A DNA stretch of 64,000 nucleotides from Vulcanococcus sp. (GTDB lineage: Bacteria; Cyanobacteriota; Cyanobacteriia; PCC-6307; Cyanobiaceae), in assembly GCA_019264575.1 (NCBI GenBank), contig JAHUZV010000018.1, positions 38,475-102,474 on the forward strand. The letters are read 5' to 3'. Under the pieces are notes generated by a model. That model did no database searches, was not told the DNA's origin, and saw only the letters and a program-made list of their open reading frames with translations. The position numbers and the translations under genes are program-made. Below are positions 1 through 64,000 of the stretch, one piece after another. Position 1 is the stretch's first letter; every line of letters begins with the position of its first letter.

Positions 1-123
1 GCTGCCCTCAAGGCGATCAACCGCTTCCCGGTGTGCGAACCGATCGATCTGCTGGCGGGCGGAGCTGGCCTCAACCCGGCGACGGAGCGAACAACAACGC
101 CCACGGCTACGCCTTCGGCCTGA
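1..123 (+). CDS. C-terminal fragment of an unidentified protein
   Basis: Reading frame 1 is open from the first base to a TGA at 121-123, giving 40 residues that begin AALKAINRFPVCEPI and end in a Thr/Pro-rich tail (TTTPTATPSA). The start lies outside the window. No motif is recognisable. The last 17 bases overlap the tail of the small reverse-strand gene that follows. It could be a true gene end or a chance open frame; the Pro/Thr-rich end resembles a low-complexity C-terminus. Confidence 0.35.
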   Translation, partial: AALKAINRFPVCEPIDLLAGGAGLNPATERTTTPTATPSA

Positions 124-220
124 GCACCAGCCACACGATCAGCAGCAGCCCGGTGGTGCTCACCGCTGTGTAGATCCAGTCGGCGTAGGGCGTCCAGAAC
201 AGGGCCAGGGTTGGTGGCAT
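107..220 (-). CDS. Small single-span membrane protein, 37 aa
   Basis: An ATG at 220 opens a 37-residue protein starting MPPTLALFWTPYADW. It has one hydrophobic helix (roughly residues 16-33, with the run GLLLIVWLVL) and a short basic end (RPKA). Its length and layout resemble the small membrane subunits common in cyanobacterial photosynthetic complexes, but I cannot match it to a named one. A longer start at 334 would run into rlmH on the other strand and adds a non-hydrophobic, unlikely N-terminus. It is divergent from rlmH with a gap of about 37 bp. Confidence 0.45.
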   Translation of the reverse strand: MPPTLALFWTPYADWIYTAVSTTGLLLIVWLVLRPKA

Positions 221-257
221 GGGCCGTGGGTAACGTGCGCGGAAGAGATGGGTTGCC

Positions 258-692
258 GTGATCAATCCCTCCCGCATCCGCATCCTGGCGGTCGGCAAGG
301 TGCGCAAGGGCTGGGTGCTGGAAGGCATCGCCACCTATCTCAAGCGCCTGCCTGGGCTGCAGGTGGTTGAGCTGCGTGATGCCGGCAAAGAGCGCGAGGC
401 GGAAGCGATCCTGGCGGCCTTGCGCCCCGATGAGCAGCTTGTGGTGCTGGCGGAGGAGGGGCAGACCTTTGATTCTCCGGCCTTTGCCCAGCGGCTGGAG
501 GGCTCGGGTTCCGAGCGATTGGCCTTGGTGATCGGCGGCGCCGAAGGCATTGCCCCGGCGCTCAAAGCCCGCGCCCGCTGGAAGCTCAGCCTCTCTCCGA
601 TGACCTTCCCGCATGAGTTGGCCCGGCTACTGCTGCTGGAGCAGCTGTATCGGGCGCTCACCATTCAGCAGGGCGGGCCGTATCACAAGTGA
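258..692 (+). CDS. rlmH: 23S rRNA (pseudouridine1915-N3)-methyltransferase RlmH
   Basis: RlmH is a SPOUT-class enzyme that uses S-adenosylmethionine to methylate pseudouridine 1915 in helix 69 of 23S rRNA in assembled ribosomes. The 144-residue product is slightly shorter than the E. coli protein. The family hallmarks lie in the C-terminal half: the knot segment LVIGGAEGI (about residues 90-98), then [22 protein letters not shown] and the terminal PYHK that closes the active site. The GTG at 258 fits the N-terminus ([14 protein letters not shown]). It converges with purB, with 31 bp between the stops. Confidence 0.95.
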
Positions 693-723
693 TGTGTGCG
701 TCTGCGAGCTCGCTTGCTGGCCT

Positions 724-2019
724 TTAGATGCCCAGACGCTCCCAGATCACACCGAGATTGGCCTGGTGCAGTTCGGTGGCGAAGCACTCGGCCAGTTGCT
801 CGGGGCTGAGGCGTGAGGTCACCTCGGCATCGGCTTCGAGGTTGGCGCGGAAGTTGCCGCCTTCGGTGTTCCAGGCGGTGTGGGCGTTGCGTTGCACGAT
901 GCGGTAAGCGTCTTCGCGGTTGATGCCGCTCTCCACAAGCGCCAGCAGCACCCGCTGGCTGAACACCACGCCGCCATACACATTCATGTTGCGGGCCATG
1001 TTGTCGGGGTACACGCCCAGCCCCTTCACCACATCGGTCATCTCCCGCAGCATGAAGTGCAGAGTCACCGAGCAGTCGGGCAGCATCATCCGCTCCACCG
1101 AGCTGTGGCTGATGTCGCGCTCATGCCAGAGGGCGCAGTTTTCCAGCGCGGCCACCACATAACTGCGCAGCACGCGGGCTAAGCCGCTGATGCGCTCGCT
1201 GCGGATCGGGTTGCGCTTGTGGGGCATGGCAGAGCTGCCCTTCTGGCCCTTGGCGAAGTTCTCCTCCACCTCGAGCACATCGGTGCGCTGCATGTTGCGG
1301 ATCTCGGTGGAGAAGCGCTCCAGGGCGGCGCCCACCAGGGCGAGGGTTTGGATGTATTCGGCGTGGCGATCGCGGGAGATCACCTGGGTGCTGGCGGTGT
1401 CGGGCACCAGGCCGAGCTTGGCGCAGGCGATCTCCTCCACCCGCGGATCGGTGTTGGCGTAGGTGCCCATGGCGCCAGAGATCTGGCCCACGCTCACGGC
1501 CTGTTCGAGCCGCTCGAGCCGCTCCTGGTTACGCACCACTTCGGCCAGCCAGCCGGCCACCTTGAAGCCGAAGGTGATCGGCTCACCGTGGATGGCGTGG
1601 GAGCGGCCGATCATCACGGTGCCCTTGTGGGCGCGGGCCAGCTCGCGCAGAGCATCGGCCAGCTTGTCGAGTTCGGTGCGCAGCAGCTGCACCGAGGCCT
1701 TCATCTGCAGGGCCACGCCGGTGTCGAGCACATCCGAGCTGGTCATGCCCACGTGGATGTAGCGGCCGGCATCCCCCACGTGCTCGTTCACGTTGGTAAG
1801 GAAGGCGATCACGTCGTGACGCACCTCGGCTTCGATCTCGAGGATGCGCTCCACGCTGAAGCTGGCTTTCTCCTTGATCGTGGCCACGGCCTCGGCGGGC
1901 ACGCGGCCCAGCTCGCAGTTGGCTTCGGTGGCGGCAATCTCCACATCCAGCCAGCTCTGGAACTTCGCCTGCTCGCTCCAGATGGCGCCCATCTCGGGCA
2001 GGGTGTAACGCTCGATCAA
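724..2019 (-). CDS. purB: Adenylosuccinate lyase
   Basis: PurB carries out two beta-eliminations in purine synthesis: SAICAR to AICAR plus fumarate, and adenylosuccinate to AMP plus fumarate. The 431-residue product has normal length for the bacterial short form. The fumarase/lyase signature GSSAMPHKRNP is near residue 263 and supplies the catalytic Ser loop. Other conserved segments are TSSDVLDTG near residue 93 and GRSHAIHGEPITFG near residue 138, which holds the active-site His. The start MIERYTLPEMGAIWS is the usual N-terminus. It appears to be expressed alone. Confidence 0.97.
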   Translation of the reverse strand: MIERYTLPEMGAIWSEQAKFQSWLDVEIAATEANCELGRVPAEAVATIKEKASFSVERILEIEAEVRHDVIAFLTNVNEHVGDAGRYIHVGMTSSDVLDTGVALQMKASVQLLRTELDKLADALRELARAHKGTVMIGRSHAIHGEPITFGFKVAGWLAEVVRNQERLERLEQAVSVGQISGAMGTYANTDPRVEEIACAKLGLVPDTASTQVISRDRHAEYIQTLALVGAALERFSTEIRNMQRTDVLEVEENFAKGQKGSSAMPHKRNPIRSERISGLARVLRSYVVAALENCALWHERDISHSSVERMMLPDCSVTLHFMLREMTDVVKGLGVYPDNMARNMNVYGGVVFSQRVLLALVESGINREDAYRIVQRNAHTAWNTEGGNFRANLEADAEVTSRLSPEQLAECFATELHQANLGVIWERLGI

Positions 2020-2071
2020 GGCCGCCGCGGGCTCACATCCAAACCAATGTATGGGGCGGCCTTCAGCGCGA

Positions 2072-2266
2072 TCAGGCCACTGCCGTGAGCTTGCGGTGCT
2101 CCACTTCCCACTGCACCAGCCTCCCCCAGGCCTGTTGGCGCACCCAGCAGCGGCCGCCGCGGCACTGAATCAGTTGGAAGGGGGGGAGGTCGTCGGGCTG
2201 GTTGCGCAGTTTCACGAAGCTGCCCGGTTGGAGGAGTTCGACCACGTTGGATTGTTGGCGCGGCAT
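2072..2266 (-). CDS. Conserved small hypothetical protein, 64 aa
   Basis: This 64-residue reading frame begins MPRQQSNVVELLQPG at the ATG at 2266 and ends 52 bp before the purB start, in the same direction. It has no membrane segment. It reads as a compact SH3-like or beta-barrel protein (LQPGSFVKLRN, PPFQLIQCRGGRCWVRQQAWGR), similar in feel to small cyanobacterial proteins of unknown function placed next to housekeeping genes. It could be cotranscribed with purB. Function unknown. The coherent composition and a sensible start support its being real. Confidence 0.65.
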   Translation of the reverse strand: MPRQQSNVVELLQPGSFVKLRNQPDDLPPFQLIQCRGGRCWVRQQAWGRLVQWEVEHRKLTAVA

Positions 2267-2385
2267 GGGGGATCCCCTGTGCTGAGGGTCATCCTCCGGA
2301 GTGTTCCCCGTTTTGCCGCTCCAGCCCCCGTTTTTGTTCGGTTTCCCCTGTGCTTTTGTGACAGCACGCCAGCACTCCGCTGTTG

Positions 2386-3258
2386 ATGGGCCGCAAGCAA
2401 CGCCTGGATCTGCAGCTGGTGGAGCTCGGTTTGGCCACCAGCCGCCAGCAGGCCCAGCAGTTGATCCGGGCCGGCAAGGTGCGCAGCGGCGATCGCGTGC
2501 TCGATAAGCCTGGGCTGGATGTTCTGCCCGATCTGCCCTTGCAGGTGGAGCAACCGCCGCGGTTTGTCTCGCGCGGCGGTGAAAAGCTCCTCGGCGCCTT
2601 GGAGGCTTTCCCGATCGAGCTCGCCGGGCGGGTGTGCCTCGATGGCGGCATCTCCACCGGCGGCTTCACCGACTGCCTGCTCCAGCACGGCGCCAGCCGG
2701 GTGTATGGCGTGGATGTGGGTTACGGGCAAACGGCCTGGAGCCTGCGCACCGATCCGCGCCTGGTGCTCAAGGAGCGCACCAACCTGCGGCATCTGGAGC
2801 CGGCTGACCTGTACGGCGACGAGGATCCCTGGCCGGATCTGGCGGTGGCGGATGTGTCGTTCATTCGCCTGGCGCTGGTGCTGCCGGCGATTGGTCGGCT
2901 TCTACGGCCGGAGCGGCGCGAGGCGCTGCTGTTGGTGAAGCCGCAGTTCGAGGTGGGCAAAGAGCGCGTGGGTAAGGGCGGCGTGGTGCGCGACCCGGCG
3001 GCCCATGTGGATGCGATCGAAGGGGTGATCGCGGCGGCCGCGGCGGAGGGATGGAGCGCCTGCGGGGTGACGGCCTCCCCCATCACGGGGCCTGCTGGTA
3101 ATCACGAGTATTTGCTTTGGCTACGAAGCGGCACCTGGCCTGAGCTGCCTCTGTCGAGCGTGCCTGCCGCCGAGGCTGCGGCGCCACAAAAAAGCGCCGG
3201 AGTCGCCCCTGAAGCAGAGGCGATCCGGCGTTTGGTGGCCGAAACACTGGGGGCCTGA
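2386..3258 (+). CDS. tlyA: TlyA-family S4-domain rRNA methyltransferase
   Basis: The product (290 aa from ATG 2386; a TTG lies one codon upstream) has an N-terminal S4 RNA-binding domain (residues about 1-65, RLDLQLVELGLATSRQQAQQ) followed by an FtsJ-like Rossmann methyltransferase. SAM-binding residues are in CLDGGISTGGFTDCLLQ (about 85-101), and a later conserved stretch is ADVSFIRL. TlyA homologues 2'-O-methylate 16S and/or 23S rRNA cytidines; some are also called haemolysins. The C-terminal 40 residues (Ala-rich, AAPQKSAGVAPEAEA) extend past the usual domain. Substrate in cyanobacteria is inferred. It converges on glnB. Confidence 0.85.
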   Translation: MGRKQRLDLQLVELGLATSRQQAQQLIRAGKVRSGDRVLDKPGLDVLPDLPLQVEQPPRFVSRGGEKLLGALEAFPIELAGRVCLDGGISTGGFTDCLLQHGASRVYGVDVGYGQTAWSLRTDPRLVLKERTNLRHLEPADLYGDEDPWPDLAVADVSFIRLALVLPAIGRLLRPERREALLLVKPQFEVGKERVGKGGVVRDPAAHVDAIEGVIAAAAAEGWSACGVTASPITGPAGNHEYLLWLRSGTWPELPLSSVPAAEAAAPQKSAGVAPEAEAIRRLVAETLGA

Positions 3259-3295
3259 ACGGCGCCTGCAGGTCGTGTGGCGTGCGGCGGCAGGC

Positions 3296-3676
<381 letters not shown>

Positions 3677-3751
3677 TCAGGAATTCTGGAAAGACACGCG
3701 GGGAGCTGGGCCCCGGTAACCCCATTAGGCCGCAGCTTTCGGGGCGAGGGT

Positions 3752-3765
3752 GTTGCGATTGCTAC
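3752..3765 (-). promoter_or_regulatory. Candidate NtcA box between glnB and queF
   Basis: On the minus strand this reads GTA-N8-AAC, one base from the NtcA consensus GTA-N8-TAC. A weak -10-like TAATGG begins 24 bases downstream at 3727, close to the 22-23-base spacing typical of NtcA-activated promoters. glnB is a classic NtcA target in cyanobacteria. The match is imperfect and short, so this is only a candidate. Confidence 0.3.
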
Positions 3766-3821
3766 CGCAGCGGTTGCCCGGGGGCGGCTGCCTAGCATCC
3801 GGCCTGAGACCATCCCTGCCG

Positions 3822-4223
3822 ATGAGCGCCGATCAGACCCGCACCCCCCTCTATGGAGAGCGGGCCATCGCCGAAGCGGAGCTGATTTGTTTCGATAATC
3901 CGCGTCCGGGCCGGGCCTACGAGGTGTCGATCACCCTGCCGGAATTCACCTGCAAGTGCCCCTTCTCGGGCTATCCCGACTTCGCCACCCTGCGCCTCAC
4001 CTATCAGCCAGGCCCCCGCGTGATGGAGCTCAAGGCGATCAAGCTCTACGTGAACAGCTACCGGGATCGCTCCATCTCCCATGAGGAGGTCACCAACCGC
4101 ATCCTCGACGACTTCGTGGCCGCCTGCGCACCGGTATGGATGGAGCTCGAGGCCGATTTCAATCCCCGCGGCAACGTGCACACCGTGATCCGCGCCAGCC
4201 ACGGCACCCGTCAGCCCTGCTGA
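3822..4223 (+). CDS. queF: NADPH-dependent preQ0 reductase QueF
   Basis: QueF reduces 7-cyano-7-deazaguanine (preQ0) to preQ1 in queuosine synthesis. It belongs to the tunnelling-fold superfamily. The short unimodular type is seen here: 133 residues from the ATG at 3822 ([13 protein letters not shown]). The catalytic cysteine is in [15 protein letters not shown], followed by [26 protein letters not shown], the QueF motif. A longer in-frame start exists at 3750, but it adds a low-complexity leader not seen in the family. Its last 13 bases overlap the end of ccs1 on the opposite strand. Confidence 0.95.
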
Positions 4224-5512
4224 AGATCCACCAGCAGCGCGGGCAGCTCCCGCGAGAAGGCCGCCAGGTTGCGGTTGCACAGCCCCGCCACGTGCAGCTT
4301 CTGCTGTTCGGGCTCGGCGATGGCCCAGAGCTGGCGGGTGGCGATCAGGCTTAAGGCGCCGCCCGCCAGCGCGATGGCAAAGCCGGCGTACACCAGAGGC
4401 ACCCCGGGGTCACGCTTGAGCAGCAGACCACTGGCGGGCACCACCCCGGCGATACGCAACGGGATACCAGCGATCTCCGCCGGCCCCCCGCCGGGCACCA
4501 ACGTGCCCAGCACCTCGGCTTCGGCGGAATACACCGTCACAGGGCCCTGTTCGCTGGAGAGCGACACGAGCACCGGGTTGCTGCCATCGGGGCGTGTGGG
4601 CAGCACGATGCCCCACACCTGATCCCCTAGCTGCGGGAAGCTCTGCAGCGGCAGTTCCAGGATCGGGCTCTTGCCCAGCTGCACCTGGATGGCGGCCAGG
4701 GCCCAGTCGGCCTGGTACACCGTCATCCCCTGGAAGCGCAGGGGGTGGTTCACGCTGATTTCGCGGTTGGTGGCGCTCATCGGCTCCGCTGCAGTGGGAT
4801 CACCGGGCTGCAGACGCAGCTGGGAGCGGAATTGCTCGGGCCGTCCGGCCGGGTCGCGTTCGATGCCGAAGTCCTCGAGCGTCACGGTGAGCTGGGTTTC
4901 GCCGCGGCGGTTGAGCAGCTCCAGCTCATTGCCGGGGGCGAGGAAGCGCTCGAGCCGCTGACCGGCCAGGGCACCCCAGGCTGCTCCCACCATCAGCACC
5001 ACAAGGCCGGCGTGCACCAGCAGCGGGCCCACCCGGCCGCTCACGCCTCGCCGGGCTGCCAGGCGATGGGGGTGGGGTTGCACCTGCCAGCCGCGCTGTT
5101 GAAGCAGCGCCTGCAGTTGGCCCAGTTGGCTTTCGGCATTGGGGCTGCTGAGGGTTTCCGCCAGGGTGAGCTTGCTCAGCTGCCGCGGGCTGCTGTAGTC
5201 GATCCAGCGCAGGGCGGCCTGCAGGGCCGGCCACTGGCGGCGCCAGCTGCAGAGGATTAGCGATAACCCCAACCAGGCCAGAAGGGCCAGAAACCAGTTG
5301 CTCGAATACACGTGATCGAGCTGCAGGCGCAGAATCGCATCGCCGTTGAGCAGCCCCAGCCAAGGCTGGCCGTCGTAGACGCGGTGGTAGAGCTCTGCGC
5401 TCTCCTGCTGCGGCACCAGCGTGCCCAGGCCGCTGGCGATGGCGATCAGGATCAATAGCCCGATGGCCAAGCGCAGGTCGGAGATCCAGGCGATCAGGCG
5501 TTTCATCAACAA
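4211..5512 (-). CDS. ccs1: System II cytochrome c biogenesis protein Ccs1/CcsB
   Basis: Ccs1 (ResB family) works with CcsA in thylakoids to bring haem to apocytochromes such as cytochrome f, c6 and c550. The 433-residue protein has three N-terminal membrane spans (about residues 14-32, 70-88 and 168-187), a large lumenal domain, and a fourth span near residue 385 ([20 protein letters not shown]). A conserved lumenal segment is [18 protein letters not shown]. It is the third gene of a ftsW-ccdA-ccs1 string, 12 bp after ccdA. CcsA is not in this window. Confidence 0.9.
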
Positions 5513-5524
5513 TGCGGGGAGATC

Positions 5525-6241
5525 TCAGCCCCAGCGGGCCAGAAGGGTGAGTGTGCCTGTAGCCAGCAGCACCACGCCGCTGATAGGGGGAACCCACTGG
5601 CCCAGGGCACGTAGGGCCAACAGCCGCGGCACCCAGGCGGCAGCTGTGCCCGCGAGTAGCAATGGCATCACTTGTCCGGCGGCAAACGCGGTGAGCAACA
5701 CCACGCCCGCTAGCGGATCGCCAGCCTGGGCGATCCAGGCCAGCAACACGGCTAACACAGGTGTGGTGCATGGGGAAGCGGCCAGCCCGAAGGCCAGGCC
5801 AGCCGCCAGCGGTGCCAGCGCCTTGGGCACCCGCTGACGCCATTGCTCGGGATCGGGCCCGCTCGGCAACTGCAGGGGCAGCAGACCGAGCAGGTTGAGG
5901 CCCATCAGCACCGCCAGCACGGCAACCACGGTGGGAATCAAGCCAGGCACCTGGCCGTAGATGCGGCCCAGGGCACCGCTGGCCAGGCCCAGCAGCACCA
6001 GCGACGCCACGATGCCGCCGCAAAAGCTGAGGCTGCGCTGCCAAGGGCGCTCCTGCTGGTCGTCAAAACCGGCCAGGTAGGCCAGGGTGATCGGCAGCAG
6101 CGACAGGGAGCAGGGGCCGAGGCTGGTGAGCAGGCCACCGGCGAACACCAACAGCAGCGTCAGGGCACCGGGATGGGCCAGAGAGGTGCTGAGCAGCTGC
6201 TCTCCGCTGCGGGCCCAGTCGGCCAGGGCCGGAGCCACCAT
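5525..6241 (-). CDS. ccdA: Cytochrome c biogenesis thiol-disulfide transporter CcdA
   Basis: CcdA carries reducing equivalents across the thylakoid or cytoplasmic membrane to keep apocytochrome CxxCH cysteines reduced. The 238-residue product has six hydrophobic spans. The two redox cysteines occur in the typical proline-flanked motifs LGPCSLSLLPITLAYLAGF (about residues 41-59) and SPCTTPVLAVLLAWI (about 156-170). Being directly upstream of ccs1 fits a shared role in cytochrome c maturation. The start at 6241 (MVAPALADWARSG) places a short lumenal segment before span 1. Confidence 0.93.
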   Translation of the reverse strand: MVAPALADWARSGEQLLSTSLAHPGALTLLLVFAGGLLTSLGPCSLSLLPITLAYLAGFDDQQERPWQRSLSFCGGIVASLVLLGLASGALGRIYGQVPGLIPTVVAVLAVLMGLNLLGLLPLQLPSGPDPEQWRQRVPKALAPLAAGLAFGLAASPCTTPVLAVLLAWIAQAGDPLAGVVLLTAFAAGQVMPLLLAGTAAAWVPRLLALRALGQWVPPISGVVLLATGTLTLLARWG

Positions 6242-6266
6242 CGCGGTTCTTGAGTCGGCAGTGGGG

Positions 6267-7466
6267 TCAGCCTATCGAGAGGGTTCCGCGCGCTGAGCCT
6301 TCCCGCTGGCGCTCTTCGCGGCGGCGCGGCCGCCCGGGCTCGAGCCCGGCGCCTTCCAGGGCGCAGCGCAGCAGTAGGCCGGCGGTGAGCAGGCTGGAGA
6401 GCAGGGAATTGCCGCCGTAGCTGATCATCGGCAGCGGCAGGCCGGTGGTGGGCATGGCGCCGCTGGCCACAGCGATGTTGAGGATCGATTGCCCCACCAA
6501 GAGGCTGGTGCAGCCGATCGCCACAAGCCGTTGTTGGTTGCTGCGGCAGCTCAGGGCCACCCGCAGCCCTACAAAGCCGAAGAGCAACAGAAACAGCAGC
6601 AGCACCACCGAGCCCACGTAGCCGAATTCCTCGGCAAACACGGCAAAGATGAAATCGGTGCTCTGGATCGGCAGGTATTGCAGCTTCTGGGTTGAAAGGC
6701 CGAAGCCTTCACCCCACACACCGCCCGAGCCGATGGCCAGCAGGCTCTGCACCAGCTGATAGCCATCACCCTGGGCATCCTTCCAAGGGTTGAGGAAGGA
6801 GGTCACCCGGATGCGTTGGTACTCGTTGATCGAGATGCTTCCGATTGCCACGCTGAGGCCGACGCCCGCGCTGCCGAGCATCGCCCATAGCGGTAGGCCC
6901 GATGCCAGTGCCATCAGCCAGAGCAGGATCCCGCAAAGGGCTGCCGTGCTCAGGTTGGGCTGCTTGAGGATCAACCCGAGGGTGACGGCGAACACCCCAA
7001 GCCAGGTGAGCTTCTGATCCGGAGCGATGCGGCTCCAGTGGGAGAACAGAGCAGCACCCTGCAGCACCAGGAAGGGTTTGATCAACTCGGTGGGCTGGAT
7101 CTGAATCGGCCCGATCACCAGCCAGCGGCTAGCGCCGTTCACTGTGCTGCCGATCACCAGGGTGAGGGCCACGAGCACCATGCCCACCAGCAGGGCAGGG
7201 CCGGCCATGCGCAGCCACCGCCGCAGGTTGATCTTCACCCCTAGATAGAGGAGGCCCCAGCTGGCCACCATCCAGATGGCCTGGCGCCTGAGGTAGTAGG
7301 TGGGATCTCCCATCTCGCGGGCAGCCACCCACCAGCTGGCAGAGCCGAGCACCACCAGGCCCAGCACGCTCCACAAGGCCACCATGCCCAGCAGCAGGCG
7401 CGCTTCCGCAGGCCAGTGCTGAAAGGGCACAGGCAGCAGAGCGGATGAGTTGCCGGAACGGGCCAA
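6267..7466 (-). CDS. ftsW: Septal peptidoglycan polymerase FtsW
   Basis: FtsW is a SEDS-family glycosyltransferase that polymerises septal lipid II with its partner PBP. The 399 residues contain about ten membrane spans and the SEDS signatures: QPTELIKPFLVLQGA around residue 125 and the C-terminal MPTTGLPLPMISYGGNSLLSSLL. The FAVFAEEFGYVGS segment holds the acidic residues of the extracellular loop. The last 30 residues are charged and cytoplasmic. It leads a three-gene string with ccdA (25 bp gap) and ccs1. RodA is an alternative, but the GLPLPMISYGG context favours FtsW. Confidence 0.88.
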   Translation of the reverse strand: MARSGNSSALLPVPFQHWPAEARLLLGMVALWSVLGLVVLGSASWWVAAREMGDPTYYLRRQAIWMVASWGLLYLGVKINLRRWLRMAGPALLVGMVLVALTLVIGSTVNGASRWLVIGPIQIQPTELIKPFLVLQGAALFSHWSRIAPDQKLTWLGVFAVTLGLILKQPNLSTAALCGILLWLMALASGLPLWAMLGSAGVGLSVAIGSISINEYQRIRVTSFLNPWKDAQGDGYQLVQSLLAIGSGGVWGEGFGLSTQKLQYLPIQSTDFIFAVFAEEFGYVGSVVLLLFLLLFGFVGLRVALSCRSNQQRLVAIGCTSLLVGQSILNIAVASGAMPTTGLPLPMISYGGNSLLSSLLTAGLLLRCALEGAGLEPGRPRRREERQREGSARGTLSIG

Positions 7467-7531
7467 TGCTGCGCAGAACTGAGGTTCCGACTATCCCGTA
7501 CTTGCGGCGGCCTTGCCAACACGCGCGCAAT

Positions 7532-7558
7532 AAAAAAGCCCGGCACTGCCGGGCTTTT
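7532..7558 (-). terminator. Rho-independent terminator after apcC
   Basis: A 7-bp GC stem (GCCCGGC/GCCGGGC) with a 3-nt loop is followed on the minus strand by a six-T run, 35 bp past the apcC stop. It has A and T runs on both sides, so it could act in either direction. It separates apcABC from ftsW. Confidence 0.9.
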
Positions 7559-7592
7559 GAGAGACGCGAATCGGTCGGAATGGCTCTGAAGA

Positions 7593-7793
7593 TCAGTTGC
7601 CCACGTTCACCTGACGGCGACCGGAGACCAGTTCAACCTTCAGGATCTTGCCGCCTTGCTTCATGATCCGCTGCTGCTCAGCGAACCAGCTTTCATAAGG
7701 CACCCACTTGGTGAAGAAGGTGTTCTGCAGCTCGCGCTGGGAACGGGCCTTTTCAGGGCTAGGGATGCAGGCTGTGATTTTGAACAGGCGCAT
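7593..7793 (-). CDS. apcC: Phycobilisome small core linker ApcC (LC7.8)
   Basis: ApcC caps allophycocyanin trimers at the ends of core cylinders and tunes energy transfer. The 66-residue protein begins MRLFKITACIPSP and has the basic CpcD-like fold of the family, including QRELQNTFFTKWVPYESWFAEQQRI. It is third in apcA-apcB-apcC, 32 bp after apcB, and is followed by a strong terminator. Confidence 0.97.
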   Translation of the reverse strand: MRLFKITACIPSPEKARSQRELQNTFFTKWVPYESWFAEQQRIMKQGGKILKVELVSGRRQVNVGN

Positions 7794-7825
7794 GGGGGAT
7801 CCTCGAAGTGTGCCGAAGGCGTGGA

Positions 7826-8314
7826 TCAGTTACCCAGGCCGGAGCTGATGTAGTCGAAGTACACACCCATTTCGCGGCCGGCATCGGGGCCCACCAGGGA
7901 GGCGGTCACTTCCTTCATGGCTTGGATCGACTGCACGGTGGCGCCGATGGGCACGCCCAGGGAGTTGTAGGTCTCCTTGAGGCCGTTCAGCACACGCTCG
8001 TCGAGGATCGAGGTGTCGCCAGCCAGCATGGCGTAGGTGGCGTAGCGCAGGTAGTAGTCGAGGTCGCGGATGCAAGCTGCATAGCGACGAGTGGTGTACA
8101 TGTTGCCGCCGGGACGGGTGATGTCCGAGTACAGCAGCGCTTTAGCAACGGCTTCTTTGATGATCGCGGAAGCGTTGGCGCTGATGGTGGCAGCGGCACG
8201 AACGCGGAGCTCACCGCTGGCGAAGTACTGCTCCAGGCGCCCCATGGAGGAGGTGTCCAGGTAGAGGCCCTGGACGTCGGCCTGGTTGATGACGTTGGTG
8301 ATGGCGTCTTGCAT
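7826..8314 (-). CDS. apcB: Allophycocyanin beta subunit
   Basis: ApcB pairs with ApcA to form the alpha-beta monomers of the phycobilisome core. The 162 residues are close to the normal length of 161. The bilin-attachment cysteine is Cys81 in [11 protein letters not shown]. Asn71 in [10 protein letters not shown] is the conserved asparagine that is N-methylated in beta subunits. It lies 41 bp downstream of apcA and is cotranscribed with it. Confidence 0.98.
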
Positions 8315-8355
8315 GGAACCTGATGGAAGAGGCGGTGGTTAGAGAAGAAAGATCC

Positions 8356-8841
8356 TCAGGAGAGGGCGCCGACGACGTAGTCGAAGTAGAAGCCAGCCTC
8401 TTCGGCATCAGCGCCGGTGAGCAGACCCATGGCGGCGTTCTTCATCTCGCGCACGGCTTCAGCCATGGCTTCGAGGGGGGTGCCCAGGGAGCGATACATC
8501 TCCTTGGCGCCGATGATGCCGATCTCTTCGATCGGGGTCACATCACCAGCGATGATGCCGTAGGTCACCAGGCGCAGGTAGTAATCCATGTCCCGCAGGC
8601 ACGACGCGGTCATTTCCTCACCGTAGGCGTTGCCGCCGGGGGAAATCACGTCGGGGCGCTTCTGGAACAGAGCACCGCCAGCGGTCTTAACAATGCGCTC
8701 GCGGCTCTCGGCCAGGACCTGGGCGACGCGAAGACGACGCTGACCGCCGCTCACGAAAGCCTTGATCTGGTCGAGTTCGCCAGGGCTGAGGTAGCGGGCT
8801 TCGGCGTCCGCGTTGATGATCGAGTTGGAGACGATGCTCAT
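8356..8841 (-). CDS. apcA: Allophycocyanin alpha subunit
   Basis: ApcA is the alpha subunit of allophycocyanin. From the ATG at 8841 it has the standard 161 residues and the usual start [19 protein letters not shown]. Phycocyanobilin attaches at Cys81 ([11 protein letters not shown]). An open frame continues upstream to 8949, but it runs through the leader inverted repeat and has no homology to the family. The gene leads apcABC and has a roughly 240-nt leader if the predicted promoter is right. Confidence 0.98.
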
Positions 8842-8906
8842 GCAGTTCTGCCTCGAAACAAGCGGTCGCCTGAACGGTGACCGATATCCGGTGGGTAAGG
8901 GGGAGT

Positions 8907-8958
8907 CTTTAAGCCTTGCGCCTGTCGCAGTGAACTGCGACAGGCGCAAGGCTTAAAG
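8907..8958 (-). repeat. 25-bp perfect inverted repeat in the apcA leader
   Basis: The arms 8907-8931 and 8934-8958 are exact reverse complements (outer ends CTTTAAGCC / GGCTTAAAG), separated only by GA at 8932-8933. In RNA this would make a very stable 25-bp hairpin. No T-run follows on either strand, so it is not a standard terminator. It lies inside the predicted apcA 5' leader. It could be an RNA-stability or RNase III processing element, an attenuator, or a cruciform/protein-binding site. Confidence 0.9.
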
Positions 8959-9090
8959 GGCGCGGCAGGGTTGCTGTCCGCCGATTCATTCTGAGGCAGA
9001 GCCCCGCGGCTCCCCGGCCCCCGGTAACAGTTCTTCACGGCGATCTGGATCGCCGAAAAGCCTTGCCTTGACTGGCTTTAGCTCCTGTGG

Positions 9091-9120
9091 AGAATAAGCT
9101 TGATCTGAGGTGATTGTTAA
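9091..9120 (-). promoter_or_regulatory. Candidate sigma70-type promoter for apcABC
   Basis: On the minus strand, TTAACA (9120-9115) and TATTCT (9096-9091) are separated by 18 bp, a fair match to -35/-10 elements. Transcription would start near 9084 and give a leader of about 240 nt that contains the inverted repeat. Found by eye only. Confidence 0.4.
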
Positions 9121-9203
9121 CAGTCAAATGCTGTTGTGTGCTCGCTTGATTGTCTGCCGTGTTGGGTAATCCGTTGGTTTCTTAACAAGAACTCTGGCCA
9201 TGG

Positions 9204-9233
9204 AAAAACCCCGGCTTTTCAGGGCCGGGGTTT
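9204..9233 (-). terminator. Rho-independent terminator after apcE
   Basis: Stem AACCCCGGC/GCCGGGGTT with an 8-nt loop, followed on the minus strand by a T-run (GGGGTTTTTCC). It lies about 50 bp past the apcE stop and should isolate apcE from apcABC. Confidence 0.85.
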
Positions 9234-9284
9234 AGTTGTGTTCACCGGTTTGGCCTCGTGGAGCTCGTGAGAGCCCTCGGAAGC

Positions 9285-12263
9285 TCAGTTGCCCACGGGG
9301 TTGAGACCTGCGTTGCCACCGTAGAGGGCGGCAGTCCGATTCACTGTGATCAGAGGAATTCCATCGCTGGTGGCCATCCCTTTGAGGTAGGGCACCGTGT
9401 CGCGGCCGAAGCTGCTTGCGTACTCGCTGGAATTGATCAAGGTATCGATGGCACTCTGCAGACCGTTTTCACCGCGGATGGCCAAGAAGGTGCTTGTTTC
9501 GGCTGGCTGTGCACCCCGGCCGAGCAGCGCTAGATAGGCGGCCGCAGCTGCTTCAAAGGGCTTCATCCGGTTCAGGCGACTCGAGAACAGATCGCTGCCT
9601 GAAACGGATGCCACAAATTCAGACACACTGAACGAACCCATGCGGAACTGGGACTCGGCTTGGCCGAGGGCTTCTGAGGCCAGTGGCTGGCGACCGATCA
9701 GCTGGCGATAGACAGCCTCGATCGCCTCCTGAACCTCGGTGGCGCTAGGTCGTTTTGAAAGCTTAACCACTGTTCCCAGGCTGTTGCGCTTGCCGAAGCC
9801 CTGCAATTTGCCCGGCAGGAGCGCCTTCGCCATGGCATCTGCAGGCTGTTGGGCGCTCGCACCGGTGTTGACGTTGGCCGCTTGGGTTGCGGTTATCGCG
9901 GTTCGGGTGCTCCAGGTAGGGGAGGTACCGCCTCCGGGTTGCCAGCGGGGAGAACTCCAGCTGCGATCCGGCGCAGGTGCCGCCTGGATCGAGCCCGGGC
10001 CACTTGTGTTTGACGTCCTGGGTGCAAGCTTCTCGCCGCCGGTGAGGGTTGCACTCCAGCCGCCCCGGACAAAAACGTTGCGGTTTGTGAGGTTGCGAGG
10101 GGTGAGGCTGCCGCTGTCTCGGAAATCTGCCGGCGGGGTGACCACCGGACGAGCTCGGAGGCTGAGGTCAGGGTAGTCGGCAGCGTTGAAGGGACGCTTG
10201 AGGGCCGGAGCTCGGCGGGTACTCAGATCATTCGGGGTGATGAATCGCTCGTAAGGAACAGTGTCCTCACCGAAGCTCTCGCTGTATTCAGCGCTGTTGA
10301 GCATGGCGTCGACGACGCCGTAGAAGCCCTTGCGAGCCGCCACGTCGAAGTAGGCGTCGATCTCCCAGCGGCCGAAGGTGGGGCGGCCCAGCAGGCGCCG
10401 GTGCATCACCTCGATCGCCTTGCAGATGTAGAGGCCACTCCAGTAACGGCGGCGGAAGGCATCGCTACGCGCAACCTGGCGCACGAATTCGCGCAGGCTC
10501 AGGTCGCCGTTCTCGAGCTTGATTTCCTCAACCTTGTTCTGCTCGCCGGCGTAACCGGTGTTGCCAAGCACCTGCACATACACGGCACGGATCACCGCCT
10601 GGGTGCTTGCCTCGGTATTGCGGATGCTCGGTTGACCGCCGCGGCGGGGCACCGAATTACCACCAGTGGCGATCTGCTGAAGGCGAACCACCTTGGGGCC
10701 GGCCTTGCGCGGAGTGGAGGCGCGGAACTGCGGGCTGTTCATTTGCCCGGGCTGGCGCATGCCGTTGCCCACCAGGATCCGGCGGGTGTCGTAACGGATC
10801 GGAGCCGGACGGGTGCCCACACTGGCTGTGCCAGAGGGGAAGATCGCGCCGTAGTTCAGGCCCAGCGGATCGTTGCCGCCGCCATAGGGGTGCTGGTCGG
10901 CGTAAGGCTGCCGATAGCTGGCGTAGAGGGTGACGTACTGCGGCGCCCCTTCAAACGGTGCGCTGAAGCGGAAGAGCTTGCGGTTGGATCCCCAGCCGGC
11001 GCTTTCCTGCGCCTCTTCGCCGATGTCGCGCAGGTAGGGAACGGTTTCCTCCCCGAACACCTGGGCGTACTCCATCGTGTTGATCAGGGCGTCAACCAGG
11101 CCCTTGATGCCCTGGGCGGACACGATGTCGAAATAGCGGGTGAACTCTTCGCGGGAGCTGATGCCACGGCCGAGGAAATGGCGGAAGGCGAGTTCCACCA
11201 CACGGCTGTTCACAAAGCGGCCATAGAACTGTTGTTGATACTCCTTGCTGTGGCCCAGGGAGCGGATGAACTCCCGCATCGAGATGTCGCCCTGGCGCAC
11301 CTGGGTGGCTTCCACCGGGCAGGGCACCTGGCTGTAGGCCTTGGCGATGTCGCGCTCAAACACTTGGCGGTAGGCGGCGCGCACCACTTCGGCTTTCTGG
11401 GCGCCGCTCATGCCGGGCTTCATGTTGAAGCGCTGCGCCTTGCCTTGGGCGGCGAGGGCGTAGATGGCCGGCAGCTGCAGGCCCTGGTTTTCAGGGCTGC
11501 CCAGGCGCTGACGGGGCGAGGGGGTAGGAACAGCCAGCTCTTCGAGCAGCACGTTGAAGCTGTCGATCAGGAGCTGGCGAGCTTCGGGGAGATCCTTGAG
11601 CAGCTCGGCAGCACCGGCGCGCATCTCCTGCAGGGCCACGTTGGTGGCCGCCAGGGAGCAGCCCTTCTCGAGCACGTCGCGCAGGCCGCGGGTGTTCACC
11701 CGCAGGATGCTGGGATCACCGGCCACCACGGCATAGCCCACGTAGCGCAGGAACCAGGCTAGGTCGCGGATCGATTTCTTCATCCGCTCGGTGCCGTAGC
11801 GGGCCACCGAAATCGGGCTGAAGCCAGTGGGCAGCACCACCCGCACATCGGCGTCGCCCCCGGCACCTTCCAGCAGGCGGGTGAGCGCATTGCCGCGCTT
11901 GCTGGCGCCGCTGGCGCCTGCGAAGGTTTGCACCGAGCGCTGGAAGGCGGCTTGATCGGTGGCCAGGGGTGTGGCTCCGGCATCAGCCGCGGGGCTGAGG
12001 GGAGCGTCGAGATAGGAGAGCGGCGTGCCACCGGCAAAGATCCGGCTGGCGGCGCGGGCCACGATCGACTCGGCGTTGGCAGAAACCCGACGGGCGGCTT
12101 CCACCCGCAGCTGACCGCTCTGGAAGAAGGTCACCAGGGTGTTCAGCTCACCGCCATCGAGGAAGCGGTCCTGCTGTTCCGCCTCGCGGACGCTGGAGAG
12201 CGGCAGGGTGTCGTAGCGCTGAGGAGCAACCCTGCTGCTGCCGCTGCTGGCGGTCACAGTCAT
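9285..12263 (-). CDS. apcE: Phycobilisome core-membrane linker (anchor) ApcE
   Basis: ApcE (LCM) scaffolds the allophycocyanin core, acts as terminal emitter and anchors the phycobilisome to the membrane. From the ATG at 12263 (MTVTASSGSSRVAP) it has 992 residues. Residues about 20-240 form a phycobiliprotein-like domain with a loop insertion (about 80-145) and a likely bilin cysteine at Cys202 (LEKGCSLAA). Three linker repeat domains follow, each ending in a motif like GEETVPYLRD, GEDTVPYERF or GRDTVPYLKG, joined by Pro/Ser-rich arms. Three repeats normally go with a tricylindrical core. An open frame extends to 12578, but it lies in the divergent promoter region and is not conserved-looking. 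Confidence 0.97.
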   Translation of the reverse strand: MTVTASSGSSRVAPQRYDTLPLSSVREAEQQDRFLDGGELNTLVTFFQSGQLRVEAARRVSANAESIVARAASRIFAGGTPLSYLDAPLSPAADAGATPLATDQAAFQRSVQTFAGASGASKRGNALTRLLEGAGGDADVRVVLPTGFSPISVARYGTERMKKSIRDLAWFLRYVGYAVVAGDPSILRVNTRGLRDVLEKGCSLAATNVALQEMRAGAAELLKDLPEARQLLIDSFNVLLEELAVPTPSPRQRLGSPENQGLQLPAIYALAAQGKAQRFNMKPGMSGAQKAEVVRAAYRQVFERDIAKAYSQVPCPVEATQVRQGDISMREFIRSLGHSKEYQQQFYGRFVNSRVVELAFRHFLGRGISSREEFTRYFDIVSAQGIKGLVDALINTMEYAQVFGEETVPYLRDIGEEAQESAGWGSNRKLFRFSAPFEGAPQYVTLYASYRQPYADQHPYGGGNDPLGLNYGAIFPSGTASVGTRPAPIRYDTRRILVGNGMRQPGQMNSPQFRASTPRKAGPKVVRLQQIATGGNSVPRRGGQPSIRNTEASTQAVIRAVYVQVLGNTGYAGEQNKVEEIKLENGDLSLREFVRQVARSDAFRRRYWSGLYICKAIEVMHRRLLGRPTFGRWEIDAYFDVAARKGFYGVVDAMLNSAEYSESFGEDTVPYERFITPNDLSTRRAPALKRPFNAADYPDLSLRARPVVTPPADFRDSGSLTPRNLTNRNVFVRGGWSATLTGGEKLAPRTSNTSGPGSIQAAPAPDRSWSSPRWQPGGGTSPTWSTRTAITATQAANVNTGASAQQPADAMAKALLPGKLQGFGKRNSLGTVVKLSKRPSATEVQEAIEAVYRQLIGRQPLASEALGQAESQFRMGSFSVSEFVASVSGSDLFSSRLNRMKPFEAAAAAYLALLGRGAQPAETSTFLAIRGENGLQSAIDTLINSSEYASSFGRDTVPYLKGMATSDGIPLITVNRTAALYGGNAGLNPVGN

Positions 12264-12415
12264 GGAGGAGAGCGAACCAGGCCAAGGCACGTTACGGCTG
12301 GCCCTCTGGCCTCCCGGCGGCCAATGAACAAATGTTTGCAGCCGGGCCCAAGCCCCGGCCTCTCGGCCCCCCGAGCCATGAAAAGCTCGCTCGGTTGCGG
12401 AGCTGTTCCTGCGCC

Positions 12416-13636
12416 ATGACCCAGGCCCCGGCTGATGCCGCCACCCCAGTGGTGAGCGCCTTTTACGACCGATTCCCCTATCCCGGTGACCCCCTGCAAG
12501 ACGGCCCACCGCCGGGATACAACTGGCGCTGGTGCGTGGATGCGGCCTATGCCGCCTGCACGGGCGCTGTGGCTCCAAGGCCCGCTGAGGCGGAGCCCTT
12601 GAAGGTGCTGGATGCCGGCTGCGGCACTGGAGTGAGCACCGATTACCTGGCCCATCTCAATCCGGGCGCCGAGATCCTGGCCGTGGATATTTCGCCGGGC
12701 ACGCTCGAGGTGGCGCGGGAGCGCCTGCGCCGCTCCGGAGGCCATGACCAAGCCCAGGTGCGGATCCAAAACCGCAGCCTGCTGGAGCTGGAGGGTGAAG
12801 GCCCCTTTGACTACATCAATTCCGTTGGGGTGCTCCACCACCTGCGGCAGCCAGAAGCCGGGCTCAAGGCTCTGGCGGCGCTGCTGAAGCCCGGGGCGCT
12901 GCTCCATCTCTTTCTTTATGCCGATGGCGGGCGCTGGGAGATCCACCGCACCCAGCGGGCGCTCACGGCCATGGGCGTGGGCACTGGCGAGGAGGGGCTG
13001 CGGCTCGGGCGCCAGCTGCTGGCTGAACTGCCGGAGCACAACCGGCTGCGCCGGCACCACGAGCAGCGCTGGGCGATCGATTGCGCGGCGGACGCCAACT
13101 TCGCCGATATGTATCTGCATCCCCAGGAGACCAGCTACAACCTCGAGCGGCTGATGGCCTTTGTGGCCTCTGCCGATCTGGAGTTCGCCGGCTTCTCCAA
13201 TCCCCAGGTGTGGGATCCAGGCAGGCTGCTGCAGGGTGAACTGCTGGAGCGGGCTCAGGCCCTGCCGCCTTTGCAGCAGTGGCAGCTGATCGAAGACCTC
13301 GACCCCGACATCAGCCATTTCGAGTTCTTCCTCGCCAAGCCCCCGCTGCGCCGTTGGAGCTGGGATGACGACGCGGCTCTGCTCGCAGCAGCTGGTCAGC
13401 GCAATCCCTGCCTCTGGGGCTGGCCGGGGGCGGCGCTGCTCGATTCCGATATGGCGCCGCTGGATTTGAGCGCTGATGGATTGGCCTTGATGCAGGCTCT
13501 GGAGTTGGCACCGGCTCAGACGCCGATCGGACGGTTGCCTCTGGGCTGGCCTGAGGGGCAGATCGCTGCTGTGGCAAGGGAGTTGCTGGCGCAGCGCGTG
13601 CTCCTGCTTCTGCCTGGTGCGGGCAGCGCTGCGTGA
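12416..13636 (+). CDS. Class I SAM-dependent methyltransferase, substrate unknown
   Basis: The 406-residue product (start ATG 12416, MTQAPADAATPVVSAFYDRFPYPG) has a Rossmann methyltransferase domain with motif I VLDAGCGTGVSTDYLAHL near residue 65, an acidic VDIS at strand 2 and the post-motif SVGVLHHL. The YDRFPYPGDP start is typical of a group of cyanobacterial/bacterial methyltransferases with a C-terminal extension. About 200 residues beyond the core may bind the substrate. It is divergent from apcE (152 bp gap). Its stop codon overlaps the likely GTG start of atpI, so the two may be cotranslated. Target not known. Confidence 0.75.
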   Translation: MTQAPADAATPVVSAFYDRFPYPGDPLQDGPPPGYNWRWCVDAAYAACTGAVAPRPAEAEPLKVLDAGCGTGVSTDYLAHLNPGAEILAVDISPGTLEVARERLRRSGGHDQAQVRIQNRSLLELEGEGPFDYINSVGVLHHLRQPEAGLKALAALLKPGALLHLFLYADGGRWEIHRTQRALTAMGVGTGEEGLRLGRQLLAELPEHNRLRRHHEQRWAIDCAADANFADMYLHPQETSYNLERLMAFVASADLEFAGFSNPQVWDPGRLLQGELLERAQALPPLQQWQLIEDLDPDISHFEFFLAKPPLRRWSWDDDAALLAAAGQRNPCLWGWPGAALLDSDMAPLDLSADGLALMQALELAPAQTPIGRLPLGWPEGQIAAVARELLAQRVLLLLPGAGSAA

Positions 13637-14127
13637 TAGATTCCGCGCGCCTTTTCAGAGCGCAGGAGCCCTTGCTGGCAACCCCCCCGCTCCCTCACAA
13701 CGACAGCGCTTCAACCGAAGCGGTGCACGGTGAGGGCGAGGTTCTGCCAGAGGTGGCAGCTGATCCAGCCCCCGAGGCTGCGGAAGCTCCCTCCGACGAC
13801 TACCTGCGCCTCCAGCGGCGTCTGCTCCTGGCCACCTTGATCGTTTCCGCGATTGCGGTGCTGATCACGGCCCTGGCCTTCAACCTTCACATCGCCGGCT
13901 CCCTGCTGGTGGGTGCACTGGGCGGTTTGCTCTATCTGCGGCTTTTAGCTCGCAGCGTTGGCAAGCTCGGCAACGGTGCCAAGAAGGTGGGCAAGACGCA
14001 GCTGCTTGTGCCCGTGGTGTTGGTGTTGGCCTCGGCCCGCCTCCCCCAGCTGGAGCTCCTGCCGGCGCTGCTCGGCTTCCTGCTCTACAAACCGGCCTTG
14101 ATTCTTCAGGTTCTGCTCGATTCCTGA
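13633..14127 (+). CDS. atpI: ATP synthase protein I (AtpI homologue)
   Basis: AtpI is a small membrane protein encoded at the head of F-ATP synthase operons and is thought to help c-ring assembly. The product (164 aa from GTG 13633) has an acidic cytoplasmic N-terminus of about 60 residues and then hydrophobic hairpins (LLLATLIVSAIAVLITALAF, SLLVGALGGLLYLRLLA, LLVPVVLVLASARL, LPALLGFLLYKPALIL). The GTG start shares GTGA with the stop of the methyltransferase gene; a TTG at 13672 is an alternative. Position before atpB is the main evidence. Confidence 0.8.
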   Translation: MIDSARLFRAQEPLLATPPLPHNDSASTEAVHGEGEVLPEVAADPAPEAAEAPSDDYLRLQRRLLLATLIVSAIAVLITALAFNLHIAGSLLVGALGGLLYLRLLARSVGKLGNGAKKVGKTQLLVPVVLVLASARLPQLELLPALLGFLLYKPALILQVLLDS

Positions 14128-14177
14128 GCTGACCTCTCCCTGAACCGTCGCTCCGGCGACACCGAACGCACAACCCG

Positions 14178-15325
<1,148 letters not shown>

Positions 15326-15430
15326 TCGCGCTTGAGGTGAGCGGGGGCCTGGCTGCCGCTGGGTTCCCGCACTCATTTCACCTCACTGCATCCGCACGCG
15401 ACCGCTTTCATCCGCCCGCACCCCCGCCTC

Positions 15431-15892
15431 ATGACCAGCTGGCTACTGCTTGGTGCAACGGAGGGAGGTCTGTTTGACCTCGATGCCACCCTGCCGCTGA
15501 TGGCGGTGCAGGTGGTTCTCCTCACCTTCATTCTCAATGCCCTGTTCTTCCGCCCCGTTGGCCGGGTTGTGGAGGAGCGCGAGGGCTACATCACCACCAG
15601 CCGTGCCGAGGCCAAGCAAAAGCTGGCTCAGGTGGAGCGTCTGGAGGCGGATCTGCGTGAGCAGCTCAAGGAGGCCCGCAAGGCCACCCAACAGCTGATT
15701 CAGGAAGCGGAACAGGATTCCGAAAAGCTTTATCGCGAAGCGTTGGCCACCGCCACGGCTGAAGCGAATGCCTCCCGCGAAGCGGCGCGTCGTGAGATCG
15801 ATGCCCAGCGGGAATCAGCCCTTGGCCAGCTCAAGGGCGACGCCGAGAAGCTCGGTGACCTGATCGTCGACCGTCTGCTGGCCGCCAAATGA
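15431..15892 (+). CDS. atpF2: F-ATP synthase subunit b'
   Basis: The b' subunit pairs with b to form the peripheral stalk in photosynthetic organisms. The 153-residue protein has an N-terminal membrane helix ([15 protein letters not shown], about residues 27-41) and then a long charged coiled coil rich in Ala/Glu/Lys. A Gly-Arg-Val-Val-Glu-Glu-Arg-Glu segment marks the membrane exit. Its stop overlaps the atpF start by 4 bp (ATGA), consistent with matched synthesis of the two b-type subunits. Confidence 0.95.
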
Positions 15893-16406
15893 CTTTCCCA
15901 AGCCTTTTCGCCAACCACGGTGGCTTTGGTCTGAACCTCAACCTGTTCGAGACCAACATCATCAACCTGGCGATCGTCATCTTCGCCCTCTACAAGTTTC
16001 TGCCCAATTTCCTGGGCGGCATCCTGGAGCGGCGTCGGGCGATCATCCTGGCCGACCTCAAAGACGCCGAGGAGCGTCTGGCCAGTGCCACAACCCAACT
16101 CGCTCAGGCCCAGAAGGATCTGGCCGAGGCTCAGCAGAAGGCCGATCAGATTCGTGCCGACGGCAAAGCCCGTGCCGAAGCCATCCGCTTCGAAAGCGAG
16201 AAGCGCACCATCGATGAGATGGCTCGTCTCAAGCAGGGCGCTGCAGCCGATATGGATGCCGAGGCCGCTCGCGTGAGCAACCAGTTGCGCCGCGAGGCTG
16301 CCCGCCTGGCGATTGAAAAAGCTCTGGCCACGCTCCCCGGCAAGCTCAGCCCTGAAGCTCAGGCTCAGCTGGTCAGCCAGTCCATCAAAACTCTGGGGAA
16401 CGCCTG

Positions 16407-16407
<1 letters not shown>
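15889..16407 (+). CDS. atpF: F-ATP synthase subunit b
   Basis: Subunit b of the peripheral stalk. The 172 residues have one membrane helix near residues 24-43 ([26 protein letters not shown]) and a long charged helix afterwards ([19 protein letters not shown]). The [18 protein letters not shown] segment is typical of cyanobacterial/chloroplast AtpF. It overlaps b' by 4 bp and shares one base with atpH, so translation is probably coupled. Confidence 0.95.
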
Positions 16408-18523
<2,116 letters not shown>

Positions 18524-18553
18524 TCCTGACGGTTACCCCGGAGAACCTCTTCC

Positions 18554-19507
18554 ATGGCCAACCTCAAGGAGATCCGCGACAGGATCAGTTCGGTTAAGAA
18601 CACCCGCAAGATCACCGAGGCCATGCGCCTGGTGGCCGCCGCCAAAGTGCGTCGCGCCCAGGAGCAAGTGCTGCGCAGCCGGCCGTTTGCCGACCGGCTG
18701 GCACGGATCCTGGAGAACCTCCAGACCCGCATGCAGTTCGAATCGGTGGATGCTCCCCTGCTGGAGAGCCGCGATGTGAGCACCATCACCCTGCTCGCCG
18801 TCACCGGCGACCGCGGACTGTGTGGTGGCTATAACGCCAACATCATCAAGCGCACCGAGCAGCGACACGCTGAGCTCACCGCTCAGGGCTACAAGGTGGA
18901 TCTGGTGCTGATTGGCCGCAAAGTGGCCACCTACTTCCAGAACCGCGCCAGCAAGTACTCCATTCGCGCCACCTTCATGGGGCTCGAGCAGGTGCCCAAT
19001 GCTTCTGAAGCGGGCAAGATTGCTGAAGAAGTGCTGGCTGAGTTTCTCTCCGGCAGCACCGATCGCGTGGAGATCATCTTCACCAAGTTCATCAACCTGG
19101 TGAGCTCCAAGCCGGTGTCGCAAACCCTGCTGCCCCTGGATCCCCAGGGCATCGCCAGCCCGGATGATGAGATCTTCCGTCTCACCACCCGCGATGGTCA
19201 GCTGGGTGTGGAGACAGGCAAGGTTGCGAACGAGCAGCCGGCTCTGCCTTCCGATCTGGTGTTTGAGCAGACCCCTGAGCAACTGCTCAACGCTCTGCTG
19301 CCGCTCTATCTGCAAAACCAGCTGCTGCGCTCCCTCCAGGAAGCTGCCGCTTCTGAGCTGGCCAGCCGGATGACGGCCATGAACAACGCCAGCGACAACG
19401 CCAAGGCGCTCGCCAAGACCCTTACCCTCGACTACAACAAGGCTCGCCAGGCCGCCATTACCCAGGAAATCCTGGAAGTGGTGGGTGGTGCGGCTGCCAT
19501 GGCCTGA
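18554..19507 (+). CDS. atpG: F-ATP synthase subunit gamma
   Basis: Gamma is the central rotor shaft. The 317 residues are longer than in non-photosynthetic bacteria because of the roughly 35-residue insert found in cyanobacteria and chloroplasts (about residues 195-235 here). The insert carries no cysteines, so the chloroplast-type thiol switch is missing. Terminal signatures are [24 protein letters not shown] and [22 protein letters not shown]. It ends the operon and is followed by a large hairpin. The beta and epsilon genes are 20 kb away (39.2-41.1 kb), as is usual in cyanobacteria. Confidence 0.97.
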
Positions 19508-19514
19508 GCTCTCG

Positions 19515-19592
19515 CAGCCAGCAAAAAGCCTCGTCGGTCGGTCGTCGCCGCTTTGCGGATACGACCTTCCCGGCGAGGTTTTTTGCTGGCTG
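19515..19592 (+). terminator. Large terminator-like hairpin after atpG
   Basis: Arms 19515-19533 and 19574-19592 pair over 19 bp (CAGCCAGCAAAAAGCCTCG with its complement, one G-T wobble). An inner stem-loop (GGTCGT/ACGACC and CCGC/GCGG) sits between them. The right arm holds TTTTTT. It starts 7 bp past the atpG stop. The whole forms a stacked, roughly symmetrical structure that should end the ATP synthase transcript and may protect its 3' end. Confidence 0.8.
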
Positions 19593-19645
19593 GGCGTGGG
19601 GGCTTGGTGGCGGGGAGGATGAACGCAGCGAGAGGTGAGTGAGCC

Positions 19646-20368
19646 ATGGAACTGGAGGGGTTGTTTCCGTTGGCGTTGGCGCGGGTTCAGCTGCGGCTGG
19701 ATCCGTGGGATTTGGCGTTGTTGATGCAGGAGGTGTTGGCGCTGCGGGGAGAGGCTGAGGGGAATCCGGAGCCTGGTTGCGCTTGGACGGGGGATATCAA
19801 TGGGATCTGGCAGCTGCATCGGCTTGAGGCGTTTGCGGCCATTACGGCCGAGGTGCAGCGGCAGGCCTGGTTGTATTTGGAGGAGCTCGGTTTTCGGGCC
19901 GGCAGCGTGGCGTTGCATGTGCAGCGGGCCTGGCCGGTGGTGAGTGAGGAGGGGCAGGTGGTGGGGCGCCATCACCATCCCAACGCCCATCTCAGTGCGG
20001 TGCTTTATCTCAATGGCGATGGCAGTGGCCGCAGCGGTTGTTTGCGCCTGTTTCCGCCGCAAACCAGCAATGAATTGGTGCCTGGGCTGGCAGTGGGCCA
20101 TGGGGGTCCGATTGATCAGCACTCCAGTGGCGGGCAGCGCTGGAACGCCCCTTGGGTGGATGTGGCGCCCCAGGCTGGGCTGCTGGTGCTGTTCCCGGCT
20201 CGCACGGATCACGCCGTCACCACCAACAACGACAGCGATGACTTGCGGCTTTCCCTGGCCTTTGACCTGGCCCTAACGGCCCCTCTGGCATCCGCTGATG
20301 ATCCAGCCCCGCCGGAGTACCTGGCCCCCCATCCAGCCCAGTGGAGTGAGGTGGCTGGGCCCGCGTAG
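19646..20368 (+). CDS. Putative 2-oxoglutarate/Fe(II) oxygenase
   Basis: The 240-residue protein resembles the TIGR02466-type group of 2OG-Fe(II) oxygenase-like proteins also found in cyanophage. Candidate metal-binding residues are in RHHHPNAHLSAVLYLNGDGS (His109-His115) and the distal TDHAVTTNN (His189), followed by Arg201 in LRLSLAFDL, a likely 2-oxoglutarate contact. The Asp of the classic HxD motif is not obvious. The gene uses many TTG and GGG codons compared with its neighbours, a hint of different origin. It stands between the ATP synthase terminator and the ferredoxin gene. Substrate unknown. Confidence 0.6.
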   Translation: MELEGLFPLALARVQLRLDPWDLALLMQEVLALRGEAEGNPEPGCAWTGDINGIWQLHRLEAFAAITAEVQRQAWLYLEELGFRAGSVALHVQRAWPVVSEEGQVVGRHHHPNAHLSAVLYLNGDGSGRSGCLRLFPPQTSNELVPGLAVGHGGPIDQHSSGGQRWNAPWVDVAPQAGLLVLFPARTDHAVTTNNDSDDLRLSLAFDLALTAPLASADDPAPPEYLAPHPAQWSEVAGPA

Positions 20369-20424
20369 CGGTTCGGCGATCCGGGACAATGAACGGCCAC
20401 CAGCACCAGCTGCCGCTGCGCCCC

Positions 20425-20748
20425 ATGAGCGACACCTTCACCGTTGTCTGTGAGATCAACGGCACCAGCCACAGCTTCAGCTGCAGCGCTGAGCAAACCG
20501 TGCTGGCCGCTGCGGAGGCCGCCGGTGTGGAGTTGCCGAGCTCCTGTTGCTCAGGGGTGTGCACCACCTGCGCCGCGCGCATCCATGAAGGCAGCGTGCA
20601 TCAACCCGATGCCATGGGCGTGAAGGCCGAGCTGCAGGAGCAGGGCTATGCGCTGCTGTGCGTGGCCTTCCCGCGCAGCGATCTCAAGCTCACCGCCGGA
20701 CAGGAAGACGCTCTCTACGAAGCCCAGTTCGGTCAGTACCAGAAGTGA
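20425..20748 (+). CDS. 2Fe-2S plant-type ferredoxin-like protein
   Basis: The product (107 aa from ATG 20425; another ATG at 20389 would add 12 residues) is a soluble [2Fe-2S] ferredoxin. Cluster ligands lie in SSCCSGVCTTCAAR and the later cysteine in YALLCVAFPRSD. The C-terminal tail LYEAQFGQYQK differs from the photosynthetic PetF at 60280. It is likely a dedicated electron donor rather than the main photosystem I acceptor. The stop overlaps the GTG of the next ORF (GTGA), making it the first gene of a coupled four-gene string. Confidence 0.85.
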   Translation: MSDTFTVVCEINGTSHSFSCSAEQTVLAAAEAAGVELPSSCCSGVCTTCAARIHEGSVHQPDAMGVKAELQEQGYALLCVAFPRSDLKLTAGQEDALYEAQFGQYQK

Positions 20749-20954
20749 GCAGCGCGCAGCTGCTCCCCGTGCTGCTGCAGCTTGAACGCCAGCCCGGCTC
20801 CCTGCGGGAGCAGGTGGAAGCAGCGGTTGGTGCCCATGGCACGCCACTGCGCTGGGCGATCACTGCTGTTCAGCACCGCCCTGAGCAGCCGCCGTTGCTC
20901 CAGATCGAGGCGGTGGTGCTCAACGGCGCCGTTGCGGAGGCGGCTGACGCGTGA
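20745..20954 (+). CDS. Small hypothetical protein, 69 aa
   Basis: A GTG at 20745 overlaps the ferredoxin stop, and the stop at 20952-20954 overlaps the GTG of the DUF3326 gene. Both junctions are 4-bp GTGA overlaps. That tight packing is the main evidence that it is real. The protein (starting VSSAQLLPVLLQLERQPG) has one likely amphipathic helix and a C-terminal strand pair (LRWAITAVQH, LLQIEAVVLNGA). No family recognised. It may assist the ferredoxin or the DUF3326 protein. Confidence 0.6.
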   Translation: MSSAQLLPVLLQLERQPGSLREQVEAAVGAHGTPLRWAITAVQHRPEQPPLLQIEAVVLNGAVAEAADA

Positions 20955-22024
20955 TCAGTACCGCTCCAGCTCTGCCCACCCTGTTGGTGATCCCCACCGG
21001 CATCGGCTGTGCTGTGGGCGGCTATGCCGGTGACGCCTTGCCGGCGGCGCGATTGTTAGCGGCGGCCAGCGGCTGCCTGATCACTCATCCCAATGTGATG
21101 AACGGGGCGGCGCTCTATTGGAGTGATCCGCGGATCCACTACGTGGAGGGATCCAGCCTCGATCACTTCGCGGCGGGGGAGCTGCTGCTGCAGCCGGTTC
21201 GCCAGCAGCGGGTGGGGTTGTTGCTCGATGCCGGCATTGAGCCGGAGTTGCGGCAGCGCCATCTGCAGGTGGCCGATGGTTGTCGCGCCACCCTCGGACT
21301 GGAGATTGGCCCGGTGGTGATCACCGATCGGCCTTTGGAGGTGAGCCTCAGCCTTGGGGCCAGTGGCGTGAGTTGGGGCCAACTGGGCCAGACGGAGTCG
21401 CTGCTGCGGGCTGGCCGGCAGCTCAAAGCCTCTGGAGCCACGGCTATCGCCGTGGTGGCCCGCTTCCCCGACGACCCAGACAGTGAAGCCCTCGCGGCCT
21501 ACCGCCAGGGCAGTGGCGTGGATGCGCTGGCCGGCGCTGAAGCCGTGATCAGCCACCTGCTCAGCCGTGAGTTGGGGTTGCCCTGTGCCCATGCCCCGGC
21601 CCTCAGCCCGCTGCCGCTCGATCCCGATCTCGACCCCCGTGCTGCGGGCGAGGAGCTGGGCTTCACCTTCCTGCCTTGCGTGTTGGTGGGCCTGAGCCGG
21701 GCACCGGATCTACTGCCTGCTGTAAACCCTCCCGTGGTGGGCGGAGCGAGTGCCCGGGCGCTGGGGATTGATGCAGTGGGAGCAGTGATCGCCCCAGCGG
21801 GCGCGCTCGGTGGCGCCGCGGTGCTCGCTTGCGCGGAACGCGGCATTCCCGTGATTGCGGTGGATAACCCCTGCCTGCTGGAGGTCACGGCTGAGGCGCT
21901 GGGGCTCGAAGTGATGGCGGCCTCCAGCTATAGCGAGGCGGCGGGGCTGGTGCTGGCGCTGCGGGAGGGCATTGCGCCTGCAGCGCTGCGCCGGCCGTTG
22001 CCTCCCTTGCGGCTGCCGGGCTAA
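20951..22024 (+). CDS. DUF3326 protein, function unknown
   Basis: The 357 residues match the DUF3326 family conserved in cyanobacteria and plastid-bearing eukaryotes. Typical features are the N-terminal VIPTGIGCAVGGYAGDALPAARLLAA, the ITHPNVMNGAALYW segment and the C-terminal GAVIAPAGALGGAAVLACAERGIPVIAV, which resembles a nucleotide- or sugar-binding loop. No catalytic role has been shown as far as I know. It sits in a coupled string with a ferredoxin, a small ORF and a YchJ-like gene. The next gene starts on its stop. Confidence 0.85.
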   Translation: MISTAPALPTLLVIPTGIGCAVGGYAGDALPAARLLAAASGCLITHPNVMNGAALYWSDPRIHYVEGSSLDHFAAGELLLQPVRQQRVGLLLDAGIEPELRQRHLQVADGCRATLGLEIGPVVITDRPLEVSLSLGASGVSWGQLGQTESLLRAGRQLKASGATAIAVVARFPDDPDSEALAAYRQGSGVDALAGAEAVISHLLSRELGLPCAHAPALSPLPLDPDLDPRAAGEELGFTFLPCVLVGLSRAPDLLPAVNPPVVGGASARALGIDAVGAVIAPAGALGGAAVLACAERGIPVIAVDNPCLLEVTAEALGLEVMAASSYSEAAGLVLALREGIAPAALRRPLPPLRLPG

Positions 22025-22476
22025 TGGCGGGCTTTGGTGCCAAAGGGCCTGACCCACAGCAGCCGTGCCCCTGCGGTGGCGGCAGCGAGGGTGCCAGCTA
22101 CGCCAGTTGTTGCCGCCCGCTGCACCGGCAGGAGCGAGCCGCCGCCACGGCTGAGCAGCTGATGCGCTCGCGCTACAGCGCCTTTGCCCTCGCCGAGATC
22201 GATCACCTGCTGCGCACGCAACCCTCGGAGGAGCCCGAGCAGGCCAGGCGCCGTTCGCTCGAGGCCAGCTCCCGGAAGCTGCGCTGGCGGGGTTTGGAGA
22301 TCGTGGCCATGGAGGCCGGAGGCCCCGATGATCTCGAGGGCACCGTGACCTTCCTTGCCCACTACAGCGCCGGTGCGGAGCGGGGGATCCTGCGGGAGTG
22401 CTCACGCTTTGGCCGGGAGGGTGGTCGCCCCGATGGCGCCTGGCTCTATCTCGAGGCGATCGAGCTCAGTGGTTGA
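22024..22476 (+). CDS. YchJ-family SEC-C motif protein
   Basis: The 150-residue protein has an N-terminal zinc-binding cysteine cluster (PCPCGGGS...YASCCRPLH) and then an NTF2-like YchJ domain: AEQLMRSRYSAFALAEIDHLLRTQ is the family signature. The function of YchJ is not known. Its ATG begins at the end of the DUF3326 stop. The last 11 bases overlap the reverse-strand gene at 22466. Confidence 0.85.
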   Translation: MAGFGAKGPDPQQPCPCGGGSEGASYASCCRPLHRQERAAATAEQLMRSRYSAFALAEIDHLLRTQPSEEPEQARRRSLEASSRKLRWRGLEIVAMEAGGPDDLEGTVTFLAHYSAGAERGILRECSRFGREGGRPDGAWLYLEAIELSG

Positions 22477-22768
22477 GGCCTGTGCAGATCCGATCGAGCA
22501 CCGATGCGCAGCGGGTGCTTGATCGGGCCATGCATTCACCGCTGAGGGTTTCCAGCCACAGCTCGCCGGTGCTGGCGATGTCGCTCCAGTCGGCCCACAC
22601 GCGCACGTAGTCGTTCACGCGACGGCCGGAGCAGGGCCGCTCGAAGGCCATCAAGGTGCGGTGATCGGGCTGCTCCACCTCAAGGCCGAGCTGCTCCAGC
22701 AGGGGGCGCAGCAACTCACCCGGGGAGCGGGAGCCGTGGAAGGGAACGAGGGCGCGGCAGTAGGCCAT
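22466..22768 (-). CDS. Conserved hypothetical protein, about 100 aa
   Basis: From the ATG at 22768 the product is a 100-residue soluble protein (MAYCRALVPFHGSRSPGE). It ends VLDRICTGLNH. It has no membrane span. The frame is open up to 22933, but that would overlap alanine dehydrogenase by 67 bp and adds a basic, unlikely N-terminus; the exact start is uncertain. It looks globular (LLRPLLEQLGLEVEQPDHRTLMAFERP, DYVRVWADWSDIASTGELWLETLSG). No family recognised. It may be cotranscribed with ald upstream. Confidence 0.5.
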   Translation of the reverse strand: MAYCRALVPFHGSRSPGELLRPLLEQLGLEVEQPDHRTLMAFERPCSGRRVNDYVRVWADWSDIASTGELWLETLSGECMARSSTRCASVLDRICTGLNH

Positions 22769-22866
22769 GGCATCGATAAGGCCGTGGTTGCAACGGCTGA
22801 ACTCAACGTATGGATGGCGCGGCTCGGGGTTCCCCGCCTGCTCAGAATGTTTTCCACTCCGGTGCT

Positions 22867-24000
22867 TCAGCTCAGGCAGGCCATCGGATGGCGCGTGGGC
22901 AGCCCCAGGGCCTTGGCCACGCCGGGATGGCACACCGATCCGGCCACTGTGTTCAAGCCAGACACCAGCTCAGGCCGATCGGTGACCGCCTCCACCAGTC
23001 CGCGGCCAGCCACGGCAGCGATGTAGGGAAGGGTGACGCTCACCAGCGCTTCGGTGGAGGTGAACGGCACGGCACCGGGCATGTTGCCCACGGCGTAGTG
23101 CTGCACCCCATGCACGCTGATCACGGGATCGGTGTGGGTGGTTTCGCGGCTGGTGGCGATGCAGCCTCCCTGATCGATCGCCACATCCACGATCACTGAC
23201 CCCGGCTGCATCTGCGCCACCAGCGCTTCCTCCACCAGGGTGGGAGCCCGGTCGCCCGGCAGCAGTACCGCGCCAATCAGCAGATCGGCGGAGGGCACGA
23301 GCCGCTCCAGCAGCCCACGGCTGCTCACCAGGCTCACCAGGCGCCCCTGCCGCTGGCTTTCCAGTCGCCGCAGCCGCTCAGGGGAGAGATCGAGCAGGAA
23401 CACTTCCGCATCCATGGCGGCGGCCAGCCGAGCCGCATTCCACCCCACGCTGCCGGCACCCAGCACCACCACCCGGGCGGGCCGCACCCCGGTGCAGCCC
23501 CCGATCAATACGCCCCGCCCGCCCTGGGGTTTCTCGAGCAGGCGCGCCCCCACCTGGGCTGCCAGGCGGCCGGCGATCTCACTCATCGGCGCCAGCAGAG
23601 GCAGGCTGCCATCGGCGAGTTGCACCGTTTCGTAAGCGATGGCGGTGGTGCCCGCCTGCAGCAAGGCCCGGCCCACCGCGGGGTAGGCCGCCAGGTGCAG
23701 GTAGGTGAACAGCACCAGATCGGGCCGCAGGAAGGCGAACTCCTCGGGCTGCGGTTCCTTCACCTTCACCACCAAATGGGCGGCCCAGGCCTCTGTTTGA
23801 TCCACCAGGGCCGCTCCGGCTGCTTCAAAGGCCGCATCGCTGATGCCGGCGCCCTCGCCCGCACCTTGTTCGATGCGCACCTGCAGGCCATGGCTCACCA
23901 GCTCGCGCACCGCATCGGGCGTGAGCGCTACTCGGCGTTCGTCGGACTTGATCTCCCGCGGCACGCCGATGCTGGCGATCGAAGCGATGGTGGCGGCCAT
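22867..24000 (-). CDS. ald: Alanine dehydrogenase
   Basis: Alanine dehydrogenase converts L-alanine to pyruvate and ammonium with NAD+. The 377 residues match the family. The N-terminal IGVPREIKSDERRVALTP, substrate-binding Lys in LVVKVKEPQ and catalytic His in FTYLHLAA lie in the first domain. The Rossmann VVLGAGSVGWNAARLAAAMDAEVFLLD is around residue 173. The C-terminal signature VHGVQHYAVGNMPGAVPFTST follows. It may supply or remove ammonium in a small nitrogen budget. It starts 75 bp after the nadE stop in the same direction. Confidence 0.95.
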   Translation of the reverse strand: MAATIASIASIGVPREIKSDERRVALTPDAVRELVSHGLQVRIEQGAGEGAGISDAAFEAAGAALVDQTEAWAAHLVVKVKEPQPEEFAFLRPDLVLFTYLHLAAYPAVGRALLQAGTTAIAYETVQLADGSLPLLAPMSEIAGRLAAQVGARLLEKPQGGRGVLIGGCTGVRPARVVVLGAGSVGWNAARLAAAMDAEVFLLDLSPERLRRLESQRQGRLVSLVSSRGLLERLVPSADLLIGAVLLPGDRAPTLVEEALVAQMQPGSVIVDVAIDQGGCIATSRETTHTDPVISVHGVQHYAVGNMPGAVPFTSTEALVSVTLPYIAAVAGRGLVEAVTDRPELVSGLNTVAGSVCHPGVAKALGLPTRHPMACLS

Positions 24001-24074
24001 GGCGCGATCGCGGTGGCGGATCGCCCTTCAGCTTGGCGCCGCTGGCAGGGATTGACCACTTGATTGCCGCGGCT

Positions 24075-25766
24075 CTAGGCCGCAGCGATCGGCATCCTCC
24101 AGCCGCTGCCAAAGGAGCGTTGGCTGAGCTTGAGCACGGGCGGTGCCTGGCGGCGTTTGAATTCGGCGCGGCGCAGTAAGCCCATCACCCGTTGGGCTAG
24201 GGCCGCATCAACGCCGCGGGCGATCAGATCTTCGGGGCTTTGATGCTCTTCCAGCAGAGCCTGCAGCAGCGGATCGAGCAGCGCGTAATCCGGCAGCGAG
24301 TCGCTGTCGCGTTGGTCGGGGCGCAGTTCAGCGCTGGGGGCTTTCTCGCGGATGGCGGCACCCACCAGCTCGCCGGTTGCCGGTAGGCCGAGCGCAGCCC
24401 GGCAGTGGGCTGATGCCTCTGAATCGATCCAGGCGCAGAGGCGGAACACGCTGGTTTTGTAGAGGTCGCCAATCACGGCCAGCCCGCCGTTCATATCGCC
24501 GTAGAGGGTGCAGTAACCAACGGCCAGTTCGCTTTTGTTGCCGGTGGAAAGCAGCAACTGCTCCTGCTGGTTGGCCACGGCCATCAGCAGGGTGCCGCGG
24601 ATGCGCGATTGAAGGTTTTCGGCAGTTAACCCCGCGGGCGCGCCACCGAGTGGTGGGCTGAGAGCCGCATCAAAACTCGCCATCAAGGGTGCGATCGGCA
24701 CCGTTTGTGTGGCGATGCCCAGGCGATCGGCGAGGGCGAGGGAGTCGTGGATCGACCCCTCCGAGCTCCAGGGTGAGGGCATCAACAGCGCCTGCACGTT
24801 CTCCGCGCCCAGGGCCGCGGCGGCAATCACCGCCACCAGGGCTGAATCGATGCCGCCGCTCAGCCCCAGCAGCGCCTTGCTGAAACCGCACTTGCGGGCG
24901 TAGTCGCGCACCCCCAGCACCAGGGCGCGCAGCAGCAGGTCGTCGGTTGCGGGCAGCGCGGCGAGAAGCCCCTCCGGGGGAGCTGCATCACGGGCATCCC
25001 AGAGGCCGAGATCCGCCTCGGCAAAGCTGAGCTGATGCAGCACCGTGCCATCGGCGCCGGTCACGAAGCTGCCGCCGTCGAACACCAGCTCGTCGTTGCC
25101 GCCCACTTGGTTCACGTACACCACCGGGCACTGCAGCCGGCGGGCCGCCGCGGCCGCTAGCTCGCGCCGCAGTTGTGCTTTGCCAGTGCCGAAGGGTGAG
25201 GCCGAGAGGTTGAGCAGCAGATCAGGTTGCAGTGCCTGCAGATCTGCAACCGGGTCAGCCCCGAGCAGCCGCTGCTGGTGCAGCTCGTCTTCCACCCACA
25301 GGTCTTCGCAGATGGTGATGCCGAGGCGCCAGAGGCGGCCATGGCGTTCCAGCTCGAGCAGGCATGCTTGGTCGGCCGGGCGGAAATAGCGCCGCTCATC
25401 GAATACGTCGTAGCTGGGCAGCAGGCGCTTGCGGGCCACCACCCGCCAGCTGCCGGGCTCCACCAGAGCAGCGGCGTTGAACAGATCAGGGGTCTGCCGA
25501 TCGGGCGTGGGCTCGCTCACCCCCAGCATCAGGGCAAGCCCCTGGGGGAGTTCGGCGGCAAGCCGGTCCAGCGCGATCTGTTGCTGCTGGCGCAGGGCCG
25601 GGCGCAGCAACAGATCGCGTGGTGGATAGCCCCACAGCGCTAGCTCCGGCGCCACCACCAGATCAGCGCCGGCCGACGCGGCGCTGCGGCAGGCCTCCAG
25701 CAACTGCTCGCCATTGCCGGCCAGGTCGCCCACCAGCGGGTTGATCTGGGCGAGGGCGAGGCGCAT
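24075..25766 (-). CDS. nadE: Glutamine-dependent NAD+ synthetase
   Basis: NadE amidates nicotinate adenine dinucleotide to NAD+ using glutamine-derived ammonia. The 563-residue two-domain form starts at ATG 25766 (MRLALAQINPLVGDLAGN). The nitrilase-type glutaminase has its triad Glu (VVAPELALWGYPPRD), Lys (RKRLLPSYDVF) and Cys (GITICEDLW). The C-terminal synthetase has the PP-loop LLGLSGGIDSALV and the STGNKSELAVGYCTLYGDMNGG signature. Its ATG overlaps the nadD stop (TGATG), so the last two steps of NAD synthesis are cotranslated. Confidence 0.97.
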   Translation of the reverse strand: MRLALAQINPLVGDLAGNGEQLLEACRSAASAGADLVVAPELALWGYPPRDLLLRPALRQQQQIALDRLAAELPQGLALMLGVSEPTPDRQTPDLFNAAALVEPGSWRVVARKRLLPSYDVFDERRYFRPADQACLLELERHGRLWRLGITICEDLWVEDELHQQRLLGADPVADLQALQPDLLLNLSASPFGTGKAQLRRELAAAAARRLQCPVVYVNQVGGNDELVFDGGSFVTGADGTVLHQLSFAEADLGLWDARDAAPPEGLLAALPATDDLLLRALVLGVRDYARKCGFSKALLGLSGGIDSALVAVIAAAALGAENVQALLMPSPWSSEGSIHDSLALADRLGIATQTVPIAPLMASFDAALSPPLGGAPAGLTAENLQSRIRGTLLMAVANQQEQLLLSTGNKSELAVGYCTLYGDMNGGLAVIGDLYKTSVFRLCAWIDSEASAHCRAALGLPATGELVGAAIREKAPSAELRPDQRDSDSLPDYALLDPLLQALLEEHQSPEDLIARGVDAALAQRVMGLLRRAEFKRRQAPPVLKLSQRSFGSGWRMPIAAA

Positions 25767-26362
25767 CAGCGGGGGGAGTGGGAGGGCTGCTGCCCCAGTC
25801 CGTAGAGATTGTGACGAACCAGTTCCGCCCACAGTGCTGCTGGCACCTGCTCGGGGCTGGGATGCCGGCGGATCGAGGAGCTCGCTGTGGCCGGCACCGG
25901 CAGGTGCAGCAGCTCTGGCTGCCCGCCCAGGTTGCGGATTGCCTCCAGCGCCGCTGGATCGAGGCTGAAGCCCTGCCTTGGCACCACTGTCAGCCGGCAG
26001 CGCTGCAGTAGCTCAGCCGCTTTCCACCAGGTAGGCACCTGCGTGGCCAGATCCCCACCCACCACAAACACCAGTGAGTGGCCGGGCCAACGCTCAGCCG
26101 CGCGCTCCAGCGTGATCAGCGCCCGCGGACTGCTTAGCGCTTGCTCATGCGCAATGCGGGGATCGCCGATCGCTTCCACCAGAGCTCCCAGCAGCCGGGC
26201 TCTGAGCTCCAGCGGGGCACCGTGCTGTTTAAACGGGTTGTCGCTGGCCCAGGTGGCCACCTGGCCGTAGTGATCGGCCAGTCCTTCCAGCAGGGCGCGG
26301 TGGCCTTCGGTGGGGGGGTCGGCGCTCGTGCCGAGCAACGCCAGGCTGGGCAGCTCGCTCAT
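25766..26362 (-). CDS. nadD: Nicotinate-nucleotide adenylyltransferase
   Basis: NadD adenylylates nicotinate mononucleotide, the step before NadE. From ATG 26362 the protein has 198 residues with the nucleotidyltransferase start LALLGTSADPPTEGHRALLEGL (GTxxDPxHxGH type, with a Thr variation) and the C-terminal ATASSSIRRH in place of ISSTxIR. It overlaps the GTPase stop by 4 bp and nadE by 3 bp. A longer frame to 26908 is a shadow inside the GTPase gene. Confidence 0.9.
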   Translation of the reverse strand: MSELPSLALLGTSADPPTEGHRALLEGLADHYGQVATWASDNPFKQHGAPLELRARLLGALVEAIGDPRIAHEQALSSPRALITLERAAERWPGHSLVFVVGGDLATQVPTWWKAAELLQRCRLTVVPRQGFSLDPAALEAIRNLGGQPELLHLPVPATASSSIRRHPSPEQVPAALWAELVRHNLYGLGQQPSHSPR

Positions 26363-27717
26363 GGCAGCAGCGGCAGTAGGGCTGCGGGTTGGCTGCTCTG
26401 GTTGTGCCATTGCTGCAGCCAGGCCCTGGCCTGGGGGTCTTGGCGGGCCAGGCGCCTCAGCAAAGAGGCCGGCCGCAAGCGCCCCTGTTCCGCGCTGCGC
26501 AGCAGTTCGGCGGCCGCCAGACGGCCGGTGAGCCGGGTGGTGTGCACGGCCAGGGCGGCCTGGGCCAGCGCCACCGGCGCCGCGGGCGCCAGGCTGAGGC
26601 CGCCGCTCAGAGGTGCCGCCAGCAGCAGCACCTGGCGCAGCCCCCCCAGCAGCAGTTGGATCCCCAGCTGGGTGCCGCCCAGCAGGGCGTTTTGAGCGGA
26701 GAGGCGCGTGAGTAGCGCGCGGGCTCCGCCACTGCCAAGCTCCAGGCCGTACAGCTCGCAGAGCTGCACCACCAGAGCGGTATCGAGGGCGATGCCACCG
26801 GCCAGATCCAGCAGGAGCAGCGGATTGGCCGCTACGCCGGTGGCTTTGAGGGCGGCGTAGCGGCCGATCAGGGCCTGGGCCCCCTCCCGGCCGCGGCGTA
26901 GCCGCCATTGGTGCAGGCGCTGGCTGAAGCGATCGGCGGCCCGCAGCCCGTTCAGCCCCAGCAGCAGCGCACCGTGCTGGCTGAGCAGATCGATCAGGGC
27001 GTGGCGCAGCGGCGCCACCTGGGGCGGCATCGGCTCACTGCGCACCCGGCCATCGGGCAGCACCGTGGCGCGCCTCGGCGCTGAGGCCACCGCCAGCAGC
27101 TCCAGATCGCGCTGGGCCGCTGGCAGCCGGCGCCGGATGCTGCTGGTCAACGCTGCGCGCTCCTCCTCTGGCCAGCAGTCGATGCGGTTGAGCACGAGGA
27201 GCACCGGTTTGCCGGCGGCCAGCAGCTGCTCCAGTGCCTCGGCTTCCGGCGTGGTGAGGTCGCTGTCGAGCACCAGCAGCACTAGATCAGCGCTCAGGGC
27301 TACCCGCGCCGCCAGGCGTTGGCGGGCCCGGGCAGCGATTTCATCAATGCCGGGGGTGTCCACCAGATCCACCCCTGCCAGCCCTGGGATGGTCACGCCC
27401 CAGGGGCGGCGCTGCTGATGGCGGGTGCAACCGTGGGCCACATCGGTGGCGAAGGCCGGCTGCTCGAGCAGGGCATTGAGGAGGCTGGATTTGCCCACCC
27501 CCACCCGGCCGAACACAGCCACCCGCAAGCGCCGCTGCTTCAACGCCAGCAGCTGTTGGTCGAGGGCTTGCAGTTCGGGGCCGAGGGCGCTGCGCTCCCG
27601 ATCGCTCAGCCGCAGGCCACTGCGCCACTCCGCCAGGAGCAGCTCGCAGCGCTCGGCCGTGGAGGGAGGGTGCAAGGGCGGCGGCGGGAACGCCATGAAT
27701 TGAAGCGGTTGTGCCAT
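26359..27717 (-). CDS. Era/YeeP-like GTPase with C-terminal membrane-associated domain
   Basis: The 452-residue protein has a GTPase domain at about residues 63-215: G1 FGRVGVGKSSLLNAL, G3 VDTPGID, G4 LNRIDCW. The second half is rich in Ala/Leu helices (VAANPLLLLDLAGGIALDTALVVQLCELYGL, QLLLGGLRQVLLLAAPLSGGLSLAPAAPVAL), typical of DUF697-type cyanobacterial GTPases that associate with membranes. It is first in a GTPase-nadD-nadE string. Why a GTPase is joined to NAD synthesis is unknown. It is divergent from pepP, 26 bp away. Confidence 0.8.
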   Translation of the reverse strand: MAQPLQFMAFPPPPLHPPSTAERCELLLAEWRSGLRLSDRERSALGPELQALDQQLLALKQRRLRVAVFGRVGVGKSSLLNALLEQPAFATDVAHGCTRHQQRRPWGVTIPGLAGVDLVDTPGIDEIAARARQRLAARVALSADLVLLVLDSDLTTPEAEALEQLLAAGKPVLLVLNRIDCWPEEERAALTSSIRRRLPAAQRDLELLAVASAPRRATVLPDGRVRSEPMPPQVAPLRHALIDLLSQHGALLLGLNGLRAADRFSQRLHQWRLRRGREGAQALIGRYAALKATGVAANPLLLLDLAGGIALDTALVVQLCELYGLELGSGGARALLTRLSAQNALLGGTQLGIQLLLGGLRQVLLLAAPLSGGLSLAPAAPVALAQAALAVHTTRLTGRLAAAELLRSAEQGRLRPASLLRRLARQDPQARAWLQQWHNQSSQPAALLPLLP

Positions 27718-27743
27718 CGTCGCGCTCAGCCCCGCTCGCTTCC

Positions 27744-29066
27744 ATGCTGATCAGCCCAGCCGTGTACGCCGAGCGCCGCGCCCGCTTCTTCCAGGCCCTC
27801 GGTGGAGCCGCCGCCGTGATCCCGGCTGCTCCGCTGGTGACCCACCACGCCGATTGCGAGTGGCCGTTCCGCCAGAACAGCGACTTCTGGTATCTCACCG
27901 GTTTCGATGAGCCCGATGCGGTGGCGCTGTTCCTGCCGCACAAGCCCGAAGGCGAGCGCTTCGTGCTGTTTGTGAATCCCAAGGAGCCGAGCGCTGAGGT
28001 GTGGAACGGCTTCCGTTGGGGCTGCGAGGGAGCGGTGACCCAGTTCGGCGCAGACCTGGCCCATCCCCGCAGTGAGCTCGCCCAGCGGCTGCCGGAGTAT
28101 CTGAGCGGCGCTGAGGGCATCGCCTTCCGCGTGGGCAAACACCCCGAGGTGGAGCCACTGGTGCTGCAGGCCTGGGCGGGCCAGTTGGACCGGGCCCCCC
28201 GCAGCGGCGCTGCGGCCCTGGGCCTGGTGGCACCCTGCCCGCTGCTGCACAGCCTGCGGCTGCGCAAAGCACCCGAGGAGCTGGCGCGGATGCGTGAGGC
28301 GGCCCGCATTTCGGCCGAAGCCCACGAGCTGGCCCGCCAGGTTGCTCGGCCGGGGCTGAATGAGCGCCAGGTGCAGGCCGTGATCGAGCAGCACTTCCTC
28401 GAGCAGGGCGCCCGCGGACCGGCCTACAACTCGATCGTGGCTGGCGGCGACAACGCCTGCGTGCTGCACTACACCGCCAACAACGCCGAGCTGCGCGACG
28501 GAGACCTCCTCCTGATCGACGCCGGCTGTTCCCTCAGCGACTACTACAACGGAGACATCACCCGCACCTTCCCGATCAACGGCCGCTTCAGCGGTGAGCA
28601 GCGGGTGCTCTACGAGTTGGTGCTGGCAGCTCAGGAAGCGGCGGTGGCTGCTGTGGCACCGGGGCAAACCGCCGAGGGCGTGCATGGCACCGCGGTGCGT
28701 GTGCTGGTGGAGGGCCTGCTGGATCTAGGCCTGCTGGCCGGGGAGGCCGACGGAATCATCGAGCAGGGCGCGTACCGCCACCTCTACATGCACCGCACCG
28801 GCCACTGGCTTGGCCTCGATGTGCACGATGTGGGGGCTTACCGCCTGGGTGAGCACCACGTGGAGCTCGAGCCCGGCATGGTGCTCACCGTGGAGCCGGG
28901 GCTCTATGTGAGCGATCGCCTGCCGGTGCCGGAGGGGCAACCCGCGATTGAGGAGCGCTGGAAGGGCATCGGCATCCGCATCGAAGACGACGTGGCGGTG
29001 AGCGAGCACGGCCACGAGAACCTCACCGCCGCGGCACTGAAGGCGCCGGTGGCGTTGGAGCGCTAG
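27744..29066 (+). CDS. pepP: Xaa-Pro aminopeptidase P
   Basis: PepP removes N-terminal residues ahead of proline using a two-metal site. The product has 440 residues from ATG 27744 (MLISPAVYAERRARFFQAL); an upstream ATG at 27711 would overlap the divergent GTPase start. The aminopeptidase P N-terminal domain ends near residue 170 and the creatinase-fold catalytic domain follows. Metal ligands are in LLLIDAGCSLSDYYNGDITRTFP (two Asp), MHRTGHWLGLDVHD (His), and the C-terminal VLTVEPGLYV and IRIEDDV (Glu). Confidence 0.95.
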   Translation: MLISPAVYAERRARFFQALGGAAAVIPAAPLVTHHADCEWPFRQNSDFWYLTGFDEPDAVALFLPHKPEGERFVLFVNPKEPSAEVWNGFRWGCEGAVTQFGADLAHPRSELAQRLPEYLSGAEGIAFRVGKHPEVEPLVLQAWAGQLDRAPRSGAAALGLVAPCPLLHSLRLRKAPEELARMREAARISAEAHELARQVARPGLNERQVQAVIEQHFLEQGARGPAYNSIVAGGDNACVLHYTANNAELRDGDLLLIDAGCSLSDYYNGDITRTFPINGRFSGEQRVLYELVLAAQEAAVAAVAPGQTAEGVHGTAVRVLVEGLLDLGLLAGEADGIIEQGAYRHLYMHRTGHWLGLDVHDVGAYRLGEHHVELEPGMVLTVEPGLYVSDRLPVPEGQPAIEERWKGIGIRIEDDVAVSEHGHENLTAAALKAPVALER

Positions 29067-29836
29067 GCCAGCGCCTGCTCGAGCGCCGTTAGAACGCTTG
29101 TGGTGCAGGGGATCACGGCATCGGCGCCGGCATCGATCAGTTGGGCCTCATAGACGCTGCGGCGCTCAGCCGCCTCCGGCGCTTGTAGGTGAGGCGGTGC
29201 CACCGCCAGGCTGAGGAAGGCCTGTTCGCTCCGCTGCTGGCGGGCGCGTTGCACGGTGAGCACATCGGCCACGGTGTCTCCCAGATAGGCCACAGGTAGG
29301 CAGCCTGAGCCCAGGCCGCCACTCAGCTCAGCGGCGAGGCGTAAGAAGCCCGTGGGATCGGGTTTGTCAGGCGCATCGCCCATGGCGATCAGCGGTGGGT
29401 TGCTCAGGCCTAGGCGCTGCTCGAGCACAAAGCGGGCCGATGGTGGCTCAGCGCCGCTCACGAAGCCCCAGGTCACTCCGGCGTCACTCAGGGCCTCAAA
29501 GAAGTGGCGTTCCACCAGCAGCGGCTCGCTGCCGATGAAGCCTTGCCACGCACTGGGATCACCGTTGGGATCGCCGCCGAAATAGAAGCTGTTGAACACC
29601 TCCACCAGCGCTGCGTAGGCCGGGAGTTCGGCCAGGCCGCCACGCCGCAGCAGCTCCAGAGAGGCCTCCCAGTCGTTGTTCCAGCAGCCTTCGCCTTTGA
29701 GCGCATCAATCGCCGCTGCGTCCGGCCGCGCACCGCTGTAGTGGTGCACCGTTTCCACGATTGCCCTGCGGTAGCTGCCACTCACATCCCGGATCACCCC
29801 GTCGATGTCGAACAGCAGGACGGCGCGTGGGTTCAG
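29063..29836 (-). CDS. HAD-superfamily phosphatase, non-ATG start
   Basis: The 257-residue product looks like a HAD subfamily IA hydrolase (TIGR01548-like), including VGFVSGAEPP-type motif II context and a conserved AYLGDTVADV motif IV. The catalytic motif I (LLFDIDGVIRD) is in frame only upstream of the first GTG/ATG (the GTG at 29797), which would cut off its Asp residues. No ATG, GTG or TTG lies between 29797 and the region of the psrp3 promoter, so a CTG at 29836 (LNPRAVLLFDID) is the likely initiation site. Substrate unknown. Its end overlaps the pepP stop by 4 bp. Confidence 0.7.
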   Translation of the reverse strand: MNPRAVLLFDIDGVIRDVSGSYRRAIVETVHHYSGARPDAAAIDALKGEGCWNNDWEASLELLRRGGLAELPAYAALVEVFNSFYFGGDPNGDPSAWQGFIGSEPLLVERHFFEALSDAGVTWGFVSGAEPPSARFVLEQRLGLSNPPLIAMGDAPDKPDPTGFLRLAAELSGGLGSGCLPVAYLGDTVADVLTVQRARQQRSEQAFLSLAVAPPHLQAPEAAERRSVYEAQLIDAGADAVIPCTTSVLTALEQALA

Positions 29837-29880
29837 GGGGCTGGGAAACGGCGGCTGGTAGGTTAGTTGTTTGTGATTAA

Positions 29881-30363
<483 letters not shown>

Positions 30364-30385
30364 TCGTTCCGCACGACGCTTCGGT

Positions 30386-30410
30386 AAAGCCCCCGCAAGG
30401 GGGCTTTTTC
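30386..30410 (+). terminator. Rho-independent terminator after PSRP-3
   Basis: Stem AAAGCCCCC/GGGGGCTTT with a GCAA tetraloop and a following T-run, 23 bp past the PSRP-3 stop. Its A-rich left side means it can also stop the opposing transcript of the 30435-31439 gene. Confidence 0.9.
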
Positions 30411-30434
30411 ATGGCTGGTTGTATGAGGTCCAGA

Positions 30435-31439
30435 TCACTGCCGGCCGCGGGTCACCTGGCCGAAGCTGCTGCCCGTGATGAGTGCTGGATCGGTGCTGGT
30501 GTCCACCGTGAATTGGCGCGACTCGCTCTGGCTGGTGCCATCCGGGTACACAAACGTGACCACGCCTTCGAGGCTCACCTGTGAACCATTGATGCCGATG
30601 GTCCGCAGCTGATCCACGCTGACCCGTTGAAACTGGCGGAAGAAGGCTGGATCGAATTGATCCGCCACCTCACCGCTGAAGCGTTGGCGTGCCGCCTGGA
30701 CATTGCCCAGGGAGAGTTCGTTGTAGAGCTGCTCCACGCTGGCGATCGCCTGCGTGGCGGCTGCATCGCTGCTGGCTTGCTGGCTCAGATCCGGCGCCAG
30801 TGGGGCCTCAGCGGTGGTGGTGTCAGGGCTGGGGGTGGTGAGTTCACCGGGCAGCCCAGGCCGCTGACCATCTGCGGGGTTGGTGCTGGGCAGGGTGGTT
30901 TGCAAGAGCAGCCAGGCCAGCCCGCCGCCCACACCCACCACCAGCACACCGGCCATGAAGCTCAGCACGGCCACCAGGCCATTGCTGCCGCTGCGGCCCG
31001 CAGCAGGTTCCAGCTCCCCGTCGTACTCCTCTGCAACCTCTTCCTCCAGCGGCGGCTGCTCTTGCGGAGGGGTGGGAGCTGTTTGGCTCGTCAAGGGAGA
31101 GGCCGGCTGCGCGGGCGCGTTGGCCTCTTGCAGGCCCAGCAGCCCGCGCAGTACCGCATCCATGCGCGCGCAGATCGGAGCGGCGAACACCTCATTCAGT
31201 TCCTGCTGCAGCCGCAGCTGCAGCCGTGCATCGGCGGGCAGGGGTGGTTGCTGGCTGGCGGCGCTGCTGAACCCTGGTGCGAGCACCAGGTATTTCAGGG
31301 CTGGCAGCAAGGCCAGTTGGCTTTGGCCGCAGAAATCACCCACCAGGGCCTGCAGCCGGCGTCCATCGAGGGGAAGGCCCCGCTCCAGATCGCTGAGGAT
31401 CTGGCGGCGCAGATTGGCTCCAAGCGCGTAATCGTTCAC
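30435..31439 (-). CDS. Single-span membrane protein ending the kinase/phosphatase cluster
   Basis: The 334-residue product starts at a GTG (31439) that overlaps the PP2C stop. Residues 1-110 form a cytoplasmic helical domain (LRRQILSDLERGLPLDGRRLQALVGDFCGQ). A Pro/Glu-rich linker leads to one membrane span (GLVAVLSFMAGVLVVGVGGGLAWLLL, about residues 160-185). The external C-terminus has a Ser/Thr/Pro-rich stretch and a folded part (EQLYNELSLGNVQAARQRFSG, FVYPDGTSQSESRQFTVD) that looks NTF2-like. It is the last gene of the FHA/kinase/VWA/PP2C string. Its architecture suggests transfer of a signal across the membrane. Confidence 0.65.
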   Translation of the reverse strand: MNDYALGANLRRQILSDLERGLPLDGRRLQALVGDFCGQSQLALLPALKYLVLAPGFSSAASQQPPLPADARLQLRLQQELNEVFAAPICARMDAVLRGLLGLQEANAPAQPASPLTSQTAPTPPQEQPPLEEEVAEEYDGELEPAAGRSGSNGLVAVLSFMAGVLVVGVGGGLAWLLLQTTLPSTNPADGQRPGLPGELTTPSPDTTTAEAPLAPDLSQQASSDAAATQAIASVEQLYNELSLGNVQAARQRFSGEVADQFDPAFFRQFQRVSVDQLRTIGINGSQVSLEGVVTFVYPDGTSQSESRQFTVDTSTDPALITGSSFGQVTRGRQ

Positions 31440-32644
31440 GGGTTCCTGGGCGCCGCGGCAGGCGGTGCAGCTGCAGGCATCTTGCCCTTTGCCGGCACGG
31501 CCGTGGCGCGGGCCCGCTGCCATTGGCGGTTCAGCTCAGCGTTCAGCGCCGTGCAGCCGGGGATCGGACCGCTCTGGCTAGCGGCGATCAAGGCGCCCAG
31601 GGGATCAGTGCTGGCCAGTTGTTGCAGCTGGCTGGCGAGCTGGGGCTGATTGAGCAGGGCCTTGAACTGGGCCCGGCGCTGGTTGAGGGTGGCCTGGATC
31701 TGCTCGGGGTTGGCGCAGAGTTGGCGTGCCTCGGCCTGCAGCGGCGTCTCCTGCCGTGTGACCAGCCACGCCGCTAGGCCAACGCCAGACGCCGCCAACA
31801 GCAGCAGGAGCCAGCGCCATCCCCGCGGCAGCACGCTGCTCCGCTTCGGCTTTGAGGCACGGTGGGCGATCGCCAGCGACACGTCATCGCCGCTGCCGGC
31901 CTGGGTGATGTGAGCCAGCCCCTGCTCCAGCTCCTGGCGATCGCGCACATCCAGCAGAGCGGCGCAGAGCTGCAGATAGTCGGCGTCGGTGGCGCAGGAT
32001 TTGCGTACGCCATCGGTGCTGAGCACCAGAGCCTGGAGATCGGTGTGTGGTTCCAGTGGATGCAGCTGGGTGCGCTCGCGCCAGAGCTGCTGCACGAAGG
32101 TCTGGCAGAGGCTGCCGGTGGCCTCGCTGCCGCTGTGTTCGCGTTCCTCGCTGAGTAGGGCAGCTTGGCCCTGTTGATCGATGGCGCTCAGATCCCAGTC
32201 GCCGATGCCGGTGCAGCCCCACCACTGCGGCGCCAGCAGCACCAGCCCCAGGGTGCTGCCGTAGAGCAGCGGTGAGAAGGGCTCGTGCTCGGCGCCTGGT
32301 CGCAACGCCCAGTCGGCAGTGATCGCCGCCAGCCAGCGCTGATGAATCGCGGCGGGGAGCTCCTGCTCCAGCAGTTGCCGCCAGCGCTCGGGTTCCGTCA
32401 GCGGAGTGCTGCTCAGCCACTGCTCCACCGCCTCCTGGCTCACCTGGCAGGCCAATGCACTGCCTCGGTGGCTGAGCCGGTAGCGACTTCCGCCGTGGCC
32501 ATCGGCCACCACCAGCAGCTGCAGGCTGCCGCCGCGGCCCTTGAGCTCCACGCTCAGGCTGGCGTCTTGGCAGGGTTTTTGCTGGCGGCGATGGGCGGCG
32601 CCAATCACGCTGCAGGCCTGCAGGTGCTGCCAGCGCGGGTTCAC
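31436..32644 (-). CDS. PP2C-family protein phosphatase with C-terminal membrane anchor
   Basis: The product (402 aa from GTG 32644, overlapping the VWA stop) has a PPM/PP2C domain at residues 1-255: metal-binding Asp in LLVVADGHGGSRYR (residues 43-55), then GIGDWDLSA, LVLSTDGVRKS and the terminal GSGDDVSLAIAH. A basic stretch (KPKRSSVLPRGWR) comes before one membrane span (WLLLLLAASGVGLAAWLV, about 268-288) and a helical external tail ending in Pro/Ala repeats. It should remove phosphate from Ser/Thr targets of the neighbouring kinase; that pairing is inferred from the operon. Confidence 0.85.
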   Translation of the reverse strand: MNPRWQHLQACSVIGAAHRRQQKPCQDASLSVELKGRGGSLQLLVVADGHGGSRYRLSHRGSALACQVSQEAVEQWLSSTPLTEPERWRQLLEQELPAAIHQRWLAAITADWALRPGAEHEPFSPLLYGSTLGLVLLAPQWWGCTGIGDWDLSAIDQQGQAALLSEEREHSGSEATGSLCQTFVQQLWRERTQLHPLEPHTDLQALVLSTDGVRKSCATDADYLQLCAALLDVRDRQELEQGLAHITQAGSGDDVSLAIAHRASKPKRSSVLPRGWRWLLLLLAASGVGLAAWLVTRQETPLQAEARQLCANPEQIQATLNQRRAQFKALLNQPQLASQLQQLASTDPLGALIAASQSGPIPGCTALNAELNRQWQRARATAVPAKGKMPAAAPPAAAPRNP

Positions 32645-33387
32645 CACACCAGGGGGCCCACGTCGTCGCTGGGATCCAGCAGCGTGGGGGGCAGATCCGG
32701 CAGGGGGATGTTGGCCGGGCTGTTGGCTGCTGTGCCCGCATCGGCTGCAGCCACGCGACTGGCGGGCATCGAGGCGGCCCCAACCACGGCGGTGGAGGCC
32801 CATTGGATGTACTGGGCCAGGGTGGTGGCGTTGCTCGCCTGCAGCGGCCGCCGCGGCGACTTGCCGCGTCCCGAGGGCTCAGGACCGATGAACTGCTGCA
32901 GCACCTCCAGATCAGCGTCATGGCCCATGGCAATTGCCAGGCGCACTGCTTTTTGGGCCCAAGGCCGCCGCATCAGATTGGCCAGCCCTGCATCGAAATC
33001 ATCGGTGGGCTGGCCGTCGGAGATCAGCACCAGCACTGGAGGCAGTGCCCGCTCCTCCATCGGCGGTGACTGCAGCGCATCGGCCACCAGATTGAGGGCA
33101 TCGCCCATCGCCGTGATGCCGCCGGCCTCCAGGTCGCGCCACTGCAGCTGCTGCACGGGGGTGGGTTCGGCCAGGTGCCAGGCCGCCTGATCGGCAAAGC
33201 GCACGGCCCGCACCAGCACCCGCGCTTCCGGGTTTTCGCGGGCCACCTCGGCCATGCCTGGCAGGGATTGGCGGATGGCCTGGTTGAGGGCCTGCATCTT
33301 GCCCTGGGCGGCCATTGAGCCGCTGCAATCGCAGAGGTAGATGAAGTGCAGCGGCCGGTTGCTGAGCCGAACGTTGGGGAAGGGCAT
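32641..33387 (-). CDS. VWA-domain protein, TerY-like
   Basis: The 248-residue protein begins MPFPNVRLSNRPLHFIYLCDCSGSM. Asp20-x-Ser22-x-Ser24 is the first part of the MIDAS metal site; TAMGDAL and LISDGQPTDD supply the other ligands. This layout (a short VWA domain with R-rich N-terminus, next to a kinase and a PP2C phosphatase) recalls the TerY-type proteins of Ter-associated signalling triads. The C-terminus after about 200 is Pro/Ala-rich and unstructured. No membrane span. Three bp separate it from the kinase stop, and its own stop overlaps the PP2C start. Confidence 0.8.
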   Translation of the reverse strand: MPFPNVRLSNRPLHFIYLCDCSGSMAAQGKMQALNQAIRQSLPGMAEVARENPEARVLVRAVRFADQAAWHLAEPTPVQQLQWRDLEAGGITAMGDALNLVADALQSPPMEERALPPVLVLISDGQPTDDFDAGLANLMRRPWAQKAVRLAIAMGHDADLEVLQQFIGPEPSGRGKSPRRPLQASNATTLAQYIQWASTAVVGAASMPASRVAAADAGTAANSPANIPLPDLPPTLLDPSDDVGPLVW

Positions 33388-33390
33388 GGC

Positions 33391-34725
33391 TTAGGGGCGT
33401 TGCACCAGGATCGCTCCGGCGCTGCTGTTGAGCTGCTGCAGGGCCGCGAGATTACAGGTTTTGCCGGGGTCCAGCTCGATGCTTTGCCCTGTGGTGGTGC
33501 GTCCACTCCAGCGGCTGGTGCTCAGGTTCTGCAGGCCCAGCAGGGTGGGGTCGCTGGGGTGGGCCACCAGCCGGGCCAGGGGTTCACGGATGGATTCGCC
33601 CACCAGGGGATCGAAGTGATGGGGCTGCAGTTCGTTGCCGGCCGCGGCGCTCACCAGGCCATGGGGCATCTCCAGGCGCAGCGGAGCAGGCAGGGGGGTT
33701 CCGCAGCTCCAGCAGGTGCTTGGAGCACCGGCAGCGGGGAAGGTTTCCTGGCCGCAATGGCTGCACAGCTGGCGTTGATCCAGGCAGAGGCTGATCGCCT
33801 GCTTCCACTGGCCCGTGAGCGTGCGCTGTTCGCTCTGGCGCAGGCCGGGGCCAAAGCTCTGCTCAAACAGGCGTTGCAGGCTGGCTGGATAGATGGGCCA
33901 GGTGATCAGAGCGGCGCTGTGCTCGATCGCATCGGGCCTGTTGCGGGGATCGCTGGGATCAAAGATGAAAAGTGCCTCCTCGCCATAGAGCCGGCGACGG
34001 GCTGGCTCGTCCAGGCAGCGGATCTCAAGCTCTCGCTGGCCGCGGAAGGGGTCATGCCGCGTCAGCAGCCGGAACAGCAGCACCGCCAGGGAGAAGAGAT
34101 CGCTGCGCGCGCTTGGTTTGGCCTGGCCCAGCAAGACTTCCGGCGCCATGAATCCAGGTGTTCCGAGCACGCTGCCGCTGCTCTGGCCATCCACATCCAC
34201 GTTGTCGTTGTCGCAGATGAGGATTCCGCCGCTGCTGGGCTCCAGAAACAGGTTGCCCAGGGAAACGTCCTTGTAACAAAGGCCCTTGAGGTGCAGCTGG
34301 TGGAAGGCCTCCGCCAGGTGAAAGCAGGCCTTGAGCACGCACTGAAGGCTGATGGCCAGATCGCCGCCGGCATGTCGGTGGGCACCAACAAATGCCTCCG
34401 GGCGCAGGCCCATCAGGTAGCCGAAGCCGACGGCGGCAGCGGGGAAGCGCCCCAGGCTTCCGGGGGCGGGATCCAATAGCGCCAGGGGCCAGAGGAAATC
34501 ACGGTTGGGGGCGCCGAGCCGGATGCTCTGCTGCAGCCGCTCCCGCAGTTGCGGATCCCTGGCGATGCAAGCCGGGAAGTACCACTTCAGCGCTAGGCGC
34601 TCCCCGCCGAGCTGCACGGCAAACACCTGTCCCTGGCTGCCTCCCCCCAGCCCCCGCTCAATCAGCAGCGGCTGCTCCAATCCTTCAAAAGGCAGGCTGG
34701 CGCCTTCGGGCAGCAACCAGTTCAT
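33391..34725 (-). CDS. Atypical Ser/Thr protein kinase with zinc ribbon
   Basis: The product has 444 residues (ATG 34725). The kinase domain includes the glycine loop ERGLGGGSQGQVF (23-35), Lys47 in LALKWY, the catalytic loop YKDVSLGNLF (Asp153, in place of HRDLKPxN) and ICDNDNVD (Asp172, in place of DFG). GTPGFMAPEVL and SDLFSLAVLLF are the activation-segment and helix F regions. A zinc ribbon follows (Cys321, Cys324, Cys338, Cys341). The last 100 residues form a beta-rich domain. Kinases of this motif pattern occur in TerY-P-like triads. The start overlaps the FHA gene stop by 4 bp. Confidence 0.85.
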   Translation of the reverse strand: MNWLLPEGASLPFEGLEQPLLIERGLGGGSQGQVFAVQLGGERLALKWYFPACIARDPQLRERLQQSIRLGAPNRDFLWPLALLDPAPGSLGRFPAAAVGFGYLMGLRPEAFVGAHRHAGGDLAISLQCVLKACFHLAEAFHQLHLKGLCYKDVSLGNLFLEPSSGGILICDNDNVDVDGQSSGSVLGTPGFMAPEVLLGQAKPSARSDLFSLAVLLFRLLTRHDPFRGQRELEIRCLDEPARRRLYGEEALFIFDPSDPRNRPDAIEHSAALITWPIYPASLQRLFEQSFGPGLRQSEQRTLTGQWKQAISLCLDQRQLCSHCGQETFPAAGAPSTCWSCGTPLPAPLRLEMPHGLVSAAAGNELQPHHFDPLVGESIREPLARLVAHPSDPTLLGLQNLSTSRWSGRTTTGQSIELDPGKTCNLAALQQLNSSAGAILVQRP

Positions 34726-35471
34726 GCGGGGGCTGGGTCCTGGCCGATGGCCTGGCGGATGCCGTTGCGGTGAGCCAAGGCCGTGCGGCGGTTGGCGAAA
34801 CCGTGGCGCACGGCTCGCCCATCGCGCAGCACTAGCACCAATGCGTGCTGCTTGCGCGAACCCAGCAGGATCCAGCCAGCCAGCGCCCCGGCCTGCAGCG
34901 GCCAGAACACCAAGGGAAACGGCAACAGCAGTAGCCCGCCCAGGCACAACAGCAGCCACCAGCTGAAGATGTGGGGGTGCAGCGGCAGGCTCTGCACGGC
35001 CGCCGAGCGGATATCTGCGACGGCCACCTGTTGCTCGCCAACGCTGATGCTGCGCGGCGGTGCGGCAGAAGGTGCGGCAGGTGGTGCGGTGGCGGCAGGC
35101 GCAACAGGTGGTTTTGCCGTCGCCACAGCTGGTGCAGGTGGAGTTGCCGCCTCGACGGCTGTGACGGACTCGAACACAAGCACCGGGCCACTGCGGCCGA
35201 GGCGGATTTCATCGCCGTGCTCCAAGCGCTTGCATTGATGCACCTGGCGGCCCTCCAGAAACGTGCCGTCGCTGCTTTGCCAGTTGCACACCAGCCATCC
35301 CTGGCTGCGGGAGAAGCGCACCACGGCATGGTGCTCCGAAACCCCCTCCTGATTGGCCAGGCAAAGGCTGTTGCTGGCTGCGCGCCCGATCGTGAGCGGT
35401 TTGGCGGGATCCAGTGGTGCCACCTTGCGGCGATCCGCCGCCAGCACCAGCCGTGCAGCAGGGGTGCTCAT
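34722..35471 (-). CDS. FHA-domain membrane protein
   Basis: The 249-residue product (ATG 35471) has an N-terminal FHA phosphothreonine-binding domain (about residues 20-105): LTIGRAASNSLCL, then SEHHAVVRF and DGTFLEGR (the usual Asn-Gly is Asp-Gly). A Pro/Ala linker follows, and then two membrane spans (IFSWWLLLCLGGLLLLPFPLVFWPLQAGALAGWILLG). It has a short, basic C-terminus. FHA proteins usually bind a phosphorylated partner, probably a substrate of the adjacent kinase. It overlaps the kinase start and the upstream small-membrane-protein stop by 4 bp. Confidence 0.85.
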   Translation of the reverse strand: MSTPAARLVLAADRRKVAPLDPAKPLTIGRAASNSLCLANQEGVSEHHAVVRFSRSQGWLVCNWQSSDGTFLEGRQVHQCKRLEHGDEIRLGRSGPVLVFESVTAVEAATPPAPAVATAKPPVAPAATAPPAAPSAAPPRSISVGEQQVAVADIRSAAVQSLPLHPHIFSWWLLLCLGGLLLLPFPLVFWPLQAGALAGWILLGSRKQHALVLVLRDGRAVRHGFANRRTALAHRNGIRQAIGQDPAPA

Positions 35472-35743
35472 GGTTGCCCGCGCCGGCGGCGCCACCACAG
35501 CTGCCAGTCGTCGCGCAGGTCGTTCCACCAGCCGCCGTCGCCCTCGCGGTAAGGCACAACGCGGCCAGGAAAGAGCAGGGCCTTGCTGGCCAGGGCCAGG
35601 GCGATCAACACCATCACCAGCAGCATCCAGCCGGGGATCGCTCCCACCCAGGTGGCGGCGAAGAAGGCGCGAATCGCGTACAGCCCGATCGTGAACGCCA
35701 GCCACAGCCGGAAGGGTTCCCAGGGGTCCCGTTGGCGCTGCAA
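35468..35743 (-). CDS. Small membrane protein heading the signalling string
   Basis: A hydrophobic protein of 91 residues from TTG 35743, or 112 from ATG 35806. Its core has two membrane spans (LWLAFTIGLYAIRAFFAATWVG, GWMLLVMVLIALALASKALLF) and then a Trp/Arg-rich end (WNDLRDDWQLWWRRRRGQP). The 4-bp overlap with the FHA gene places it in the same operon. The divergent FHA-PBP starts within a few bases, so the promoters must overlap the coding ends and neither start is firm. Function unknown. Confidence 0.6.
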   Translation of the reverse strand: MQRQRDPWEPFRLWLAFTIGLYAIRAFFAATWVGAIPGWMLLVMVLIALALASKALLFPGRVVPYREGDGGWWNDLRDDWQLWWRRRRGQP

Positions 35744-35751
35744 CGATCGGC

Positions 35752-38073
35752 GTGAAGGCTGGCCGTAGCCTATGGCCGGGCTGCAACACCCGCCTGGCCA
35801 CCGCATCGCATCTGGCTTCGTTGAAAGAGCGCCTGGCGCCTGTGCCGGTCCGGCGTGCCTGGCTTGAGTTGGCGCGCGCCGCTTGTGTGGGGCCGTGGCG
35901 GGACCGCCCAGCGGCAATCGCCAGGGTTTGGCCGTTGCTGCGCGCCCATCAGGCCCGTGTGGAGCTCTGGGCGGGTGGACGCCAGCTGAGCGAGCTGGTG
36001 CTTGAGAACCAGCGCTATCGCCTGGGCCGCGATCCTGCCTGTGAGCTCCCCCTGGCGGAGCCGGGGCTCAGCCGGGTGCACGCCATCCTCGAAAAGCAGC
36101 GCCCGAGCGATCGCGAGTTCGCTCTCGAGGATTTCAACTCCGCCAATGGGCTGTTTCACCGGGATCGCCGCATTCGCTGGATTCAGCTGCGCGATGGCGA
36201 TGCCGTGCGCCTGGGTTCACCGCTCAAGGGAGAAGCGCCGGAGCTGCGCTACCACCATCCCCGCAGTCCGCTTGAACAGGCGGCGCTGCTGCTGGGAGTC
36301 GCGGCCCTGGCCGGCTCCACCCTGCTGGTGAGCGGTATGCTCGTGGCCGCCAGCATTGGCGGCGGCTCGAAGATCCGCTCCATCTCCGGGCCGGTGAAGA
36401 TCTTCTCGGCCGATGGCCGCCAGATCGATGCCCGCGAGGGATCGTCCACCGCCTTGCCGTCGTTGCAGTCGTACCCGCTGCATCTGCGCCAGGCGTTGAT
36501 GGCCTCCGAGGAGGCGCGCTTCGGTTGGAACAGCGGTATCGACCTGTTCGGCACCCTGCGCTCGGCCCTGCTGGGCACCGGTGGCGGCAGCGGGCTCACC
36601 CAGCAGGTGGCTCGCATGGTGTACCCGGAGGTGGGCCGCGATGTGAGCCTCACCCGCAAGCTCCGGGAGCTGTGGGTGGCGCTGCAGCTGGAGGTGGGTT
36701 TCAGCAAGAACCGCATCCTCAAGCTCTATCTCGATCGGGCCTATCTGGGCCTGGGCACCGAAGGTTTCGAGCAGGCCTCCCAGCTGTATTTCCGCAAATC
36801 GGCCAGCGAGCTCGATGTGGGGCAGGCGGCTTTCCTGGTGGGCCTGCTGCCCAGCCCGAATGGCTACAGCCCCTGCAATCTCGAGGATCCTGGAGCGGGG
36901 CTGGAGCGGCGCAACCTCGTGCTCAAGCTGATGCACGAGCAGGGCTGGCTCAGCGATCAGGCCTTGATCGATGCCCAGCGCCGCCCGCTCAACATCGATC
37001 CATCGGCCTGCCGCGAATCCACCTTCAGCAGCTATCCCTTCTTCAGCGACTACGTGCTGGGGGAGTTGGAAGGCACCCGCTTCGGCCTCGACCTGAGCAG
37101 CGCTGATGCGGATGGCAACTACGCCGTGATCAGCACGATCAACCCCAAGCTGCAGCAGCTGGCGCAGGAACAGCTCAAGCGTTTTCTCGAGGGGCCGGCC
37201 GCGGCGGCAGGGCTCAGCCAGGGGGCCCTCATCACGGTGAACACCGCCACCGGCGACATCCTGGCCTACGTGGGCGGTGGCGACTACGGCCGCTCCAGCT
37301 TTGATCGCGTGCAGGCGCTGCGTCAGCCCGGCTCCACGTTCAAGCTGTTCCCCTTTTTGGCGGCCCTCGCCGCCGGCGTGAATCCGGCTGATGCGGTGTC
37401 GTGCGCGCCGCTGGATTACGTGGCGGGGTGCCGCAGCGGTGGCGGCAGCACCAGCGTGGCGGAGGGATTCGCCCGTTCCGAGAACGTGGTTGCGCTGCGT
37501 TTGGCGGAGCGAGCGGGGCTGCCGGCGGTGCTGAAGCTGGCCCGCCGCCTTGGCATCTCCACCCCGCTCGACGCGGACTACAACACGATGCTGGGCGGCC
37601 GCGAAACCTATCTCTACGAGCTGGCCCGCGCCTATGCCGTGGTGGCGAATGGCGGCCGTTCTGTGCCGATGCATGGTGTGAGCCGCATCTACGACCTCGG
37701 CATCTGCGGTTCGATCAAGAGCCTTGAGCAATGTCCGGAGCGGGGCATCACCGTGCCGATCGGCGAGCAGAGCCGCCAGCTGCTGTCGCCGGAGCTTGCC
37801 GCCACGATGGATCAGCTGCTGGCCGGGGTGGTGCAGGGCGGCACCGGCCGGGCGGCAGGACTGGTGCCCGATGCGCGCGGCAAAACGGGCACCACGAACA
37901 ACGGCGTGGATGTGCTGTTTGTGGGGTACTCGCCGGCCAGCAAGCTGCTCACCGCCATCTGGATGGGCAATGACGACAACACCCCGGCCCAGGCCGCCAG
38001 TGGAGCGCTGGTGGCGGAGCTGTGGGGCCGCTACATGCAGCAGGCGGCTACAGCAGTTCCCGGATCCGGGTGA
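35752..38073 (+). CDS. Class A penicillin-binding protein with N-terminal FHA domain
   Basis: The product has 773 residues from GTG 35752 (TTG 35821 is an alternative). An FHA domain occupies residues about 70-160 (YRLGRDPACE, LSRVHAILEK, NSANGLF). A membrane span follows (about 177-200). The GT51 transglycosylase (about 240-420) has ASEEARFGWNSGID, GGGSGLTQQVAR and KNRILKLYLDRAYLG. The transpeptidase has Ser528 in PGSTFK, SEN at 576 and KTG at 711. It makes and crosslinks peptidoglycan; the FHA domain should recognise a phosphothreonine on a partner. Divergent from the kinase/phosphatase string. Confidence 0.93.
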   Translation: MKAGRSLWPGCNTRLATASHLASLKERLAPVPVRRAWLELARAACVGPWRDRPAAIARVWPLLRAHQARVELWAGGRQLSELVLENQRYRLGRDPACELPLAEPGLSRVHAILEKQRPSDREFALEDFNSANGLFHRDRRIRWIQLRDGDAVRLGSPLKGEAPELRYHHPRSPLEQAALLLGVAALAGSTLLVSGMLVAASIGGGSKIRSISGPVKIFSADGRQIDAREGSSTALPSLQSYPLHLRQALMASEEARFGWNSGIDLFGTLRSALLGTGGGSGLTQQVARMVYPEVGRDVSLTRKLRELWVALQLEVGFSKNRILKLYLDRAYLGLGTEGFEQASQLYFRKSASELDVGQAAFLVGLLPSPNGYSPCNLEDPGAGLERRNLVLKLMHEQGWLSDQALIDAQRRPLNIDPSACRESTFSSYPFFSDYVLGELEGTRFGLDLSSADADGNYAVISTINPKLQQLAQEQLKRFLEGPAAAAGLSQGALITVNTATGDILAYVGGGDYGRSSFDRVQALRQPGSTFKLFPFLAALAAGVNPADAVSCAPLDYVAGCRSGGGSTSVAEGFARSENVVALRLAERAGLPAVLKLARRLGISTPLDADYNTMLGGRETYLYELARAYAVVANGGRSVPMHGVSRIYDLGICGSIKSLEQCPERGITVPIGEQSRQLLSPELAATMDQLLAGVVQGGTGRAAGLVPDARGKTGTTNNGVDVLFVGYSPASKLLTAIWMGNDDNTPAQAASGALVAELWGRYMQQAATAVPGSG

Positions 38074-39175
38074 TCACGGCCCAGCTGAGCCCCAGCAGCA
38101 GACCCCAACCCCAGCTGCTGCTCAGCATCCGCTGCAGCGCAGTGCTGCGCTCATCCGGGTTCTGGCGCGGCAGCTGCCAACCCAGTTGCAGTGCCCCGTA
38201 CACCAGTAGCAACACCCAGGCGGGGATCTCCAGGCCGGCGCTGCTGAAACGGAAGACGCGCCAGTGCAGCAGGCTCAGGCCAGCCGCCAGGGCAATCAAG
38301 GCACTGATGGCGCCGGAAGCACCACTCCAGCGGCGTGTGATTTGCCATCGCGCGGCGCAGAGGGCGGCCAGCCCCAGGCAGGCCAAGGCCGTGAGGCAGT
38401 AGCGGAGCACCACCGACCCCAGCTGCAATGGCGAATCCCCCAGCAGGATCAGCAGCACGATCAGGTTGAGGATTGCTTCGAGGCCATTGGCATGAATCCA
38501 GGCCTGGCTCAGCCATTGCCAGGCCTGCCGCGGTTGCTCGGCCTCTGCGCTGGTGAGCGGCCACTGCCGCTTGAGCCCTTTGAGCGGTCCGAGGCTGAAG
38601 GACTGCAGCAGGGCGAGCACGAGCACCAGCACAACCCCGCCGCTCCAGCCCCATCCCTCGAAGAGCGCGCGATCCAGTTCGGCTCCAACCCAGGCAAACA
38701 CCAGCGCGCCAGCAGCCGAGAGGGCCAAGCCAGGGCCAAAGCGTTCAAGCTGAAGTCGCAGGCGGATGGGCTGTTGGGGAACGCCAGTCGTCGTGTCCGG
38801 ACTGGGTTCGACCGGTGTCGCTGGAGCTGCTGCAGGGCGATCGGCGGCGGCTCGATCGGGCGGCGGCAGTTGTCCGGTGGCGGTGTGCAGCAGGTCCAAC
38901 AGTTCCTGCAGCACCGCTGGTGCATAGGTGGCACGCAGCTGCGCGGTGAGGCTGGCCAGGGCCGATTGCTGTTCGGCGCCTCGGCTGTGGAGCACCTGAA
39001 GCAGCAGGGGTTGGCTGGCTAAATCGCGGACGGGACCGCGCAGGCCGTCGTTGGCCCCGAGCGCATCCATCAGCCGGTTGCTGAGCGCCCGCGATTGGCG
39101 CAGGCTGGCGGGATCCGCCGCCAGCCAACGGTTCAGCTGCTCGCCCAGGTCGTGGCCAACACCCATGGGTCGCAT
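38048..39175 (-). CDS. Rhomboid-like multi-span membrane protein
   Basis: The 375-residue product has a cytoplasmic N-terminus (residues 1-140, Gln/Leu-rich with a Pro/Thr linker) and six or seven membrane spans. A rhomboid-like pair of motifs is visible: WIHANGLEAILNLIVLLILLG and RRWSGASGAISALIALAAG (GxSG, candidate nucleophile). The late His that completes the rhomboid Ser-His dyad is not obvious in the last helices, so protease activity is doubtful. It ends inside the PBP 3' end on the opposite strand (26 bp overlap). It may be an inactive rhomboid acting in membrane protein quality control. Confidence 0.6.
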   Translation of the reverse strand: MRPMGVGHDLGEQLNRWLAADPASLRQSRALSNRLMDALGANDGLRGPVRDLASQPLLLQVLHSRGAEQQSALASLTAQLRATYAPAVLQELLDLLHTATGQLPPPDRAAADRPAAAPATPVEPSPDTTTGVPQQPIRLRLQLERFGPGLALSAAGALVFAWVGAELDRALFEGWGWSGGVVLVLVLALLQSFSLGPLKGLKRQWPLTSAEAEQPRQAWQWLSQAWIHANGLEAILNLIVLLILLGDSPLQLGSVVLRYCLTALACLGLAALCAARWQITRRWSGASGAISALIALAAGLSLLHWRVFRFSSAGLEIPAWVLLLVYGALQLGWQLPRQNPDERSTALQRMLSSSWGWGLLLGLSWAVITRIRELL

Positions 39176-39190
39176 TCCGCAGGCAACAAC

Positions 39191-39215
39191 AAAAAAGCGC
39201 CCCGGCGGGGGCGCT
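39191..39215 (-). terminator. Rho-independent terminator after atpC
   Basis: Stem AGCGCCCC/GGGGCGCT, loop of 4 nt, and six Ts on the minus strand, 25 bp past the atpC stop. It ends the atpD-atpC transcript before the rhomboid-like gene. Confidence 0.88.
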
Positions 39216-39239
39216 GTCGATCATGAAGCGTGGAGCTGA

Positions 39240-39644
39240 TCAGGCCTTGCTGGCTTGCACGCGGGCGCGGGCACGAGCCAGTTCCTGCTGAGCCTTGATC
39301 TTGTCGGTGCTGGAGGGCTGGCCTTCGAACTTGGCCAGGGCCGCGGTTGCAGCGTCCAGCTCCTTGCTGGCAGCTTCGGCGTTGATGCTGCTGCCGAGCT
39401 CGGCAGCATTGACCAACACCGTCACCTCGTCGGCATCGACTTCGGCAAAACCACCCTGGAGGGCGATGGCCTTCCAGCCATTGCCCTCACGAACCCGCAG
39501 CACACCGAAATCGAGGGCGGTGAGCAGGGAAACGTGTCCGGGAAGAATGCCGAGCTGACCGGTGGTACTGGGCAGGATCACTTCGTCGGCGTTGCCGTCG
39601 AAGACGCTCTGGTCAGGTGCCAGAACGCGGAGGGTGAGAGACAT
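39240..39644 (-). CDS. atpC: F-ATP synthase subunit epsilon
   Basis: Epsilon is the F1 rotor subunit that can inhibit ATP hydrolysis. The 134 residues begin MSLTLRVLAPDQSVFDGNADEVILPSTTGQLGILPGHVSLL, which is the N-terminal beta-sandwich signature, and end in the two-helix domain. It lies 16 bp downstream of atpD. Confidence 0.97.
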   Translation of the reverse strand: MSLTLRVLAPDQSVFDGNADEVILPSTTGQLGILPGHVSLLTALDFGVLRVREGNGWKAIALQGGFAEVDADEVTVLVNAAELGSSINAEAASKELDAATAALAKFEGQPSSTDKIKAQQELARARARVQASKA

Positions 39645-39660
39645 CAGTTAAGACTCCGGA

Positions 39661-41121
<1,461 letters not shown>

Positions 41122-41258
41122 TTATGGGAGAAGTCGCTGGGGACGCGCAGCGGGACTAGACCCGCTCCGAAGCGGCGCAACCTTACCACTGCGTGCCATC
41201 CCCCCGATCGGTTGGGTAGGGCGACATCAGCTGTTCGGTCAACCGCCCCCGTGGACGG

Positions 41259-41288
41259 TTGAACCGCGGTGGGCCGCCCCCATAGCTT
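41259..41288 (+). promoter_or_regulatory. Candidate groES promoter
   Basis: TTGAAC (41259-41264) and TAGCTT (41283-41288) are separated by 18 bp. The expected start point falls inside the CIRCE element, the standard arrangement for HrcA repression. Found by eye. Confidence 0.45.
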
Positions 41289-41313
41289 GGCACTCACGGC
41301 AGGCGAGTGCTAA
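41287..41313 (+). promoter_or_regulatory. CIRCE operator (HrcA-binding site) upstream of groESL
   Basis: TTGGCACTC at 41287-41295, a 9-nt spacer, then GAGTGCTAA at 41305-41313. This is the CIRCE inverted repeat with one A-to-G change in the left arm. It lies 90 bp before the groES ATG and implies HrcA-controlled heat-shock induction of groESL. HrcA itself is not in this window. Confidence 0.92.
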
Positions 41314-41402
41314 CTCCCTCCGCCGGGCGTCTCGACGCCGCGACCCTGGCAGCGTCTCTGGCGCCATGCCAATGGTTTCGCCTTCTTCATCGCATTCCAT
41401 CC

Positions 41403-41714
41403 ATGGCTGCTGTTTCTCTCAGCGTTTCCACCGTCAAGCCCCTCGGCGACCGCATCTTCATCAAGGTGTCGGAGTCTGAGGAGAAAACCGCCGGCGGCAT
41501 CCTTCTGCCTGACACCGCCAAGGAAAAGCCCCAGGTGGGCGAAGTGGTGCAGGTGGGCCCCGGTAAGCGCAACGACGACGGCTCCCGTCAGGCCCCTGAA
41601 GTGAGCATCGGCGACAAGGTGCTCTACAGCAAGTACGCCGGTACCGACATCAAGCTCGGCACCGATGAATACGTGCTGCTGTCCGAGAAGGACATCCTGG
41701 CTGTCGTCAGCTGA
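41403..41714 (+). CDS. groES: Co-chaperonin GroES
   Basis: GroES is the heptameric lid of the chaperonin. From ATG 41403 ([22 protein letters not shown]) it has 103 residues. The mobile loop is [21 protein letters not shown], the roof region includes [11 protein letters not shown], and the end is [14 protein letters not shown]. An upstream in-frame ATG at 41307 lies in the CIRCE region and is not used. It is followed by groEL after 61 bp. Confidence 0.98.
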
Positions 41715-41748
41715 GCGATCGCGCACCGCGATTCCGATTCACTCTTAA

Positions 41749-43407
<1,659 letters not shown>

Positions 43408-43431
43408 TCCAGCGCTCAGCTGAGATGCATC

Positions 43432-43458
43432 AGGAGGGCTTCGGCCCTCCTTTTTTTT
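43432..43458 (+). terminator. Rho-independent terminator after groEL
   Basis: Stem AGGAGGGC/GCCCTCCT with a TTCG tetraloop and eight Ts, 25 bp past the groEL stop. Confidence 0.95.
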
Positions 43459-43514
43459 GTGCCTTGCTGGGGGGTGGAGGCAGGCCATGGAGGCCACCTG
43501 CCAAGTGGGCCAAT

Positions 43515-43531
43515 CTGTTCAATCTGAACAG
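43515..43531. promoter_or_regulatory. 17-bp palindrome upstream of amt, possible operator
   Basis: CTGTTCA-ATC-TGAACAG is a perfect 7-bp inverted repeat with a 3-nt centre. It sits 50 bp before the amt start, where an operator could act. It resembles dimeric regulator sites; the half-site CTGTTC is LexA-like, but the spacing is 17 rather than 16 bp. The regulator is unknown. Confidence 0.4.
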
Positions 43532-43581
43532 TTCCGGGGTTGGCGCTCTGAAAGTGTGGCGATCGCTACGGAAGTTTTCCC

Positions 43582-44937
43582 GTGTTGTTTCGATCGAGGC
43601 CGCAGCGGCTGCTGATCGCTGCCCTGACGGTGCCTGCCCTGCAGCTGGCGATCGGCAGCCTGCTGCCAGCCCATGCAGCTGATGCCGCGGCGCTGAATCC
43701 AGCCGATAACACCTTGGTGCTGATGTCATCGGCGCTGGTGTTGTTGATGACGCCAGGGTTGGCGTTCTTCTACGGCGGCTTTGTGCAGGGCCGCAATGTG
43801 CTCAACACGATGGCGATGAGCTTCGTGATGATGGGCATCGCCACGGTGGTTTGGGCCACTTTTGGGTTCAGCCTGGCCTTTGCCGATGGCGGGGCCTGGC
43901 AGGCCGTGCTGGGCAATCCCCTCCGCTATGCCCTGCTGGAGAACCTGCCGCCCAGCTGGGAGCCGCTAGCCATTCCAGGCCTCAGCTTTGCGTTGTTCCA
44001 GGGCATGTTCGCGATCATCACGCCGGCCTTGATCTCCGGCGCTCTGGTGGAGCGGATCAGTTTCCGGTTCTGGTGCCTGTTTACCCCGATCTGGCTGCTG
44101 CTGGTCTACGCACCTCTGGCTCACATGGTGTGGGGCGGAGGATTGCTCGGCAAAGATCTCGATTTCGCCGGTGGCACGGTGGTGCACATCAGTTCCGGTG
44201 TGTCTGCCCTGGTGCTGGCGGCGTTGATCGGCGCCCGCCGGCAGTGGCCGGCCTCCGTGCGTCCGCCCCACGACGTGACACAGATCCTGCTGGGCACCGG
44301 CCTGTTGTGGTTCGGCTGGTTTGGCTTCAACGGCGGCAGTCAGCTCACGGTGGCTGGCGCCGAGCTGCCGTTCACTACCACCCATGTGGCGGCGGCGGCC
44401 GGGCTGGTGGCGTGGTCGCTGCTGGAAACCTGGCGCGATGGTAAACCCACGGCGGTGGGCATGGCCACCGGTGCGGTGGGCGGGTTGGTGGGGATCACTC
44501 CCGCTGCAGGCTTTGTCACCGTGGGATCGGCCCTGGCCATCGGCGCGCTCACCAGCCTGCTGTGCTTCATCTCCGTGCAGGTCAAGGTGAAACTGCGCTT
44601 CGATGATTCCCTCGACACCTATGCCGTGCATGGGGTGGGCGGCACCGCCGGTGCGCTGCTCACGGGTGTGTTTGCCAACGCCGAGCTGATCGCCGCCCAC
44701 CCTGCGGGTGAAGTGTTGGCCCAACAAGGGCGTGCCGCGTTGGTGCTCGGTCAGCTGCAGGCGGTTCTGGTGGCTTACGGCTTAGCGGGCCTGGGCACGT
44801 TGCTGATCGCCGCTGTGTTGCGCGGCATGGGTGTTCGTTTCCGGGTGAGCGAAAACGCAGAAAACCTCGGGGTGGATGTGGCTGAACACGGCGAAGAAGC
44901 GTATGCCGAGCGCGTCGGCTCTCCTCAGCTGTTCTGA
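43582..44937 (+). CDS. amt: Ammonium transporter Amt
   Basis: Amt proteins carry ammonium or NH3 across the membrane. The 451 residues from GTG 43582 start with a signal-like segment (LLIAALTVPALQLAIGSLLPAHA) and then have eleven spans. Signature regions are MSSALVLLMTPGLAFFYGGFVQGRNVLN and DFAGGTVVHISSGVSALVLAALIG (pore His), plus YAVHGVGGTAGALLTG. The C-terminal cytoplasmic tail (FRVSENAENLGVDVAEHGEEAY) carries the conserved gating segment that interacts with PII in other bacteria. The gene has its own start region after the groEL terminator. Confidence 0.95.
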   Translation: MLFRSRPQRLLIAALTVPALQLAIGSLLPAHAADAAALNPADNTLVLMSSALVLLMTPGLAFFYGGFVQGRNVLNTMAMSFVMMGIATVVWATFGFSLAFADGGAWQAVLGNPLRYALLENLPPSWEPLAIPGLSFALFQGMFAIITPALISGALVERISFRFWCLFTPIWLLLVYAPLAHMVWGGGLLGKDLDFAGGTVVHISSGVSALVLAALIGARRQWPASVRPPHDVTQILLGTGLLWFGWFGFNGGSQLTVAGAELPFTTTHVAAAAGLVAWSLLETWRDGKPTAVGMATGAVGGLVGITPAAGFVTVGSALAIGALTSLLCFISVQVKVKLRFDDSLDTYAVHGVGGTAGALLTGVFANAELIAAHPAGEVLAQQGRAALVLGQLQAVLVAYGLAGLGTLLIAAVLRGMGVRFRVSENAENLGVDVAEHGEEAYAERVGSPQLF

Positions 44938-44955
44938 CCATCCACGAGGCCGGCG

Positions 44956-45441
44956 TCAGCCGGCCTGAGGTTTGAAGGTGAGCGCAACGCCGTTGTTGCA
45001 GTAGCGCTTGCCGGTGGGTTTGGGGCCGTCATCAAACACGTGCCCCTGATGGCCGCCGCAGCGTTTGCAGTGGTATTCGGTGCGCGGCACGATCAGCTTG
45101 AAATCGATCTTGGTGCCGATCGCTTTTGGCAGGGGCTGCCAGAAGCTGGGCCAGCCGGTGCCGCTGTCGTATTTGGCTTTGGAGCTGAACAGGGGCAGAT
45201 CACAGCCTGCGCAGTGGAAGGTGCCGGCGCGCTTTTCGTTATTGAGCGGGCTGCTGAAGGGCCGCTCGGTGCCTTCCTTGCGCAGCACTTGGTAAGCGGC
45301 TGGGCTCAGGCGTCGCTTCCACTCCGCATCGCTGAGGTTCCATTTCGGGTCAGCCGCCTCAGAGGCTGCTTCAGCCGCGCTGGCGCCCAGCATCGGGCTG
45401 AACAGAGCCGTGAGGCTCGCCAGAAAGCTGCGGCGGGGCAT
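44956..45441 (-). CDS. msrB: Peptide methionine-R-sulfoxide reductase MsrB, exported
   Basis: MsrB reduces methionine-R-sulfoxide in oxidised proteins. The product (161 aa from ATG 45441) has an N-terminal Tat-like signal (MPRRSFLASLTALFSP then Ala-rich AAEA), so it is likely exported to the periplasm or thylakoid lumen. Zinc cysteines are C77/C80 and C125/C128; the catalytic Cys148 lies in KRYCNNGVAL. The family core GTGWPSFWQPL is intact. The ORF track's earlier TTG start is less likely. Confidence 0.95.
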   Translation of the reverse strand: MPRRSFLASLTALFSPMLGASAAEAASEAADPKWNLSDAEWKRRLSPAAYQVLRKEGTERPFSSPLNNEKRAGTFHCAGCDLPLFSSKAKYDSGTGWPSFWQPLPKAIGTKIDFKLIVPRTEYHCKRCGGHQGHVFDDGPKPTGKRYCNNGVALTFKPQAG

Positions 45442-45487
45442 TGTCAAGGTGCGGATCGGTAGAGCTGTGGTGTGACCAGGGATTTGA

Positions 45488-45721
45488 TCAGAGCTTGAAC
45501 CAGCCGGCGCTCAGGGCTGTGGCCAGACCAAGAAACACCGCGAGCAGGGTCCAGGTGATGCGGTTCAGCGTGGCCTCGGCACTGCGGGCGCTGCTGAACA
45601 TCGAGCTGCCGCTGGAGGCCAGGCCGCCCATGCCATCGCCCTTGGGGCTGTGCAACAACACGCTGATCATCAGCAGCACGCCGCTGGCCAGCCAGATCCA
45701 GGTGAAAACGGTTTGGAGCAT
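45488..45721 (-). CDS. secG: Protein translocase subunit SecG
   Basis: SecG is a small partner of SecYE. The 77 residues have two membrane spans (TVFTWIWLASGVLLMISVLLH and ITWTLLAVFLGLATALS) joined by a Gly/Ser-rich cytoplasmic loop GDGMGGLASSGSSMFSS, which is the family signature. It lies 22 bp downstream of gpmI in the same direction. Confidence 0.93.
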   Translation of the reverse strand: MLQTVFTWIWLASGVLLMISVLLHSPKGDGMGGLASSGSSMFSSARSAEATLNRITWTLLAVFLGLATALSAGWFKL

Positions 45722-45743
45722 GGCGGAAGCCTAAAGGGCCGGA

Positions 45744-47399
45744 TCAGACTCCCAGCGTCTGAGGAATCCGATTGGGTACCGCCGGGCTGCCCAACGGCAC
45801 CACCAGAGAGGTGCCGGTCATGCGGGCTGGTTGGGGCAAGCCCAGAATTTCGAGCAGCGTGGGGGCGATATCGGCGAGGCCACCGCCGCTGCGCAGCTCC
45901 ACGGCATTGCCATGGCCGGGCAGTTTGCGCTTTTCGCCTTCCACCAGGATCACCGGCACCGGATTGGTGGTGTGGGCGGTCCAGGGCCGGCCATCCGGGC
46001 CTTCCATCAATTCGGCGTTGCCATGGTCGGCTGTTACCAGCAGCGTGCCGCCCATGCGGTTCGTGGCTTCCAGCAGGCGGCCCACGCTTTGATCAACCGT
46101 GTGGATGGCGTCGATCGTGGCGTTCATCTCGCCGGTGTGGCCCACCATGTCGGGGTTGGCGTAGTTGATCACCACCAAGGCGTAGATGCCCTTGTTGATG
46201 GCAGCAATGCAGTGGTCGGTGAGCTGCTCGGCCGACATCGCCGGGGCTTGGTCGTAGGTGGCCACGCGGGGAGAGGGCACCAGGTGGCGGTCTTCACCGG
46301 GATAGGGCTGCTCGATGCCACCGTTCATGAAATAGGTGACGTGCGGATACTTCTCGGTTTCGGCGGTGCGGAACTGGCGCAAGCCTGACTCCGACACCAC
46401 CTGGCCGAGCAGGCCATCGAGGGATTCCGGCGGGAAAGCCACTGCCACCGGTAGCCCGGCTTCGTATTGGGTGAAGGTGACGACGGCTAGGTCGTCGATG
46501 GGATCGCGCTGGAAGTCGTTGAACTCGCTCAGCACCAGCGCACGGATGATCTGGCGAACCCGATCGGGCCGGAAGTTGAAGCACACCACACCATCGCCCG
46601 GGGCGATGCAGCCCGGGTTGAGCCGTGTGGGCTCGATGAACTCATCGGTGATGCCATTGGCGTAAGCGCTCTCGAGCACCTCGAGAGCGGATTGAGCCTC
46701 AGCGGGGCCGTCGTTGCAAAGCAGGCGGTAAGCCTTTTCGGTGCGATCCCAGCGGTTGTCGCGGTCCATGGCCCAGTAGCGGCCACAGATGGTGCTGATG
46801 CTGCCAACGCCGGCCTTGCGGATCTGGGCTTCGATCGTGTTCAGGTAGCCCGGTGCGCTCTGGGTGGGGGTGTCGCGACCATCGGTGATCACATGCACGC
46901 ACACCTGCTTGAGGCCGCGCCCAGCGGCCCACTGGAGCAAGCCGCCGAGATGATCGATATGGCTGTGAACGCCGCCATCGGAGCAGAGGCCGATGAGGTG
47001 GAGCGTCTTGCCGCTGGCCACAAGGCGATCAGCGAGGGCGTTGAGCTCTGGGTTGTCGTTGATGCTGCCGTCGCGAACGGCCTGACTGATCCGTACCAGC
47101 TCCTGGCGGATCACACGTCCGGCGCCGATGGTGAGGTGCCCTACCTCCGAGTTACCCATTTGATCGTCGGGCAGGCCCACATCCGCGCCACTGGCCTCAA
47201 TCAAGGTGTGGGGGTAGGCGTGCCAGAGGGCATCCATCACCGGGGTGTCTGCAGCCCGGATGGCGTTATGAGCGTCGTCGTGGCGGTAGCCCCAACCATC
47301 AAGGATGCACAACACAACCGGCGCAACACTGCCGAGTTGTGACGCGCCTCCGTAACCGTTCGTCGGTTGCTCTTGATCGGTCGACGGTGAAGCTGTCAC
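45744..47399 (-). CDS. gpmI: 2,3-bisphosphoglycerate-independent phosphoglycerate mutase
   Basis: GpmI interconverts 3- and 2-phosphoglycerate in glycolysis and gluconeogenesis using two manganese ions. The product has 551 residues from GTG 47399 ([12 protein letters not shown]). The N-terminal metal site is CILDGWGYR, the phosphorylated serine is in [19 protein letters not shown], and the later metal site is in [13 protein letters not shown]. About 35 residues before the catalytic core are an Ala/Ser-rich extension. It is followed by secG. Confidence 0.95.
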
Positions 47400-47539
47400 C
47401 CGGGGAACCCTGCCTCTCCGCAACGCCTTCTCAGTCCAACCTACCCTGCGCCTAGGGCCGATCCAGTTGTGATCCCGCCTGCGTCAGCTTTTGGCCACAC
47501 CCGCTGATCCCGGTACCATCGGCGCCCGCCGGAGCCTGT

Positions 47540-48082
47540 ATGTCCGCCGATCGCATGGAGATCCTCTCGGCCGACGAGCTGGGGCGGACGCTCAATCGCC
47601 TCGCCTCCCAGGTGCTGGAGAGCGTGGCCGACAGTCAGCAGCTGGTGCTGGTTGGCATTCCCACGCGTGGGGTGGCCCTGGCGGAGGTGTTGGCCCAACG
47701 GCTTGAGGCCCTGTGCGGCCATCCGATTGCCTGCGGCAGCCTCGATCCCACCTTCCATCGCGACGATCTCGCGCGCATCGGTACCCGGCTGGCAACCCCC
47801 ACCCAGCTGCCTGCCGATCTGGAGGGGCGCGATCTGGTTCTGGTGGATGACGTGATCTTTACCGGCCGCACCGTGCGCGCGGCCCTCGAGGCGTTACAGG
47901 CCTGGGGGCGGCCCCGGCGGGTGCGGCTGCTGGTGATGGTGGATCGCGGCCATCGCGAGCTGCCGATCCAGCCTGATTTCTGCGGACGGGTGGTCCCCAC
48001 CAGTCGTCAGGAGGTGATTGCCCTGTGCCTCCAGACGATCGATCAGGAGGAGGGCGTGTTTCTGATCAAGGAAGCCGGCTGA
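47540..48082 (+). CDS. pyrR: PyrR bifunctional protein (pyrimidine regulator/uracil phosphoribosyltransferase)
   Basis: PyrR is a PRT-fold protein; in Bacillus it binds pyrimidine mRNA leaders, and many homologues have UPRTase activity. The 180 residues include the PRPP-binding motif DLVLVDDVIFTGRTVRAALEAL near residue 99, and the terminal EEGVFLIK. No pyr operon is visible nearby, so an enzymatic or trans-acting role is more likely; that is inference. It is divergent from gpmI. Confidence 0.9.
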   Translation: MSADRMEILSADELGRTLNRLASQVLESVADSQQLVLVGIPTRGVALAEVLAQRLEALCGHPIACGSLDPTFHRDDLARIGTRLATPTQLPADLEGRDLVLVDDVIFTGRTVRAALEALQAWGRPRRVRLLVMVDRGHRELPIQPDFCGRVVPTSRQEVIALCLQTIDQEEGVFLIKEAG

Positions 48083-48105
48083 ACGCACGCCGGCTGGGCC
48101 TGGGA

Positions 48106-48327
48106 TCAGGCTGCAGGCTCGAGCTCGTCGGGGCGGAAGTGGGCGCGAAAACGGCCGAACGCCACGATCACCGGCATGGTGGGGCTGATGGTGCGGCCCT
48201 TGTAGTCGTTGAGCACCTGGAACACCTCACCCTGCTGGCCCTTGAGATCGAAGGCCTGGCCGCGATGCTCGGGATGGTGGAAGACCACCACGCTCTGGCT
48301 CACCTTGACCTGATCTCCTGCCTGCAT
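48106..48327 (-). CDS. ftrV: Ferredoxin-thioredoxin reductase variable chain
   Basis: FtrV is the small SH3-like subunit that clamps the catalytic chain of ferredoxin-thioredoxin reductase, which activates Calvin cycle enzymes in light. The 73 residues from ATG 48327 (MQAGDQVKV) contain VVVFHHPEHRGQAFDLKGQQGEV and VIVAFGRFRAHFRPDELE, both typical of the family. A start nine codons earlier adds a Pro/Ser-rich leader. Stands alone. Confidence 0.95.
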   Translation of the reverse strand: MQAGDQVKVSQSVVVFHHPEHRGQAFDLKGQQGEVFQVLNDYKGRTISPTMPVIVAFGRFRAHFRPDELEPAA

Positions 48328-48368
48328 CGAGGGCGATGGCGATGGGTGCACCATCCTGTCACGCGTGA

Positions 48369-49202
48369 TCAGCGGCGACAGGCGGTTTCCGGGCCAGCCT
48401 CCACCACGCGCCCGCCCAACTCACGGCAGGCCGCGCTGAAGGCCTGCCAGTCGTCCATGCCCTGGGCCAGCTTCTGGGTGATCAGGTCGTTGAGCCGTTC
48501 AGCCGGCACGTTTGAGCTCAAGGAGCCGCCGTGCACATCGTGCTCGCGTTGCTCGCCGCTGCGCAGTCCTTCGATGCCCTGTTCCACCTGGCGGCGCAAC
48601 GGCGCTGATTGCTGCTTCCACCAGGGGTGTTCGATCCGGTTGAGCGCGTCGAGGGCTTCCCACCAGCGCTTCTGCGGGATCAGCTGCTCCGCCCGCTGCT
48701 TGAGGAATTTCTGGCGGTTCCAGTCTTCGCTGAGCTGATCGCCCAGGGCAGTGCCGCCGGCGTTGTGGGCGGCATTGAGAGCAGTGAGCAGTTTCAGGGC
48801 TTCCTCCAGCCGGCCCTCGCGATAAAGATTCAGCGCCCGGGTTTCGAGCTGTTGCTGCCAGCTGAGCAGCTGCTGCTGATCGGCGGGGGTGCTGGTGCCT
48901 GAATTCACCAGTTGCAGCTGCAATTTCAGGGCTTCGGCCCAGGCGCCCTTGCGCCAGAGCTCTTCAGCCTTGAGGCGCCGGCAGCGGCCCTGCTCCAGCG
49001 GCGCCTTGCCCCCCAGCCAGCGCAGCGCGGCCAGTTGTTCGCCGTAGCTCAGGCAGTCGTCGAGGCGGCCTTGGGCAGCGGCCTGCTCGAGGCGCTCCGG
49101 CAGCTGCTTCTCCCACCAGTAGGCGGAGCCCACGCCAGCAGCCACCAGGCCAAGGGTGAGCACCAGCCAGAAACGCGGGAGCCGGTGCCGGCGGATGGCC
49201 AA
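48369..49202 (-). CDS. Single-span helical membrane protein
   Basis: The 277-residue product has a membrane span at residues 11-30 (FWLVLTLGLVAAGVGSAYWW) and then a long Leu/Gln/Ala-rich helical region with TPR-like repeats (DCLSYGEQLAALRWLGG, AWAEALKLQLQLVNSG, REGRLEEALKLLTALN, WWEALDALNRIEHPWW). Such helical-hairpin domains bind protein partners. It lies 82 bp downstream of an Hsp70-like gene in the same direction and may be its membrane anchor. Not recognised as a named family. Confidence 0.65.
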   Translation of the reverse strand: MAIRRHRLPRFWLVLTLGLVAAGVGSAYWWEKQLPERLEQAAAQGRLDDCLSYGEQLAALRWLGGKAPLEQGRCRRLKAEELWRKGAWAEALKLQLQLVNSGTSTPADQQQLLSWQQQLETRALNLYREGRLEEALKLLTALNAAHNAGGTALGDQLSEDWNRQKFLKQRAEQLIPQKRWWEALDALNRIEHPWWKQQSAPLRRQVEQGIEGLRSGEQREHDVHGGSLSSNVPAERLNDLITQKLAQGMDDWQAFSAACRELGGRVVEAGPETACRR

Positions 49203-49284
49203 GGGGAAGCCCGATCAATCCATCCGTTCTATGGATCGATGCTGCCTGGATCACTCGATCGGGTGCAGCCCTGCAGCCGTCACG

Positions 49285-50874
49285 TCAGCGCACGCTGCCC
49301 AGCCGTTGCTGCGGAACGGGCTGATCGCTGCTCAGATCACGCCCCTCCACAGTGAGATCGCCGCGGCTGTTGATGGCAAAGCGCAGCTCCAGCCGATCGC
49401 TGCCCGGTTCGCCGGCCGGTGTGAGCGGAATCGGAGCGGGCTGCTGGGGCCAGGCTTCCACCGCTGCCGTGCCGGCGCTCTGGCGCCGCAGCACCGGCAG
49501 ACCGTTCACAAACACCACCTCACTGCGCTCTTCAGCCTGGGGTTCACCCAGCACGAGCTCCAGCTCGGTTTGCTGGGGGCGGCTGCAGCCGATGCGCAGG
49601 GTGAGGGGCTGTTCGCTGGGCCAGGGTTGACCGGGCAGAAACAGCGGATGCCAGCGGTGCTCGGCGCTGCGCTGATCCCAGCAGCGCAGCGACACCCCGC
49701 GCTGCAGCACATCTTTCACCGTGACGCCCGGGGTGAGCCGCAGCGCCCCGAGGGCCACCGCCTCCACGGGGCGCTCGAGCCGCAGCGGCACCTGGGGCAA
49801 CCGCTCCTGCAGCCAGGCCCGGATCAGCGGCAGCCGGCTGCTGCCTCCCACGGGCAGCACGGCATCGATCTGCTCGGGCTCCACGCCGCAGCTCCTGGCG
49901 GCGGCCAGCACCTGCTCCAGCAGGTCATCGAGCAGCGCCACCAGCTGCCGCTCCCGCAACAGCTCCTCCAGCTCGCGGCGGCTGAGGCGCAGTTCGAGGG
50001 GCCGCTCACCAGGGCCTGGGCTCCACAGAACCAGTGCCTCCTCGGCATCGCTGAGTTCGCACTTCAGCCGCTCGCAGCAGTGCAGCAGGGAGGCGGTGGT
50101 GGGATCCACGCCCCGCAGGGCGCCGCCGCGCTCCACCTGATCGGCCGCAATCCAGCGATCGAGATCCCGCCCTCCCACGGCCAGGCCTGCCTTGCCGAGC
50201 ACCCGGGCGGTGCGCAGGCTCTGGCGGCTGGCACTGAGATCGCGGCCGCCGAACCGCAGCAACTGGGCAATCGGCGCCGCTTTGCCCTCGCCACCTTCCA
50301 GAGCCACCAGCGACAGATCCGTGGTGCCGCCGCCCACATCAATCACCAGCACCCGGCTGCCCGGCGGCAGCCCCGCTCCAATCGCCGCTGCCGTGGGTTC
50401 ATCCACCAGGGCGATCTCCGGCACGTCCAGCTGGCTGGTGGCCTCCAGCAGCCATTGGCGGTAGCCCCGGTAGCTGTCGATCGGGGCGGTGAGCACGAGC
50501 CGCTGGGGCTGCAGCTGCTCCGGCAGGCGCTGCCAGATCTGCTCCAGCAACAGCTGGCCGCTCTGCTCCGGGCTGAGCCAGCCGGTATCAGGCTCCGTGT
50601 CCGGCTCTGTGCCTGGTTCGGCGCCGATGCGGCGTTTGAAGTCGCGGTGCAGGCCGGCTCCACCCTGCTCAAGCAGGCCGGCCTCAATCACCTGCCGGCC
50701 GATCAGCGGCTGGCTTGAGCTGGCTTGCTGCAGCCAGATCAGGCTGGGCACCACGCTGGGGTCGCTGGTGCTGATCGGCGTGAGATCGAGCAGCGTGGGG
50801 GCGGCATCGCCACTGCCTTGGTAGGCCACCACGGTGGTGGTGCTGCCCAGGTCGATGGCAAGGGTGCCGGCCAC
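49285..50874 (-). CDS. Hsp70-family ATPase-like protein with divergent C-terminal domain
   Basis: The 529-residue protein has an Hsp70-type nucleotide-binding domain (residues 1-355): IDLGSTTTVVAYQ (phosphate 1), VLVIDVGGGTTDLSLVAL (phosphate 2) and VLPVGGSSRLPLIRAWL. Residues 360-529 resemble a beta-rich substrate-binding domain (VKDVLQRGVSLRCW) but lack the long helical lid and EEVD or MMxxL end of DnaK. It is shorter than DnaK (about 630 aa) and is probably a specialised chaperone paralogue. A possible partner membrane protein follows. Not the main dnaK. Confidence 0.8.
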   Translation of the reverse strand: MAGTLAIDLGSTTTVVAYQGSGDAAPTLLDLTPISTSDPSVVPSLIWLQQASSSQPLIGRQVIEAGLLEQGGAGLHRDFKRRIGAEPGTEPDTEPDTGWLSPEQSGQLLLEQIWQRLPEQLQPQRLVLTAPIDSYRGYRQWLLEATSQLDVPEIALVDEPTAAAIGAGLPPGSRVLVIDVGGGTTDLSLVALEGGEGKAAPIAQLLRFGGRDLSASRQSLRTARVLGKAGLAVGGRDLDRWIAADQVERGGALRGVDPTTASLLHCCERLKCELSDAEEALVLWSPGPGERPLELRLSRRELEELLRERQLVALLDDLLEQVLAAARSCGVEPEQIDAVLPVGGSSRLPLIRAWLQERLPQVPLRLERPVEAVALGALRLTPGVTVKDVLQRGVSLRCWDQRSAEHRWHPLFLPGQPWPSEQPLTLRIGCSRPQQTELELVLGEPQAEERSEVVFVNGLPVLRRQSAGTAAVEAWPQQPAPIPLTPAGEPGSDRLELRFAINSRGDLTVEGRDLSSDQPVPQQRLGSVR

Positions 50875-50968
50875 GGATGAAAGCTGAAGGGATCACAACG
50901 CCCCTGAGCGTGGCGCAGTCTTCGCCTGCATGGTGAGACCAGTGGGTCTCCGGGAGGCGGAAGGGGCG

Positions 50969-51274
50969 ATGGAGCGTGTGATCCAGGCCGTGTTGTCGTT
51001 CTATCGAGAGGATCCCGAGCTCTTGCGGCGCCTGGATCCGCTGCGGGCCTGCCGGGTGTCTCGCGGTTGGAGCGGCCTGCGGATCGAATGCCGCGACTGC
51101 GCCCACCGGGCTGTGGTCTGCCGCGTGGTGGAGCTGTTGCGGCCGCCGCTGGAAGCCCTGGCGTTGGTGCGGGAGATCCGCTTGCTGGCTCCGGGTGCTG
51201 AGCCCTTGGTGTTCCCGGTGAGTGTGCCGTTGCCCAGCAGCCTGCTGACCTACGATGAGTCGATTGGCGATTAG
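50969..51274 (+). CDS. Conserved hypothetical protein upstream of rpoZ
   Basis: From ATG 50969 (MERVIQAVLSFYREDPELLRRLDPL) the product has 101 residues, with a GGAGG-like sequence at about 50953 as ribosome site. It has a Cys-containing segment (IECRDCAHRAVVCRVV) and a C-terminal region (PLVFPVSVPLPSSLLTY). Three bp separate it from rpoZ, so it is probably cotranscribed with it and DUF1818. An upstream GTG/ATG at 50930 would extend it by 13 residues. No family assigned. Confidence 0.65.
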   Translation: MERVIQAVLSFYREDPELLRRLDPLRACRVSRGWSGLRIECRDCAHRAVVCRVVELLRPPLEALALVREIRLLAPGAEPLVFPVSVPLPSSLLTYDESIGD

Positions 51275-51277
51275 TTC

Positions 51278-51508
51278 ATGTATCTCGGCGTCAACGTCAG
51301 CCCCAAAGAGCTCGCTCAACGCGCCGAGAGCCTGGTTCGGCACTCCAGCAACCGTTACCTCACCACCGTGCGGATTGCCTTCCGCGCCAAGCAGCGCCGC
51401 TTCGATGATTTCGATGGCCTGCTGGAAGATTCGATGGTGAAGCCTGTGCAGCGCGCCATCATCGAGCTCAGCGACGAACAAGATCAGCCCGATTTGCTGC
51501 CCGGCTGA
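51278..51508 (+). CDS. rpoZ: RNA polymerase omega subunit
   Basis: Omega helps assemble and stabilise RNA polymerase. The 76-residue protein has the short cyanobacterial form: [35 protein letters not shown], then [23 protein letters not shown]. It starts 3 bp after the previous ORF and is followed by DUF1818 after 14 bp. Confidence 0.92.
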
Positions 51509-51522
51509 GCAGCGGCGCTGCC

Positions 51523-51894
51523 GTGATTGAGCGCGAAGGAGAGGGTTGGCGGTTGGCCTGGGATGGCAGCCGCCAACCCTTTTCAGTGTTGATGGCCGGC
51601 GAGGGCTGGGCTGCTGAGCTCACGGAGCCTGAGGCCGAGGCCCTGCGCGAGGCCGTGGCTGATCTGGTGGCCCAGCACCAGGGGCTGGTGGATCAGCTGA
51701 TGGAGGAGGAGGCGATCGAGCTGGAACTCGAGCGTGATCCCTGGTGGCTGGCGATTGAAGGCGATCGTCGCCACTGGTCGTTGCGGGTGGTGCTCACGCC
51801 TGCGCCGGGGCAGCGGGCGCTGGAAGGCAGCTGGTCTACGCAGGCGGCCAGACCGTTCAGTCAGGCGTTGCAGCAGTTGTTTGGCCAGCCGTGA
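51523..51894 (+). CDS. DUF1818 protein
   Basis: The 123 residues match DUF1818, a cyanobacterial family of unknown function. It is acidic and Trp-rich: MIEREGEGWRLAWDGSRQPF, ALREAVADLVAQHQGLVDQLMEEEAIELELERDPWWLA and HWSLRVVLTPAPGQRALEGSW. Its 3' end overlaps the reverse-strand dehydrogenase gene by 38 bp. It is likely cotranscribed with rpoZ. Confidence 0.88.
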   Translation: MIEREGEGWRLAWDGSRQPFSVLMAGEGWAAELTEPEAEALREAVADLVAQHQGLVDQLMEEEAIELELERDPWWLAIEGDRRHWSLRVVLTPAPGQRALEGSWSTQAARPFSQALQQLFGQP

Positions 51895-52735
51895 GCTGGT
51901 GCACGGCGCAGTAGTCGAGGTCATCCAGGCCCGCGGCGCTGGAGCGCTGCAGCAGGGCTGCGAGCCCAGAGAGCCCTTCGCTGTTGAGCCCAGCCTGTTG
52001 GGCTGCCGTGATGAACAGATCGAGGTCTTTGCGCAGGTGGGCCGTGGGGAAGTTGGGGTTGGCGTAGTCGCCGCTGAGCTCGCGTTGCAGCTTCTTGTCG
52101 AAGGTGGGGGCGTACAGGGCACTGCTGCGCAGCAGTGCCATGAACGGCTCCACCTCCACACCGCCCTGCTGCACCAGGTGCAGCGACAGGCTGAAGGCAT
52201 GGGTGAGGCTGGCGATCAGCTGGTTGAGGGCCAGCTTGGCCGTCATGGCACTGCCCACCGGCCCGAGATGCACGGGGTCTTGGCTGAGCTGCTGGAGCAG
52301 GGGTAGGGCCTCCTGCATCAATTCAGCTGGCCCACCGGTCATCAGCTGCAGCGTGCCGTTGAGGGCTTCCGGCTGGCTGCCGAGAACCGGTGCCTCGAGA
52401 TAGGAGCCGCCTAGGGCCGTCACCGCCTCACTCAGCTGCCTGCTTTCGGCGGGGCCAATGGTGCCGATCTGAAGCACGCGGCGCCCCCGGAGCTCCTCAG
52501 CCACCTGATCGATCAGCACGGTGTGGGTGGTTGGTCCGTCGCTGAGCACGGTGAGGAGCCACTCGGCTTCAGCCGCTGCCGCAGCCGGGCTGGGGGCTTG
52601 CCTGGCGCCGAGCTCCAGCAGGGGCTGGCAGCGTTCGGGATGGCGGTTCCACACGCTGAGGCTGTGGCCGCATGCCAGCAGCCGGGTGGCGATGGCGCTG
52701 CCGAGCAGGCCTGTTCCAAGCAGAGCAATGGTCAT
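51857..52735 (-). CDS. 3-hydroxyisobutyrate/6-phosphogluconate dehydrogenase-family NAD(P)-dependent enzyme
   Basis: The 292-residue product starts with the Rossmann motif IALLGTGLLGSAIATRLLACGHSLSVWNR and belongs to the beta-hydroxyacid dehydrogenase family. The catalytic lysine is in MTAKLALNQLIASLTHAFSLSL (about residue 170). HLRKDLDLFITAAQQAG is the typical C-terminal motif. Substrate cannot be told; glyoxylate or succinic semialdehyde reductase is possible. The Asn-Arg end of beta strand 2 favours NADP. It is not part of an operon. Confidence 0.85.
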   Translation of the reverse strand: MTIALLGTGLLGSAIATRLLACGHSLSVWNRHPERCQPLLELGARQAPSPAAAAAEAEWLLTVLSDGPTTHTVLIDQVAEELRGRRVLQIGTIGPAESRQLSEAVTALGGSYLEAPVLGSQPEALNGTLQLMTGGPAELMQEALPLLQQLSQDPVHLGPVGSAMTAKLALNQLIASLTHAFSLSLHLVQQGGVEVEPFMALLRSSALYAPTFDKKLQRELSGDYANPNFPTAHLRKDLDLFITAAQQAGLNSEGLSGLAALLQRSSAAGLDDLDYCAVHQLTAGQTTAATPD

Positions 52736-53109
52736 GGATCTCAGCTTGCCTGAGCTGCCCGCGTGAGATCGTCGCTGAGATCGGGCCGTTGATCAGCACT
52801 GCTGATTGCTGCTGTTCTCCCAACGGTGTGGCGTTCTTCCCCAGGTTTTTGCCCGCTTTTTCCACAGCTCCTCGCGGCCGGCGCCCTGCAGGTGAGCGTC
52901 TCTGGGGAGAACGGGGCTCTTCTGCGCTTTCCCGTTGACAGCGGCAGCCTCGCTTGCCAGCACGCTGGGGCGGGCTGTGGCTGGAAGCGTCAGAGGCCTT
53001 GCGGGAGGTGGGTTCTTGCCCTGAGAGCGGCTGCGAACAGGCCCGTTTGAAGCCGGTTGACCGGGGCTCAACCCTGTGGGGAACTGGTGGGCGTTGAGCG
53101 GAGATCTGG
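52736..53109. other. 374-bp stretch without a supported gene
   Basis: I see no convincing ORF. It contains a DnaA-box-like TTTTCCACA (52858-52866), a related TGTGGGGAA (53075-53083) and a small hairpin GGTTGA/TCAACC (53055-53073), but no cluster dense enough for an origin. No tRNA, RNase P or clear 6S structure was recognised. It probably holds the promoters of the DUF2811 gene and the divergent dehydrogenase; a small RNA cannot be excluded. Confidence 0.4.
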
Positions 53110-53337
53110 ATGGACAGTGCTGGCACGGTGAGCATGCGCGCCGAGGTGCCTGAGCCCCTGCTGCAGTCGATGCAGGGTTTCATCGAGGCGCACCCCAACT
53201 GGGATCAGTACCGCCTGTTTCAAGCGGCCCTGGCCGGCTTTCTGGTGCAGAACGGTGTGCAGACACGTGAGATCACCCGCTGTTATCTGGCCAACTTGTT
53301 TCCCCAGCAGAGCCGCTTCACCGATCCGATCGTTTGA
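53110..53337 (+). CDS. DUF2811 protein
   Basis: The 75-residue protein matches DUF2811, small cyanobacterial proteins of unknown function. Key segments are VSMRAEVPEPLLQSMQGFIEAHPNWDQYRLFQAALAGFLVQNG and a terminal RCYLANLFPQQSRF. An internal ATG at 53134 may be the true start. The last 20 bases overlap the reverse-strand membrane protein gene. Confidence 0.82.
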   Translation: MDSAGTVSMRAEVPEPLLQSMQGFIEAHPNWDQYRLFQAALAGFLVQNGVQTREITRCYLANLFPQQSRFTDPIV

Positions 53338-54112
53338 AGTGGGCGTGCAGGTTGGCGGTGTTGTGTTGAAGTTCGGGGCGTAGCTGCACGTAGGCGCCCG
53401 TCACGGTGGTGGTGAGAAGCGGCAGCACCACCACCAAGGCCAGCGCTGTGGCTAACGGGCCGAGGCCTGACACCAAGCCTTCCGCGAGGAGTCCGATCAG
53501 CACGGGGATGATCAGCAGTGCGGTGAGGCCGCTGCAGAGCAGCAGCAGCCCGGGCCCGTGATGCTCCAGCAGCCACACCCCCTGGCGAAACAGGCCGACG
53601 CCCTTCAGCCGGGTATCCAGCACCAGGCATGGCCCGAACAATTGACTGATCACCACAGCCGCGGCGGCAAGCAGCCCGATCAGGGCTGGAACAGCGCTCA
53701 AGCTCGGTAGTAGCAGCAGCGCCAGCGACCACACCACGCCTGTGATCAGGGCGACACCGGCCAGCGCAGCAGCCAGCAACAACAAATACAGGCACAGCCT
53801 CCCGCTGTGGCGGCACTCAGCGGGGCTGAGTTCATGCCAATGAATGCGCTGCCCGCGGGCGATGGCTAGGCCAGCCAGCGTGAAGCCCTCGATCATCCAG
53901 ATCAAGCTGCCGCCATACAGCCCAATGCCGCTTAGGTGAAGCAGGGCTGCAAGCACCCCGCTGTCCACCTGTTCGGCGGCGGCGAACAGAGCCCAGCCCA
54001 GCAGGTGCGTGCCCAGGGCGCACAGGCTGAACGCCAGCAGCAGCGGCTGACAGCTGAGGCCAGCCCAGCTTTGCTGGAAGGCCCCCCAGCTGTTCAGCCG
54101 CACAAGGCTCAC
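53318..54112 (-). CDS. Multi-span membrane protein, function unknown
   Basis: The 264-residue protein has about six hydrophobic spans (LLLAFSLCALGTHLLGWALFAA, LYGGSLIWMIEGFTLAGLAIA, LCLYLLLLAAALAGVALITG, VPALIGLLAAAAVVISQLFG, LLLLCSGLTALLIIPVLIGLL, ALALVVVLPLLTTTVTGAYV). The N-terminus contains SWGAFQQSWAGLSCQPLLL. It overlaps the EVE-domain gene by 4 bp (ATGA), so they form an operon. No family assigned. Confidence 0.7.
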   Translation of the reverse strand: MSLVRLNSWGAFQQSWAGLSCQPLLLAFSLCALGTHLLGWALFAAAEQVDSGVLAALLHLSGIGLYGGSLIWMIEGFTLAGLAIARGQRIHWHELSPAECRHSGRLCLYLLLLAAALAGVALITGVVWSLALLLLPSLSAVPALIGLLAAAAVVISQLFGPCLVLDTRLKGVGLFRQGVWLLEHHGPGLLLLCSGLTALLIIPVLIGLLAEGLVSGLGPLATALALVVVLPLLTTTVTGAYVQLRPELQHNTANLHAHFKRSDR

Positions 54113-54567
54113 AGAGGCCCCAACAGCTCCAGCATGCGCTGGGCGCTGGCATCCGGCACGGGCAGGATCGAGAGCCTGTTGCCGTTGCGCACCACCGGTA
54201 GTTCTTCAACGCTGAACTGCTCGCGCAACGCATCGAGGCTCAGCAGCTCGCGAAAGGTGCCCACGTAGCGCAGCCGCACGCAATCCCAGCGGGGGTTGTC
54301 TGGGCTGGATTTGGGATCAAAGTATTTGTTGGCGGGATCAAACTGGCTGGGGTCAACAAGGCCCGTTTCCACCACCTCCATCAGCCCCACGATGCCCGGT
54401 GGTTTGGCGTTGGAGTGATAGAAGAAAGCGCGGTCGCCGATCTGCATCGACCGCATGAAATTGCGGGCCTGATAGTTGCGGATCCCATCCCAGAGCGTTG
54501 TGCCTTCCCGCTGAAGATGCTCGATCCCGTACACATCGGGCTCGCTTTTCATCAGCCAATGGGCCAT
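54109..54567 (-). CDS. EVE-domain protein (modified-base/RNA-binding fold)
   Basis: From ATG 54567 (MAHWLMKSEPDVYGIEHL) the 152-residue protein is a complete EVE domain, a PUA-like fold that recognises modified bases. Signatures: LWDGIRNYQARNFMRSMQIGDRAFFYHSNAKPPGIVG and the C-terminal VRLRYVGTFRELLSL. It can act in RNA modification or restriction evasion pathways; the role here is unknown. A longer frame to 54690 is not family-like. Confidence 0.92.
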   Translation of the reverse strand: MAHWLMKSEPDVYGIEHLQREGTTLWDGIRNYQARNFMRSMQIGDRAFFYHSNAKPPGIVGLMEVVETGLVDPSQFDPANKYFDPKSSPDNPRWDCVRLRYVGTFRELLSLDALREQFSVEELPVVRNGNRLSILPVPDASAQRMLELLGPL

Positions 54568-54625
54568 CGCTGCTGCGTGCGGTGCCGCGAGGCTAGCGGT
54601 GCTGCTGCGCTGGCACCCCGCAGGG

Positions 54626-56011
54626 TCAGAGCCTCTGCACCAGCTGGCGGAAATGCTCGCCGCGCGCTTCGAAATCCCGGTATTGATCAAAGCTGGCGCA
54701 GGCCGGCGAGAGCAACACCGCTTGGCAGTGGCGTTCAGCGGCGATCCGGCGCGCCAGGGGAACCGCTTCGTTCAGCCCCTCCACCACGTGAATAGCTCCG
54801 TCGTACTGGCTGGTTTGCAGCAGTTGCTGAAAGGCTTCCCGGGCGGCGCCGAACACCACCACCGCCCGGGCTTCGCGTTGCAAGCCGGCCAGCCAGCCTG
54901 CGGCGTCGCCTTGTTTGGCCTCGCCGCCGGCGAGCACCACCAGGGGGCCGGGCAGTGCCTTGAGCGCCACTTCAGCGGCGTCGTAATTGGTGGCCTTGCT
55001 GTCGTTGAACCAGGCCACGCCATCCAGCTGGCGAATCAGCTCGAGCCGGTGGGGCACACCCGGAAACGAGCGCAGCGCCTCGTGCATGGCAGACGCGTCC
55101 AGCCCCACCTCGAGGCCTACCGCCACGGCCATCAACATGTTCTGGCGGTTGTGATCACCAGGCATCGCCAGGGCATCGGCGGGTAGCAGCGAGCCGCTGG
55201 CTTGACACACCTGGTTGGCTTCGATCCACAGGTGGGGTTCGAAGCCTGCGGCTCGGGCCTGCTCGCGGCTGCCGGCTGTCACCCAGCGGGCCTGATCCCA
55301 GCTTGCGGCGCGGCTGCGCAGGTCGGGATCGTCGCCGTTGAGGATGCGCACCGCGGAGCGCTCCAGCAGGCTGCGCTTGATCGCCCGGTAGTTGTCGAGG
55401 GTGCCGTGGCGCTCGAGGTGATCGGGGGTGAGCGTGGTCCACACACCGATGCGCGGTGCCAGGGCCGGCGCCGATTCGATCTGGTAGCTGCTGAGCTCCA
55501 CCACCAGCCAGGCTGGCGGCTGCCCGTTGCCACGCTCCAGCGCCAACTCGGCCGCGGAGAAGCCCACGTTGCCGCACATCGGTGCATCGAGGCCGGCCTG
55601 CTGGAGCAGGTGAGCGATCAGATGAGTGACCGTTGTTTTGCCGTTGGTTCCGGTAATGCCAATCCAGGGCACCGCCCCTCGGGCTTCCCAGGCGGTGGTG
55701 ATCTCGCCGTCGGTGCGGATGCCGCCTTGGCGCAGGGCTTCCAGGGTGGGGTGATCCCAGCGGATGCCGGGGCTCACGATCACCCGCTCGGGCCGACTGG
55801 GTAACGCCGTGAAACTGGCGGGTTCGAGCGGAACGCCAAGCCGCACATCAATGCCCTCGGCGCGCAGGGCATCTGCCCGCTGCTGCAGGGTGGGGCTGTC
55901 GCCGCTCTCCAGTACCAGCACCGGGACACCGCGCTGATGCAGTAGCCGTGCCGCCCCGATTCCCGAGCGCCCTAGGCCCAGCACTACCTGCAGCGCCATC
56001 GGCGTGGGCAT
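54626..56011 (-). CDS. murD: UDP-N-acetylmuramoylalanine-D-glutamate ligase
   Basis: MurD adds D-glutamate to UDP-MurNAc-L-Ala in peptidoglycan synthesis. The product (461 aa from ATG 56011) has the Rossmann-like VVLGLGRSGIGAARLLHQRG start, the ATP-binding ITGTNGKTTVTHLIAHLLQQ near residue 118, and the ligase motif LTPDHLERHGTLDNYRAIK. The C-terminal domain includes NDSKATNYDAAEVAL and GGEAKQGD. It is followed by the EVE gene; a tRNA precedes it. Confidence 0.96.
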   Translation of the reverse strand: MPTPMALQVVLGLGRSGIGAARLLHQRGVPVLVLESGDSPTLQQRADALRAEGIDVRLGVPLEPASFTALPSRPERVIVSPGIRWDHPTLEALRQGGIRTDGEITTAWEARGAVPWIGITGTNGKTTVTHLIAHLLQQAGLDAPMCGNVGFSAAELALERGNGQPPAWLVVELSSYQIESAPALAPRIGVWTTLTPDHLERHGTLDNYRAIKRSLLERSAVRILNGDDPDLRSRAASWDQARWVTAGSREQARAAGFEPHLWIEANQVCQASGSLLPADALAMPGDHNRQNMLMAVAVGLEVGLDASAMHEALRSFPGVPHRLELIRQLDGVAWFNDSKATNYDAAEVALKALPGPLVVLAGGEAKQGDAAGWLAGLQREARAVVVFGAAREAFQQLLQTSQYDGAIHVVEGLNEAVPLARRIAAERHCQAVLLSPACASFDQYRDFEARGEHFRQLVQRL

Positions 56012-56021
56012 CAAAACAAGT

Positions 56022-56092
56022 GGGCGATACTGGAATCGAACCAGTGACTCCTACCGTGTCAAGGTAGTGCTCTACCTCTGAGCTAATCGCCC
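56022..56092 (-). tRNA. tRNA-Val (anticodon GAC)
   Basis: The minus strand folds as a 71-nt cloverleaf: acceptor GGGCGAT/ATCGCCC, D-stem GCTC/GAGC, anticodon stem CTACC/GGTAG with loop TTGACAC (anticodon GAC), and T-stem ACTGG/CCAGT around TTCGATT. It reads GTC and GTT (Val). It lies between murD and the S4 gene; CCA is not encoded. Confidence 0.95.
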
Positions 56093-56132
56093 TCAGAGCC
56101 TTGCGGCCTCAGGAACCTAGCAGCCGGGATCC

Positions 56133-56924
56133 TCAGCGCCGCTGCATCACCAGCCGCCAGCGATCGCGCTTGGTGGGCTGAATCTCCAGGATTTCGAGCT
56201 CACCGCGTCCATCGAGCCTGACCCGATCGCCGCAGCGCAGTTCCTTGCTCGGGCTGGTGACCACCTGCCAGTTCACCCGCACCGCTCCCTGGCGGATCAG
56301 CTCAGCCATGCGGCTGCGCGAAAGGCCGAGCCCGGCCGAGCCCACTGCATCCAGCCGGAGGGAGGCCTCCACGCTGCTGAGCTGCTTCGGTGCGCGAAGG
56401 GCGGGCCATTGCACCTGCTCGAGCGGCACCACCTGCAGCCGCACCGGCACGCTGCGCACCAGGGCTTCAAGGTTGTCGGCGAGGGGTGCAGCCTCCTGGC
56501 GGATGACAGCCTGGGCGCCCCGATCGCCGCGCATCCACAGATCACCCAGATCAGCGGCCTGCAGACCCGCTTGCAGCAACCCCTGGCGCACATCGGCCGG
56601 TTCGGCGGGGTCGAACAGAAAGTTGCCGCTCACCACCAGTCCGCACACGGCGGCGGCTGGAGCTGGGGCCTCGCTGTCACCAGCCAGGTCGGCCCGGCGG
56701 ATCAGCAGGCGGCAGCGCTCGGCCTGGGGCCAGCCGCCATCGGCCAGAAGGCTCACCTCACTCAGAGCGCCCAGCCGCGCTTCGGCCTCTTCTTTCAGCT
56801 CGGCATCCACGAACCCGCTCCAGCGCGGTTCCCAGGTGCGCAGGGCCTCCTCCGCCAGATCGATCAGTGCCGCTAGCTCTTGCGGGCAGCGGCTTCCCTT
56901 GAGCAGCGTGTCGCGCGGCAGCAT
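56133..56924 (-). CDS. Photosystem II S4 domain protein
   Basis: The 263 residues match the photosystem II S4-domain (YlmH-like) family found in cyanobacteria and chloroplasts. The C-terminal third is an S4 RNA-binding domain (LRLDAVGSAGLGLSRSRMAELIRQGAVRVNW, RCGDRVRLDGRGELEI). The N-terminal two-thirds include an RRM-like part (GLVVSGNFLF, GDLWMRGDRGAQAVI). The link to PSII is by homology; binding to ribosomal RNA or mRNA is likely. Divergent sequence in the middle makes exact role unclear. Confidence 0.85.
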   Translation of the reverse strand: MLPRDTLLKGSRCPQELAALIDLAEEALRTWEPRWSGFVDAELKEEAEARLGALSEVSLLADGGWPQAERCRLLIRRADLAGDSEAPAPAAAVCGLVVSGNFLFDPAEPADVRQGLLQAGLQAADLGDLWMRGDRGAQAVIRQEAAPLADNLEALVRSVPVRLQVVPLEQVQWPALRAPKQLSSVEASLRLDAVGSAGLGLSRSRMAELIRQGAVRVNWQVVTSPSKELRCGDRVRLDGRGELEILEIQPTKRDRWRLVMQRR

Positions 56925-56933
56925 CGCCCGCCC

Positions 56934-57443
56934 TCAGTTGTCGTTGAGCCGCACCACCGCTTTGGGGCGGGCTTCCTGCAGCCGTGTCCAGGGCACTTCG
57001 ATGCCGTTGGGCATCTCCACCAGCAAAAGCCAGTTGCCTTCATCGAGGCGGTTGCGCAGGGCGCGCACCCGATCGTCCACATCGGAGCTCACGCTGGCGG
57101 CTGCGGCGAAGCTGCCCATCCACCCGGATCCCAGCCCCAGCAGGCCACCGATCAGATGGGAGCCGATCGGGCCGGCAAAAGCAAAGGTGTCGAGATCGGT
57201 GATGAAGGTGAAGGTGAGACCGGCGAAAAATCCAAAGGGGATCAGCCAGGTGGACATGCGCCGTTGCCGAATGCGCCGCGCCAGGGCGGGGTTGAGCTCT
57301 GCCACCTCGGCGATGTCGGTTTCGCCCTGGCCGATGGCCACCAGCCGCTGCGGCGCCGGGGTGAGTTCGCTCAGGTGCTCGCTCAGTTGCCGCAAGCGTT
57401 TGCGCTCCGCCACCACCACCACCACGCTGCTGCCCACGAACAT
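56934..57443 (-). CDS. Conserved small membrane protein
   Basis: The 169-residue product has two membrane spans near residues 66-110 (STWLIPFGFFAGLTFTFITDL and GSHLIGGLLGLGSGWMGSFAA, with a Gly-rich second helix). It has a charged N-terminus (VVVVVAERKRLRQLSEHLSELTP) and a cytoplasmic C-terminus ending ARPKAVVRLNDN. It starts about 9 bp after the end of the S4 gene region, so the two may share transcription. Function unknown. Confidence 0.7.
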   Translation of the reverse strand: MFVGSSVVVVVAERKRLRQLSEHLSELTPAPQRLVAIGQGETDIAEVAELNPALARRIRQRRMSTWLIPFGFFAGLTFTFITDLDTFAFAGPIGSHLIGGLLGLGSGWMGSFAAAASVSSDVDDRVRALRNRLDEGNWLLLVEMPNGIEVPWTRLQEARPKAVVRLNDN

Positions 57444-57547
57444 CCCGCTCTCAGATGGCCTGATTCTCCACGGCTTGAGCCTGCGGCGGGGTGCGTGAGA
57501 CCCACCTCTCTACACTTCACCTCCGGCCGCCCCCACCCCGCCGGGTC

Positions 57548-59134
57548 ATGACAAAGGTTCTGGTTTCCGATCCCATCGATCAGACAGGGATCGATATCCT
57601 GTCGCAGGTGGCTCAGGTGGATGTGCGCACGGGCCTGCCGCACGAGCAGCTCAAGGCAATCATCGGCGAGTACGACGCGCTGATGATTCGTTCCGGCACC
57701 ACGGTGACGGCCGACATCATCGAAGCCGCAGACAAGCTCCGGATCATTGGCCGCGCCGGTGTGGGGGTCGACAACGTCGACGTGCCGGCGGCTACCAAGC
57801 GCGGCGTGATTGTGGTGAACTCGCCCGAGGGCAACACCATCGCTGCGGCGGAGCACGCCCTGGCGCTGATGCTGTCGCTGTCGCGCCACGTGCCCCACGC
57901 CCACGTGAGCACCATGGCCGGCGGCTGGGATCGCAAGAAATATGTGGGCAACGAGCTCTATAAGAAGAAGCTCGGTGTGGTGGGCCTGGGCAAGATCGGC
58001 TCCCACGTGGCCCGCGTGGCCAAGGCCATGGGCATGGAACTGCTGGCCTACGACCCATTTGTGTCGCCCGAGCGCGCCCAGCAGATGCAGGTGAAGCTGC
58101 TGCCGCTGGCTGAGCTGTTCGCCGAGGCTGACTACGTGAGCCTGCACCTGCCCCGCACGCCGGACACCGAAAACCTGGTGAACGCCGAGCTGCTGCGCAC
58201 GATGAAGCCCACAGCCCGGATTGTGAACTGCGCCCGCGGCGGCATCATCGATGAGGCGGCCATCGCCGAGGCGGTGGAGAAAGGTGTGATCGCCGGCGCC
58301 GCCCTCGACGTGTACGCCAAGGAGCCGCTCGAGGCCGATTCAGCCCTGCGCAGCGTGAGCGAGCGCCTGATCCTCACCCCGCACCTCGGTGCCTCCACGG
58401 AGGAAGCCCAGGAGAACGTGGCCATCGATGTGGCCGAACAGATCCGCGATGTGCTGCTGGGCCTGCCGGCCCGCAGCGCTGTGAACATCCCGGGCCTCAA
58501 CGCCGAGGTGATGGAACAGCTCAAGCCCCATTTGCAGCTGGCGGAAACCCTGGGTCAGCTGCTCAGCCAGCTGGCCGGCGGCCAGATCAGCGAGATGGAG
58601 GTGCGGCTGCAGGGTGAATTCGCCAGCCATCCCGCTCAGCCCCTGGTGATTGCAGCCCTCAAGGGCCTGCTCTCCACCGCCCTGGGCGATTCGATCAACT
58701 ACGTGAATGCCGGCCTCGAGGCCAAGGAGCGCGGCATCCACGTGCTCGAGGTGAAGGACGACGCAGCCCGCGATTTCGCAGGCGGCTCCCTGCAGCTGAG
58801 CTCCAAAGGCGCCAATGGCAATCACACCGTGACCGGTGCTGTGTTCGCCGATGGCGAACTGCGCATCACCACCATTGATGAGTTCCCGGTGAACGTGGCC
58901 CCCAGCCGCCACATGCTCTTCACCCGTCACCGCGATATGCCGGGCATCATCGGCAACCTCGGTTCGGTGCTGGGCGAGCACAACGTGAACATCGCCTCGA
59001 TGCAGGTGGGTCGCCGCATCGTGCGTGGCGATGCCGTGATGGTGCTCAGCCTCGACGATCCCCTGCCGGCCAGCCTGCTGGCCACCATCCATGCGATTGA
59101 GGGGATCCAGGAAGCCCATCCGGTGACCCTCTGA
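57548..59134 (+). CDS. serA: D-3-phosphoglycerate dehydrogenase
   Basis: SerA converts 3-phosphoglycerate to 3-phosphohydroxypyruvate, the first step of serine synthesis. From ATG 57548 (MTKVLVSDPIDQTGIDIL) the 528 residues form the type with an inserted ASB domain and C-terminal ACT domain. Motifs: GRAGVGVDNVD, Rossmann VVGLGKIGSHVARVAKAMGM, NCARGGIIDEAA with the catalytic Arg, and TPHLGASTEEAQ with the His. The ACT domain (RHRDMPGIIGNLGSVLGEHNVNIASM) suggests serine feedback. Not in a ser operon; prmA follows after 19 bp. Confidence 0.97.
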   Translation: MTKVLVSDPIDQTGIDILSQVAQVDVRTGLPHEQLKAIIGEYDALMIRSGTTVTADIIEAADKLRIIGRAGVGVDNVDVPAATKRGVIVVNSPEGNTIAAAEHALALMLSLSRHVPHAHVSTMAGGWDRKKYVGNELYKKKLGVVGLGKIGSHVARVAKAMGMELLAYDPFVSPERAQQMQVKLLPLAELFAEADYVSLHLPRTPDTENLVNAELLRTMKPTARIVNCARGGIIDEAAIAEAVEKGVIAGAALDVYAKEPLEADSALRSVSERLILTPHLGASTEEAQENVAIDVAEQIRDVLLGLPARSAVNIPGLNAEVMEQLKPHLQLAETLGQLLSQLAGGQISEMEVRLQGEFASHPAQPLVIAALKGLLSTALGDSINYVNAGLEAKERGIHVLEVKDDAARDFAGGSLQLSSKGANGNHTVTGAVFADGELRITTIDEFPVNVAPSRHMLFTRHRDMPGIIGNLGSVLGEHNVNIASMQVGRRIVRGDAVMVLSLDDPLPASLLATIHAIEGIQEAHPVTL

Positions 59135-59153
59135 ATCCAAAGGCCCCTCACTG

Positions 59154-60077
59154 ATGACGCTTTCCTGGTGGCGGCTGGAGCTGGCTTCGCTGCCTGAGCT
59201 CGAGGAATCCCTGATCTGGAAGCTGAACACCCTTGGAATTCCGAGGGTGGCCGTGCGCCATCGCCCGGAAGCTCCGGATCAGCGCCAGCTGGTGGCCTGG
59301 TTGCCGGAAGCCGACTGGCCCGAGCCTGAGCGGCTGCAGCTCGAGCAGGCGATGGCTCCGCTGGCCGACACCTTTGGCCTCACCCTGCCCCCCATCAGCT
59401 GGGAGCAGCAAGACGATGAGGATTGGAGCCTCAGCTGGAAACAGCACTGGCAGGCCGACCCGGTTGGGGCGCGGTTGCTGATCCTGCCGGCCTGGCTGGA
59501 GCTGCCGCCGGAGCACGCTGATCGCCTGGTGATCCGCATGGATCCGGGCAGTGCCTTTGGCACCGGTAGCCATCCCACCACACGCCTCTGCCTCGAAGCG
59601 ATCGAACAGCTCGCGGAGCAGCGGGGCAGTGCTGAACGCCCTGACCTCGGTCCGATCCGGGTGGCGGATCTGGGCTGCGGCAGCGGCATCCTTGGGATTG
59701 CCGCCCTGCTTCAGGGCGCAACCACGGTCGTGGCAGCGGATACCGATTCCCTGGCTGTGCGCGCCACGCGCGACAACGCCGTGGTGAGTGGCTTCGCTGA
59801 TCGCCTCACTGTTGAGCTGGGTTCGGTGGAGCAGCTCGCAGAGCTCCTGGAGGGCAAGCCGGCTGATCTGTTGCTCTGCAACATCCTGGCGCCGGTGATC
59901 GAGGCGCTCTGTCCGGCCTTCCATTCGGTGCTCGCACCCGATGGTCTGGGCCTGCTCAGTGGCCTGCTGGTGGACCAGGCGCCGCGGTTGGAGCAAGCCT
60001 TGGCTGAGCAGGGCTGGCGCGCGGAGCTCACCGCGCAGCAGAGCCAGTGGGGGCTGATGACCATTCGGCGTGCCTGA
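59154..60077 (+). CDS. prmA: Ribosomal protein L11 methyltransferase
   Basis: PrmA trimethylates ribosomal protein L11. The 307 residues include the N-terminal substrate domain and the Rossmann methyltransferase with DPGSAFGTGSHPTTRLCLE (substrate/linker loop), VADLGCGSGILGIAALL (SAM motif I) and LLCNILAPVIEALCP (catalytic NILA motif). It starts 19 bp after serA. A hairpin follows its stop. Confidence 0.93.
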   Translation: MTLSWWRLELASLPELEESLIWKLNTLGIPRVAVRHRPEAPDQRQLVAWLPEADWPEPERLQLEQAMAPLADTFGLTLPPISWEQQDDEDWSLSWKQHWQADPVGARLLILPAWLELPPEHADRLVIRMDPGSAFGTGSHPTTRLCLEAIEQLAEQRGSAERPDLGPIRVADLGCGSGILGIAALLQGATTVVAADTDSLAVRATRDNAVVSGFADRLTVELGSVEQLAELLEGKPADLLLCNILAPVIEALCPAFHSVLAPDGLGLLSGLLVDQAPRLEQALAEQGWRAELTAQQSQWGLMTIRRA

Positions 60078-60085
60078 ACGGCCAC

Positions 60086-60113
60086 CCGGCGCGCCTGAAA
60101 AACAGCGCGCCGG
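60086..60113 (+). terminator. Candidate terminator hairpin after prmA
   Basis: A perfect 9-bp stem (CCGGCGCGC/GCGCGCCGG) with a 10-nt loop starts about 8 bp after the prmA stop. It lacks a T-run, so it may be a weak terminator or RNA-stabilising hairpin. Confidence 0.5.
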
Positions 60114-60279
60114 ATCTGCTGATGTTGCATAAGGCACGCTGATCTGTGCCCTGCGTTCTGATTGGGCTTCACGGCCAGATGCCCTCAGAACCCCAGAACC
60201 ATGCCCCGGCGGATGTAGGAAGGGTCCGTCCTACGGGCCCGGGAACTTTCCCAGGAGCCTGTGAGCCCCAATCCCTTCC

Positions 60280-60579
60280 ATGGCTTCCTACAAGGTCACC
60301 CTCATCAGCGAGGCAGAGGGCCTCAACAAGACCATCGAGGTTCCCGACGACCAGTACATCCTCGACGCCGCTGAAGAGCAGGGCATCGACCTCCCCTACT
60401 CCTGCCGTGCTGGTGCTTGCAGCACCTGCGCCGGCAAGATCACCGCTGGCACCGTGGACCAGTCGGACCAGAGCTTCCTCGACGACGACCAGATCGAAGC
60501 TGGCTTCGTTCTGACCTGCGTGGCTTACCCCACCAGCGACTGCACCATCAAGACCCACGCCGAAGAAGAGCTCTATTGA
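60280..60579 (+). CDS. petF: Photosynthetic [2Fe-2S] ferredoxin I
   Basis: PetF accepts electrons from photosystem I and passes them to FNR, FTR and assimilatory enzymes. The 99 residues start [53 protein letters not shown]. Cluster ligands are in [12 protein letters not shown] and [10 protein letters not shown], and the end is HAEEELY, all typical of plant-type ferredoxin. It is the main photosynthetic form, unlike the relative at 20425. A 200-bp region with hairpins lies upstream and a strong terminator downstream. Confidence 0.98.
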
Positions 60580-60628
60580 GCTCCTGCTCGGGTCGTGCCT
60601 GTTCACGCCCCGGCAGCTTGATTTCCCC

Positions 60629-60653
60629 AACCACCCTTCGGGGTGGTTTTTTT
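60629..60653 (+). terminator. Rho-independent terminator after petF
   Basis: Stem AACCACCC/GGGTGGTT with a TTCG tetraloop, followed by a run of Ts, 50 bp past the petF stop. Confidence 0.93.
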
Positions 60654-60687
60654 GTTTCCATCCACCCCTCCCCACACCGCTCTCGCC

Positions 60688-61098
60688 GTGCCCGCCGCCT
60701 CCGCCTCGGCATCCACGCCTCCTCAGGTGGCCGAGCTCTACGCCCATGGCAGCGAGCACACCAGCCTTGGCGGCCAATACAGCTTTCGGGTGCTGGGGCC
60801 CTGCTGCCGCCTGTTCGACCGCGAGGAGCTTCCCTGGCCCTGCTGCCGCATAGCCTGGCGCAGCAAAGAGCCCAGCTGGCGGCGGGTGGGCCGCCGCTTC
60901 GTGGCTGATCTAGCGGCGCGGCGCTGCCCCTCCTATGCGGTGGAGCTGTTGCAGCCAGGCTCCCGCCCCACGGTGACCGTGCTCACGCTCTTCTCCCTGC
61001 GGCTCAGCTCCCCCCTGCAGGAGTGGTGGTACAGCAAGCAGCCCGCTTCATTTGAAGCCGAAAACATCGCTCCGCCACGCCCGGAGGGCGCTGTATAG
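60688..61098 (+). CDS. Conserved hypothetical protein downstream of petF
   Basis: From GTG 60688 (VPAASASASTPPQVAELYAHG) the product has 136 residues; an ATG at 60643 is in frame but lies in the petF terminator. The protein is soluble and Arg/Cys-rich (CCRLFDREELPWPCCRIAWRS, RRFVADLAARRCPSYAVELL). The Cys pairs could bind metal. It is likely a cyanobacterial conserved protein; function unknown. Confidence 0.6.
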   Translation: MPAASASASTPPQVAELYAHGSEHTSLGGQYSFRVLGPCCRLFDREELPWPCCRIAWRSKEPSWRRVGRRFVADLAARRCPSYAVELLQPGSRPTVTVLTLFSLRLSSPLQEWWYSKQPASFEAENIAPPRPEGAV

Positions 61099-61120
61099 CC
61101 AGGGGCAACGCAAGGCACAG

Positions 61121-61148
61121 AAAAGCCCCTGCCGATTGGGCAGAGGCT
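61121..61148 (-). terminator. Rho-independent terminator after psbV
   Basis: On the minus strand, stem GCCTCTGCC/GGCAGGGGC (one U-G wobble), 5-nt loop, then TTTT, about 26 bp past the psbV stop. Confidence 0.8.
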
Positions 61149-61173
61149 GAGTGTTTTGAGGGTTTGGTGGAGA

Positions 61174-61683
61174 TCAGAAGTAGATCTTGCCGCCGCCCCA
61201 GGCAGAACCCTGAACCTTGGGGGCCACCAGGATGAAGCCGGCCATCAGGCGCAGGTCTTCGTCGTTCAGATCGCGCATCTTCACGAACACGTCGCTGCTG
61301 CGGATGCTGGGGTGCACGTCGGCGATGCTGTACTCGCCGTCGTAGCTGGTGGGATCCTTCATGTAGTCCACCAGGGCGTCCACGTTGTCCCGGGCAGGGG
61401 TGGCCAGGGCCAGGGTCTCAGGGTCGAGGCCCACGTTTTGGTTCGTCTTGGTGATGCCGCCGGCGTGGCACTCACCGCAGCTGCTGTTGAAGATCTTGCG
61501 GCCCGCTTTGATCTCCTGTTCGCTGAAGGTCACCGACACGCCATCGGCATTGGCGGGAACGGTGAGCTGGTCAGCGGTCCACTGAGCAGCCTGGGCGGGG
61601 CCGGCCAGACCCACCAGGAGGGCCAGGGGCAGAACCAGCACCCGGGCCAGGGTCCGGAGGGCAGAGGAGAAAGAAGAGGCCAT
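61174..61683 (-). CDS. psbV: Cytochrome c550 (photosystem II extrinsic protein PsbV)
   Basis: PsbV is a lumenal haem protein that stabilises the Mn4CaO5 cluster of photosystem II. From ATG 61683 (MASSFSSALRTLARV) the 169-residue precursor has a Sec signal (VLVLPLALLVGLAGPAQA, cleavage near residue 33), then the haem motif C69-GE-C72-H73. Signature segments include GLDPETLALATPARDNVDALVDYMKDP and MRDLNDEDLRLMAGFIL. Its haem is probably attached by the CcdA/Ccs1 system encoded at 4.2-6.2 kb. Confidence 0.97.
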   Translation of the reverse strand: MASSFSSALRTLARVLVLPLALLVGLAGPAQAAQWTADQLTVPANADGVSVTFSEQEIKAGRKIFNSSCGECHAGGITKTNQNVGLDPETLALATPARDNVDALVDYMKDPTSYDGEYSIADVHPSIRSSDVFVKMRDLNDEDLRLMAGFILVAPKVQGSAWGGGKIYF

Positions 61684-61790
61684 CGAAAAAGCCGGCAAGG
61701 TGGCGGTGGAAACCGCGCCAGAGCCCTTGTATCACGGCCAATGGGCCTGCCGGTTGCCCAAGCCCCAGCCACTCACGAACTGTTGCAGCC

Positions 61791-62741
61791 TCAGCTCTCG
61801 TCTGCGGCTACCTCAACGCTGAGGAAGTCTTTGGCCAGTTCGGTGTTGGGGAAGATGGCCCGCGCTTCGTTGAGTAGATCGTCGGGCGTCACCGGGTTGC
61901 CCGGCACGTAGCGCGGGCTGAGGTGGGTGAGCATCAGCTGTTTCACGCCGGCAGCCAGGGCCGTCTGTGCCGCCATGGTGCTGGTGGAGTGCTGGCGGGC
62001 AAAGGCCATCTCCGCTTCGGCGTGGGAAAAGGTGCTCTCGTGGATCAGCAGATCGGCCCCCTGGGCCAGCTCCACGGCCGCCTCGCTGAACACCGTGTCG
62101 GTGCAGTACACAACGCTGCAACCCGGCCGCTCCGGGCCGCAGAGGCTGGCGCCGTTGATGATGCGGCCGTCGTCGAGTACTACCTCGCGCCCGGCTTTGA
62201 GCTCGGCGTAGATCGGTCCGGCTGGGATGCGGAGGGCGCGGGCCTGCTCCACATCAAAGCGGCCGGCGCGGGGCTTTTGATCCACGCGGTAGGCGTAGGC
62301 GGGCACCCGGTGGATGAGCTTGGTGCAGCGCACCGTGATGTCGTCGTCGTCGAGCAGCACTGCGCCGCTGGCCGCGGCATCCTTCACCCGGTGGCTGCGC
62401 AGCGGGTAGCCAATCCGGGTTGAGGAGGTGCGCAGCACGCCCTCGAGGTAGTCGCGCAGAGGGTCGGGGCCGTAGAGGTCGATGCCGCTGCACGTGCCAG
62501 CCAGCCCCAGGCTGGCCAGGAGCCCCGGCAGGCCGAACACGTGATCCCCATGCATATGGGTGATGAAGATGCGCCGCAGCTGGCTCACCCGCAGTTCGCT
62601 GCGCAGGAACTGGTGCTGGGTGCCTTCACCGCAGTCGAACAGCCACAGCTCGGCGCGCTGCGGCAGGCGCAGTGCCACCGCCGACACGTTGCGGCCGCGG
62701 GTGGGCACGCCGGAACTGGTGCCGAGGAAGGTGACCTGCAC
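61791..62741 (-). CDS. rnz: Ribonuclease Z (tRNA 3' endonuclease)
   Basis: RNase Z cuts tRNA precursors 3' of the discriminator base. The 316 residues are the short form: [24 protein letters not shown] start, metal motif [17 protein letters not shown] (HxHxDH), and the exosite [26 protein letters not shown]-like and [15 protein letters not shown] motifs and a C-terminal LTHLSPRY follow. Essential housekeeping gene, probably expressed alone. Confidence 0.95.
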
Positions 62742-62858
62742 GGCCGGCCGGAGGCTCCCCGGTGTGACTGATCTGATCGTGCCATGGCGCCGCCGCTGGG
62801 CCCTGGCGGGATGGTCAGCTGCTCGTCACAATGACCTGCCGTGCTGCTGTGGCCTGCG

Positions 62859-64000
62859 ATGGCTCGCCTGAGACGCCTACCGCTGGGAGTGTTCGCTCTA
62901 ACGGCTTCTTTGTTGGCCGCCCCGAGCGTGTTGGCGCGATCCGCTCAGCCTCAGGTCGCCCAGGCCTCTGCGCTGAACGAACCGCTGCTGCGGGTGCTGG
63001 TGCTGCAGGGTCAGGAAGCGCGGCTGCGGCCGGCCTTGTCGGCGGCTGGGCTGCGCCTGCGAGATGGCCAGGGGCGGGTGCTGGCGGAGCTCGGCGGGCA
63101 GGTGGTGCTGCAGGCGGCCCCTGATGGCGGCTGGCTGCGGTTGGTGCGGGCCGATGGATCCGAGAGCGAGCAGTGGCAGCTGCGGGAGGCGTGGCTCGAG
63201 GCCTTGGCTGGCTCCGAAGAACGGGATCCGGGCCTGTGGGTTGGGCAGCGCCGCTATCGAGGACGGCTGCAGCTGTTGACCCAGGCCGCTCAGCTGCAGG
63301 TGGTGAACCATGTGCCGCTGGAGACCTACTTGCCCAGCGTGGTGGGCAGCGAAATGCCGGCGAGCTGGCCCCTGCAGGCGCTGAAGGCTCAGGCGGTGGC
63401 TGCCCGCACCTATGCCCTCAAGGCGCGCAAGCCCTCGGCGCCCTTCGATGTGCAGGCCACCACCGCCAGCCAGGTTTACAAGGGTGTGGAGGCCGAGACC
63501 CCATCCACCCTGTCGGCGGTGGCGGCGACGCGGGGCCAGGTGCTCACCTACAACAACGCCCTGATTGATGCGGTGTTTCACAGCAGCAGCGGCGGCAGCA
63601 CCGAGAGCAGCGGCGACCTCTGGCCGCGGCAACTGCCCTATTTGGTGAGCGTGCCCGATTTCGATCAGGCCTCACCGGTGCGCGACTGGCGTCAGCCCCT
63701 CGATCGCACCCGCCTGCAGCAAGCGTTTCCGGAGCTGGGCGGGGCACTGGGCATTGATGTGGTCGCCACCACGCCCACCGGCCGGGTGCGTCAGGCGCGG
63801 GTGGTTGGTCCCAGCGGGCAGCTTTCGCTCACGGGTGCCCAGCTGCGGTCTCGCCTCGGCCTGAAGAGCACTTGGGTGCGCTTCGAGCTGGTGCCCACCG
63901 CCAGCACCGCTGGACCTGACCTGCAGGGTTTGCCCCTCGATTCCGCCAGTGGAGCGGCGCCAGCCGTGGCGCCGCCCCCCATGCCCGCGGTGTCGCAGCC
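62859..64000 (+). CDS. SpoIID/LytB-family protein, 3' end cut by the window
   Basis: The open frame from ATG 62859 (MARLRRLPLGVFALTASLL) to the window edge encodes 380 residues without stop. It has a signal peptide to about residue 25, then a beta-rich region and a SpoIID domain (VNHVPLETYLPSVVGSEMPASWPLQALKAQAVAARTYAL is the clear signature, around residues 155-190). HSSSGGSTESS fits the catalytic-type loop. Such proteins degrade or modify glycan strands of peptidoglycan. The end has a Pro/Ala-rich tail. A GTG at 62841 is also possible. Confidence 0.88.
   Translation, partial: MARLRRLPLGVFALTASLLAAPSVLARSAQPQVAQASALNEPLLRVLVLQGQEARLRPALSAAGLRLRDGQGRVLAELGGQVVLQAAPDGGWLRLVRADGSESEQWQLREAWLEALAGSEERDPGLWVGQRRYRGRLQLLTQAAQLQVVNHVPLETYLPSVVGSEMPASWPLQALKAQAVAARTYALKARKPSAPFDVQATTASQVYKGVEAETPSTLSAVAATRGQVLTYNNALIDAVFHSSSGGSTESSGDLWPRQLPYLVSVPDFDQASPVRDWRQPLDRTRLQQAFPELGGALGIDVVATTPTGRVRQARVVGPSGQLSLTGAQLRSRLGLKSTWVRFELVPTASTAGPDLQGLPLDSASGAAPAVAPPPMPAVSQ

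Follow-up and report, generated by a model that had tools for sequence, protein, structure and literature searches.

In the passages of PMC11090510 that deal with them, TerY-P triads are made up of a TerY-like VWA protein, a PP2C phosphatase and a Ser/Thr kinase fused to a zinc ribbon (Anantharaman et al. 2012, cited therein), have been reported alongside restriction systems and tellurite resistance, with TerY-P-like modules serving as stand-alone defence, and have a largely hypothetical function in stress and defence. A related theme, found in part of PMC7159879, places a kinase-ZnR-beta domain protein, a PP2C and a stand-alone vWA beside GAP1-N2 systems. Kinase, PP2C, FHA readers and a PBP lie together in the actinobacterial pknA/pknB-pstP-rodA-pbpA-fhaA-fhaB locus (as presented in a section of PMC6554272), while kinase, VWA, PP2C and FHA belong to one pathway in the T6SS PpkA-PppA-Fha1 system (excerpts of PMC6213207 and PMC1262709).

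The window, i.e., the whole stretch of 64,000 nucleotides from Vulcanococcus sp. analysed here, holds six linked minus-strand genes divergent from an FHA-tagged class A PBP. Coordinates, junctions, Pfam and hydropathy all agree with the gene types that an earlier note had assigned to these seven genes; the gene set and linkage of the cassette are well supported. The parts, to which we add one neighbour, are the following:

35468..35806, minus strand: small membrane protein (hydropathy; ortholog comparison; no confident family)
34722..35471, minus strand: FHA protein with a C-terminal membrane hairpin, or FHA-TM (FHA at residues 27-92; Pfam FHA E=1.6e-14; hydropathy)
33391..34725, minus strand: Ser/Thr kinase with a zinc ribbon and a beta-rich C-terminal domain (Pfam Pkinase 6.7e-15)
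32641..33387, minus strand: stand-alone VWA protein with an intact MIDAS (Pfam VWA 5.1e-6)
31436..32644, minus strand: PP2C phosphatase with a TM anchor and a C-terminal tail (Pfam PP2C_2 E=4.2e-29; hydropathy)
30435..31439, minus strand: last gene, a single-span protein with an adaptor-like helical domain (about 1-105), a TM (about 150-183) and a C-terminal NTF2-like domain
35821..38073, plus strand: class A PBP with an N-terminal FHA (Pfam Transgly 6.7e-41, Transpeptidase 2.7e-22, FHA 9.9e-13)
38048..39175, minus strand: rhomboid-like membrane protein with an N-terminal adaptor-like domain (Pfam Rhomboid E=2.5e-7)

The small protein/FHA-TM, FHA-TM/kinase, VWA/PP2C and PP2C/last gene junctions are 4-bp overlaps, and a gap of 3 bp separates kinase and VWA. 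By hydropathy, the PP2C (277-297), the last protein and the PBP have one TM each, the FHA-TM has a hydrophobic hairpin, the small protein is hydrophobic over a long stretch, and the kinase and the VWA have no TM. The small protein has 112 residues if read from ATG 35806 and 91 from TTG 35743 (orthologs being taken as 90-101 residues), and the start codon of the PBP may be TTG 35821 or GTG 35842. An identification of the small protein with PspM was not accepted, its E-values of 0.02-0.05 falling short of our cutoff.

The likeness of kinase, PP2C and VWA to the TerY-P composition, already pointed out in the earlier note, holds up on several counts, namely Pfam, conserved residues, the zinc-ribbon cysteines and the neighbours of distant kinases. 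As in TerY-P triads, the VWA with its MIDAS, the PP2C and the kinase with its C-terminal zinc ribbon are adjacent and co-oriented. Positions K47, D153, N158 and D172 of the kinase, D27, D48, G49, D211, D253 and D254 of the PP2C, and those of the VWA MIDAS (D20-x-S22-x-S24, T92, D124, intact in the window), which we take to be the catalytic ones of each family, are invariant in 25/25 orthologs. Likewise, none of the zinc-ribbon cysteines C321, C324, C338 and C341 varies in an alignment of 22 kinases that includes 12 from distant loci, the Pfam DZR match itself staying below the cutoff (E=0.077). An AF2 model of the kinase (mean pLDDT 90.2) has PknB as its first Foldseek match, among many kinases, and the 50 matches listed for the whole chain are all kinases or kinase-containing chains. 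A hidden FHA in its C-terminal domain was considered and rejected (hhalign probability 1-8%). The TerY_C profile matches nothing in the Vulcanococcus genome, nor in the control genomes, while a TerY_C protein turned up at L230 and L233, the two distant loci with a scanned candidate ORF. More generally, VWA and PP2C genes lie beside the kinase at 19 of the 25 loci of distant kinases, which come mostly from other phyla and share 36-42% identity over the greater part of their length. None of the 25 has an FHA-PBP of the window type; the cassette therefore looks like a triad of TerY-P type with a peptidoglycan output proper to its lineage.

It departs from the described systems in what surrounds the triad. 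The FHA-TM, the FHA-PBP and the small protein are additions with respect to TerY-P triads, and a Pfam scan of nine window proteins shows no Ter or restriction gene, no RodA and no T6SS gene. Kinase, zinc ribbon and beta-strand-rich domain follow each other as in the theme of PMC7159879, again with a PP2C and a vWA, but the text of that source on the theme describes it as actinobacteria-restricted and beside GTPase systems, whereas the unit here has no GTPase system. With the actinobacterial pknB locus the unit shares the logic of writer, eraser, reader and wall enzyme; yet its kinase has neither a TM (hydropathy) nor a PASTA match (Pfam), and the VWA and the adaptor-like proteins are extras. 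Actinobacterial PbpA is a class B PBP, while the PBP here is of class A (Transgly and Transpeptidase) with an FHA of its own. The likeness between these two loci is probably convergent. Finally, VWA and kinase are fused in PpkA, according to the excerpts on the T6SS pathway; here each has its own gene, with 3 bp between the two. The open-licence PMC literature yielded no description of precisely this gene set.

Conservation was studied in 55 closely related loci from named other genomes. PBP, small protein, FHA-TM, kinase, VWA and PP2C occur in one order and orientation in 49 of them, and the six others either end at contig edges (five) or have the triad without the PBP (Prochlorococcus MIT 0701). 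Because this order recurs in 49/55 loci and five of the remaining six are incomplete, the unit is not a product of chance. Wherever all six genes are present (49/49), the triad genes are adjacent and co-oriented. The co-conservation proposed earlier is thus borne out for six genes, the small protein being present in 52/55 loci; only 28/55 have a recognisable last gene, which counts against our preferred explanation. Of the 53 named loci with enough upstream sequence, all but one (52) have the PBP next to the triad, as do, in a separate genome sample, 23 of 25 kinase genomes, so neither a PBP neighbour confined to this genome nor genes lying apart in most relatives was found. In taxonomic terms, the kinase occurs in 25/151 Cyanobiaceae genomes and the unit in 9/386 genomes of the phylum, all Cyanobiaceae: it marks a group of picocyanobacteria and is not general to cyanobacteria. 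One culturable carrier is Synechococcus sp. WH 5701 (locus L205).

Since 17 of 24 loci examined also share the flanking psrp3/had/pepP and atpC genes, much of this synteny reflects vertical descent within one clade, a point against our preferred explanation. Outside the psrp3-atpC context, the unit is seen only in two genomes (G283 and G321) and in the triad-only Prochlorococcus type. In G283, where the cassette lies in a different genomic context, the trees of kinase and PBP both group it with G315, G249 and the window, and that of pepP with its own genus, which indicates that kinase and PBP moved together into another genus. One Prochlorococcus (G141) keeps the triad without the FHA-PBP, with an FHA-ABC transporter nearby instead, and this too counts against our preferred explanation. 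A second one (G301, locus L195) looks alike, on a contig ending 559 bases upstream and in a genome 74% complete.

Regarding the PBP, the earlier note was right to include it in the unit, but its FHA tag alone is ordinary. FHA-PBP-type matches (E<=1e-90) are widespread, though not universal, in the phylum (81/194 sampled genomes, the FHA being deduced from alignment coverage in other cyanobacterial families), and an FHA domain also occurs in 48/126 kinase-less Cyanobiaceae genomes. FHA-PBPs were thus rejected as a novelty, such proteins being widespread in other families. What is special is a dedicated PBP paralog tied to the triad: among the matches listed, sorted by E-value, the closest PBP in any kinase-less genome has 46% identity. 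Its FHA pocket (G69, R70, S84, H87, N109, G110) is invariant in 23 sequences, as are the transglycosylase and transpeptidase motif patterns (23/23), KTG being present in 22/23, with the missing row ending at a contig edge. The FHA of the PBP would be cytoplasmic, following the usual topology of class A PBPs. The genome has three FHA matches, i.e., the FHA-TM and two FHA-PBPs. The pocket of the FHA-TM is partly kept, with Arg replaced in 4/23 orthologs and Ser in 2/23, which again counts against our preferred explanation; Asn is found in only 8/23 and is absent from the window's copy.

The reading that we prefer, with a probability of roughly 0.6, is that these genes form a phospho-signalling cassette at the membrane, in which a TerY-P-type triad would have as its output, in the Cyanobium/Vulcanococcus/Synechococcus lineage, a dedicated FHA class A PBP, recruited or switched by phosphothreonine marks; from these sequences, we infer that it would control peptidoglycan synthesis. 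The NTF2-like domain of the last protein, the C-terminal tail of the PP2C, or both, would sense a cue from the envelope, which the adaptor-like domains of the last and rhomboid-like proteins would pass on to kinase and VWA in the cytosol. Phosphothreonine marks would then be written by the kinase, with the invariant Thr235 of the VWA (tail motif PDLPPT-x-x-D) as one candidate site. The PBP would read the mark through its FHA and thereby be recruited or switched on, the FHA-TM would perhaps read it too, and the anchored PP2C would erase it. The conserved C-terminal tail of the VWA reads PLPDLPPTxxD. P[DE]LPPT is found in 52/52 in-family tails vs. 0/19 at distant loci, and its Thr is followed by Asp at +3 in 48/52, T-x-x-D being lost in 4/52. 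Among the distant tails, 16/19 have some Thr within the last 24 residues and 6/19 have a T-x-x-D, so the idea that T-x-x-D is exclusive to FHA loci was dropped; only the PDLPPT context is. Its occurrence in distant tails and its loss in some in-family ones weigh against our preferred explanation. Such a cassette would tie the triad to one enzyme of known activity, hence to a concrete, measurable output, and would put forward, for the first time, a kinase and a ligand as candidates for the FHA of cyanobacterial class A PBPs, a domain for which no description of a role was found in the open-licence PMC literature. A broader view, which we hold only tentatively, is that TerY-P triads are general phospho-switches whose adaptor and FHA partners set the output, here housekeeping wall growth: the phosphorylated VWA tail might dock the FHA-PBP into an active membrane complex, a counterpart of actinobacterial PknB-PstP-FhaA-PbpA built from unrelated parts.

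Three alternatives have to be weighed against this cassette with a PBP output. That the triad serves against phages or tellurite/metal stress, any change that it makes to the envelope via the PBP being no more than a downstream part of the defence, seems unlikely, even though TerY-P triads are known from the defence and tellurite contexts cited above (PMC11090510, in the passages concerned), the kinase matches PADLOC defence kinases, the VWA weakly matches PADLOC TerY (E=0.0017), and the unit is patchily present in some genera and was probably transferred. Indeed, the PADLOC matches of the kinase span the kinase domain only, nuclease and STAND domains are absent from the nine window proteins scanned (Pfam), one scan of viral contigs returned no relative, and, unlike a defence island, the unit has a stable place between psrp3/had/pepP and atpC in 17 of 24 loci. 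Rather improbable, too, is an adjacency due to inheritance alone, another kinase serving the FHA of the PBP, as must hold for its relatives elsewhere in cyanobacteria. FHA-PBPs without a triad, in other families as in kinase-less Cyanobiaceae genomes, and the two further Pkinase matches in the Vulcanococcus genome would fit such a scenario, but this PBP paralog is unseen without the kinase among the matches listed, remains its neighbour almost throughout the named loci, and shifts G283 in its tree just as the kinase does. Least probable is a negative control, in which phosphorylation would sequester the PBP via the FHA-TM and the small protein and reduce wall synthesis in stress: it relies on the same anatomy, where two membrane FHA proteins could compete for one phosphopeptide, and present evidence does not separate activation from inhibition.

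The unit of six plus one genes recognised earlier is not closed, as the rhomboid-like gene behind the PBP, which seems to share the adaptor-like domain with the last gene, is probably also part of it. This helical domain of about 105 residues has two copies in the genome, in these two genes, and occurs in exactly the same 25/151 Cyanobiaceae genomes as the kinase, with a profile (A1) built from kinase-carrying genomes only. Compared with each other, the two domains match weakly (hhalign probability 14%), their homology resting on bridging genes, which again speaks against our preferred explanation. A similar domain, weakly linked to the window's version (hhalign 89%), is fused to LRR, TPR, Ank, WD40 and others in distant triad loci; a small helical domain common to adjacent genes and variously fused may be akin to the effector-associated domains (EADs). 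An active intramembrane protease was rejected for the rhomboid-like protein, which is probably no protease because the TM6 histidine, presumably part of the rhomboid protease motif, is absent by eye in 19/19 aligned sequences. Foldseek relates the last protein to NTF2-like folds, including PBP5/PBP2a and Bd1075, of which the matched part is presumably their NTF2-like domain; its single match under E=0.001 is a SEC-C protein. We take these matches as a fold resemblance only. Finally, in favour of our preferred explanation, a separate triad operon in Pegethrix (L210) includes an L,D-transpeptidase as well as FHA proteins, and an amidase gene lies upstream of it.

All seven genes of the earlier note were found at the positions it had assigned within the window (G000:C12:38475-102474). 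The genome has 27 contigs and a size of 2.67 Mb, and close relatives of the window in the named-species collection are Cyanobium, Vulcanococcus and Synechococcus. The four 4-bp overlaps and the 3-bp gap between the kinase and VWA genes were confirmed as well; the unit is real and the observation was right. The features concerned are:

30435-35806, minus strand: cassette of six genes, read from the small membrane protein through the FHA-membrane protein (FHA-TM), kinase-zinc ribbon, VWA and membrane-anchored PP2C to the last, single-span protein
35821-38073, plus strand: divergent class A PBP with an N-terminal FHA domain (FHA-PBP)
38048-39175, minus strand: rhomboid-like gene with a degenerate active site, convergent with the PBP gene and overlapping its 3' end by 26 bp
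103236-106424 of contig 27 (G000:C27, locus L001): second FHA-tagged class A PBP, 45% identical to the window PBP

Pfam supports the FHA, Pkinase, VWA and PP2C_2 domains of the cassette and the Transgly, Transpeptidase and FHA domains of the PBP; no confident family was found for the last and small genes. With start codons chosen by script, the 4-bp overlap between the small and FHA-TM genes is kept in 21 of 22 orthologs and the VWA/PP2C overlap in 24 of 24. Across 25 aligned orthologs, K47/D153/N158/D172 of the kinase, D20-S22-S24/T92/D124 of the VWA protein and D27/D48/D211/D253/D254 of the phosphatase are invariant, positions that we take to be catalytic from their respective families. The PBP motif patterns are present in 23/23 sequences and KTG in 22/23, the row without it being cut by a contig end. 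In some loci, the match to the last gene (L165, L199, L203, L206) or to the PP2C gene (L180, L182, L190, L196) is split into two pieces or frames, which may reflect broken copies or sequencing errors.

The kinase was detected (E ≤ 1e-20) in 25 of 151 Cyanobiaceae genomes, 95 of the 151 being at least 90% complete. A profile search across the phylum (E ≤ 1e-70) recovered 9 of 386 genomes, all from the same family, and a single-sequence search (E ≤ 1e-10) matched 20 of 194, four of them (own genome included) at 59% identity or above and the rest at 36% or below. According to tblastn, the FHA-PBP adjoins the kinase-VWA-PP2C triad in 23 of the 25 kinase genomes, and 22 of 24 fetched loci also have matches to the small and FHA-TM proteins. 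The two exceptions carry the triad without an adjoining FHA-PBP: G141 has just two FHA domains, both within a single ABC-transporter ORF at a distance of about 5 kb; in G301 the contig ends 559 bases upstream of the triad, and the sole FHA of that genome belongs to a 773-aa frame of a different contig. A double-FHA ABC transporter was seen near the triad of a Prochlorococcus-type genome devoid of FHA-PBP (L150:3347-5704), and a similar protein, again near a triad, at L214:16368-18872.

A scan of named-species genomes yielded 156 relatives; the 80 best of these were retained (55 at 58–94% and 25 at 36–42% identity). The PBP, small, FHA-TM, kinase, VWA and PP2C genes stand in one order and orientation in 49 of the 55 close loci, a count that leaves out the last gene; five loci are cut by contig ends (L187, L188, L195, L201, L204), and L191 (Prochlorococcus sp. 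MIT 0701) has no PBP, small or FHA-TM gene despite 10 kb on each side. The full profile of the last gene matches 28 of these 55 loci, the rhomboid-like gene 44 and the adaptor-like domain discussed below 46. One cyanobacterial cassette (L189) lies on a contig labelled as a Bifidobacterium breve MAG, a bin that is probably mislabelled or contaminated.

Sequence comparisons suggest that PBP and triad move together. Of the 24 fetched loci, 17 have the cassette flanked by both psrp3 and atpC; its genomic context is different in G283 and G321. The pepP tree, covering 30 of the 35 genomes searched, groups G283 with three other members of its own genus (100/100); the kinase tree (88/82, inside a 100/100 clade) and the PBP tree (96/91) put it next to the window, G315 and G249, its exact position being insecure since it was flagged as a long row in both. 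Identities agree with these placements: the G283 kinase is 72% identical to that of the window versus 68–69% to G181, G275 and G297, and its pepP 79% versus 90–91%. Among the matches listed, sorted by E-value, the PBP of kinase-less genomes is never closer than 46%. On a reading of the sequence, several genes for putative secreted trypsin-like proteases flank relocated cassette copies (L052:2686-3684, 10646-11383, 13459-14286; L070:4039-5868, 10169-11701).

The own genome has three FHA matches, namely FHA-TM, the window PBP and the second FHA-PBP on contig 27, which is the plain type common to many cyanobacteria. In the phylum sample, the window PBP matched 81 of 194 genomes (E ≤ 1e-90). Other families of the class account for 76 of these, and all the matches listed but G177 start at the FHA domain's edge or ahead of it; within the family, FHA occurs in 73 of 151 genomes, including 48 without the kinase, each with a single FHA except G258 with two. 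Plain FHA-PBPs are therefore ordinary, and the novelty lies in the triad-linked paralog, not in FHA-PBPs as such. The passages checked of PMC2605481 contain no statement on FHA-PBPs. The FHA pocket of the PBP (G69, R70, S84, H87, N109, G110) is invariant in 23 sequences versus a looser one in FHA-TM (Arg replaced in 4/23, Ser replaced in 2/23, Asn present in 8/23), which makes the PBP the better candidate phosphothreonine reader.

By composition, the unit is of the TerY-P kind, whose definition and proposed roles are given in PMC11090510. A theme of kinase-zinc ribbon-beta domain, PP2C and vWA is described in PMC7159879. Other sources describe an actinobacterial locus with kinase, PP2C, FHA readers and PBP (PMC6554272) and PpkA-PppA-Fha1 (PMC6213207, PMC1262709). 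We regard the output of this TerY-P-type unit as new and lineage-specific, and its mechanism would be that a dedicated class A PBP is controlled through phosphothreonine and FHA (probability of about 0.6).

FHA domains select phosphothreonine with a preferred +3 residue, Asp in the case of Rad53 FHA1. FHA1-pTXXD is named in the title of a reference in PMC3146460. After a variable linker, the VWA protein ends in a conserved tail, with P[DE]LPPT in 52/52 in-family tails (three of the 55 loci, being cut, give no VWA match) and the +3 Asp in 48/52. P[DE]LPPT occurs in 0/19 distant tails, and some T-x-x-D in six, which counts against exclusivity; one of the six is L210, the sole distant locus whose operon includes FHA genes, and the examined stretch of the other five has no FHA match. 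The tail's extreme end overlaps the start of PP2C, so a different constraint may act on its last codons. The tail is a candidate ligand for an FHA domain, and its use as the docking site is a tentative proposal, less likely than not.

The unit is probably somewhat larger than the earlier note's set. An N-terminal stretch of ~105 residues in the last protein and in the rhomboid-like protein resembles one helical domain; the pairwise match between the two is weak (E = 0.002, hhalign probability 14%), and bridging genes in L052 and L070 hit both profiles, with E-values calculated against a small set. A joint profile, A1, of 13 rows all drawn from kinase-carrying genomes, hits (E ≤ 1e-4) 25 of 151 family genomes, exactly the kinase carriers, and the two sets also agree within partly carrying genera (1/5 in g5, 1/5 in g120, 2/5 in g6, listed members). 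The whole own genome has two A1 copies, both at this locus; several genomes have an extra copy elsewhere, and in G247 the sole copy lies far away from the kinase. For the last protein, helices (1-100), one transmembrane segment and a C-terminal NTF2-like domain are predicted (mean pLDDT 74.3, pTM 0.37); in the rhomboid part, the TM6 histidine is absent by eye from 19/19 aligned sequences.

The 25 distant loci span Halanaerobacter, Methylococcales, Chloroflexi, Pegethrix, Chamaesiphon, Clostridium and others. VWA and PP2C lie in the examined stretch of 19, and six lack both (L211 and L227 despite ~10 kb downstream); FHA occurs in two, the small protein in none, and a transglycosylase match in two, ~6 kb or more away. 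A profile of three sequences from L210 and L214 finds an adaptor-like domain in 13 of the 25, both source loci included. Where scanned, the domain is joined to Ank, TPR, LRR, WD40, MORN, RDD, DUF1036 or a phosphonate-binding domain; it matches the window's last protein (hhalign 89%, E = 2e-6), and a search with the window-type profile recovers none of these distant domains. In the adaptor-domain genes of L209, L218, L223, L225 and L230, a ~100-aa helical domain is joined to repeats as different as Ank, LRR, WD40 and TPR, and the Pfam matches listed include no outstanding model for this domain. TerY_C proteins occur in L230 and L233. The Pegethrix locus L210 is a second case, in a single genome, of a triad with FHA and wall enzymes: its operon (L210:2213-11323) runs VWA, PP2C, adaptor-MORN, L,D-transpeptidase, FHA-TM, FHA-PrsW protease, adaptor-RDD and kinase, with an amidase gene upstream.
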